34,914 nucleotides of DNA from Corallococcus carmarthensis (GTDB lineage Bacteria; Myxococcota; Myxococcia; Myxococcales; Myxococcaceae). Location of the stretch: positions 1-34,914 of the forward strand of contig NZ_RAWE01000094.1 of assembly GCF_003611695.1 (NCBI RefSeq), read 5' to 3'. This document shows, in pieces, positions 1-34,914 of the stretch. Position 1 is the stretch's first letter, and every line of letters starts with the position of its first letter. The position numbers and the translations under genes were made by a program. A model generated the notes under the pieces. That model did not search any database and was not told the DNA's origin. It was given only the letters and a program-made list of their open reading frames with translations.

Positions 1-315
1 GCCCAGGGCCCCTTCGTGGTGCACGTTGCTCACACTCGCCCTCCTCGCCCGTCCCCACCCGCGCCCCACCGAGGGGTCCATTTCAGAACCTGTGCAGCCC
101 CCACCGTCATGGCGAGGCCTGATCGTCGACGGCCGGTAGCCTCCTCGCGCTCGCGTCAGCGGGTGGACAGAGCGCCATGCCCTCGGGGCGGGAATGCAGG
201 AGGAGCGGCTCCAATACCAACGGATGGACACCGCGCGTGGAGCCGCAGCGCACGCTCGGCAGCAGGACCGAAGGCGGTTAGGGTGGCGGCGCCTTCACAG
301 CGCGGGAGCAATGCC
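1..315. other. Non-coding stretch upstream of the first gene
   Basis: No gene is supported here. The plus frame stays open through it, but the translation is Arg/Pro/Ser-rich, lacks any fold-like pattern and has no ribosome site at its first start codon. I see no tRNA, repeat or clear promoter. It presumably holds the promoter and leader of the downstream oxidoreductase pair. Confidence 0.6.
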
Positions 316-1302
316 ATGAAAGCAGTGCGCTTCTCGGCCTTCGGGCCGCCCCCCGACGTCGCCCAGGTGGTGGAGGAGTCCCCAGCGCCGCTGAAGTCCG
401 GCGAGGCGCGGCTGGCCGTGCTCGCCACGCCCATCAACCCCTCCGACCTGCTCACCCTCTCCGGCGAATACGGCGTGCTGCCCAAGCTGCCCGCCACGCC
501 CGGCAATGAAGGTGTGGGCCGCGTGGTGGAGGTGTCGGGCTCCGACGCCGTCTCCGTGGGCGACCTCGTGTTCCTCCCGCTGGGCGCGGGCACCTGGCGC
601 ACCCACCTCACCGCGCCCGCCGCGCAGCTGTTGCCCGTGCCGCCGGGCCTGGACCTGCTCCAGGCCAGCATGCTGCTCATCAACCCGCCCACCGCCTATC
701 TGATGCTGCGCCAGTTCGTGACGCTCCAGCCCGGCGAGTGGGTGGTGCAGAACGCCGCCAACTCCGCGGTGGGCCGCTACCTCATCACCCTGGCGCAGGT
801 GATGGGCCTGAAGACCGTCAACGTCGTGCGCCGCCAGGAGCTGGCCGACGAGCTCAAGGCCCAGGGCGCGGACGTCGTGCTGCTGGACACGGACGAGCTC
901 CCCCAGAAGGTGCGCGCGGCCACCGGCGGCGCGAAGGTGCGGCTGGGCATCGACGCGGTGGGCGGAGACTCCGCTCGCAGGGTCGGCGACTGTCTGGCGA
1001 CGGGCGGCGTGCTGGTGAACTACGGCGCCATGAGCGGCAAGGGCCCCCAGCTGTCCGCGGCGGCCTCCATCTTCAAGGACGTCACCCTGCGCGGCTTCTG
1101 GCTGACGCGCTGGCTGCGCGACGCCCCGCGCGAGGAGCAGAACGCCACCCTGGCCCGGCTGGCGGAGCTGATGGCCGTGGGAACGCTGCAGGCGCCGGTG
1201 GATGGCACCTATCCGCTGGAGCGCATCCAGGACGCGGTGAAGCGCGCGATGGAGCCGGGCCGCAACGGGAAGATCCTGCTCACCCCCAACCCCGCGGCGT
1301 GA
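316..1302 (+). CDS. Enoyl-thioester-reductase-like zinc-independent MDR oxidoreductase
   Basis: 328-aa medium-chain dehydrogenase/reductase of the 2-enoyl thioester reductase (MECR/Etr1) type, which reduces trans-2-enoyl thioesters with NADPH. Seen: the INPSD motif (residues 40-44), a following GEY whose Tyr52 sits where the family keeps its catalytic tyrosine, GNEGVG (63-68), and the family-typical QNAANSAVG nucleotide-binding segment (145-153). No zinc-ligand cysteine cluster is visible. The start was chosen for the GGGAG at 304-308, 7 nt before the ATG, and because homology-like sequence begins there; the open frame further upstream looks non-coding. It is followed 33 nt later by an SDR gene, so the two probably form an operon. 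The real substrate is unknown; it could equally be annotated as a generic quinone-oxidoreductase-like protein. Confidence 0.9.
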   Translation: MKAVRFSAFGPPPDVAQVVEESPAPLKSGEARLAVLATPINPSDLLTLSGEYGVLPKLPATPGNEGVGRVVEVSGSDAVSVGDLVFLPLGAGTWRTHLTAPAAQLLPVPPGLDLLQASMLLINPPTAYLMLRQFVTLQPGEWVVQNAANSAVGRYLITLAQVMGLKTVNVVRRQELADELKAQGADVVLLDTDELPQKVRAATGGAKVRLGIDAVGGDSARRVGDCLATGGVLVNYGAMSGKGPQLSAAASIFKDVTLRGFWLTRWLRDAPREEQNATLARLAELMAVGTLQAPVDGTYPLERIQDAVKRAMEPGRNGKILLTPNPAA

Positions 1303-1335
1303 AGCACCCGCCGCTCACATGAAGGAACGACGACC

Positions 1336-2100
1336 ATGAAGCGAGTCGAAGGCAAGGTGGCCCTGGTGACCGGCGGCGCGGGGGGCCTGGGCGCCGCGTC
1401 CGCGCGGATGCTCGCGCGCGAGGGCGCGAAGGTGGTGGTCACCGACCGGCGCGAGGCCGAAGCCCGCGCGGTGGCGGAGGAGCTGGGCGACGCGGGCCTG
1501 TTCGTCCCGCTGGACGTCACCCGCGAGGACCAGTGGGTGAGCGCGCTCGCGCGCACGGTGGAGAAGTTCGGGCGGCTGGACGTGCTCGTGAACAACGCCG
1601 GCATGGGCATCGTGAAGGACATCGAGGAGATGTCCCTGGACGAGTGGAAGCTGGTGCACTCGGTCAACCTGGACGGCGTGTTCCTGGGCTGCAAGCACGG
1701 CATCCGCGTGATGAGGGAGTCCAAGTCCCAGGGCTCCATCATCAACATCTCCTCCATCGCGGGGCTCGTGGGCGTGCCGCAGTTCCCCGCGTACTGCTCC
1801 AGCAAGGCCGGCGTGCGCATGCTGTCCAAGTCCGTGGCGCTGCACTGTGCCTACAAGGGCTATGGCATCCGCTGCAATTCCATCCACCCCGGCTACGTGG
1901 AGACCGCCATGGTGGAGGCGCTGGCCCAGGCCGGTGGCCAGGCGGACAAGACGCGCGCGCGCATGCTCAAGGGCATCCCCGCGGGCCGCTTCGGCGAGCC
2001 GGACGACGTGGCCAACGCCGTGGTGTACCTGGCGTCGGACGAGTCCAAGCTGATGACCGGCGCGGAGATGGTCCTCGACGGCGGCGCCACCGCGCAGTAG
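1336..2100 (+). CDS. SDR family NAD(P)-dependent oxidoreductase
   Basis: 254-aa classical short-chain dehydrogenase/reductase. Seen: the TGGAGGLG dinucleotide-binding motif (residues 12-19), an acidic Asp37 after the second strand that suggests NAD(H) preference, NNAG (86-89), and the catalytic Ser140, Tyr153 and Lys157 (YCSSK). The C-terminus ends in the usual TGAEMVLDGG segment. Its length is normal for the family. AAGGA at 1322-1326 precedes the ATG. It sits 33 nt after the MDR reductase and is probably co-transcribed with it. It resembles cyclopentanol or hydroxysteroid dehydrogenases, but substrate cannot be read from sequence. Its 3' end converges, with a 33-nt gap, on the 849-aa minus-strand gene. 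Confidence 0.92.
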   Translation: MKRVEGKVALVTGGAGGLGAASARMLAREGAKVVVTDRREAEARAVAEELGDAGLFVPLDVTREDQWVSALARTVEKFGRLDVLVNNAGMGIVKDIEEMSLDEWKLVHSVNLDGVFLGCKHGIRVMRESKSQGSIINISSIAGLVGVPQFPAYCSSKAGVRMLSKSVALHCAYKGYGIRCNSIHPGYVETAMVEALAQAGGQADKTRARMLKGIPAGRFGEPDDVANAVVYLASDESKLMTGAEMVLDGGATAQ

Positions 2101-2133
2101 CGCGTCAGGCAGTCACGGCGGCGCCCGGGGACG

Positions 2134-4683
2134 TCACTCCCAGGGCGCCCCGAGCAGCTCCCCGAAGCGCATGCCCAGGTCCATGCGGCCCACCATCGCC
2201 TGTCCCCAGGCGTTCGCCTGCGCGGCCCAGGTGACGGGCGTGAGCCCCAGGGTTTCGAAGAGCTTCATCACGTCTCCGCCGCGCTGCAACGCCTTGATCA
2301 TCCGGGCGTAGTCCACGAGCGTGGGGAAGGCCGACTCCGGGAAGAGCACCTCGCGGTCCACGGGCTTCAGCGGCACGCGAGGCTGGAGCGTCACCAGCAG
2401 GCGCTGCGCCTCCACGCGGGCCAGCGTCTCCTGCTGCGCGCGTTCGACGGCCTGTCTGGCATTGAGTTCCTCGGCGGCGCGGCGGGCGTCCTCGGCCCGG
2501 CGCTCCTGGTCGCGGCGGCGGGACTCGGCCACCTGGCGGTCGATTTCGCGCTGCCGTGCGTACTCCGCGTCCTCACGTCTGCGCTCGCGGCGCTCCCGCA
2601 TCATCCGCAGCGCGCCGTGCGTGTCGTCCAGGAAGTCGCGGTGGATGTTCGACTCCTCCGGCGGAGACGGCGTGGCGAGCACGCGCTTCTCGAAGGCAGG
2701 CAGCCACGCTTCGAAGTGCTCCAGCTCCGCGTCCAGCACCTGGAGGACCTGGGCGTCGTGGGACTCCAGCCCGTTGCGCAGCGCCATGGCGCCCTTCGAC
2801 ACGGAGAGGGATGCCGTGCGCGGGCGCGTGCCCACCAGCTCCTCCGCCGCGCCCCAGAGGGCGCGCAGCCTGCGTGGCAGCGCGTCCACCGGCGCGTTGT
2901 CCAGGAGCTGCTCCGTCTGACGGAAGAGCCCTTCCGGATCCACGCGCCACCAGGCCTGGAAGCGCGCGAGGACGTCCCGCTCCGCTTCGCACTGGAACTC
3001 CCAGAGGCGGTCGCGCCAGCTCGCGAAGGCGGTGAGCAGGGCACCGCGTTCTGCGGGATGGGATTGGAAGCGCCGCCAGACGGCTTCGACGAGCATCTCG
3101 CTGCCGGAGAGGGAACTCCAGGAGCGCACCACGCGGGACAGCGGCGTCACCAGGAGGTACTGGCCCGGCCCCTCCCAGACGGCCATCAGCAGCCGGCCGG
3201 GGTGACCGGGGTCGGGGTGCTTCTCCTCGGTCCTGCGCTCCGGAACCAGGCCCGCGTTCCGAGCCCGGGACGGGAACATCATCAACGCTTCCAGCAGGGC
3301 CTCTCCGCTGTACGTGTCGCGAGCCCAGTCGTTCAGCCGCCGCTGTTCGTCCACACCCGAGTGGTGGAGGAAGCGCGCGAACGCGGAGTCACCGAAGCAA
3401 GCGGTGCGGTCCTTCGTCGTGCCCCGGTCGATGGCGTGCACGGTCTCCTCCAGGAAGGCCCACATCGCCTCGGACTCTTCCTCCTCCGGGGCCTCGGGGT
3501 CGTCGCGGGGAGGCGTGGCGGCCCACTCGAAGAAGTCGAGCGCGGTCTCCGCGGGCAGGTCGCGCAGGGCCGAGCGCGCCCAGCGGGCCCAGCGCTGCTG
3601 GCCCTCCGGGCCCCACGCGCGGAAGGGACGCTGCTTCGCGAAGGACAACAGCTCGCCCGCGAGCGAGCCCACGGTGCGCAGGGACACGGTGAGCAGCGCC
3701 TCCAGGGCACCCTCGGGGGGAGGCGAGGGAAGCTCGCGGAGGACCTCCTTCGCGAAGGCCGCGTCGCCGTCCAGTTGCAACCGCGTGAGCAGCCGGCGTG
3801 ACCCCCACTGACTCAGGACGCGACGCGCGAAACTGGTCAGGGTCGCGTCGGATGAATCCAGCGCCTGGGCGACCTCCACCTCGTCGTGAAGGCACAGCGC
3901 GCACTCGAAGCGGACGTCGGGGTCCATGCCATACAGCCCCCGGTGCAGCGCGGCGGAGACGCTCTCCGGCGGCGTCTCATGCGACGCGCGCACCCAGGCG
4001 ACCGCCGCGCGCGAGGACAGCTCCGGCACGTCGAGCACGCCCCGGGCGAGGACGCGGATCCGCTCGCGCTCCTCGGAGCCCAGCCGCGGGGAGAGGCCAT
4101 TGCGCCAGCGCGTCATCGCGAGCATGGCCTCCACCGCCACGCGGCCCTCTCCGTGCAGCAGCTGGTTGCTCACGGAGTAGCGGGCCTCCCGGGACCAGGT
4201 GCCCTGGTGCACCCACGCGAGCGAGGCCAGGAGGCGCAGGGTCGGATCCGGTGACTTGTTCGCCAGCCACTCCAGCGAGTCCGGCATGGGACTGAAGGGC
4301 GCGAGCATCTCCTCCAGGGACGCTTCCTCGATGGGCAAGATCAGCGCCCACGCGTCCTCCAGCTCCCGCGTGAAGCCACGCTGCACGAGGTGGGGCTCGA
4401 TGCGCCGGGCGTCCTCGGCGAGGCGCAGCACCGCGCCCCACTGCCGTGCATAGCGCGCCTCCAGCACCTCCACCTGGGCGGGTTCCAGCGCGGCCGTGCG
4501 GGCCGCCAGGGCGAAGCGGTCCACACCGGACTTCACCAGCGCCCGAGCGGAGCCGTAGCGCTCCAGTGGGATGGGACCGCAGAGGCAGTGCGGGCACGCG
4601 GCGTCAGGGAGGATGAAGCGGATGCAGCTGGGGCAGCGCACCTCGGCGCCCCGGCGCACGCCGCTGTCGAGCAGGGCGGACAT
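2134..4683 (-). CDS. Unrecognised 849-aa zinc-ribbon / helical-repeat / coiled-coil protein
   Basis: No family recognised. An N-terminal zinc ribbon is visible as C17-x2-C20 and C30-x2-C33 (with C35 close by). It is followed by several hundred residues of amphipathic helices resembling HEAT-type repeats, including segments with a spaced LRLLASLAW and VRFECALCLHDE look. At about residues 690-765 lies a strongly charged Arg/Glu coiled coil. A compact C-terminal module (about 775-849) begins with an FPTLVDYARMI-type segment and is rich in Trp, Leu and Gly. There is no signal peptide or membrane segment, so it is probably cytosolic. The start at 4683 lets the zinc ribbon begin close to the N-terminus; the ribosome site is weak. 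It is transcribed alone, divergent from the secreted protein at 4854. A scaffold or nucleic-acid/protein-binding role is conceivable but unproven. Confidence 0.85.
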   Translation of the reverse strand: MSALLDSGVRRGAEVRCPSCIRFILPDAACPHCLCGPIPLERYGSARALVKSGVDRFALAARTAALEPAQVEVLEARYARQWGAVLRLAEDARRIEPHLVQRGFTRELEDAWALILPIEEASLEEMLAPFSPMPDSLEWLANKSPDPTLRLLASLAWVHQGTWSREARYSVSNQLLHGEGRVAVEAMLAMTRWRNGLSPRLGSEERERIRVLARGVLDVPELSSRAAVAWVRASHETPPESVSAALHRGLYGMDPDVRFECALCLHDEVEVAQALDSSDATLTSFARRVLSQWGSRRLLTRLQLDGDAAFAKEVLRELPSPPPEGALEALLTVSLRTVGSLAGELLSFAKQRPFRAWGPEGQQRWARWARSALRDLPAETALDFFEWAATPPRDDPEAPEEEESEAMWAFLEETVHAIDRGTTKDRTACFGDSAFARFLHHSGVDEQRRLNDWARDTYSGEALLEALMMFPSRARNAGLVPERRTEEKHPDPGHPGRLLMAVWEGPGQYLLVTPLSRVVRSWSSLSGSEMLVEAVWRRFQSHPAERGALLTAFASWRDRLWEFQCEAERDVLARFQAWWRVDPEGLFRQTEQLLDNAPVDALPRRLRALWGAAEELVGTRPRTASLSVSKGAMALRNGLESHDAQVLQVLDAELEHFEAWLPAFEKRVLATPSPPEESNIHRDFLDDTHGALRMMRERRERRREDAEYARQREIDRQVAESRRRDQERRAEDARRAAEELNARQAVERAQQETLARVEAQRLLVTLQPRVPLKPVDREVLFPESAFPTLVDYARMIKALQRGGDVMKLFETLGLTPVTWAAQANAWGQAMVGRMDLGMRFGELLGAPWE

Positions 4684-4853
4684 GCCCTGTGTCTACCCCG
4701 GGCCGGGGCGCCGCGCACCCCGGGTTTTCAATGCCTCGGCGGGGTGAGCCATGCATCACGCTTCCATTCGCGAAAGCGTCACAAGGAATTCCTCGCGCCC
4801 CGTTCATACGACTGGCTTTGATGAAGGCGCGCGTTCCATCACGAAAGGGCCCC
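4684..4853. promoter_or_regulatory. Divergent promoter region
   Basis: 170 nt separate the divergent starts at 4683 (-) and 4854 (+). A small inverted repeat, ACGCTT (4758-4763) and AAGCGT (4774-4779) with a 10-nt spacer, lies in the middle. No convincing -35/-10 pair was identified. Confidence 0.4.
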
Positions 4854-6308
4854 ATGCACCGACGTTCCCGAAGCCTCGCGGTTCTGGCCGTCCTCCTCGC
4901 GGGCAGCACCGCACACGCGGACCCCAGTGAGTACTGCAAACGTGTCAGCAACAAGCCCGAAGCGAAGAGCGGGTACGAAGGGGTGACCATCGACGCGAAC
5001 TCCGGGCGCGTGGTGGACGGTCCAACCCGTCTCTCCGAGGGAGACCAGGTCCAATTCGTCTTCGAGGGGAAGAACCCCTTCAAGTATGACTACCGCTTCG
5101 CGGTCACGTCCCAGCCGCTGGGTGCCGCACTGGCCCTGAATTTCCTGGGGAGGATTCCCGGGCTGAACCTGGGCACCCTGAAGCCAACGCCACCGCCCGG
5201 CCTGCTCGCCGCGCCCGGCGCGAGAGCCGCGGCGGTCCCCCAATGCACCTCGTCCGGGGAGCAGAAGTGGGCGCAGGATGCGCTGACGAAGATCGCGGCG
5301 GCGGAGAAGCAAAGCCTGGAGGTCGCCCAGAGCCTGCACTACGTCGACGAGGCCCACGCGTTCCTCCAGGAAACGGAACCCGACACCCTGTCCAAACCTG
5401 CTCGAGTCTGCGAGCGTGCCGAGAAGTTGAAAGCATGGACCCACGCGCCAGGAACGTTCACCTCGGCGACGAGCGTCTTCGCGCAGGACGTCGGTGCGAT
5501 TACTGCCTTCCTCCTCAGGACCACCGACGACCAGGGTGTGACGCTCACTACCACCTGCAGGAGCGACCTCGACACGCGGACGAAGCAGGCGATGACCACC
5601 CTCACGTCCGATGCCGCCGTGTATCAGGCCGCCGCGGTGCGGGTCGAAGCGGAGCTCCAGAGCAGCAAGGCCAGCATCCAGCAACTGGATGCGCTCCTCG
5701 GCAGCACCCTGGGCCGGGAGGACCTCTTCTTCGAGACCCGCTTCGTCTCCGCGCGCGACGAGCCCACGGGCGTGCGGGTGGAGCTCTTCCGCCGCGACCT
5801 TCGCACCGCCGACTCCCCTGAGCGCACCGTGGGGACCGTGAACCTGGAGCTAGGCAAGAGCCCCTTCTCCCTGACGGCGGGCATCGTGCTTTCCAGCATC
5901 GAAAGCCGCCGCATCATCCGCCAGTCCGCGCGCGTGCCCACGGAGGCCAATCCCAATCAGGTGGGGCTCCGCTTCGGCTATGACGAGAGCTCCTCGGTCA
6001 CTGTCGCTCCGGCCATCTTCTTCAACGCACGCCTTTCCGACAGGCCCCGGTTCAACTGGGGAGCCAGCGCGGGCATCGTGACTGCTTCCGCGGACTCCAC
6101 CCTTCGCATCGACTACGCGCTGGGTGTGTTCGGCTCGTTCCGGGACATCTTCTACCTCCACCTGGGACTCCAGGCGGGCCAGCGCAACACCCTGGCCGGT
6201 GGGTTCAAGGAGGGCGAGGAGGTTCCCGCCGACCTGCCCGACCCCATCCCCACGACCAAGGACTGGAAGGCGGGCGTCCTGTTCGGGTTCTCGCTCCAGC
6301 TGAACTGA
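4854..6308 (+). CDS. Secreted or outer-membrane protein of unknown function
   Basis: 484 aa. A signal peptide is visible at residues 1-22 (Arg-rich n-region, LAVLAVLL core, AHA cleavage site before Asp23). The central third is helical and charged. The last 110 residues alternate hydrophobic and polar positions, with many Gly and aromatic residues, and end in a hydrophobic strand (FGFSLQLN). This is the usual look of beta strands of an outer-membrane barrel, although the protein is not mainly strand. The start at 4854 was chosen because it gives a clean signal peptide and has AAAGGG at 4844-4849; an ATG at 4821 in the same frame would add 11 residues and has no ribosome site. No family recognised. 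The remnant of an SDR gene begins immediately behind its stop codon. Confidence 0.85.
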   Translation: MHRRSRSLAVLAVLLAGSTAHADPSEYCKRVSNKPEAKSGYEGVTIDANSGRVVDGPTRLSEGDQVQFVFEGKNPFKYDYRFAVTSQPLGAALALNFLGRIPGLNLGTLKPTPPPGLLAAPGARAAAVPQCTSSGEQKWAQDALTKIAAAEKQSLEVAQSLHYVDEAHAFLQETEPDTLSKPARVCERAEKLKAWTHAPGTFTSATSVFAQDVGAITAFLLRTTDDQGVTLTTTCRSDLDTRTKQAMTTLTSDAAVYQAAAVRVEAELQSSKASIQQLDALLGSTLGREDLFFETRFVSARDEPTGVRVELFRRDLRTADSPERTVGTVNLELGKSPFSLTAGIVLSSIESRRIIRQSARVPTEANPNQVGLRFGYDESSSVTVAPAIFFNARLSDRPRFNWGASAGIVTASADSTLRIDYALGVFGSFRDIFYLHLGLQAGQRNTLAGGFKEGEEVPADLPDPIPTTKDWKAGVLFGFSLQLN

Positions 6309-6315
6309 AGCCCCC

Positions 6316-6543
6316 ACTCGCGTCAACGTCCTGTCCCCCGGGCTGACGCGCGACACGGCCATCGACTGGGGCGTCCCGCAGGAGCAGGCCGGCGCGTTCC
6401 TGGACGCGCTCGTGAGCAAGGTGCCGCTCAAGAAGCCCGGCACCGTGCGAGACATGGCGGACGCGGCGTACTTCCTCGCGACGTGCGCCTACGCCACCGG
6501 GCAGGTCATCGACATCGATGGCGGCTGGACCGCCGGGGCGTAG
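6316..6543 (+). pseudogene. 3' remnant of an SDR oxidoreductase gene
   Basis: Reading from 6316 gives 75 residues and a stop at 6541-6543 that match only the C-terminal third of a classical SDR. They begin with the TRVNVLSPG strand that follows the active-site helix and end in the diagnostic TGQVIDIDGGW segment. The Rossmann nucleotide-binding motif, NNAG and the Ser-Tyr-Lys active site are all missing. In this frame a stop codon at 6301-6303 closes it upstream and no plausible start codon or ribosome site is present. It abuts the 3' end of the preceding gene, so a deletion or recombination has joined the two. The sequence differs clearly from the C-termini of the SDRs at 1336 and 18322, so it is not a duplicate of either. 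Confidence 0.85.
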
Positions 6544-6614
6544 GTGGACAGGCGGGCCGCTCCGGGCCGGAGTGGTTCGCGGAGAAGGACCGCCGCGAGC
6601 CGTGAGTCCGTGGG

Positions 6615-7544
6615 TCAGCGTGGCTTCGCGGGGCCGGGCCTCCTCGCGAGCCGCGCCTCCAACCCGTCGAGCCACACGCCCAGGCCCTGCTCGAACAGCG
6701 CATCGAAGTCGAGATCGAATCCCGGGCGCAGGCCGGTCAGTACCTTCTCGAAGTGCGGAAAGCGCCCCGACGTCGCAACCCGGAGGAAGGCGTCCAGGTT
6801 GCGCCGCATGAACTCCTCGTCGTTCATGCCGGACTGGGCGACGGCGTCGGCCTCGGACTCGAGGTTGACCGCGATGCCCTGCACGAATGCGTGGAGCAGC
6901 ACGTGGACGCGCATCGCCTCCTGTGCCGGGAGCCGCGTCTCCTCCAGCGCCCTCATGATCCAGTCCGCGTACGCGAGCGCGTTCTCCTGTGGCTGGGGCC
7001 GCGTGAGGTTCACCACGCGCGCGAGCCAGGGATGGCGCTGGAAGACACGCCATTCCAGCCGGGCGGCCAGCTCCAGCTGCGCACGCCACCCCGCCGGAGG
7101 CTTCGCCGGCAGCCGTTCCTCCGCGAAGGCGACCTCCGCCATCATGAAGAGCAGCACGTCCTTGCTCGCCACGTAGCGGTAGAGCGACATCACCGGCAGG
7201 CCGAGCTTCGCCGCGACTCCGCGAATGGACAGCGCCGGCAATCCCTCGTCATCCGCGATGGCGATGGCCGCGCGAACGATGCGCTCGCGCGTCAGGTCCG
7301 CCGAGCCCCGCGTCGTACCGGACCGGGACGGCCCACCCGCGACGATCGTTCCGACGCGCGGCACGGCCTTCACCACGCCTTCCTGCGCCAGGGTCCGCAG
7401 GGCATGCGCCGCTGTCGCGAGCGCGACCTTCCACCGCCGGGCCAGCTCCCGCGTGGAGGGCAGCCGGTCACCGGGCTGCAACGCCCCGGTGCGAAGCTGC
7501 CGCTTCACGTCGTCGACGATGCGCTGGTACGGAGCGATGGCCAT
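6615..7544 (-). CDS. GntR-TetR fusion transcriptional regulator
   Basis: 309 aa with two DNA-binding domains in tandem. Residues about 1-68 form a GntR-type winged helix (QPGDRLPSTRELA, then the VPRVGTIVA wing), closest in look to the short YtrA-like branch. Residues about 84-132 form a TetR-type helix-turn-helix (LSIRGVAAKLGLPVMSLYRYV). The remainder is a helical TetR C-terminal ligand/dimer domain with a Trp-rich end. The ATG at 7544 was chosen because the GntR domain begins directly there; upstream in-frame codons would add 63 residues read from the intergenic region. It is divergent from the flavin monooxygenase and probably represses both genes: the palindrome 7551-7562 lies 6 nt before its own ATG. 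The ligand is unknown. Confidence 0.9.
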   Translation of the reverse strand: MAIAPYQRIVDDVKRQLRTGALQPGDRLPSTRELARRWKVALATAAHALRTLAQEGVVKAVPRVGTIVAGGPSRSGTTRGSADLTRERIVRAAIAIADDEGLPALSIRGVAAKLGLPVMSLYRYVASKDVLLFMMAEVAFAEERLPAKPPAGWRAQLELAARLEWRVFQRHPWLARVVNLTRPQPQENALAYADWIMRALEETRLPAQEAMRVHVLLHAFVQGIAVNLESEADAVAQSGMNDEEFMRRNLDAFLRVATSGRFPHFEKVLTGLRPGFDLDFDALFEQGLGVWLDGLEARLARRPGPAKPR

Positions 7545-7550
7545 GGTCTT

Positions 7551-7562
7551 TGTACTAGTACA
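7551..7562. promoter_or_regulatory. Palindrome TGTACTAGTACA, candidate operator
   Basis: A perfect 12-bp palindrome, GTAC-TA-GTAC with flanking T/A. It lies 6 nt upstream of the regulator's start codon, where binding would block transcription or initiation. The GT...AC layout agrees with operators of GntR-family proteins. It shares its GTAC half-sites with the second palindrome at 7656-7674. Confidence 0.6.
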
Positions 7563-7655
7563 GATGGCGCCTGTGCGCAGGCCCTGCCCCACGCGCGCCG
7601 CCTGAGCTAGCACAGCCGTGGACATCCTCTGGAGCCTCGTTGTGGAGCCTGGCGT

Positions 7656-7674
7656 GTGCGTACACCGTACGCAC
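7656..7674. promoter_or_regulatory. Inverted repeat GTGCGTAC-ACC-GTACGCAC, candidate operator
   Basis: Perfect 8-bp arms with a 3-bp spacer. It ends 1 nt before the ATG of the monooxygenase at 7676. Its core, GTAC-N3-GTAC, mirrors the palindrome before the divergent regulator. It is the best candidate for the regulator's second operator, and may alternatively act at the RNA level by hiding the start codon in a hairpin. Confidence 0.6.
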
Positions 7675-7675
7675 C

Positions 7676-8854
7676 ATGACCCATCCCCACGTCCTCGTCG
7701 CTGGAGCAGGAATCGCAGGCCCGTCACTCGCATGGTGGCTCTCCCGGAGAGGCTGGCGGGTCACCGTCGTCGAACGCGCCCGCGAGCTACGCACCGGCGG
7801 GCAGGCCGTCGACTTCCGAGGGCCCGTGCACCGCGCCGTGCTGGAAGGCATGGGGCTGTGGGAGGCCATCCACGAACGACGGACGCGGCTGGGAGCACAG
7901 GCCTTCGTCGATGCCACGGGCCGGACAGTGGCGGAGCTGCCCGCACTGATGATGAGCGGGGACGTGGAGCTTCAGCGTGGGGACCTGTGCCAGCTGCTCT
8001 TCGAACGCACCCGCGGGCAGGTGGAATATCGCTTCGGGGACAGCCCTACCGCGTTTCACGAAACGCCCGAGGGCGTGGAGGTCACGTTCGAACAGCACGC
8101 CTCCCAGCGCTTCGATCTGGTGGTGGGCGCGGATGGCTTGCGCTCGAATGTGCGCTCGCGCGTCTTCGGTGAGAATGAAAGCCACCTGAAGCACCACGGC
8201 TTCCGCGTCGTGGGCTGCACGCTGCCGAACATGCTCGGCCTGCGGCAGAGAGGCGTCATCTACAGCGAGCCCGGTCGCGGCGTGTGCGTCACCAGCGCCC
8301 GCGCCGAGGACGAAGCCCGCGCGCTGTTCGTGTTCACCGGCGCGCCCCTCGCTGCCCAGGAGCGTTCCCTGGACGCGGCGCGCGAAGCGGTGTCGACAGC
8401 CTTCGCGGGCGCGGGCTGGAGGACGGCTCGGCTCGTGGAAGCACTGCGCGGGGCGGAGGACCTCTACTTCGACGCCATCAGCTCCGTGCGGCTCCCGCAC
8501 TATTCACGCGGGCGCGTGGTCCTGCTGGGAGACGCGGCGTGGGGCGGCACCCTGGGAGGACAGGGCACGCCCATGGCCATGGTGGGTGCGTACGTGCTCG
8601 CGGGGGAACTGCTCGCGACCCCGGGTGAGCACGCCCAGGCCTTCGCGCGCTTCGAGGCCCGGTTGCGGCCGTATGCGATGAAGTGCCAGGGCGGAGCGAG
8701 CCACGTGGGCGGGTTCTTCGCGCCCCGCACACGGGCCGGGCTGTTCCTGCGCAATCACATCTATGGATTGCTCACCACGAAGCCGCTGGAGCGCGTGTTC
8801 GAGAAGCTCGTCACCCACGCGGCCACCGGGTTCGTACTTCCAGATTACACCTGA
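7676..8854 (+). CDS. FAD-dependent monooxygenase (group A, PHBH/TetX-like)
   Basis: 392-aa single-component flavoprotein hydroxylase. Seen: the GAGIAG FAD-binding motif (residues 10-15) with Glu33 at the end of the second strand, the GADG motif around Asp153, and the LLGDAAW ribityl-binding motif around Asp286 followed by GGQGTPMAM. The length is normal for the family. Such enzymes hydroxylate aromatic or polycyclic substrates, including antibiotics, using NAD(P)H and oxygen; the substrate here is unknown. The ATG at 7676 is preferred over an in-frame TTG at 7640 because the FAD-binding strand starts right after it. No strong ribosome site is visible at 7676, and the inverted repeat 7656-7674 occupies that place. 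It is divergent from, and probably controlled by, the GntR-TetR fusion regulator. Confidence 0.9.
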   Translation: MTHPHVLVAGAGIAGPSLAWWLSRRGWRVTVVERARELRTGGQAVDFRGPVHRAVLEGMGLWEAIHERRTRLGAQAFVDATGRTVAELPALMMSGDVELQRGDLCQLLFERTRGQVEYRFGDSPTAFHETPEGVEVTFEQHASQRFDLVVGADGLRSNVRSRVFGENESHLKHHGFRVVGCTLPNMLGLRQRGVIYSEPGRGVCVTSARAEDEARALFVFTGAPLAAQERSLDAAREAVSTAFAGAGWRTARLVEALRGAEDLYFDAISSVRLPHYSRGRVVLLGDAAWGGTLGGQGTPMAMVGAYVLAGELLATPGEHAQAFARFEARLRPYAMKCQGGASHVGGFFAPRTRAGLFLRNHIYGLLTTKPLERVFEKLVTHAATGFVLPDYT

Positions 8855-8955
8855 AAATCTGGACCGCTCCGCCTGATGTCATAGAACGCCGGGCCCCTGG
8901 TCACGCCTGAAGCGCCCAGGAGCCACCGTTCAGCCAGCAGAGATAGGGAGTCCGC

Positions 8956-9336
8956 ATGAAGAAGACGGGAATGATGTGGGGTCTGTGTGTCGCGATGGGT
9001 CTCTCCGCCATCAGCTTCGCCGGCGAGCGGTTCAGCTCCTCGGTCTTCGTCAACACCACGACCCGCGCGTTCAGTGGAAACCTGGGGACGGCCCGTAACA
9101 GCTCGGACGGCGTGCAGTACCTGTGGTGTTCGACCGTCTCGACGGGAGCTGGGTTCTGCTACGCGAAGGATGCCTCCGGCGTCGCCGCGAGCTGCTCGAC
9201 CTCCGATGCCGAAATGGTCGCGACGATCCGTGCGCTGAACTCGGATTCGAACCTGCAGGTCTCCTACGACAGCACAGGGACCTGCACGTTCATCTGGGTC
9301 AGCACCGGTTCTCACTTCGAGACCAAGGGCCCCTGA
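8956..9336 (+). CDS. Small secreted protein with four cysteines, unknown function
   Basis: 126 aa. Signal peptide at residues 1-22 (KK, then a hydrophobic core, ending SFA before Gly23). The mature part is about 104 residues, rich in Ser, Thr and Val, with four cysteines that could form two disulfides, and looks like an all-beta domain. The start is fixed by GGGAG at 8946-8950, 5 nt before the ATG. No family recognised. The next gene begins 28 nt downstream on the same strand, so the two may be co-expressed. Confidence 0.8.
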   Translation: MKKTGMMWGLCVAMGLSAISFAGERFSSSVFVNTTTRAFSGNLGTARNSSDGVQYLWCSTVSTGAGFCYAKDASGVAASCSTSDAEMVATIRALNSDSNLQVSYDSTGTCTFIWVSTGSHFETKGP

Positions 9337-9364
9337 GCCTCTCGCGTTGAAGGCAACCCGCGCC

Positions 9365-9877
9365 ATGATTCCATTCAGCCGCACGCTCGTCGTGCTCAAC
9401 CTGATGTTCTTCGGCGCGGGGCTTGCCCTCTTCGTGCAGGGTCAGCGCGCCTCCGCCAGCGCCGAGGACGTCCAAGCCCGGCTGGAGCGGATGGAGGGGC
9501 GCCTCAATCAGGTGCTCGCGCAGCGCCAGAGTCCCGCCGTGGCGCTCCCCGGTGCGCCCGCTCTGCCTGCGGACCTGGACGCGCGCATGGAGCAGGCAGT
9601 GACCCGCGCGTTACAGGCCCAGGCCGCCAACGTCGCGCCCCGTGAAGACACGGCACCGCGCGAGCCCCACGCGCGGAACGCCTCGGCCTGGTCCCGCGGC
9701 AACGAGGTGGTGGACCGGGCCCTCTCCGCCCGCCGGTGGGGGGATGAGCAGGCGCGCGAGCTGTCGGCGTCCATGCCGTCCCTCACGCAACAGCAGCAGG
9801 TGGACCTCCTGCGCCGGCTCAGCGTGGCCATCAACGAAGGCCAGCTGAAGGTGGAGACGCACGGGCCGCTCTTCTAA
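9365..9877 (+). CDS. Membrane-anchored coiled-coil protein, unknown function
   Basis: 170 aa. A single N-terminal membrane segment (about residues 6-25, with VVLNLMFFGAGLALF) is followed by a heptad-patterned coiled coil (about 30-55), a Pro/Ala linker, and a C-terminal helical part with a run of Gln. GAAGG at 9349-9353 lies 11 nt before the ATG at 9365; an in-frame TTG at 9347 is less likely. It follows the small secreted protein by 28 nt. Its 3' end converges on the BMP lipoprotein gene. No family recognised. Confidence 0.75.
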   Translation: MIPFSRTLVVLNLMFFGAGLALFVQGQRASASAEDVQARLERMEGRLNQVLAQRQSPAVALPGAPALPADLDARMEQAVTRALQAQAANVAPREDTAPREPHARNASAWSRGNEVVDRALSARRWGDEQARELSASMPSLTQQQQVDLLRRLSVAINEGQLKVETHGPLF

Positions 9878-9937
9878 GCAGTAGCACGACGACAGGCCGT
9901 CTCCCCTCCCTTCAGCCGCCCGAGCGCAGGCCTGCGT

Positions 9938-11089
9938 TCAGGGGTTGGCGCCAGCCGTCCCAGCGGGAGCGGGCTGCGTCGGTACCTTCAGCTCCCCGGA
10001 GATGATGCGGGCCCGGAGCGCCTCCACGGTGCTCAGCGCCTCCGCCTTGCCGGGGAAGTCCAGGCGCACGGGCGCCAGCCCCATGCCTCCCTCCTTCAAC
10101 CCGAGCGAGACATTCCCGCCCTGGAGGCGCCCCTGGCGCTGCTCGCGGATGGCCTCGTACACCACCAGGTCCACGTGCTTCACGACGGCGGACAGCACCG
10201 CCTGCGGCGCCAGGTGGGACGGGTCGGAGTCCACGCCAATGACATACACGGGCTTGCCCGCGTCGCTCGCTTCCTTCACCGCCTGGATGGCGCCCAGGCC
10301 GTCCACGCCGGCCGCCGCGAAGATGACATCGGTGTTCTTGAGCAACAGGTCCTGCCCCACCTGCTTGCCCAGGGCGAAGTCGGTGAAGCTGCCGGTGTAG
10401 TTGACCAGCACCGTGGCGCTCGGGTTCGTCGCGGCCACGCCCGCGCGGAAGCCCGCCTCGTAGCGTTGCACCAGGGGGATCTTCATCCCGCCCACCATGC
10501 CCACCCGGCCCGTCTGGGTGACGAGCCCGGCCAGGGCACCCGCGAGGAAGCAGCCCTCCTCCTCGCGGAACACCACCGTGCGCACGTTGGGCAGCGTGAT
10601 GATCCGGCCCTGCGCATCCAGCAGCGGGCTGTCCACCAGCAGGAAGGGCAGCGACGGATTGCGCCGGGCCACCGTCTCCACGGCGTTCTCCAGCATGAAG
10701 CCCACGCCCATGGCCAGGGACACATGCTGTTCGGCGAGCAGCTGAAGGTTCGGCTCGTAGTCCTCCGCCACGCGGCTCTGGAGGACCATCGGAGTGATGC
10801 CCAGCGGGGTCAGCGCCCAGCCGCGCGAGGCCAGGTCCGGGCCCAGCGAGGCCTGCCGCTCGGACGCGGCGGCCTCCACATAGCCGGCCTTCTCGTACTT
10901 CATCCCCGCGGCCCACAGCTCCAGCCCGCGCAGGGCGGAGTCGTTGAAGGCCTGGTCACCCCGGCCTCCCAATCCCAGCACCAGGCCGATGGTGGGCTTG
11001 GAGGGCGCGGCGGGCGCCTCCTTCTTGCAACCGGTGGAGACCGCCAGCAGACACAGGGCGAGGGAGACGATTCGGCGGTGCGCGCTCAT
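9938..11089 (-). CDS. BMP/PnrA-like substrate-binding lipoprotein
   Basis: 383 aa. Lipoprotein signal peptide: a hydrophobic stretch ending AVSTGC, with Lys-Lys after the cysteine. The mature protein has the basic-membrane-protein fold typical of PnrA/BmpA: an N-terminal IGLVLGLGGRGDQAFND segment, VGMVGGMKIPLVQRYEAGFRAGV in the middle (seen in two conserved blocks) and VIGVDSDPSHLAP towards the end. Relatives bind purine nucleosides for an ABC importer. No permease or ATPase gene lies nearby, so the transport partner must be elsewhere or the protein acts in sensing. The ATG at 11089 was chosen because the signal peptide begins there. The orphan gene ending 35 nt upstream on the same strand may share its transcript. 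Confidence 0.9.
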   Translation of the reverse strand: MSAHRRIVSLALCLLAVSTGCKKEAPAAPSKPTIGLVLGLGGRGDQAFNDSALRGLELWAAGMKYEKAGYVEAAASERQASLGPDLASRGWALTPLGITPMVLQSRVAEDYEPNLQLLAEQHVSLAMGVGFMLENAVETVARRNPSLPFLLVDSPLLDAQGRIITLPNVRTVVFREEEGCFLAGALAGLVTQTGRVGMVGGMKIPLVQRYEAGFRAGVAATNPSATVLVNYTGSFTDFALGKQVGQDLLLKNTDVIFAAAGVDGLGAIQAVKEASDAGKPVYVIGVDSDPSHLAPQAVLSAVVKHVDLVVYEAIREQRQGRLQGGNVSLGLKEGGMGLAPVRLDFPGKAEALSTVEALRARIISGELKVPTQPAPAGTAGANP

Positions 11090-11124
11090 GACACCGCCCA
11101 ATGTATCACGCGCCTCCCGGCCCC

Positions 11125-12096
11125 TCAGGCGTCATCGCCATACATGCCGATGGGAATCTTCGCCTTCACGGCCTCGATGACGGCCGCGGGGCACTTCGCC
11201 TCGGCCGCGGTCATGAGCGCCTTGGGCGACGCATGCAGGGTGATGGCTCCCAGGGAGTACTCGACGAGCGGCACCGCCATCTTGCAGGTGACCTTCAGGT
11301 AGAAGCGCAGGTCCAGCGCCCCCCGGATGGCCTCCACGGCGTCCTGGAGCGCGACCTCCGCCGTGCGCGTGTTGTCCGCCTGCTGGTACGCGGTGATCTG
11401 CTGCTGGCTCAGCAGCTCCGTGTAGACGCCCAGGACGTGCTCGGGGAGGTAGTGCACCTGGGCCTCGCCGTAGGGAATGGAGGCCGCGCCCAGGTAGGGC
11501 GCCTTCACGACGCCGCTCGGGAACGAGTCCCCGTCGTCCAGGACGATCATCCGTTCGACACCGCGCGGCTTTCCACTGGAGCTGACATCGGGCCGGGTGC
11601 CCTTCACCCGCTCCCGCATCTCCTTGAGCTTCTCGCTGATCTTCGGCCAGGTGTTCAGGGTCTTCCCATTGGCCTGCGGCGCCGCGGTGCGGGGAAACGC
11701 ACCGGGATACTGGCTTTCGAGGACGTTCTTGGTGGGCAGCCCCAGGTCCGTCTTTCCCCAGCCGGCGAGCTCCGCCTGGTTGCTGATGACCACCCCCGGG
11801 CACTTGAAGGAGTCGTACTCCTGGATGGGCAGCCCCTCCAGCACGGTGAACGCCGCGTGCCAGTAGTTCTTGTCCAGCGCGGGCTCCACGGGGTCGATGC
11901 CCAGGTGGTAGTATTTATACCTCGGGTGGATGCTGTATTTGATTTCATCCTCCACCCGCCGCGTCTTGCGGATGCAGAGCACCTGGGCGAACTCGGTGCG
12001 GATCTGCTCGGAGCGGGTGGCGACGCTCACCTGGCTCTCCGTCCTGGACAGGTGGGAGAAGCGCTTCGGGCGGGTACCTTTGGTGATCTTGGGCAT
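11125..12096 (-). CDS. Orphan protein of unknown function
   Basis: 323 aa from the ATG at 12096. No family, signal peptide or membrane segment recognised. The N-terminus is basic (MPKITKGTRPKRF). A segment rich in Tyr, His and Lys (around IHPRYKYYHLG) is encoded by a noticeably AT-rich stretch near 11908-11950. The C-terminal 90 residues look like a helical then beta domain with two Cys. Another in-frame ATG at 12177 would add 27 residues and touch the divergent amidase start; I prefer 12096 because sequence before it looks unconstrained, but neither has a clear ribosome site. It precedes the BMP lipoprotein gene by 35 nt on the same strand. Codon use suggests a real gene, possibly acquired. 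Confidence 0.75.
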   Translation of the reverse strand: MPKITKGTRPKRFSHLSRTESQVSVATRSEQIRTEFAQVLCIRKTRRVEDEIKYSIHPRYKYYHLGIDPVEPALDKNYWHAAFTVLEGLPIQEYDSFKCPGVVISNQAELAGWGKTDLGLPTKNVLESQYPGAFPRTAAPQANGKTLNTWPKISEKLKEMRERVKGTRPDVSSSGKPRGVERMIVLDDGDSFPSGVVKAPYLGAASIPYGEAQVHYLPEHVLGVYTELLSQQQITAYQQADNTRTAEVALQDAVEAIRGALDLRFYLKVTCKMAVPLVEYSLGAITLHASPKALMTAAEAKCPAAVIEAVKAKIPIGMYGDDA

Positions 12097-12161
12097 GACC
12101 CGGCCCAGCGTAGCCGCAGATGGACGCACTCGCACGATGCGACCTGTCAGGTGGAGCGAGG

Positions 12162-12167
12162 TAGGCT
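12162..12167 (+). promoter_or_regulatory. TAGGCT box before the amidase, possible -10 of a leaderless promoter
   Basis: TAGGCT ends 8 nt before the ATG at 12176, which would put transcription start at or beside the start codon. The -35 position holds only a weak GCGACC. The same layout occurs at 28408-28413. An alternative is that TAGG acts as a ribosome site. Confidence 0.3.
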
Positions 12168-12175
12168 CGGCGGCC

Positions 12176-13852
12176 ATGACCTATCAACGCGCTCCAGTGA
12201 AGGCTCCGCGACTCTCTGGCATGGCCCTCAAGGCCATGGTCAACACGCTGGAGCGGGGCGGCGTGGGCCCGGCGCTGGTGGAGAAGTTGATGCGGGACAG
12301 CGGCATCGAGCAGTGGCGCGAGCTGCCCGCTGGCGATGCTCCGCCCATCCAGTACCCGCTGCCCCCGGGAGCGCCTCCTTCCGAATCACAGACACCGGTG
12401 GAGCAGGCCGCGCGCGCCGTCGCCGCATCCTCCGTGGAGCCGAAGCGGGAGACGGTCGCGGCGTTCGCTCGCGCCTACCGGGACGGCAGCACGGATCCGG
12501 TGGCCGTGGCGCGCAAGGTCCATGAGGCGATTGAACGCCTGGACGGCGGCGCGGACCGCCTGGGCCTGTTCATCGCTCGCAAGCCGGAGGAGGTGCTGCG
12601 GGCGGCGGAGGCGTCCGCGGAGCGGCTGCGCGCGGGTGCGCCCTTGAGCGTGCTCGACGGTGTGCCCGTCGTCATCAAGGACGAGCTGGACCTGGCGGGC
12701 TTCCCCACGACGCTGGGCACCACGTTCCGCACCGAGCCGGCCCGGACCGACTCCACGGTCGCCGCGCGCTTGAAGGCCGCGGGGGCAGTCATCCTGGGCA
12801 AGGCCAACATGCATGAGATTGGCATCAACCCCATCGGGTTGAACCCGCATCACGGCGCCACGCGCAACCCGTGGAACCGGGGCCACATCACCGGTGGCAG
12901 CTCCAGCGGCTCCGGCGCGGTGGTGGCGGCGGGCCTCTGTCCAGCGAGCATTGGCGCGGACGGCGGCGGCTCCATCCGCATCCCCGCCGCGCTGTGCGGT
13001 GTCGTCGGCCTCAAGGCCACCTGGGGCCGCATCCCGGAGACGGGCGTGCCGCCGCTGTGCTGGAACGTGGCGCACGTGGGCCCCCTGGGCCTCACCGTTG
13101 ACGACGTCGCCGCGGTGTATGCGATTGTCTCGGGCGCGGACGGACACGACGTCGCTTCCCGGCAGCAGCCCCCGCATCACCTTTCAGGCTACGAGGACGG
13201 TGCGTTGAAGGGCATCCGTCTGGGAATCTGCACGCCGTACTTCGACGACGCGGATCCGGACGTGGTGGCGCGCTGCCGGGAGGCCGTGCGCGCCCTCACC
13301 GACGCGGGCGCCACGGTGGTGGAGCTTCCCGCGCCGGACCTGAACACGATTCTCTGGACGCACAGCTGCATCATCCTGAGCGAGATGGCGGAGGCGATGC
13401 TGCCGCAGGTGAAGGCACGCGCTTCCGTCTTCGGGCTCGACTCGCGCACCAACCTGGCGCTGGGGCGTCACTTCCGGGCCACGGACCTGATCCACGCGCT
13501 GCGGCACCGGCACCGGCTGACCCGCGAATTGCTGGCGCTCATGGCGGACGTGGACGTCATCGTCACGCCGACCACGGCCAGCACCGCGCCCGCCATCCCG
13601 GAAGCGGCGCTCCCGGCAGGCGAGTCGAACCTGCCGGTGGTGGACGCGCTGATGCGCTTCATCCGCCTGGCGAACCTCACCGGCTGCCCTGCCCTCTCCG
13701 TGCCCGCGGGCTTCGACCGCGCGGGCCTGCCCGTGGGCGTGCACCTCATGGGGCGCCCCTACGAGGAGCACCTGCTGCTGCGCCTGGGACGCGTGGTGGA
13801 GCGCGCCTCGGAGCGCCGCACCCCCACCCTCCACGTCAACGTTCTGCCCTGA
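12176..13852 (+). CDS. Amidase signature family hydrolase
   Basis: 558 aa. The amidase-signature core carries the Ser-cisSer-Lys triad: Lys168 in VVIKDE, Ser242 in GGSSSGSG and Ser266 in GGGSIRIP. Enzymes of this family hydrolyse amide bonds of many substrates (for example small amides, peptides, indoleacetamide), or act in tRNA-dependent amidotransfer; no GatC or GatB neighbour is present, so a stand-alone amidase is more likely. About 130 residues precede the catalytic core, a longer N-terminal extension than usual, partly Pro-rich, helical and of unknown role. There is no signal peptide. The ATG at 12176 begins 79 nt from the divergent orphan gene's start. The C-terminus (GLPVGVHLMG...) is complete. 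Confidence 0.93.
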   Translation: MTYQRAPVKAPRLSGMALKAMVNTLERGGVGPALVEKLMRDSGIEQWRELPAGDAPPIQYPLPPGAPPSESQTPVEQAARAVAASSVEPKRETVAAFARAYRDGSTDPVAVARKVHEAIERLDGGADRLGLFIARKPEEVLRAAEASAERLRAGAPLSVLDGVPVVIKDELDLAGFPTTLGTTFRTEPARTDSTVAARLKAAGAVILGKANMHEIGINPIGLNPHHGATRNPWNRGHITGGSSSGSGAVVAAGLCPASIGADGGGSIRIPAALCGVVGLKATWGRIPETGVPPLCWNVAHVGPLGLTVDDVAAVYAIVSGADGHDVASRQQPPHHLSGYEDGALKGIRLGICTPYFDDADPDVVARCREAVRALTDAGATVVELPAPDLNTILWTHSCIILSEMAEAMLPQVKARASVFGLDSRTNLALGRHFRATDLIHALRHRHRLTRELLALMADVDVIVTPTTASTAPAIPEAALPAGESNLPVVDALMRFIRLANLTGCPALSVPAGFDRAGLPVGVHLMGRPYEEHLLLRLGRVVERASERRTPTLHVNVLP

Positions 13853-13919
13853 CCGGGGCAACTCCTTCTCTCACTTCCCGATAACCCTTCTCGAACCGCG
13901 AGCACGGAAGGGCCGGGAC

Positions 13920-15029
13920 ATGTCCATCGACGGAGTGGGAAGAGGTGGAGTCCGGCCGGTGACGCCGCGCGCCGTGGACGGCCAGTCCGAGCCCGTCGCG
14001 AAGAACGCGCTCGCGCGTCCGCTGGCGGCCAAGGACGTCTTCGAGGCGAAGAGCGTCAAGTCCTCCAGCCCTTCCGCGGGCAACGCGAACCTCCCCCCCA
14101 TCCAGTCCAACACGGGCACGGTCCAGGCCGGCACGGTGCAGTTGGATGACGCGACGAAGGTGGCGCGCGGCGCGCTGAAGATCGACGCGAACGCGGATCC
14201 GAAGACGTACGACGGCATGTACCTGGGCTCGGACGGCTACGCCTACCCGCCGGACAAGTTCTCCGTCTCCGAGGTGCCGCCGTTCAAGCCGGAGAAGCCC
14301 ATCGCGTCCCCGACGCCGACGACGTACCACGTCAACGGCATCCTCACGCAGCCGCAGGGCGACGGGAACGCCACGGGCGAGGCCCAGAAGCTGGCGAACG
14401 AGTCCGGCACCAACGTGGTGCCCATCTACAACGCCACGGAGGGGCTGCCCGCGGACGTGGCGCAGACGGGCCTGGACCGGCTGGGCGTGGGTGACAACAA
14501 GGCGGCCCAGACGCTGGCGGACGCCATCTACCGGGACCTCCAGGCCGGCAAGAAGGTCAACGTCACGGGCTACAGCCAGGGCGGCGCCATCGTGTCGAGC
14601 GCGCTGCGCGAAGTGGACAACCGCCTCAAGGACGACATGGGCGGCTTCTGGGGCAACCTGCCCGTCCTCGGTGACGGCAACCGCGACAAGCGCGAGGCGA
14701 TGCTCGGCAACATCAACGTCTCCACCTTCGCGGGCGCGGGCAAGACGTTCCCGGACGGGCCCAAGTACACCTTCTACGTGAACAAGCAGGACCCCGTGCC
14801 GACGTGGCTGGGCACGCACGCGTTCAACCCGGTGACGGACATCGTCAGCGGCATCGCGTCCGGCCTCTTCCCCGGCATCGGCATCCTCAACGGCGGCCCG
14901 TCCACGCAGTACCCCGAAGGCTCCACCATCCACACCTTCGACTCCGCCGGAAACGGCGAGGTGTTCGCCCTGGACGGCAAGCACGGCATCGACACGTACC
15001 TGAACAACATCCAGGACGCCGTGCCGTGA
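13920..15029 (+). CDS. Alpha/beta-hydrolase-like serine hydrolase with disordered N-terminus
   Basis: 369 aa. The first 80 residues are low-complexity (Pro, Ser, Val, Ala) with no signal peptide. The rest looks like an alpha/beta hydrolase: nucleophile elbow GYSQGG (Ser219), then Asp291 in KQDPVP and His338 in STIHTF, in the right order and spacing for a catalytic triad. The GYSQGG plus DPVP pattern recalls cutinase/PE-PPE-type lipases and esterases. The start is well fixed by GGAAGGG at 13906-13912, 7 nt before the ATG. The missing signal peptide suggests either cytosolic action or a signal-independent export route. Its 3' end is only 16 nt from the convergent SET-domain gene. The exact substrate is unknown. 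Confidence 0.8.
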   Translation: MSIDGVGRGGVRPVTPRAVDGQSEPVAKNALARPLAAKDVFEAKSVKSSSPSAGNANLPPIQSNTGTVQAGTVQLDDATKVARGALKIDANADPKTYDGMYLGSDGYAYPPDKFSVSEVPPFKPEKPIASPTPTTYHVNGILTQPQGDGNATGEAQKLANESGTNVVPIYNATEGLPADVAQTGLDRLGVGDNKAAQTLADAIYRDLQAGKKVNVTGYSQGGAIVSSALREVDNRLKDDMGGFWGNLPVLGDGNRDKREAMLGNINVSTFAGAGKTFPDGPKYTFYVNKQDPVPTWLGTHAFNPVTDIVSGIASGLFPGIGILNGGPSTQYPEGSTIHTFDSAGNGEVFALDGKHGIDTYLNNIQDAVP

Positions 15030-15045
15030 GGCTCACGGGGCGCGA

Positions 15046-15456
15046 TCAGCGCGCCTCGAACCACGTGATGCCGTAGTCCAGACAGAGCTCCTCGCCGGGC
15101 TGGATGTCACGCAGCGCCACGGCGGCGCCCGTGTCCGGCACCGGTCCGTCGATGAGCTCCACGTTGGGCGTCTTCGAGTGGTTGTAGAGCGCCAGCATGC
15201 CCCACGCGTACGCCTTCTCCCGGCCGGGCTCGGTGCCCCAGGTGAAGACGTGGTGGTGTGCCTGGCAGTCGCGGTGATCCACCGGCTTCAGGTCGCTTTC
15301 GGGGAAGCGGCTGATGGGCGCCCACTCCACGAGCGTCCCCTTCGGCAGGAACCTGCGCGCGAAGACGCCCCGTCCCTTTCCGGGGATGAGGCGCCATTCG
15401 ACGTTGGGGTGGAACTGGTTCTCGGAGATGAGGCGATCGAGTTCGGGATTGTTCAT
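15046..15456 (-). CDS. Stand-alone SET-domain protein, putative lysine methyltransferase
   Basis: 136 aa, consisting of little more than a SET domain: GKGRGVFA (residues 26-33) for cofactor binding, YNHS (91-94) and EELCLDYG (122-129), the pseudoknot and catalytic-Tyr motifs of the family. SET proteins transfer methyl groups from S-adenosylmethionine to protein lysines; the bacterial substrate is unknown. The start is fixed by an excellent AGGAGG ribosome site (15465-15470 on the complementary strand) 8 nt before the ATG. A post-SET cysteine cluster is absent. Hairpins lie between it and the minus-strand gene upstream, so it probably has its own promoter. Confidence 0.88.
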   Translation of the reverse strand: MNNPELDRLISENQFHPNVEWRLIPGKGRGVFARRFLPKGTLVEWAPISRFPESDLKPVDHRDCQAHHHVFTWGTEPGREKAYAWGMLALYNHSKTPNVELIDGPVPDTGAAVALRDIQPGEELCLDYGITWFEAR

Positions 15457-15518
15457 GGAGAACCCCTCCTGGAGGGAGGGTGCCTGCCCGAACTTAAGCA
15501 CTCTCCGGACTCCCGCGA

Positions 15519-15569
15519 TGCCCCTGGGTCCAGGGGCAGGAAGGCTGGTCCTCCAAGGACCGGAAGCCT
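15519..15569 (-). terminator. Two adjacent hairpins, probable terminator of the 133-aa gene
   Basis: First hairpin: TGCCCCTGG (15519-15527) pairs with CCAGGGGCA (15530-15538). Second: AGGCT-GGTCCT (15542-15552) pairs with AGGACC (15556-15561) and AGCCT (15565-15569), with a 3-nt bulge. They lie directly past the stop of the gene at 15568 and before the SET gene. No T-run follows. Confidence 0.5.
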
Positions 15570-15969
15570 ACGGAGAGGCGGGCGCCTGCTCCACGTCCCG
15601 GACGCGGTTGGGACGGCGCTCGGGGACGGGCGCGATGCCGCCCATCCACTCCCAGTCCATGCCGTTCCACAGCTGCTCGCACCAGCGCAGCTCCGTGGCC
15701 AGCTCCCGCGCCTTGGCCCCGTGGGCGATGAGCGCCCAGCCCAGCCGGGACTGCTTGCACTCGCCGCTCTTGAACTTCAGCAGCCGGCGCTGGCCCTGGG
15801 CCTCGGCGCGCTCCGCTTCCCAGAGCGCCTGGTTCCGGAGGCCATCCCCCTGGGCATCCACTCCGTTCCAATCACACCAGGCCAGCACGTCCTTCAGTCG
15901 GATCAGCTTCGTTCCCCGGGAGAGTTCCGTCACGGCCGCGACGAGAAGGTCGGGGGTGATGACACGCAT
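15568..15969 (-). CDS. Small hypothetical protein
   Basis: 133 aa, no family recognised. No signal peptide or membrane segment; rich in Trp, Arg and Glu, mostly helical by pattern, with three cysteines. The ATG at 15969 was chosen because GGAGG lies 9 nt upstream on the minus strand (complement of 15979-15983). A 9-bp hairpin at 16024-16049 is in its leader region. Probably a real small cytosolic protein; function cannot be stated. Confidence 0.7.
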   Translation of the reverse strand: MRVITPDLLVAAVTELSRGTKLIRLKDVLAWCDWNGVDAQGDGLRNQALWEAERAEAQGQRRLLKFKSGECKQSRLGWALIAHGAKARELATELRWCEQLWNGMDWEWMGGIAPVPERRPNRVRDVEQAPASP

Positions 15970-16023
15970 GGGATGGGGCCTCCGGTGCAGAGCGGCGAAG
16001 GTCACCAACCTACAGCGTAGGAA

Positions 16024-16049
16024 ATGGCGGAGGGCCTCAGCTCCGCCAT
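16024..16049. terminator. 9-bp inverted repeat in the intergenic region
   Basis: ATGGCGGAG (16024-16032) pairs with CTCCGCCAT (16041-16049), 8-nt loop. It lies between two minus-strand genes, 55 nt upstream of the 133-aa gene start. It could be part of a tandem terminator for the upstream gene or an attenuator for the downstream one. There is no T-run. Confidence 0.4.
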
Positions 16050-16066
16050 GCGTTTGTCATGGTTCT

Positions 16067-16087
16067 GTCATGGCTTCCGGCCATGAC
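16067..16087 (-). terminator. Hairpin downstream of the NTF2-like gene
   Basis: GTCATGGC (16067-16074) pairs with GCCATGAC (16080-16087), 5-nt loop, 17 nt past the stop codon of the NTF2-like gene. A partial extra copy of the arm (GTCATGG at 16056-16062) sits beside it. Likely terminator, without a T-run. Confidence 0.45.
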
Positions 16088-16104
16088 GCACACGGGCATC
16101 GCGC

Positions 16105-16650
16105 TCAGGGCTTCGGCGCGGGCTTCGGCGCAGGCGCGGGCGGTGTGGCTGCCTTTGTCTTCGAGTACGTGGCGATGCGGTTCGTCACCTCGCCCATCAG
16201 ATCATTGGGGATGGGGACGGAGAGGTTGTACTGGGCGATCTTCCAGCCGGACGCGTCCTTCACCAGCACGCCGCTGCCGCGCGCGGGGCCCAGGTTGGGC
16301 GTGTCCAGCGCCTCGTCGAACCAGGCCACCTGGCCGTCCTTGGAGAAGAACACGTTGCGGGACACCGACTTGAACGACCACGCCTTGCCCTTCGTGAAGT
16401 AGGGCTTCGCCCACACGCGGAACTGATCCACGGTCCAGCGCTCCTCGCCGTCCGTGCCCATGAAGACCGCGTCCGGGGTGAAGAACGCGAAGTAGCGCGG
16501 CTCGTTCGCCACCGCCGCCGCGCGGTGCCAGTCATCCAGCACCGTGGCCACCGCGACCTTGGGGTCGGCCGGGGCCTGCTGCGGGGCCTGGGCCGGCGCC
16601 ACGACGGGGTTGGCGCCAAGCGCCAGCAACAACCAGGAGACGGATGCCAT
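16105..16650 (-). CDS. Exported NTF2/SnoaL-like domain protein
   Basis: 181 aa. Signal peptide at about residues 1-22 (MASVSWLLLALG..., AQA cleavage site). The mature part is an NTF2-like cone fold of the SnoaL/DUF4440 kind: the LDDWHRAAAVAN helix, YFAFFTPDAVFMGTDGEERW, then strands ending GWKIAQYNLSVPIPND. The tail is Lys/Pro/Ala-rich. Such domains bind small ligands or act as isomerases or hydrolases; no catalytic role can be read here. The ATG at 16650 has GAGGTG just upstream and gives a proper signal peptide; an upstream in-frame start would spoil it. It is divergent from the alpha/beta hydrolase operon with an 89-nt gap. Confidence 0.85.
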   Translation of the reverse strand: MASVSWLLLALGANPVVAPAQAPQQAPADPKVAVATVLDDWHRAAAVANEPRYFAFFTPDAVFMGTDGEERWTVDQFRVWAKPYFTKGKAWSFKSVSRNVFFSKDGQVAWFDEALDTPNLGPARGSGVLVKDASGWKIAQYNLSVPIPNDLMGEVTNRIATYSKTKAATPPAPAPKPAPKP

Positions 16651-16739
16651 CGGGTGCACCTCGACGAAAGAGGGGTTCGCGGTATGAAGCGGCACAGCGT
16701 GCCCACAGGTCAAGGCATGCGACACAAGGCGGTGGTGGC

Positions 16740-17519
16740 GTGGTGCTCGAAAGTTTCCAGGTGGGCACGGGCGACGTGCTCACGGTGATGCTGCACGGCT
16801 TCCTCGGGACGGGCCGCAACCTGCGCTCGCTGGCCGTCGCGTGGACCCAGGCCGACCCGCGCCGCCGCATCCTCCTGCCCGACCTCACCGGCCACGGCAC
16901 CTCCTCGGCCCTGCCCCCGGACGCGGACCTGACCACGCTCGCGCGCGACGTCGTGGACACACTCGACGCGAAGGGCTTCACCGGCGCCGTGGACTGGGTG
17001 GGCCACTCGCTGGGCGGCCGCGTGTCACTCGCCGCGAGCCTGGATGCCTCCGAACGCGTGGGCAGCGTGGCGCTGCTCGACATCGCGCCCGGCCCCGTGC
17101 CGCTGGACCTGTCGGAGAGCGGCTATGTCCTGGACATCCTCCTGAAGGCCCCGCCCCGCGCCGACAGCCGCAAGGCCCTGCGCGCGGACCTCACCGGCAA
17201 CGGCCTGTCGGAGGGGCTTTCGGACTGGCTCCTGATGAACCTCGCGCCGGACGGTGACGGCGTGCGCTGGCGCTTCGACCGCGAAGCCCTCCACCGCCTC
17301 CACCGGCGCGTCAACGGCGAGGACCTGTGGCCCGCGGTGGAGCGCCCCGTCCACCCGCCCCTGCGCTGCATCCGTGGCGGCCGCAGCCGGTACGTGTCCG
17401 AGGAGAGCGCGCGGCGCATGGAGGAGGGCGGCTGTCCCGTGGCCTTCCTCCCGGACGCGGGCCACTTCGTGCACGTGGACAGTCCCCAGGCCGTGCTCGC
17501 GTGGCTGATGGCTCCCTGA
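16740..17519 (+). CDS. Alpha/beta hydrolase (MenH/YbfF-like)
   Basis: 259 aa from a GTG start. Seen: oxyanion motif LHGFLGTG (residues 18-25), nucleophile elbow GHSLGG with Ser90, and a C-terminal DAGHFVHVDSP containing the catalytic His242. The HGFLG and GHSLGGR pairing resembles MenH and YbfF-type hydrolases, but no menaquinone gene is nearby, so a specific reaction is not assigned. The start is a choice between two adjacent GTG codons at 16740 and 16743; AAGG at 16726-16729 favours 16740. It is the first gene of a tight operon: its stop codon overlaps the ATG of the ZIP transporter by one base. Confidence 0.88.
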   Translation: MVLESFQVGTGDVLTVMLHGFLGTGRNLRSLAVAWTQADPRRRILLPDLTGHGTSSALPPDADLTTLARDVVDTLDAKGFTGAVDWVGHSLGGRVSLAASLDASERVGSVALLDIAPGPVPLDLSESGYVLDILLKAPPRADSRKALRADLTGNGLSEGLSDWLLMNLAPDGDGVRWRFDREALHRLHRRVNGEDLWPAVERPVHPPLRCIRGGRSRYVSEESARRMEEGGCPVAFLPDAGHFVHVDSPQAVLAWLMAP

Positions 17520-18292
17520 TGGATGCGAACACCGTCCTGCTCGTCTTCATCGCCGTGGGGCTGGACGGCCTGGCCGGGCTCGCGGGCGGGGTGCTGTCCG
17601 AGCCCTGGCTGCAGCGGCGGCTGCCCGCGCTGGTGGCCTTCGCCGCGGGCACGCTCTTGAGCACCGTGTTCCTGGAGGTGCTCCCGGAGGCGGTGGAGGC
17701 GCGGGGTGAAGCCGCGTTCGCGTGGGCCTTCGCCAGCTTCGTCGCGCTGGCGCTCATGGAGTGGGCCCTGGGCCATCACCACCACGACGCGGAGGTCGCC
17801 GCCGGACACGCGCACGGGCATGCGCACCCGGGCGCGCCCACGCTCCCCAGCGCGCTGCTCGCGTCGGATGCGCTGCACAACGTGGGTGACGGCGCGGCGG
17901 TCGCGGCGGCGTTCCTCGTGTCGCCGCAGGCGGGCTTCGCCACCGCGTTCGCGGTCATCGTCCACGAGTTGCCGCAGGAGGTGGGCGACTACGCGCTCCT
18001 GCGCGCCGCGGGCTGGTCTCGCGCCCGGTCGCTCGTCGCGCTGGCGGCGGTGCAGCTCACCGCGGCGGTGGGCGCGGCGGGCGTGCTCCTGGGCACCCGG
18101 TACCTGCCTTCGCTCCAGGGCACCGTGCTGGCCATCGCCGGAGGCTCGTTCCTCTACATCGGCGCGGTGGACCTGCTGCCTGAACTGCGCCGGGGCCCGG
18201 ACTCGCGCCAGCGCGTGGTGGGCTTCCTGTGTGGGCTGCTGCTCATTGGCGGGCTGCACTTCGCGGAAGCCTTCGCGGGAGGCCATGGCTGA
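17519..18292 (+). CDS. ZIP family metal transporter
   Basis: 257-aa inner-membrane protein with about seven to eight hydrophobic segments. It shows the ZIP signatures HNVGDG (residues 120-125) and HELPQEVGD (149-157), which form the intramembrane metal site, and a His-rich cytosolic loop at 86-103 between the third and fourth helices. ZIP proteins move zinc and other divalent metals towards the cytoplasm. The start ATG overlaps the preceding stop codon (TGATG), so translation is coupled to the hydrolase. The next gene, an SDR, starts 29 nt later. No metal regulator site was found. Confidence 0.93.
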   Translation: MDANTVLLVFIAVGLDGLAGLAGGVLSEPWLQRRLPALVAFAAGTLLSTVFLEVLPEAVEARGEAAFAWAFASFVALALMEWALGHHHHDAEVAAGHAHGHAHPGAPTLPSALLASDALHNVGDGAAVAAAFLVSPQAGFATAFAVIVHELPQEVGDYALLRAAGWSRARSLVALAAVQLTAAVGAAGVLLGTRYLPSLQGTVLAIAGGSFLYIGAVDLLPELRRGPDSRQRVVGFLCGLLLIGGLHFAEAFAGGHG

Positions 18293-18321
18293 AGGGCCGC
18301 GCCCCTGAGAGGATGAGGGCC

Positions 18322-19122
18322 ATGCAAGGAAAGTCCGTGATTGTCACTGGTGCCTCGGCGGGCATCGGCGAGGCGTTGGCGGTGGCGCTGGCCGGCCGGG
18401 GCGCGAACGTGGTGCTGGCGGCGCGCGATGCCCAGGCGCTGGAGCGCGTGAAGGCGCGGTGCGAGGCCGCGGGTGGCAAGGCGCTGGCGGTGCCCACCGA
18501 CGTGGGCGACCCGGAGGCGTGCCGCCGGCTGGTGGAGCGCACGGTGGAGGCGTTCGGCGGCGTGGACGTGCTCGTCAACAACGCGGGCATCACCATGCAC
18601 TCGCGCTTCGAGGACGTGAAGGACCTGGGCCTCTACGAACGCCTCATGCGCATCAACTACCTGGGCGCGGTGCACTGCACCTTCCACGCGCTGCCGCACA
18701 TCCAGGCGCGAAAGGGATTGCTCGTCGCCGTGTCGTCCCTGACGGGCAAGACGGGCGTGCCCATGCGCACGGGCTACGCCGCCAGCAAGCACGCCATGCA
18801 GGGCTTCTTCGATTCGCTGCGCATCGAACTGTTGGGCACCGGCACCGACGTGCTCGTGGTGTCGCCGGGCTTCGTGGCCACGGACATCCGCGCGCACGCG
18901 CTGGGCCCGGAAGGCCAGCCCCTGGGACAGAGCCCCCGCGACGAGTCGGGCCCCACCATGGACGTGGACACCTGCGTGGCCCTCATCCTGCGCGCCATGG
19001 AGCGCCGCGAGCGCGAGGTGGTGATGACGCTCACCGGCCGCGTGGGCCTGGTGCTCAAGCTGGTGGCGCCGGCGCTGGTGGACCGGCTTGCCGCGCGTGC
19101 CACCCGCGGCAAGAAGGCCTGA
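18322..19122 (+). CDS. SDR family oxidoreductase
   Basis: 266-aa short-chain dehydrogenase/reductase: TGASAGIG (residues 9-16), Arg35 after the second strand suggesting NADP(H), NNAG (86-89), and catalytic Ser139, Tyr152 and Lys156 (YAASK). The C-terminus carries a hydrophobic LTGRVGLVLKLVAPALVD segment, as in 11-beta-hydroxysteroid-dehydrogenase-like bacterial SDRs, perhaps for membrane association. Two ATGs are possible; 18322 is preferred because AGAGG at 18308-18312 is 9 nt away, whereas it touches the ATG at 18313. It is the third gene of the hydrolase-ZIP operon. Its stop is separated by one base from the stop of the convergent 791-aa gene. Confidence 0.92.
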   Translation: MQGKSVIVTGASAGIGEALAVALAGRGANVVLAARDAQALERVKARCEAAGGKALAVPTDVGDPEACRRLVERTVEAFGGVDVLVNNAGITMHSRFEDVKDLGLYERLMRINYLGAVHCTFHALPHIQARKGLLVAVSSLTGKTGVPMRTGYAASKHAMQGFFDSLRIELLGTGTDVLVVSPGFVATDIRAHALGPEGQPLGQSPRDESGPTMDVDTCVALILRAMERREREVVMTLTGRVGLVLKLVAPALVDRLAARATRGKKA

Positions 19123-19123
19123 G

Positions 19124-21499
19124 CTACTTCTCCAGCCGCGACACCATGCCCCACAGGCCGTCGAAGGTGGCGTTGCCCACCTGATGCAGGCCGAAGCCCC
19201 AGAGAAAGGCGGTCATCCACCCACCGGAGCCGCCCCAGGTGGGAGCGAAGACGTCCAACACCTGGAGCCCCAGCAGCACCGCGATGATGGACATCATCCC
19301 CAGCACCGCCAGCTCCACCTTCCACAGGTCGCGCGAGCGCGGCAGGGGAATCCAGTCCAGGCTCACCAGCACGTCGGTGCTCGTCTTCGTGGACGACGGC
19401 GGTAGGGGCGAGAGGTTCCCGCTGGCGGGTCCGCCGGGCAGCGGAGGCGGCGGTGACTGCACGGGTGGCTGCGAGAAGGGGTCCAGCGTCACGGCGGAGG
19501 GGACGGATTCCATGGCCATCCGGCCACCCATGGCGACCGGGGGCGGCGCGGGCGTGATGTGGCGTGCGAAGTCTTCACGGGCGGCGCGGTACTCCGGCGC
19601 GGCCAGGTTCGCTTCGCCCTTGTCCAGGTGCGCTCGCGCCGCGGCCAGCCGCGCGTCCACCTCCGTCTGCCAGTCCTCGAGGGCGTGCAGCCCGCCACCA
19701 GCCTGGGCCTGGAGCTGCGTCAGCGCCTCTTCCAGGTTGTCCACCAGTTCTCGCAGGTACAGCGCGTGCGCGGACTGGTAGTAGAGGAACGCCTCGTCCA
19801 CGCTGGCTTGCATGCGAGCCCGCGCCCGGGCCAGCTGTTCGCCCACGCGCAGGCGCAGCGCCGCCCACTCCTCCTGACTGAAGCCACCGGGCAGCTCCTT
19901 CGTGGTGAGGGCGTCCTCCAGGTCCGTCAGGAGGATTTCGAGGAACGCCTCGCGCGCGGTCTCCACCAGCCGGCGCGACGCCTCCAGGTCGGGCCCCGGC
20001 AGCTGCTGACGCGCCCGCAGCACATACAGGGGCAGCTCGCCCTGGAGCCGGCGGCTCACCGGATCATCCCCGCGCTGGGAGGCCAGCGTCCGCGACTGCT
20101 GCTCCAGCTCCGTCAGCCGCGCCTCCAGCACCGCGCGGGCCACGGCCTCCAGGTCGAGCGTGCGCAACAGCTGCGCCTGTTCGCTGAAGTCCGCGGACGT
20201 GGCCTCATCGTTCTGGAGCAGCGTCTCCACGGCCTTGAGCTTGCGCTCCGAGTCCAGCAGCGCCACGCCCTTGAGTCCCTCCAGCTGCCGCAGCAGGACG
20301 GACCAGAGGGAGAACAGCTGGAGGCGCGCCTCGAAGAGGGCGAGCACGGAGTCCTGCACGACGAGCCCGCTCAGCGGCCGCTGGATGTCCGCGAGGAGCG
20401 TATCCACCTGACGGCGCAGCGACGCGGCCACGGCGGCCTCGCGCTCCAGCGGGCGGGCGGGCACCAGCGATTGCAGCTTCTGGCGTGCGGCCTCCGCGCG
20501 GCTGCGCAGGTTCACGCGCGGGCGCACGCGCTGCACGTAGAAGCGCACCGCCGCGGACGTCACCACGCCCAGGAAGATGAGGAACGCGCCGAACATCGCG
20601 GGCGTCTTCACCCAGACGGTGAAGGACTGCTCCACCGCCGCGCCCTCCGGCACGAGCAGCCGCACCGTGCCGGTGTATTCGCCAGACTCCGGCAGGTCGC
20701 CCACGTCCAGGCTCAGCAGGCCGGTGCCGTAGGCGGGCACCTGGAGGACGCCCTCCTTGCCCGGGCCCTGCGGCTGGCCGTCCGGTCCGCGGAAGAACCA
20801 CTTCGCGTCCTGCGCCTGCACGGGCGCCGCGCCATCCCCCGTGCCGCCCGCCTTGCGGTCCAGTTGCACCACCGCCGCGGGCCCCACCTCGCCGCCCACG
20901 CCCGCCGTCTCCCGGAAGGTGAGCCGCACCGTGGCCTTGCCGGAGAAGGGCCCCAGCGTCCAACCCCGCGCGGGCGCCACCGGATAGAACTGCACCGTGG
21001 GCGCCGCGGACACCCGCTGCACGACGAGCGGGGTGACCTCCCGCGCGCCGTCGCCCAGGAGCACCACGCGGCCCTGGTAGTCACCCGCCGCGGGCAGATC
21101 CGCGGACAGCGTCACCGACACGGGCTGCCGCACGGAGATGGGCACGTCCGCCGCGCCTTCCGCCGTTCCCACGCGCACCGTCACCGGCACCTGCGTGCCG
21201 TCCGCCGCGAGCAGCGGATCCACCAGCACCGTCACCCGCGTGGCCTCCGCGGCCGCGTCGCGCGGTGAGTCCGGAGACGCGTCCGTGGACGAGGGCAGCA
21301 GGTCCACGCGCAGCACCGTCTCCAGGTGGGCGGTGGACGTGCGCAGACGCAGCTGGTTGTTGGAGGACAGGCCCGCGAGGCCGAAGCGCGGCGCCGCGTC
21401 CGCGAGCACGGGCAGCATGCAGAGCACGGCGCACGCCAGCGTCATGCCTGCGCGGAGCAGGACCTTCGCGGCCATGAAGCATCGAGCGGGAAGGCTCAT
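19124..21499 (-). CDS. Large membrane protein with exported beta domain and long helical region
   Basis: About 791 aa, no family recognised. Seen in order: an N-terminal signal sequence (hydrophobic core ending in ADA before APRFG); about 280 residues of beta-sandwich-like sequence with repeated GDYQGRV / GEYTGTV strands, probably two Ig-like domains outside the membrane; a membrane segment (FGAFLIFLGVVTSAAVRF, about 305-325); about 300 residues of Leu/Ala/Arg/Glu-rich helices, probably coiled coil; a Pro-rich linker; and a C-terminal hydrophobic hairpin (about 730-785). The start could be 21499 or 21475; no good ribosome site decides it. It follows the EAD-trypsin gene by 91 nt on the same strand and may share its transcript. 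A scaffold role across the inner membrane is possible, but inferred only. Confidence 0.8.
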   Translation of the reverse strand: MSLPARCFMAAKVLLRAGMTLACAVLCMLPVLADAAPRFGLAGLSSNNQLRLRTSTAHLETVLRVDLLPSSTDASPDSPRDAAAEATRVTVLVDPLLAADGTQVPVTVRVGTAEGAADVPISVRQPVSVTLSADLPAAGDYQGRVVLLGDGAREVTPLVVQRVSAAPTVQFYPVAPARGWTLGPFSGKATVRLTFRETAGVGGEVGPAAVVQLDRKAGGTGDGAAPVQAQDAKWFFRGPDGQPQGPGKEGVLQVPAYGTGLLSLDVGDLPESGEYTGTVRLLVPEGAAVEQSFTVWVKTPAMFGAFLIFLGVVTSAAVRFYVQRVRPRVNLRSRAEAARQKLQSLVPARPLEREAAVAASLRRQVDTLLADIQRPLSGLVVQDSVLALFEARLQLFSLWSVLLRQLEGLKGVALLDSERKLKAVETLLQNDEATSADFSEQAQLLRTLDLEAVARAVLEARLTELEQQSRTLASQRGDDPVSRRLQGELPLYVLRARQQLPGPDLEASRRLVETAREAFLEILLTDLEDALTTKELPGGFSQEEWAALRLRVGEQLARARARMQASVDEAFLYYQSAHALYLRELVDNLEEALTQLQAQAGGGLHALEDWQTEVDARLAAARAHLDKGEANLAAPEYRAAREDFARHITPAPPPVAMGGRMAMESVPSAVTLDPFSQPPVQSPPPPLPGGPASGNLSPLPPSSTKTSTDVLVSLDWIPLPRSRDLWKVELAVLGMMSIIAVLLGLQVLDVFAPTWGGSGGWMTAFLWGFGLHQVGNATFDGLWGMVSRLEK

Positions 21500-21590
21500 G
21501 CGCAAGGACGATAGCAGTCCCCTCCCCCGGCCCCGCATGTTCGTCCGCGCGCGGAGCCGAGGACGAATCACAGGCGTGTAGCAGGCGCGT

Positions 21591-22628
21591 TCAGTACCAG
21601 CCCAGGCGGCGCAGCACGTTGGCGGACAGGCTGGCGCGGATGGTGTCCAGGGGGATGCCTTCGTCGTCCTCGGCGGCTTCGTGACCGGGGCGAGGGTCTC
21701 CGCTGTGGTGCAGCGCCACCAGGTCCAGGTCCGGCGTGAAGCACGGCGACCCGGACGAGCCCGGGTGCGTGTTGGTGCAGTACGTGACGCGCGTGTGTGA
21801 ACGGTTGACCGCCTGGAACGTGTCCAGCGCCACCTGCATGGGCCGGCCCTTCGGGTGCTGCACCACGAGCGCCAGCGCGCCGGGCGCGAACGCCGTGGAC
21901 GGCGACGGGGCCAGCGGGATGAAGCCGCGCGGCCGGTCCCCCAGCCGGTCCTCGCCGGGGGCGTCCTGGATCTGCAGAAAGGCGTAGTCCAGTTCGTCGC
22001 GCGTGGCCTCGCGCGGACGCGGATGCATCAGGTCCGCCGGGCTGTGCGGGCTCTGCGCCAGGCACGCCGTCACCGCGTACACCCGGCCCGGGTGCACCGC
22101 GATGCGGTCCGGCAACACCTTCAGGTCGAAGCGCACGCGCAGCGCCTCCAGCAGCCGGTGCTCGATGACGTGCGAGTTCGTCAGCACCACGTCCGGCGCC
22201 ACCAGGAAGCCCGTGCCCAGCGCGCGGCCCCCTTCCAGCTCCACGCGGCACACGCGCCGCGACAGCAGGGTCAGCCGGTCGCGCCAGACCTCCGGCGTCA
22301 TCGCCAGCCTGGACTGTTGGACGATGCGCGCCAGGGCACTGCCAGGCACGCTGCGTTGCACGGAGGACAGGTAGCTCTGCAGGAAGCGGCGGATGCGCGG
22401 ATGGCCCGGCGCCGCCGCGTGCGCGCCGCGCACCAGCACGTCCGTCCACCCCTCCGCCTCCGCGGTGCGCACGAGCGCCCGGGCCCGCGCCGGCCCCTCC
22501 CACTCGACGGGGGGCACCAGGCTGCGGCCGCATTTCACCTCGACCATCCGGTGGAGTTCCTCCACCGAGGTGAACGCGCCCAGGAGGGCGTGGGTCAGTT
22601 CCTCCTGTTCGGAGCCTTCAAGCTCCAT
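21591..22628 (-). CDS. Trypsin-like serine protease with N-terminal effector-associated domain
   Basis: 345 aa. Residues about 7-85 match the EAD1 pattern: ELTHALLGAF, a Met-Val pair then basic/acidic helix, a WTDVLVRGAHAAAPGHP helix-turn and RRFLQ. EADs are small adaptor domains of bacterial conflict systems that pair like with like to recruit effectors. Residues about 120-345 are a trypsin-like domain with a full triad: His153 (TNSHVIEH), Asp214 (ELDYAFLQI) and Ser292 (GSSGSP), plus the VALHHSG segment typical of EAD-linked proteases. There is no signal peptide, so it acts in the cytosol. The start is well fixed by AGAGGA about 6 nt upstream. Its direct neighbours are a split macroglobulin upstream and a large membrane protein downstream. 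No second EAD protein was seen in the window. Confidence 0.9.
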   Translation of the reverse strand: MELEGSEQEELTHALLGAFTSVEELHRMVEVKCGRSLVPPVEWEGPARARALVRTAEAEGWTDVLVRGAHAAAPGHPRIRRFLQSYLSSVQRSVPGSALARIVQQSRLAMTPEVWRDRLTLLSRRVCRVELEGGRALGTGFLVAPDVVLTNSHVIEHRLLEALRVRFDLKVLPDRIAVHPGRVYAVTACLAQSPHSPADLMHPRPREATRDELDYAFLQIQDAPGEDRLGDRPRGFIPLAPSPSTAFAPGALALVVQHPKGRPMQVALDTFQAVNRSHTRVTYCTNTHPGSSGSPCFTPDLDLVALHHSGDPRPGHEAAEDDEGIPLDTIRASLSANVLRRLGWY

Positions 22629-22796
22629 CCGTTTCCTCTCGCGGCCGCGCGATATCCACACCCGCCGTGCGCCTTGCAGTGTACGCATGCGGGCCGCGAT
22701 TGCACCGGGCGTGGAGCGCTTGGCGGGCCGGGCCCCTGCCGCGCGCGAGGCGCGCATTCCACCCGCCTCCGCCCCCAGACGGAAGGGGCCTGCACC

Positions 22797-22829
22797 GGCG
22801 CCGTGAGTGGAGAATGACCCCACGGCGCC
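22797..22829 (-). terminator. Hairpin between macroglobulin and protease genes
   Basis: GGCGCCGTG (22797-22805) pairs with CACGGCGCC (22821-22829), 15-nt loop. It begins 9 nt past the stop codon of the macroglobulin C-half. It may end or attenuate that transcript before the protease gene; no T-run follows, so read-through is possible. Confidence 0.45.
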
Positions 22830-22837
22830 AGCGGGCT

Positions 22838-25210
22838 TCAGCGCACCGCCCAGGTGGAAGGCGGCAGCGACGCGGTGATGTCCGGACGGCCAGGCACGCC
22901 CAGCCGCGCCGCGCCCGCCTGCAACGTCCCGGCGAGCGTGGGCAGCACGCGGAACTCCACCTGCACCGGCGCGCCCTGCTCCCTTGGAGCCAGGTCCAAT
23001 GACAACGCACCATCCTGCACGTCCCAGCCGGTCACCTGTCCGGAGGACACCAACGCGTCCAGGCTCGCGGGATCCACCTGCACGCCCGCGGGCAGGTCCT
23101 GTTCGAAGCGCAGCGGCAGCAAGGAGGGCGCGCCCACCTGGACCCGCATGTTCGCCAGCTGTCCCACGCGCGCCTCCTTCGGCCCCGTCACGGCCAGCTG
23201 CAGCCCGCCCCGGGTTTCGCTCTTCCACGGCACCGCCGCGGACAGCGCCAGCGAGAAGCCCAGCCCCGGCACCGCGGGCTCCGCGCGCACGGTCCACACG
23301 TGCGTCCCCGCGGAGCCCGGCGCGGCGGCCTCCAGCGCCAGCACCTCGCGCAGCGCCTTCGTGTCGTAGGTGCCTTCGGTGACGACCTGTCCGTCGCGCG
23401 CCACCGTCACGCGCACCTGGGCAGGCAGCGGATCCTTGAAGAGGGCCAGCGCCGCGCGCAAGCCCACGCGGTTCGCCTGCCCATCCCCCCAGCCCAGGCC
23501 CGGCGTGTAGTGCGCGAGCAGCCAGGCCCCCAGGTCCGCGAGCGGCGCCTTCGCATCACCCTGGAGGGCGAGCACCGCCATCGCCGTGGCCTCCGCCGCC
23601 GAGGGCACCTGCCCGTCCGCACGCACCGTGTCCTGCTCCACCGGCAGCCACGCGCTGCCGTCCGGGCCGGACTTGAGCGCTTCGCGCACGCGGGTGCGCA
23701 GGGCGTCCGCCACGCTGCCCTCGGCCGCGCCCTCCGCCAGCAGCACCGCCGCCGTGTAGCCGTCCTTCACCTGCGGCAGGTAGCGCTCGAAGACGCCCGA
23801 CGCGCGCACGCTGAAGGCCGCCGCGCGCTGCTTGCCCTCCGGGGTGACTGACGCGGCGCGCACCGTGCGGGCGCAGTCCGCCGTCGCCACCAGCAGCCGC
23901 TGGAGCGTCCAGCCATCCCCGCCCTGGCAGGTGCCGTCCGGCCGCTGCGCCTGGGCCACCTGCGCCACCAGCCGCTCGCCCAGCCGCGCGAGCACCGGGT
24001 TGTCCGGGTGGGCCAGCGCGCCCTCCGCGATTCGCGTCGCCACGTCCACCGACGGCGCCCGCGCCGCACGCAGCACCCGCTGCGTCGCCACCAGCGCCAG
24101 CGCCTTCATCACCGCGGGGTCCGCCGTCTCACCCAGGGCCTTGAGCAGCTGCGGCGCCTGGCCCGCGAGCAGCAGCGCGTACGCGTCCCCGGCCACGTCC
24201 ACCGGCCGGCGCTCCACCGCCGCCAGCTCCGCGCGAATCACGCCCAGCGCGCCCGGGAACACCTGCAAGCGGATCCGTTCGCTGCCGGCCTGCGCGTCCG
24301 CGGGTCCATTCAGGGACAGCGTGCGCGGCGCCGCCAGCGAACCGCCGCGCGTCTGGACCACGGGCTGCCCGGTGGCCCACACGTCGAAGTCGCGCACCAC
24401 CGCGTCCGTGTCCCCCAGCGAGGCGCGCACCGTCACCGGCCCCGCGCCTCCGGCCTTCACCGTCACCAGTTCCACCACGCTGCCGCGCGCCGGCACCCGC
24501 ACCGTGCGCGTGCCGGCCTCCACCTGCGCTCCCTTCACGTCCAACTTGAGCGCGGCCTCCACCGCCTTGTCGGTGGTGTTCACCACCTGCACCGGCAGGC
24601 GCACGGTGTCGCCCGCGCGCAGGAAGGGCGGCAGCACCGGATCCACGTACGTGGGCAGCGTGCCCGCGAAGGACGTCACCGCCCCCGCCTGCGCGCCGGA
24701 GCGCGAGTGCGCGAGCGCCAGCACCCGCCACTGCGTCAGCCGGTCCGGCACGCGCACCGGCACCGTCGCCACGCCGTTCGCGTCCGTCACCACCAGGGGT
24801 TCGAAGAGGAACGTCTCCGGGAACCACGCGCGGGTGGGCGCGGCCGCGCCGCCCTTGTCCTTGATGCCGCCCTCCTTCGCATCCACCTCTTGCTCCGGAG
24901 GTGCCGCCATTTCGGCCACGGGCGCCGCGGCGGGCATCGGCGGAGGTTCGGCACGGCCGCCGCCACCTCGCGACCCGACCTGCTCGTCGTACGAGTTCGC
25001 CGAGCCGAAGCTCTTCATCGTCTTCTTCAGGGCGCCAGACGCCTCGCCGTCGAAGACCCCTCCCGGCGCCGCATTCCCCGCGAGCGCGGCGGCGGACTGT
25101 CCCATGGTGCGGCGGATCAAATCCCCCGCCACCAGCGCGAGCGTCATCCCGCCCAGCACGAACCCCACCCCGAGGCCCACGGCCCCGGACATCCACGAGC
25201 GCTGCTTCAT
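22838..25210 (-). CDS. C-terminal half of a split alpha-2-macroglobulin
   Basis: 790 aa. An N-terminal membrane anchor (about residues 8-29) is followed by a Gly/Ala/Pro-rich linker. The A2M middle domain begins at about residue 127 with the hallmark RAWFPETFLFEPLVV and ends in LTQWRVLALAHS. Next come MG-type beta domains, a helical stretch matching the thioester-domain toroid (about 330-620), and a C-terminal receptor-like beta domain. At the place of the usual P-x-GCxEQ thioester the sequence reads ERRPVDVAGDAYALL, so no thioester can form, as in YfaS-type bacterial macroglobulins. The ATG overlaps the stop of the preceding N-half gene by 4 nt (ATGA), implying coupled, equimolar synthesis. 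The protein probably faces the periplasm, anchored in the inner membrane. Confidence 0.88.
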   Translation of the reverse strand: MKQRSWMSGAVGLGVGFVLGGMTLALVAGDLIRRTMGQSAAALAGNAAPGGVFDGEASGALKKTMKSFGSANSYDEQVGSRGGGGRAEPPPMPAAAPVAEMAAPPEQEVDAKEGGIKDKGGAAAPTRAWFPETFLFEPLVVTDANGVATVPVRVPDRLTQWRVLALAHSRSGAQAGAVTSFAGTLPTYVDPVLPPFLRAGDTVRLPVQVVNTTDKAVEAALKLDVKGAQVEAGTRTVRVPARGSVVELVTVKAGGAGPVTVRASLGDTDAVVRDFDVWATGQPVVQTRGGSLAAPRTLSLNGPADAQAGSERIRLQVFPGALGVIRAELAAVERRPVDVAGDAYALLLAGQAPQLLKALGETADPAVMKALALVATQRVLRAARAPSVDVATRIAEGALAHPDNPVLARLGERLVAQVAQAQRPDGTCQGGDGWTLQRLLVATADCARTVRAASVTPEGKQRAAAFSVRASGVFERYLPQVKDGYTAAVLLAEGAAEGSVADALRTRVREALKSGPDGSAWLPVEQDTVRADGQVPSAAEATAMAVLALQGDAKAPLADLGAWLLAHYTPGLGWGDGQANRVGLRAALALFKDPLPAQVRVTVARDGQVVTEGTYDTKALREVLALEAAAPGSAGTHVWTVRAEPAVPGLGFSLALSAAVPWKSETRGGLQLAVTGPKEARVGQLANMRVQVGAPSLLPLRFEQDLPAGVQVDPASLDALVSSGQVTGWDVQDGALSLDLAPREQGAPVQVEFRVLPTLAGTLQAGAARLGVPGRPDITASLPPSTWAVR

Positions 25211-28200
25211 GGCGCCTCCCGGGCGACCCACGCGCCCCAGTTCACGACGTCCTCCGGCAACCGCGTTCCATTCACCACCACCGCGCGCGGATCCGTCAGG
25301 GCCAGCAGGTCCTGCGGCAGGCGAGACAGCCGCAGCTTGCGGCCGAACGCATCCGTCACCTTCTGTCCGCGCTGCTCGCAGGCGGCGAGCGACTCCGCCC
25401 ACAGCCGCGCGAGCCCCGCCGGGTCCAACGTCTCACCCGAGGGAGCAGTCTCCTCCCACTTGCGCGTGCGCGCGTGCAGCTCCGTCAGCACCGCGTAGAA
25501 GGGCTCCGTCAGCTCCGCGTCCGGAGAGAAGGGGCTGGTGGCGTTCGCCGACAGGGGCGTCTCCATGTCCTCCAACGTAGGCACCGCCGTCACGCGCAGC
25601 AGCGCCGCCGCGGCCGCGTTCGCGCCCCGGATGCGCCCCATGGCCAGCGCCTGGCCATCCAGCACGCCAAAGGCCGGAGTCGCCACCGACGGCGCGGGCC
25701 GCAGCCCATCCAGCGCATCCGCGCCCGGCAGCGGCGCCAGCTGGGCGAGCGTCTCATCCACGCCGAAGAGACCCACCGCCGCCTCGCCGTCCTTGCCGTC
25801 CACGCGCGTGCGGACCTGGAGGTGCGCCAGCTCTCCGGGCGCGTACGCGGACTTGTCCGGCGACACCTCCACCGACAGCGCCGCGCGAGGCGCCACGTAC
25901 ACGCGCGCGGTCGCCGTCCCCCCCTCCACCTCCGCCCAGCCCTCGAAGTCCTTGGGCAGCGTGAAGCGCGCCGAACGCGTGGCCGGATCCATCATCTCCT
26001 TGAGCCGCGCCTGCCCCGCCACCAGCACCAGCGTCTTGGGCAGCTCGCCCGAGAAGCCGGGGCCGCGCAGCAGCTCCACCTTCACGGACTCGCCCGCCTT
26101 CGCCAGCACCGGCGTCACGCGGGCGCGCAGCGGCGGCAGGCGCGCGGGGCGCAGCACGAACTTCGTCTCGCCCATGTCCTGGCCGTCCCACTTGGCGCGG
26201 ACCTTCAACTCGTAGCCCAGGAACGTGGTGGCCTGGGGCGGGCGGGGCACGCCGTTTCCGCCATACGTGGGCTGCGCGATGAAGCGCACCACGCCCATGG
26301 CCTCCGACGGCCTCCGTCCCGACTGGAGCTCCGCCTGCGTCGAGGCCGGCACGCGGATGCGCGCGAAGCGCTCCTTCACGCACGCCAGCACCGTCGCCGG
26401 GAGCGCGTCTTCCCGCGCGGGCTCCTGCACCCAGGACAGCGTCAGCTCCGGCTTGTCCGCCCACCGCCGCCAGGTCATCGCGGCGGGCAGGGCCACCGCG
26501 CGGTCCAACGTGGGGGGCAGACACGCGCGCGCATCCAGCACGGCGGTGGTCAGCCCCTCGTTCAGGCCCTCCTCGTCACCGAAGGCGGCCGCCGTGTTCC
26601 ACCGCAGCGAGGGCAGGCCCGGATCCATGGCCTGGAAGCGCAGCTGGAGCATCCGCTCCGCGCCCGCCGGCAGCCCCTTCGCGCGCAGCGCCGACGCCAT
26701 GCACGCGTCCAGCCCCTCCTCCGCGCCGGCCACGTCCAGCACCTGCCCGGACGCGCCCACCCGCACCGCGAACTCCGCCATGGCGGCGCCGGAGGACGGA
26801 TCGACGAAGCGCGCACAGGGATGCAGCACCGGCAGCATCCGCTCCAGCGCCAGCTGATCCTCCAGCGACGACTGCCCCGCCTGCGCGCTCAACAGGTCCC
26901 GCGACGCCACGAGCGACACGGGCGGCCGCCGCGGCTGCACGCGCACCGGCAGCGGCGGCACCACCACGTTCACCGCGGGGCCGGGATCCAACTGGAAGGC
27001 GGCCACGCCGTCCTCGTCCGCCACCGCGCTCACGCCCTGGTCGCGAGGGTCCCACGCACGCGCCACCGTCACCTCCGCGCCCGGCAGCACCTGCCCCGAG
27101 GCGGTGGTGGCGCGCAGGTAGACGCGGTTGCTGAAGCCCGCCACCAGCCCGTCCTCCAGCTCCGTCACGGAGGACACGGCCAGCGCGTCCTCGGACAAGA
27201 GGAGCGACACGGCGCCGCGCACCGGCTCGCCCGTGGGGTCCTTCGCCTCCACGTTCGCGCTCAGCGTGGCCTGTCCGCGCAGGTCCTGGGGCACGCGCGG
27301 CAGCGTCACGCGGAAGCGGCCGGAGGCATCCGTGCGCGCCTTCGTCGGCAGCTCCCCCCGGAGCCACTCCGTCGGAGGGGGCCATGCGCCCGCGTGGCTC
27401 CACGCCAGCGTCACGTCCGTGTCCGCCACCGGCGCGCCGGACGCGTACGACACCTGTCCCGTCACCTCCGGCGTGTCGTTGGCGCGCCAGAACGGCCGGG
27501 GGCTCTTCGCCTCCAACCGCAGGCGCGGCAGCGTGAAGGGCTCCACCGTGAAGGTCTCGGAGCCCTCCGCGCCGCCGCTCGACCACGCCACCGTCCACGT
27601 GCCCGTGGGCGCGCCGCGGTCCAGCGGGAAGTCCCCGGCCACCACGCCCCAGTTGCCCGCGGGCGCGCGCTCCTCCAGCACCACCTCGCCGGAGGGATCC
27701 GTCACCTTCCACGTCCCCGGCCTTCCATCCAGCGGCGACAGGTCCTTCGCGCGCAGGGCCACCGCGCGGAAGCGCACCCGGTGCCCGGGCTCATAGAGGG
27801 GCCGGTCCGTCAGCACGCGCACCCGCGCGGGCGCGTACAGGGGCAGCGGTGAGTCCACCATGCCGGCGCCCAGCGGCGTGGTGACGCGTGCGCGCAGCTG
27901 GTAGTCGCCGTCCGGCACCTGGGGCAGCGTCACCGGTGCCGACAGGTAGCCTGGATCGCCGCGCGACCAACTGGCTTTGGCGTCCAACGGCAGCGGCGTC
28001 TCCTTGCCGGATGCGTCCACCAGGAACAGCGCCGCCGTGCCCCGGACCACGGGGGAGTGGAGCTCGCCTCCCTCCGTGTCCACCCCGTGCGCTTGCGCCG
28101 AGACGGTCACCTGCGCGGAGTGACCTCGCGCGAGGCCGCTGGCGTACACGCTCACCGTCTGGCGGAACTCGCCGTCCGGACACGAGGGCGCGTCCACGCC

Positions 28201-28317
28201 CTGGAACATCCAGGCGGACAGACACCGCCCGGAAGCCAGATAGGTCAGGCCTCCGCCCACGAGCAACAGCCCGAGCCCCCTGGCCACCCATCGCCGTCGC
28301 TGGATGCCACCTGTCAT
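25207..28317 (-). CDS. N-terminal half of a split alpha-2-macroglobulin (MG2 and bait-region domains)
   Basis: 1036 aa. A membrane anchor (about residues 10-30) is followed by beta domains. A clear MG2 domain starts at about residue 163 (VRVLTDRPLYEPGHRVRFRAVAL), then further MG domains. At about 490-690 lie two Cys-containing stretches (LPVLHPCARF...LDACMASAL and LDARACLPP...VLACVKERF) that recall the C-terminal module of myxobacterial AgmX/TonB-like proteins; this reading is tentative. A bait-region-type domain follows (about 810-870, DKSAYAPGELAHLQVRT and VGLFGVDE). The last 170 residues contain DAFGRKLRL and DPRAVVVNGTRLPEDVVNW. The protein stops where a normal macroglobulin would run into the A2M domain, which is the next gene. 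GGGGAG precedes the ATG by about 8 nt. It is divergent from the 395-aa gene. Confidence 0.87.
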   Translation of the reverse strand: MTGGIQRRRWVARGLGLLLVGGGLTYLASGRCLSAWMFQGVDAPSCPDGEFRQTVSVYASGLARGHSAQVTVSAQAHGVDTEGGELHSPVVRGTAALFLVDASGKETPLPLDAKASWSRGDPGYLSAPVTLPQVPDGDYQLRARVTTPLGAGMVDSPLPLYAPARVRVLTDRPLYEPGHRVRFRAVALRAKDLSPLDGRPGTWKVTDPSGEVVLEERAPAGNWGVVAGDFPLDRGAPTGTWTVAWSSGGAEGSETFTVEPFTLPRLRLEAKSPRPFWRANDTPEVTGQVSYASGAPVADTDVTLAWSHAGAWPPPTEWLRGELPTKARTDASGRFRVTLPRVPQDLRGQATLSANVEAKDPTGEPVRGAVSLLLSEDALAVSSVTELEDGLVAGFSNRVYLRATTASGQVLPGAEVTVARAWDPRDQGVSAVADEDGVAAFQLDPGPAVNVVVPPLPVRVQPRRPPVSLVASRDLLSAQAGQSSLEDQLALERMLPVLHPCARFVDPSSGAAMAEFAVRVGASGQVLDVAGAEEGLDACMASALRAKGLPAGAERMLQLRFQAMDPGLPSLRWNTAAAFGDEEGLNEGLTTAVLDARACLPPTLDRAVALPAAMTWRRWADKPELTLSWVQEPAREDALPATVLACVKERFARIRVPASTQAELQSGRRPSEAMGVVRFIAQPTYGGNGVPRPPQATTFLGYELKVRAKWDGQDMGETKFVLRPARLPPLRARVTPVLAKAGESVKVELLRGPGFSGELPKTLVLVAGQARLKEMMDPATRSARFTLPKDFEGWAEVEGGTATARVYVAPRAALSVEVSPDKSAYAPGELAHLQVRTRVDGKDGEAAVGLFGVDETLAQLAPLPGADALDGLRPAPSVATPAFGVLDGQALAMGRIRGANAAAAALLRVTAVPTLEDMETPLSANATSPFSPDAELTEPFYAVLTELHARTRKWEETAPSGETLDPAGLARLWAESLAACEQRGQKVTDAFGRKLRLSRLPQDLLALTDPRAVVVNGTRLPEDVVNWGAWVAREAP

Positions 28318-28381
28318 GCGTTTTCTCCCCGTCTGTCCACTGTACGCCGGAAAGCGGGGAGCCGGTCCCCACGTCCCCCCG

Positions 28382-28413
28382 TTGACGTATCCGTGGGGTG
28401 GGTGGGCTAGGGT
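28382..28413 (+). promoter_or_regulatory. Candidate promoter TTGACG ... TAGGGT before the 395-aa gene
   Basis: TTGACG at 28382-28387 matches a -35 element. TAGGGT at 28408-28413 is the best -10 but at a long 20-bp spacing. TAGGGT ends 8 nt before the ATG at 28422, so the transcript would be almost leaderless. The same box-to-ATG distance is found at the amidase gene. Confidence 0.35.
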
Positions 28414-28421
28414 GACGCGCC

Positions 28422-29609
28422 ATGGTCGCGCCGAAGAACCGTCCTCCGCAGGATGCCCTGCCGCCCCGTCTCGATGCCCTGCTCGAGGCCTTGATGGACC
28501 GCGACTTCGCGGCGCGGCTGCGCAAGGTCTACCAGGCGGCCGCCGTCGCCATCGACCGGCTGGGACACCTGAGCATCGTGAAGTACGAGCCCACCACCGC
28601 CGAACCCGACGACGCCGCGGACCTGTCGTTGTGGGAGACGATGGCGCCCGCCATCGGCGAGACGCTGGTGGACGTGAACCGGCTGGTGGTCGCCATCCGC
28701 GACGCCTTCCCTCCGCCCGCGCGCCCCGCCGCTTCGAACGACGGCGGCTGGGCCCCGCCTCCCGCGAGCTCCGATGAGCGCCTGTCGCAGGAAGCAGAGG
28801 CCGTGCTGCACGCCAGCGCGGAACGGCTGTCCAAGCGCGTGCAGGAGCTGGGCGTGCAGATGCGCCGGCCGGAGGTGGTGAGCGACCGCTGGACGCTCAT
28901 GTCGGAGCTGGCCGCGTCGCGCGCGGACTTCCGCAACCGCATCGGCGACCTCGTGTACCTCACCGCCGCCGCCTTCGCGGACGTGCGCCGCGAGGACGTG
29001 GTGCCCGGCTACGCGAACCAGGTGGGCGCGCGCGTGGCCCTGCGAGGCGCGGCGGCGGACCTGCGCCGCTCACTGCAGGGACGGCTGGAGCGCGCCGCGA
29101 AGGCGACGGATGCGCAGCGGCCCGCGCTGGCGAGGCAGGCCGAGGAGAGCCTGGCCGCGTTCGTGTCCCTGCCCGCGTCGCTCGCGCTGAAGACCCCCAC
29201 GAAGCGGGAGATCGTCGCGGCGCGAGGCCGGCTGCGCGAAGCGGGCTCGCAGACAGCGCTGGGGCCGGACGTGCTGCCCGGACTCGTGGAGCCCTTCCTC
29301 GCGCTGCTGGACGAAGCGATGGAGGAGCTGACCCGCACGTGGCTCACCGTGCACGACCGCGCGGTGTGGGCGGCGAGCGGCGTCCGGCTGGAGCAGGTGG
29401 ACATGCACCTGGAGCTGGGCTCCCCCGGCGCGGCGCGAGTCCTGGAGGAGGCGGTGACGGCGGCGGGAGCGCTCTCGGGCCGCTCGGCGCCCTTCGACGC
29501 CTTCCTGCGCAAGGGCCGTCAGGAGGCCTCGGCGGGGCTCAACGAGGCCGGGACACGCGACCTGCTCGCCCGCTTCCGCGAGCGGCTGTCCAGCCTGCCG
29601 TTCAGCTAG
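28422..29609 (+). CDS. Helical cytosolic protein of unknown function
   Basis: 395 aa, no family recognised. Almost entirely helical by pattern: Ala/Leu/Arg/Glu-rich with no cysteine, signal peptide or membrane segment, and a short Pro/Ser-rich linker at about residues 98-115 dividing a small N-terminal helical domain from a longer one. The even spread of Arg and Glu suggests coiled-coil bundles. The start is supported by the TAGGGTGA just upstream and by loss of coding character before it. It is divergent from the macroglobulin pair (104-nt gap) and ends at a strong hairpin shared with the convergent 96-aa gene. Confidence 0.8.
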   Translation: MVAPKNRPPQDALPPRLDALLEALMDRDFAARLRKVYQAAAVAIDRLGHLSIVKYEPTTAEPDDAADLSLWETMAPAIGETLVDVNRLVVAIRDAFPPPARPAASNDGGWAPPPASSDERLSQEAEAVLHASAERLSKRVQELGVQMRRPEVVSDRWTLMSELAASRADFRNRIGDLVYLTAAAFADVRREDVVPGYANQVGARVALRGAAADLRRSLQGRLERAAKATDAQRPALARQAEESLAAFVSLPASLALKTPTKREIVAARGRLREAGSQTALGPDVLPGLVEPFLALLDEAMEELTRTWLTVHDRAVWAASGVRLEQVDMHLELGSPGAARVLEEAVTAAGALSGRSAPFDAFLRKGRQEASAGLNEAGTRDLLARFRERLSSLPFS

Positions 29610-29624
29610 CGAACCGTGCTTCGA

Positions 29625-29651
29625 CAGGGCCCCGATGCTTCAGGGGCCCTG
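29625..29651. terminator. Bidirectional terminator hairpin
   Basis: CAGGGCCCC (29625-29633) and GGGGCCCTG (29643-29651) form a perfect 9-bp GC stem with a 9-nt loop between two convergent genes. No T-run follows on either strand. Confidence 0.6.
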
Positions 29652-29670
29652 GAAGCGGACGGCCCGGCGA

Positions 29671-29692
29671 TTCACCGGAGCTTCACCGGAGC
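29671..29692. repeat. Tandem 11-bp repeat
   Basis: TTCACCGGAGC occurs twice in a row (29671-29681, 29682-29692) and a third partial copy (TTCA) reaches the stop codon of the 96-aa gene. It lies in the 3' untranslated part; probably a replication-slippage product. Confidence 0.6.
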
Positions 29693-29693
29693 T

Positions 29694-29984
29694 TCAGGGC
29701 TTCGCGGGCGAGGCGGGCGCGGGCAGCGCGGGCGCTTCCTTCTTCGGAGGCAGCACGCGCAGCTCCTCGAAGCGCTCCGCCAGCGTCTGCGGCGTCAGCT
29801 CTTCCTGCCACTGCTTGGGGTTGGTGTTCCACCCGAAGTCGGCCGGCACCTTGCCGCCGCCCTGGCTGGTGTAACCAATCATCTCCGGGAACTGCGCGGA
29901 CCAGCGGCCGCCGGGATCCGGCTCCTTGGTGACGTGCTGCCGGTTGGGGAGGATGAAGGGCTTGGGCTTGGGAGCATCACTCAT
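29694..29984 (-). CDS. Small hypothetical protein, second gene of a bicistron
   Basis: 96 aa. No family recognised. Rich in Pro, Lys and Trp, without membrane segment or signal peptide; the segment GRWSAQFPEMIGYTSQGGGK looks structured, the last 20 residues (Pro/Ala/Lys) disordered. The ATG at 29984 lies inside the end of the preceding 80-aa gene (8-nt overlap) and has AGAGG about 9 nt upstream, so the pair is translationally coupled. Confidence 0.75.
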   Translation of the reverse strand: MSDAPKPKPFILPNRQHVTKEPDPGGRWSAQFPEMIGYTSQGGGKVPADFGWNTNPKQWQEELTPQTLAERFEELRVLPPKKEAPALPAPASPAKP

Positions 29985-30219
29985 GCAGCCAAGCCTCTCC
30001 GAAAGAGACCTCATTGGGTAGAGCCAAGCGGGGTTCCTGCCGCCTTCGCGCATGGTTCTTGGGAGGCAGCACGCTCGGCCCCAGCTCGAACACCGCGGCG
30101 AAGTAGCGCGCCTGCGACTCGCTGCCGTACCGGTAGCGCCGCACGCCCTTCGCGTGGGCCACCTCCACCCGCCAGCCCTTCGGGTCGCACATGACCTTCA
30201 CTGTGTTCCCTGCACCCAT
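29977..30219 (-). CDS. Small hypothetical protein, first gene of a bicistron
   Basis: 80 aa. Basic, one cysteine, with a beta-like first half (VKVMCDPKGWRVEVAH, then GVRRYRYGSESQARYFAAVFELG) and a basic, probably disordered second half. The start is fixed by GGAGG 6 nt before the ATG. It overlaps the next gene by 8 nt. A sigma-54-like promoter lies at 30262-30278 on the same strand. No family recognised. Confidence 0.75.
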   Translation of the reverse strand: MGAGNTVKVMCDPKGWRVEVAHAKGVRRYRYGSESQARYFAAVFELGPSVLPPKNHARRRQEPRLALPNEVSFGEAWLHE

Positions 30220-30261
30220 CCCACGCCTCCCCCGGCCCGTTGTTGTCCGAGGGGTGCGCTA

Positions 30262-30278
30262 TGAAATCCCCGTGCCAA
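30262..30278 (-). promoter_or_regulatory. Candidate sigma-54 promoter
   Basis: Read on the minus strand: TTGGCACGGGGATTTCA. The -24 part matches the consensus TGGCACG exactly and the -12 part (TTTCA for TTGCA) has one mismatch, at the G of the normally conserved GC. Predicted start near 30251 would give a leader of about 31 nt before the ATG at 30219. No activator-binding repeat was identified. Confidence 0.4.
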
Positions 30279-30468
30279 CGCCTGCACGCCCGCCCAATGG
30301 GTTGCGGTGTCGGCGGGTGAGCAGTCGGTGGGCGGCCGGTAACGTTTGCAGGCATGCCCTGGAGGGCCGCCTTCTGTCCCCGAAAGGTGGGGCGGGGCGC
30401 CACACCGGGTCCTCGCGGGGCGATGCCGGTCTGCTTGTGTCGGGCGGATCCTGCGTTAACTCAATGGC

Positions 30469-30678
30469 ATGACTCAATTCGAGACCCAGAGCGGAGAGCG
30501 GTTCGCGGACTTCGATCTTCCCGAGGGCTGCATGATGTGTGGCGGCGCGGTCTCCATCCGGGCCACGCCAGCGGGTGCCCACGGCTACTGCGCCCACTGC
30601 CACGTGCTGTCGCGTCCCCAGATGAAGGTGAAGCCCAACGGCGTCGAGCTCTCCTTCGAGACCATGGCGCTCGCCTGA
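30469..30678 (+). CDS. 69-aa CxxC (zinc-ribbon-like) protein
   Basis: 69 aa with two CxxC knuckles, C21-x2-C24 and C41-x2-C44, separated by a short beta-like segment: a miniature zinc ribbon. No other domain. The second knuckle is flanked by His residues. No strong ribosome site is visible before the ATG. It is transcribed alone, divergent from the small bicistron (249-nt gap with no other gene) and ends at a long hairpin shared with the AEC transporter gene. It could be a nucleic-acid- or protein-binding regulator, but this is inference only. Confidence 0.75.
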   Translation: MTQFETQSGERFADFDLPEGCMMCGGAVSIRATPAGAHGYCAHCHVLSRPQMKVKPNGVELSFETMALA

Positions 30679-30693
30679 CCCCGGGCGACCCTC

Positions 30694-30724
30694 CCCTGGT
30701 GCACTGACCGTCAGTGCACCAGGG
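30694..30724. terminator. 14-bp perfect hairpin between convergent genes
   Basis: CCCTGGTGCACTGA (30694-30707) and TCAGTGCACCAGGG (30711-30724), 3-nt loop. It lies 16 nt past the stop of the 69-aa gene, and one arm contains the stop codon and last four codons of the AEC transporter. Probably a bidirectional terminator; no T-run on either side. Confidence 0.65.
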
Positions 30725-31616
30725 ACAGGAGCAGCGGCGCGGTGAAGAAGGACAGCGGAATGCCCACGCCCACCATCAGCACCGCCAGCTCCGGATCCAG
30801 TTCGTGCTCGGCGGCGAGGATGGCCGCCGTCACCATGGGCGCCATGGCGATTTGAAGCACCGTGGCCTGCTTCACCACCAGCGCCAGCCCGGGCAGGAGC
30901 GTCAGCAGGCCCAGCACCGCCAGCGGCGCGAGCACCAGCTTGTAGGACAGCCCCAGCGCGAGCGCCGGAACACGCGGGCGCATCCCCTTCAGCCGCAGTT
31001 GGAAGCCCACGATGAACAGCGCCAGCGGCGTGAGCAGGTCGCCCAGCCGCTGGAGCACGGACTCCAGCCAGTCCGGGAAGGCCAAGGGGCGCAGCAATAG
31101 CGCCGCCACCAGCGCCAGGAACGGGGGGAACACCACCACCTTGCGCACGAGCGTGCGGACGGACAGCGCCGTCTGGGCGCGGGCCCTCGCCGCCGTCAGC
31201 GTGGCCAGCGTCGCCAGCACCATGAACGAGCCCAGCTGATCCGCCACCACCGCCACCGGCACGCCGGCGGGCCCCAGCAGCGCGGCGGCCATGGGCAGGC
31301 CCACGAAGGCCGTGTTGCCCAGCCCCGCAGTGAGGATGAGCGCCGTCACCGACTCGCGCGACAGGCCCAGCCGGGGCCCGAGCAGCCGCAGGAACAGCAC
31401 CGCCCCCCCGAAGAGCAGCCACGGCGCCGCGGCGGCCACCAGCAGCCCGGGCGCGAACTCCAGCCGGTGCATGGCGCGCAGCACCAGCGCGGGCAGGGAC
31501 ACGTTGAGGAGGAAGGCGTTGAACGCGGGCGCCGTCCCGTCGGGGAAGCGGCCGCTCCTGCGCGCCAGCACTCCCAATACGAGGCACATCCCCAGGAGTC
31601 CGATGACCTGCCCCAT
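30711..31616 (-). CDS. AEC (auxin efflux carrier) family transporter
   Basis: 301-aa inner-membrane protein with about ten hydrophobic helices in two five-helix halves. Family-like segments include NAFLLNVSLPALVLRAM near the N-terminus, GLGNTAFVGLPMAAALLG in the middle (the unwound-helix region) and a C-terminal half with VLQIAMAPMVTAAILA. AEC proteins carry organic acids such as malate or malonate and related anions; the substrate here is unknown. The ATG at 31616 was chosen for the AAGG ribosome site just upstream and because the first membrane helix follows at once. It is divergent from the MFS transporter. Confidence 0.9.
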   Translation of the reverse strand: MGQVIGLLGMCLVLGVLARRSGRFPDGTAPAFNAFLLNVSLPALVLRAMHRLEFAPGLLVAAAAPWLLFGGAVLFLRLLGPRLGLSRESVTALILTAGLGNTAFVGLPMAAALLGPAGVPVAVVADQLGSFMVLATLATLTAARARAQTALSVRTLVRKVVVFPPFLALVAALLLRPLAFPDWLESVLQRLGDLLTPLALFIVGFQLRLKGMRPRVPALALGLSYKLVLAPLAVLGLLTLLPGLALVVKQATVLQIAMAPMVTAAILAAEHELDPELAVLMVGVGIPLSFFTAPLLLSLVH

Positions 31617-31855
31617 GCCCGCCTTGTGTCCCGCCTTCCCGGAGTGGGTTGGCGCGGCAACCTGGAGGAGCCCGCCAGCGATGTCCAGCCTCATGAGGAC
31701 ACGCACGGGGAAGTCGCGTTTCCGCACGGCTGGAATGCATGAGGCTCCAACCTCCCTCGTCGGAGGGAGCGCGCATGGAAACGCGCGGGGCGCGGGCGCA
31801 TGCTGGCGGGCGCCCGCGGTCAGGCCTTCCTCCCCACGGCCGTCGGGCATCCTCC
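31617..31855. promoter_or_regulatory. Divergent intergenic region of two transporters
   Basis: 239 nt between the AEC start (31616, minus) and MFS start (31856, plus). In-frame extensions of both genes run through it but give Arg/Pro/Gly-rich, unlikely protein. No clear promoter or operator repeat was found. Confidence 0.4.
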
Positions 31856-33106
31856 ATGAATCCCGTTGCCACGGTGTTGAGAGCGCTCGGCGGGGGTGGC
31901 CTGCCACGGACGTATTGGGTCCTGTGGGTGGGCACCTTCGTGAACCGGCTGGGGTCGTTCGTCGCGCCGTTCCTGGCGCTCTACCTCACGCGGGAGCGCG
32001 GCTTCAGCGTGGAGCAGACGGGCTTCATCGTGGCGCTCAACGGCGCGGGCGCGGTGATGGCGGCGCCCCTGGGAGGCATGCTCGCGGACCGGGTGGGCCG
32101 GCGGCTGACGCTCGCGGGGGGACTGTGGCTGGGGTCCGGGGCCATGCTGTTCATCGGCTTCTCGGAGACGCCGGGGCGCATCGCGATGGCGGCCTTCCTC
32201 CTGGGCATCCTGGGCGACCTGTACCGGCCGGCGGTGTCCGCGGCGGTGGCGGACGTGGTGCCGCCCCGGGACCGGGCGCGCGCGTACGGGATGCTCTACT
32301 GGGTCATCAACCTGGGCTTCGCCATCGCGCTGCCGCTGGCGGGCCTGCTGGCGGGGCTGGGCTACCGGCTGCTCTTCATCGCGGACGCGGTGACCACGTT
32401 CCTCTACGGCTGCTGCGTCTGGATATTCGTGCCGGAGACGCGGCCCCCGGCGGCGGCGGAGCGCCAGGCGCGCTCCACGCTGGGCGACGTGCTGACGCCG
32501 TTCCGCGACGGCGTGTACCTGGCCTTCTGCCTGCCCGTCTTCGCGCTGGCGCTGCTCTTCTTCCAGAGCAACATGAGCCTGCCGCTGACGCTGTCCGCGC
32601 GGGGCCTGACGCCCACGGACTACGGCCTGGTGATGGCGGTCAACGGCGTGCTCATCGTCGCGTTCCAGCCATTCGTCACGCGCGCGGTGGGCCGGATGCG
32701 GCGCTCCACGGCGCTGGCGTTGGCGGGGGTGCTGACGGGGGTGGGCTTCGGGCTGCACGCGCTGCCGGCGAGCGTGCCGTGGGCCATGGTCGCCGTGGCG
32801 GTGTGGACGCTGGGGGAGATGGCGCAGTCGCCGGTGGCGCCGTCGGTGGTGGCGGACCTGGCGCCGGCGGAGCTGCGCGGCAGCTACCAGGGCGCGTACC
32901 ACATGATGTGGGGGCTCGCGTCCAGCGTCGCCCCCGCGCTGGGCGGCGCGATGCTGGGCCACGTGGGTGCCACCGCGCTGTGGGCGGGCTGCTTCTGCGT
33001 GGGCCTGGCCGCGGCCGCGTGGCACCTGACCATCGCGGGCGCGCGCAGGCGCCGGGTGGAGACGCTGCGGCTGGAGCGCCCGGAGATGAGCGCCAGCCTG
33101 GACTGA
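31856..33106 (+). CDS. MFS transporter
   Basis: 416 aa, about 12 membrane helices in two six-helix halves. Motif A of the major facilitator superfamily is present between helices 2 and 3 (GGMLADRVGRRLT, near residues 74-86), and a weaker repeat (TRAVGRMRRST) occurs between helices 8 and 9. A cytosolic loop with a PETRPP segment separates the halves. It looks like a drug:H+ antiporter-1-type efflux protein, but the substrate cannot be told. The ATG at 31856 was chosen since the first helix follows soon after; the region before it looks non-coding. It is divergent from the AEC transporter and converges (13-nt gap) on the TPR lipoprotein. Confidence 0.9.
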   Translation: MNPVATVLRALGGGGLPRTYWVLWVGTFVNRLGSFVAPFLALYLTRERGFSVEQTGFIVALNGAGAVMAAPLGGMLADRVGRRLTLAGGLWLGSGAMLFIGFSETPGRIAMAAFLLGILGDLYRPAVSAAVADVVPPRDRARAYGMLYWVINLGFAIALPLAGLLAGLGYRLLFIADAVTTFLYGCCVWIFVPETRPPAAAERQARSTLGDVLTPFRDGVYLAFCLPVFALALLFFQSNMSLPLTLSARGLTPTDYGLVMAVNGVLIVAFQPFVTRAVGRMRRSTALALAGVLTGVGFGLHALPASVPWAMVAVAVWTLGEMAQSPVAPSVVADLAPAELRGSYQGAYHMMWGLASSVAPALGGAMLGHVGATALWAGCFCVGLAAAAWHLTIAGARRRRVETLRLERPEMSASLD

Positions 33107-33119
33107 AAGAGGCGGCGGC

Positions 33120-34914
33120 CTACTGCCCGACGCCGAGGAGGGTCTCGGGCTTCGTGAGGCCGCGCGCGCGGGCGACGGGCTGGAGGATGTCCTGCGGGGG
33201 CGCGTCCGCGGTGAGCAGCAGCGCGCGCACGGCGGTCTCCACCACGTCCTCGGCGCCGGGGCGCACCATGCCGCGCCGGGCGTCCTCCACGCGCTTGCCG
33301 CGGTACAGGTCGAAGCGCTCCTTCACGTGCTTCGCCACGTCCGCGACGGCCTTGTCGCCCGCGTCCACGCGCAGCTCCAGCTCGTTGCGCAGCTGCACGG
33401 GGTCCGCGAGCACGCCGTAGCGGTCATAGCCCTTGTGCGCCAGGTCCTCGTGCAGCACCGCGTAGTCCTGCGTGTTGGGCGCGGCCACCTGCTGCGGCGC
33501 CAGCAGGTCGCGCATCACCGCCGTCACGGTGGCCGTCACGGTGAGCCGGTGCAGCTGCACGTCGTAGACGAAGTCCGAATACATGGGCTCCTCCACGGTG
33601 ATGGGCTCGCGGAAGACGGCGTCGCGGTTGCGCTGCACCTCGGAGCGCTGGAGCTCCGCCTTGTCCAACGCCGCCTGTACGGCCACCTCCAGCACGCGCG
33701 CCGCCTTGGCCTTCATCGACATCAGGCCTTCATCCTGCGTGCACTGCCCGGAGCACCGCTCCGGGTCGCACTCGCTGGGCGTCTTGCCCGGGCTCTTCGC
33801 GTCCCGGGCCTCCTCGCCGCACTCCTGGATGGCCGCGCGGCACTCGCGCTTCTCCCGCTCGCGGCAGCGCTCGGCGGCGTCGCGCAGCGTGCCCAGCTCC
33901 ACCTGGGCGCGCAGGTACTCGCGCAGCACGGCGGCCTGCTTGCGCTCCACGCCCTCCAGGGTCCGCTCCGTCTCCAGGAGCTTCTTCTCGTAGTCGCCGC
34001 GCTTGGGGTTGGGCACGGAGCGGTTGCCCGCGAGGTAGCGCTGGCTGCGCTGCGAGTCCTCCACCGCCTTGAGCGGCAGCACGCGCTCCAGGGACAGGTC
34101 CAGCTTCACGCCCACGCGGCCCGGGGGGGCCTCCGTCACGACCTTCAGGGGCAGCTTCGTGGGGAGCGCCGCGGCCAGCCGGCCCGCGCTCAGCCGCTGG
34201 GCGACGTCGGGGGCCTGGGCGTTGTCCTCCACGGGCGTGGCCACCACCAGGAAGGCCACCTCGTCACGCAGCCGCTGCCGCACGGACTCCGCGCGCTCGC
34301 GGGCGGCGGTGGCGCCCACGCGCTCCTGGTCCGCGCGCACGTAGGCCACCAGCGCGTTGCCCAGCTTGCCGGCCTTCTCCAGCGTGTCCGCGCTGGCGAA
34401 GAAGCGCTTCGCCCACGCCACCTGCACGGCGTCCACGCCCTTGCGAGCGTTCACGTGGTCCGGCGACACGGCCAGCACCGCGTCCAGCTCCGCGCGGGCG
34501 TCCTGGAGCTTCTCCTCCTTGAGCAGCCCCAGGGCCACCCCCACGCGCTGCTCCAGCGTCTGGGCGAGCAGCGCGCGAGCCCCATCGTGGTCGGGGTCCA
34601 GCTCCAGCACGCGCACCAGCAGCTTGGTGGCGGACGGCAGGTCGCCGGAGGCATGGGCGGCGCCGGCCTCCTGGTACACCTCCGCGCCCCACTCCTTGCG
34701 CACCGCGCGCAGCTTCACGGTGATTTCGGAGGCCTCTGGATCCGCGGCCAGGGCGCGCAGGTAGGCGGCTTCCGCTTCCGCCCAGTGACGCTCCTTCACG
34801 GCGCCGTCGCCCTCGCGCACCGCGCGGGAGAAGGCGGAACAGCCACTGAGCAGCACCAGCGACAGCAGGGCCAGGGCGCTCAGCCAGCGGGAGGAGACGT
34901 GGGGGGGTCGGGCG
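33120..34914 (-). CDS. TPR-type lipoprotein, 5' end outside the window
   Basis: 597 residues visible; the start lies beyond the right edge. The visible frame begins with a signal-peptide core (WLSALALLSLVLLSGC) whose LSGC is a perfect lipobox. A GTG at 34856 would leave only four residues before the cysteine, too short for a signal peptide, so the true start is further upstream. The mature part has TPR-like helical repeats in the first 170 residues (for example AEAAYLRALAADPEA, KLLVRVLELDPDHDGARALLAQ), a helical middle, a Cys-rich segment with eight cysteines (around CREREKRECRAAIQECG and SECDPERCSGQC), and a C-terminal domain of mixed type. No named family recognised; probably a periplasmic-face lipoprotein. 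Confidence 0.85.
   Translation of the reverse strand, partial: ARPPHVSSRWLSALALLSLVLLSGCSAFSRAVREGDGAVKERHWAEAEAAYLRALAADPEASEITVKLRAVRKEWGAEVYQEAGAAHASGDLPSATKLLVRVLELDPDHDGARALLAQTLEQRVGVALGLLKEEKLQDARAELDAVLAVSPDHVNARKGVDAVQVAWAKRFFASADTLEKAGKLGNALVAYVRADQERVGATAARERAESVRQRLRDEVAFLVVATPVEDNAQAPDVAQRLSAGRLAAALPTKLPLKVVTEAPPGRVGVKLDLSLERVLPLKAVEDSQRSQRYLAGNRSVPNPKRGDYEKKLLETERTLEGVERKQAAVLREYLRAQVELGTLRDAAERCREREKRECRAAIQECGEEARDAKSPGKTPSECDPERCSGQCTQDEGLMSMKAKAARVLEVAVQAALDKAELQRSEVQRNRDAVFREPITVEEPMYSDFVYDVQLHRLTVTATVTAVMRDLLAPQQVAAPNTQDYAVLHEDLAHKGYDRYGVLADPVQLRNELELRVDAGDKAVADVAKHVKERFDLYRGKRVEDARRGMVRPGAEDVVETAVRALLLTADAPPQDILQPVARARGLTKPETLLGVGQ

What the first reader, a model, noticed from the sequence alone, without database searches (positions are those of the whole stretch)
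22838..28317. Alpha-2-macroglobulin split into two membrane-anchored halves
The MG2 and bait-region-type domains are in one gene, the A2M middle domain, thioester-domain-like toroid and receptor-like domain in the next. Each half has its own N-terminal membrane anchor, and the genes overlap by ATGA. In ordinary macroglobulins the bait region lies at this point and is cleaved by the target protease; here the chain is already divided in the genome. The thioester CxEQ is absent. Seen directly: domains, overlap, anchors, missing motif. Inferred: the halves assemble into one complex that responds to proteases without bait cleavage, or has another envelope role.
Basis: partly seen in the sequence, partly recalled or inferred. 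Interest (0 to 1): 0.72.

Follow-up and report, generated by a model that had tools for sequence, protein, structure and literature searches.

The report
Two-gene, membrane-anchored bacterial macroglobulin
Myxobacteria encode a relative of alpha-2-macroglobulin and complement C3 as two overlapping genes cut at the protease bait region, each half with its own predicted membrane anchor and without the usual thioester; the cut is old and conserved, so it is a real two-chain design and not a sequencing error.

Summary
Half 1 (25207-28317, -; 1036 aa) carries MG1 to the first part of MG6; half 2 (22838-25210, -; 790 aa) the rest of MG6, MG7, CUB, TED and a receptor-like domain. They overlap by ATGA behind GGGAGG; each begins with a hydrophobic segment; CxEQ is absent. 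It is not a frameshift: the same 4-base overlap occurs at 65 distinct junctions, down to about 37% identity and in finished chromosomes; none of the 79 best half 1 loci is fused. Split half 2 sequences form one group (64 rows, SH-aLRT 100); 64 of 64 that cover the place lack the thioester, which 47 of 48 other macroglobulin ORFs have. Fold alignment puts the break between E. coli ECAM residues 924 and 964 (bait disordered at 923-942) and at the beta/alpha boundary of complement C3, where two chains share MG6. I therefore expect an obligate two-chain complex. The half 2 anchor looks like a transmembrane helix (46 of 65), a lipobox (17) or unclear (2), followed by a variable, disordered linker at the bait position. 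Assembly is likely; a protease-linked role is inference. New variant of a known kind.

The parts
25207..28317 (-). half 1 gene (1036 aa): N-terminal anchor, MG1-MG5, first part of MG6, C-terminal helical appendix; the C3 beta-chain equivalent
   Evidence: ORF; Pfam MG2 E 2.1e-19; AlphaFold model pLDDT 84.9, pTM 0.58; residues 134-912 on a C3 beta chain 69-622, Z 16.2, rmsd 7.0, 449 aligned
28231..28287 (-). half 1 hydrophobic N-terminal segment (residues 11-29), predicted membrane anchor
   Evidence: hydropathy, helix 4-29 in the model
27544..27816 (-). MG2 domain (residues 168-258)
   Evidence: Pfam PF01835; 32 of 32 members of alignment A2
26242..26886 (-). insert (residues 478-692): two AgmX/PglI-like repeats with two pairs of invariant Cys
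   Evidence: hhalign with nine AgmX/PglI tails of the own genome: E 2.4e-6 and 6.3e-4; four control segments 0.048-0.21; C501, C539, C599, C646 invariant in 18 of 18
25684..25974 (-). first part of MG6 / tail of A2M_BRD (residues 782-878)
   Evidence: alignment to E. coli ECAM 385-924 ends at residue 878
25210..25680 (-). conserved, mostly helical C-terminal appendix of half 1 (residues 880-1036)
   Evidence: conservation, helices in the model; origin not established
25215..25220 (-). GGGAGG, Shine-Dalgarno-like, four bases before the half 2 start
   Evidence: SD-like motif at 26 of 26 junctions examined
25207..25210 (-). ATGA start/stop overlap
   Evidence: 65 distinct 4-base junctions over
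22838..25210 (-). half 2 gene (790 aa): anchor, linker, rest of MG6, MG7, CUB, TED, receptor-like domain; the C3 alpha-chain equivalent from MG6 on
   Evidence: ORF; Pfam A2M E 5.1e-16; AlphaFold model pLDDT 80.0, pTM 0.65; 130-790 on TEP1 609-1307, Z 28.3
25124..25189 (-). half 2 hydrophobic N-terminal segment (residues 8-29)
   Evidence: hydropathy 2.07; 46 TM-like, 17 lipobox-like, 2 unclear of 65 by hydropathy and motif
24836..25120 (-). variable disordered linker at the bait position (residues 31-125)
   Evidence: pLDDT under 50 over nearly all of it; 28% mean pairwise identity (residues 46-124) against 57-70% for the body, 26 sequences
24545..24814 (-). A2M domain PF00207 (second part of MG6 and start of MG7)
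23426..24250 (-). TED (alpha-alpha toroid, residues 321-595)
   Evidence: fold: C5 TED Z 23.1, C4d fragment Z 21.6
24188..24211 (-). place where CxEQ stands in fused relatives; four residues lacking
   Evidence: alignment of 65 half 2 (one truncated before this place) with 6 fused relatives
22841..23233 (-). C-terminal receptor-binding-like domain (residues 660-790)
   Evidence: fold alignments reach residues 785-790

Best explanation
This is a constitutively two-chain macroglobulin made by one old gene fission. The two genes are translated together (ATGA overlap with an internal Shine-Dalgarno), both products are exported and held at a membrane by their own N-termini, and they assemble around a shared MG6 domain, as the beta and alpha chains of complement C3 do. 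The thioester was lost on the same stem of the tree, so it cannot trap a protease covalently. What is left of the bait region is the variable linker that ties half 2 to its anchor; I think the complex stands guard at the envelope, holding or sensing proteases or other attackers non-covalently, and that cutting this linker would free the TED arm from the membrane. Shown: fission, conservation, single origin in the sample, thioester loss, position of the break by fold alignment. Strongly inferred: assembly, membrane anchoring. Weakly inferred: protease contact and the linker as a bait.
For: Junction: TGA overlapped by ATG or GTG in 26 of 27 loci and 55 of 79, 65 distinct after removing 16 contigs held twice; in the 79, four more have TGATG and two a gap of 0 or 2 bases; none is fused. 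Finished single-contig genomes show it (G005, G009, G013, G022). Break point: half 1 ends at ECAM 924 and C3 622; half 2 starts at ECAM 964 and C3 743; ECAM bait residues 923-942 lack density (passages of PMC4498604); C3 beta chain 1-645, alpha 650-1641, half of MG6 from each (passage of PMC4974347). In the lone half 2 model the MG6 part (128-158) has no strand and pLDDT 50-74 by blocks, as expected if half 1 supplies the rest. Tree: 64 split rows, one change, SH-aLRT 100, beside 10 fused rows. Thioester: 0 of 64 against 47 of 48. An anchor is kept though its kind changes. MagD cut at its bait stays together as two pieces, and holds a protease without a thioester (passages of PMC5764988).
Against: No co-fold or pull-down. 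Half 1 fits solved relatives domain by domain only: its Foldseek TM-scores over the whole chain are low (0.19-0.32 of the query, rmsd 15-45), and its model pTM is 0.58. The half 1 anchor is weakly hydrophobic in the window. Missing strands in the half 2 model could also be a flexible edge. Its native-like TED packing (TM 0.51-0.58 against most native chains, 0.23-0.26 against C3b) comes from a lone chain. Linker variability can simply mean a spacer. The 79 loci are the best of 90 confirmed and were found with a half 1 query, so more distant or fused forms rank below them. No partner gene was found to travel with the pair beyond family-level synteny.
Confidence: 0.5

Rival explanations
1. Two-chain complex with a structural or scaffolding role in the envelope, not protease-linked: the macroglobulin frame carries the AgmX/PglI-like domains as adaptors, and thioester and bait function are both gone.
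For: Thioester absent in 64 of 64; the insert with two AgmX/PglI-like repeats and invariant cysteines; the body is far better conserved than the linker.
Against: MagD, a Type II macroglobulin without thioester, still holds a protease (PMC5764988 passages); the linker keeps a bait-like composition and place.
Confidence: 0.3
2. The halves work apart, each with its own partners, and operon overlap only sets equal dosage.
For: Each half has its own anchor; no interface was computed.
Against: The break goes through MG6, a single domain in solved relatives; of 79 loci, 61 have half 2 directly behind half 1, 13 run out of contig 1-481 bases after half 1, and 5 have a broken or displaced half 2 frame.
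Confidence: 0.1
3. Sequencing error, frameshift or decaying gene.
For: One MAG contig (L102 = L113) has a broken half 2 frame, and four more of the 79 loci (L159, L167, L182, L185) have half 2 broken or displaced.
Against: Overlap and start conserved at 65 junctions, SD-like motif at 26 of 26, finished chromosomes among them.
Confidence: 0.01
4. The split is a maturation shortcut: the complex behaves as an already-cleaved (activated) macroglobulin.
For: The chain is open at the place where cleavage activates E. coli ECAM (PMC4498604 passages).
Against: C3 has the same chain division and is not active until its anaphylatoxin is removed (established knowledge; chain limits in PMC4974347); the half 2 model resembles native rather than cleaved states, though from one chain.
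Confidence: 0.15

Closest known systems
Complement C3 (two-chain beta/alpha thioester protein)
   Same: Chain break at the same place; half 1 aligns to C3 beta chain 69-622 and half 2 to alpha chain 743-1475; MG6 shared by both chains (passages of PMC4974347 and PMC7768046).
   Different: C3 is one gene, cut after translation (established knowledge), with an anaphylatoxin at the junction, a C345C domain and a thioester; here the division is in the genes, nothing aligns to C3 623-742 or beyond 1500, there is no CxEQ, and each chain has its own predicted anchor.
Bacterial Type II A2M (P. aeruginosa MagD; E. coli YfaS from recall)
   Same: No CxEQ; MagD is periplasmic, inner-membrane associated and binds partner proteins (abstract and passages of PMC5764988).
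   Different: MagD is one chain with a bait region that is cut, in a six-gene operon; here two genes and two anchors. The mag partners were not searched for.
Bacterial Type I A2M (E. coli ECAM/YfhM, Salmonella Sa-A2M)
   Same: Overall fold (4u48 Z 20.7, 5a42 Z 20.1 for half 2).
   Different: Single chain, CxEQ thioester, PBP1c neighbour (passages of PMC4498604, and PMC5764988).
Fused myxobacterial A2M of the sister group (L087-L091, L095 type in the tree; L226-L245 by similarity)
   Same: The ten in the tree are the nearest rows to the split group; the motif after the anchor of many half 2 (R..FG.SA.ALAG) also follows the last helix in L089 and L090.
   Different: One chain; CxEQ in the six compared and in 17 of 20 more (the other 3 have TGA at the Cys); the bait zone holds other inserts, in several cases two or more hydrophobic helices.

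Membership tests
alpha-2-macroglobulin superfamily | MG2 and A2M (PF00207) domains | tested here: met
   MG2 E 2.1e-19, A2M E 5.1e-16, both over cut-off
alpha-2-macroglobulin superfamily | TED toroid between CUB and MG8 | tested here: met
   AlphaFold model against C5 TED Z 23.1 and whole chains Z about 20-28; Pfam's TED model did not match
Type I (thioester) A2M | CxEQ motif in the TED | tested here: not met
   absent in 64 of 64 half 2 that cover the place; four residues lacking there
Type I (thioester) A2M | PBP1c gene next to it | tested here: inconclusive
   10 window ORFs scanned with Pfam, none a transpeptidase or transglycosylase; not all window ORFs were scanned
Type II A2M (MagD-like) | macroglobulin without CxEQ | tested here: met
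Type II A2M (MagD-like) | one chain with an internal bait region | tested here: not met
   two genes at 65 distinct junctions, none fused in the 79 best half 1 loci
Type II A2M (MagD-like) | mag operon partners | not tested
   no search with MagA/B/C/E/F was made; recurrent neighbours were looked for by ORF similarity only
complement C3/C4/C5 | two-chain division within MG6 | tested here: met
   by fold alignment of each half; a joint MG6 itself was not modelled
complement C3/C4/C5 | anaphylatoxin and C345C domains | tested here: inconclusive
   alignments leave C3 623-742 and everything after 1500 without counterpart; not searched separately
AgmX/PglI C-terminal domain (NF033768), for the insert only | profile match over cut-off | tested here: not met
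   no match in the window copy at E<=1; 1 of 32 members of A2 at E 0.046; hhalign support E 2.4e-6 / 6.3e-4, so 'like' only

The most novel reading that the evidence does not exclude
A macroglobulin in which the membrane has taken the place of the bait loop. Membrane anchors or helix bundles stand at the bait point in several members of this pair of groups (the split pair with a TM or lipid anchor; fused relatives with several helices there, some with a cytoplasmic anti-sigma-like zinc motif). The split pair would be a protease or envelope-damage sensor in which cutting the linker of half 2, not the main chain, releases the TED arm from the membrane.
Probability: 0.22. Interest if true: 0.8.

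Novelty: new variant of a known kind. Interest (0 to 1): 0.62.

Why it matters
It gives a bacterial, genetically tractable counterpart of the two-chain complement C3, with the division encoded in the genes and the thioester gone. Because the halves come as separate proteins, the old question of what the bait region holds together can be tested without proteases: express one half, both, or the pair with a released linker. In myxobacteria, which live amid secreted proteases, it points to an envelope system whose half 1 is present in 86 of 195 sampled Myxococcota genomes. I found no paper on it in the listings, which cover only the held open-licence library, and of which searches listed only part of their hits (25 of 30, 15 of 732, 15 of 140).

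Tried and rejected
Frameshift or sequencing error: rejected. Partner gene that travels with the pair: the EAD1-trypsin ORF and the 815-aa ORF beside it each match in 29 of 105 loci (about 17 contigs are held twice among the 105, and many loci are too short to tell), but a gene on the far side (28422-29609) matches in 27 of 105, so this is family-level synteny; no shared neighbour was made out in the 54 more distant loci, where the ORF clustering is noisy because antisense frames of the pair and of its flanks fill it. Origin of the half 1 C-terminal appendix from the DPFG-type domain found in the bait zone of fused relatives: hhalign gave probability 0.8%, E 0.074, not supported, although DAFGR aligned to DPFGQ; the MG6 part of the longer query aligned at E 4.1e-9. 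AgmX/PglI insert: a first hhalign used wrong strands and is void; repeated. The two repeats against each other were not alike (probability 1.2%). NCBIfam found nothing in either half. Direct fold comparison of the insert alone was not possible (structure jobs used). Which came first, helix bundle in the bait or split, stays open: the sister group holds both kinds and the tree is midpoint-rooted, quick search, SH-aLRT only, with some long end branches. Literature: (and 79, 90 for side findings, 86 for C3); the 2004 survey of bacterial A2M that I recalled (10.1186/gb-2004-5-6-r38) is not held, so an earlier mention of the split there is not excluded. Passages of PMC3328433 were seen and not used.

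Rows dropped: half 1 of L076 (contig starts inside it) from A2 and A3; half 2 of L102 (broken frame) from all half 2 sets; half 2 of L132 (runs out of contig before the thioester place) from the tree and from the 64; A3 took 18 of 27 half 1 sequences; 16 loci that are the same contigs as loci or 17 were counted once for the 65. In one search, 6 of 54 loci gave no A2M match to the half 2 profile and are not in the 48, which come from genomes near the window's and are not a random sample.
Full report
What is there. The window lies in a Corallococcus-like genome (contigs of same-genus genomes have the lengths of the C. exercitus, C. interemptor and other Corallococcus contigs named). On the minus strand, half 1 spans 28317-25207 (1036 aa) and half 2 25210-22838 (790 aa). 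Pfam finds MG2 in half 1, a weak A2M_BRD tail at residues 805-859, and A2M in half 2 at 133-222. The genes share ATGA at 25207-25210, with GGGAGG four bases before the ATG.

Is it real. The pair was followed in 27 loci (the window and 26 relatives): in 26 the TGA of half 1 is overlapped by the start of half 2 (25 ATG, 1 GTG); the exception, L102, has a broken half 2 frame. An SD-like motif stands before the start in 26 of 26. A pattern scan of the named species-genome collection with a half 1 alignment gave 90 confirmed relatives, of which the best 80 (79 distinct loci) were kept; they are named Corallococcus, Myxococcus, Pyxidicoccus, Archangium, Hyalangium, Citreicoccus, Kofleriaceae and other Myxococcota or 'Deltaproteobacteria' MAGs, with a few odd labels. 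Of these 79: 55 have the exact 4-base overlap; 4 have TGATG (L165, L176, L179, L180); L134 and L154 have gaps of 0 and 2 bases; 5 (L113, L159, L167, L182, L185) have half 2 broken or its first start far off; 13 run out of contig 1 to 481 bases after half 1; none is fused. Sixteen of the 55 repeat contigs, so the distinct 4-base junctions number 65. The lowest half 1 identity among loci with the 4-base overlap is 37% (L175). In a sample of 195 Myxococcota genomes 88 have a match to half 1 at E<=1e-30; two of them (G062, G063) only through a fused gene, leaving 86. Half 2 was not sought in that sample.

Where the break is. AlphaFold models (half 2 pLDDT 80.0, pTM 0.65; half 1 84.9, 0.58) were laid on solved structures. 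Half 2 residues 130-790 cover TEP1 609-1307 (Z 28.3, rmsd 6.6, 626 aligned); 128 or 129 to about 790 cover A2ML1 731-1454, C3 743-1475, Salmonella A2M 956-1643 and ECAM 964-1652. Half 1 134-912 covers a C3 beta chain 69-622 (2a74, Z 16.2, rmsd 7.0, 449 aligned) and 163-878 covers ECAM 385-924 (5a42, Z 13.8, rmsd 11.4). As one rigid body half 1 fits poorly (Foldseek TM-scores 0.19-0.32 of the query), so this is a domain-by-domain match. The ECAM bait residues missing from density are 923-942 (passage of PMC4498604). In C3 the beta chain is 1-645 and the alpha chain 650-1641, and half of MG6 comes from each (passage of PMC4974347; MG6 shared by both chains also in a passage of PMC7768046). So the gene break is the C3 chain break, inside MG6. 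In the lone half 2 model the MG6 residues have pLDDT 50 to 74 by blocks and no strand from 128 to 158, while from 171 on the blocks are 76 to 96: what one expects of a domain missing its partner strands, although a flexible edge would look the same.

One origin, one loss. A tree of 64 split half 2 and 48 fused rows puts the split rows on one side of a branch (SH-aLRT 100), next to ten fused rows (L087-L091 and five of the L095 type; 96 and 99) (quick search, midpoint root, long stem 1.91). No half 2 of 65 has CxEQ anywhere; 64 cover the place, and there four residues are missing against the six fused relatives compared, all of which have GCxEQ. Of 48 other macroglobulin ORFs 47 have CxEQ; of 20 more, 17 have it and 3 have a TGA at the Cys. 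The window's own genome has five more A2M genes, all in one frame. Fission and thioester loss thus fall on the same stem in this sample; the order is unknown.

Anchors and linker. Of 65 half 2, 46 start with a TM-like segment, 17 with a lipobox-like one, 2 are unclear (hydropathy and motif only). Of the ten earliest-branching rows 8 are of the lipobox kind, 1 unclear, 1 TM-like. So the kind of anchor changes but an anchor is kept. RxWFPE, the start of the body, begins at about residue 97-190 (median 126; 64 sequences). The stretch before it (from residue 46) is 18% Ala, 17% Gly, 10% Pro, with almost no Cys; in 26 sequences its mean pairwise identity is 28%, against 70% (MG6-MG7), 66% (TED) and 57% (MG8). 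AlphaFold gives it pLDDT under 50. This stretch stands where the bait stands. That it is cut by proteases is inference.

Half 1 extras. Residues 478-692, not covered by the matches of fused relatives to half 1, look like two AgmX/PglI tails: E 2.4e-6 and 6.3e-4 against nine tails from the own genome, four control segments 0.048 to 0.21. NCBIfam's own model matches only 1 of 32 members at E 0.046. C32, C46, C501, C539, C599 and C646 are invariant in 18 of 18, fitting an exported, disulfide-bonded protein. The C-terminal 150 residues are conserved and mostly helical, of unknown origin.

How it may work. MagD of Pseudomonas, also without thioester, is cut in its bait by chymotrypsin, trypsin and papain, the two pieces stay together in gel filtration, and TEV protease stays bound to a MagD with a TEV site in the bait (passages of PMC5764988). 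A macroglobulin divided at that point can therefore be a stable object, and the pair here looks like such an object made directly by translation. I put assembly at about 0.85, membrane anchoring of half 2 at about 0.85 and of half 1 at about 0.7, and a protease-linked guard or sensor role at about 0.4; the joint statement gets 0.5 because its last step is marked as weak.

Context in the relatives. Fused members of this wider group fill the bait zone with other things: three or four hydrophobic segments in L087, L089, L090 (3 of 48 ORFs) and two or more in L226, L239, L240, L241 (4 of 20), or a DPFG-type domain. In L089 and L090 the last helix is followed by GDN(I/L)RR(M/L)F..S.DS(I/L)AG, close to half 2 of Myxococcus (GDNVRRLFGASAEALAG). 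The bait zone looks like a favoured place for membrane segments here; the split would be one outcome.

Verdict. It remains a variant of a known kind.

Noticed in passing
L226 (G063:C449), L236 and L238 (G062:C438): Three fused macroglobulins have an in-frame TGA exactly at the thioester Cys codon (PGG-TGA-FEQ), 3 of 3, with a small predicted hairpin behind it (-8.5 to -10.9 kcal/mol, no shuffle control). Both genomes hold tRNA-Sec (75.8 and 77.9 bits, anticodon TCA by ARAGORN) and SelB over cut-off; but all 8 genomes searched, the window's own included, have tRNA-Sec over cut-off, so that is not specific. Candidate selenocysteine in place of the thioester cysteine; a four-term literature search listed 10 papers, none on this by title.
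   Followed up: partly
L087, L089, L239, L240, L241: Fused macroglobulins with several hydrophobic segments in the bait zone and an N-terminal cytoplasmic-looking zinc motif (HxxxCxxC); zf-HC2 by Pfam in L087 only (E 7.9e-7; 1 of 4 scanned), motif seen in L089 and L239-L241. Possible anti-sigma factors with a macroglobulin ectodomain.
   Followed up: partly
window 21591-22628 (-) and 19124-21571 (-): Behind the pair lies an EAD1 plus Trypsin_2 protein and an 815-aa ORF without Pfam match; both recur in 29 of 105 loci, as family-level synteny.
   Followed up: partly
L227-L235, L237, L242, L243 and others: A DPFG-like motif followed by a GPDE-like and a DD motif, reminiscent (recalled) of type II secretion pseudopilins, sits in the bait zone of many fused macroglobulins.
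   Followed up: partly
L106 (G039:C1): An ordinary CxEQ-type A2M lies in two overlapping ORFs of 1260 and 775 aa, probably a frameshift; it groups away from the split family in the tree.
   Followed up: no
L156 ('Comamonas sp. KCTC 72670') and L185 ('Rhodobacterales' MAG): Records labelled as non-myxobacteria hold myxobacterial-type genes (L156 sits next to M. xanthus in the tree; L185 has half 1 at 37% identity); likely mislabelled or contaminated.
   Followed up: no
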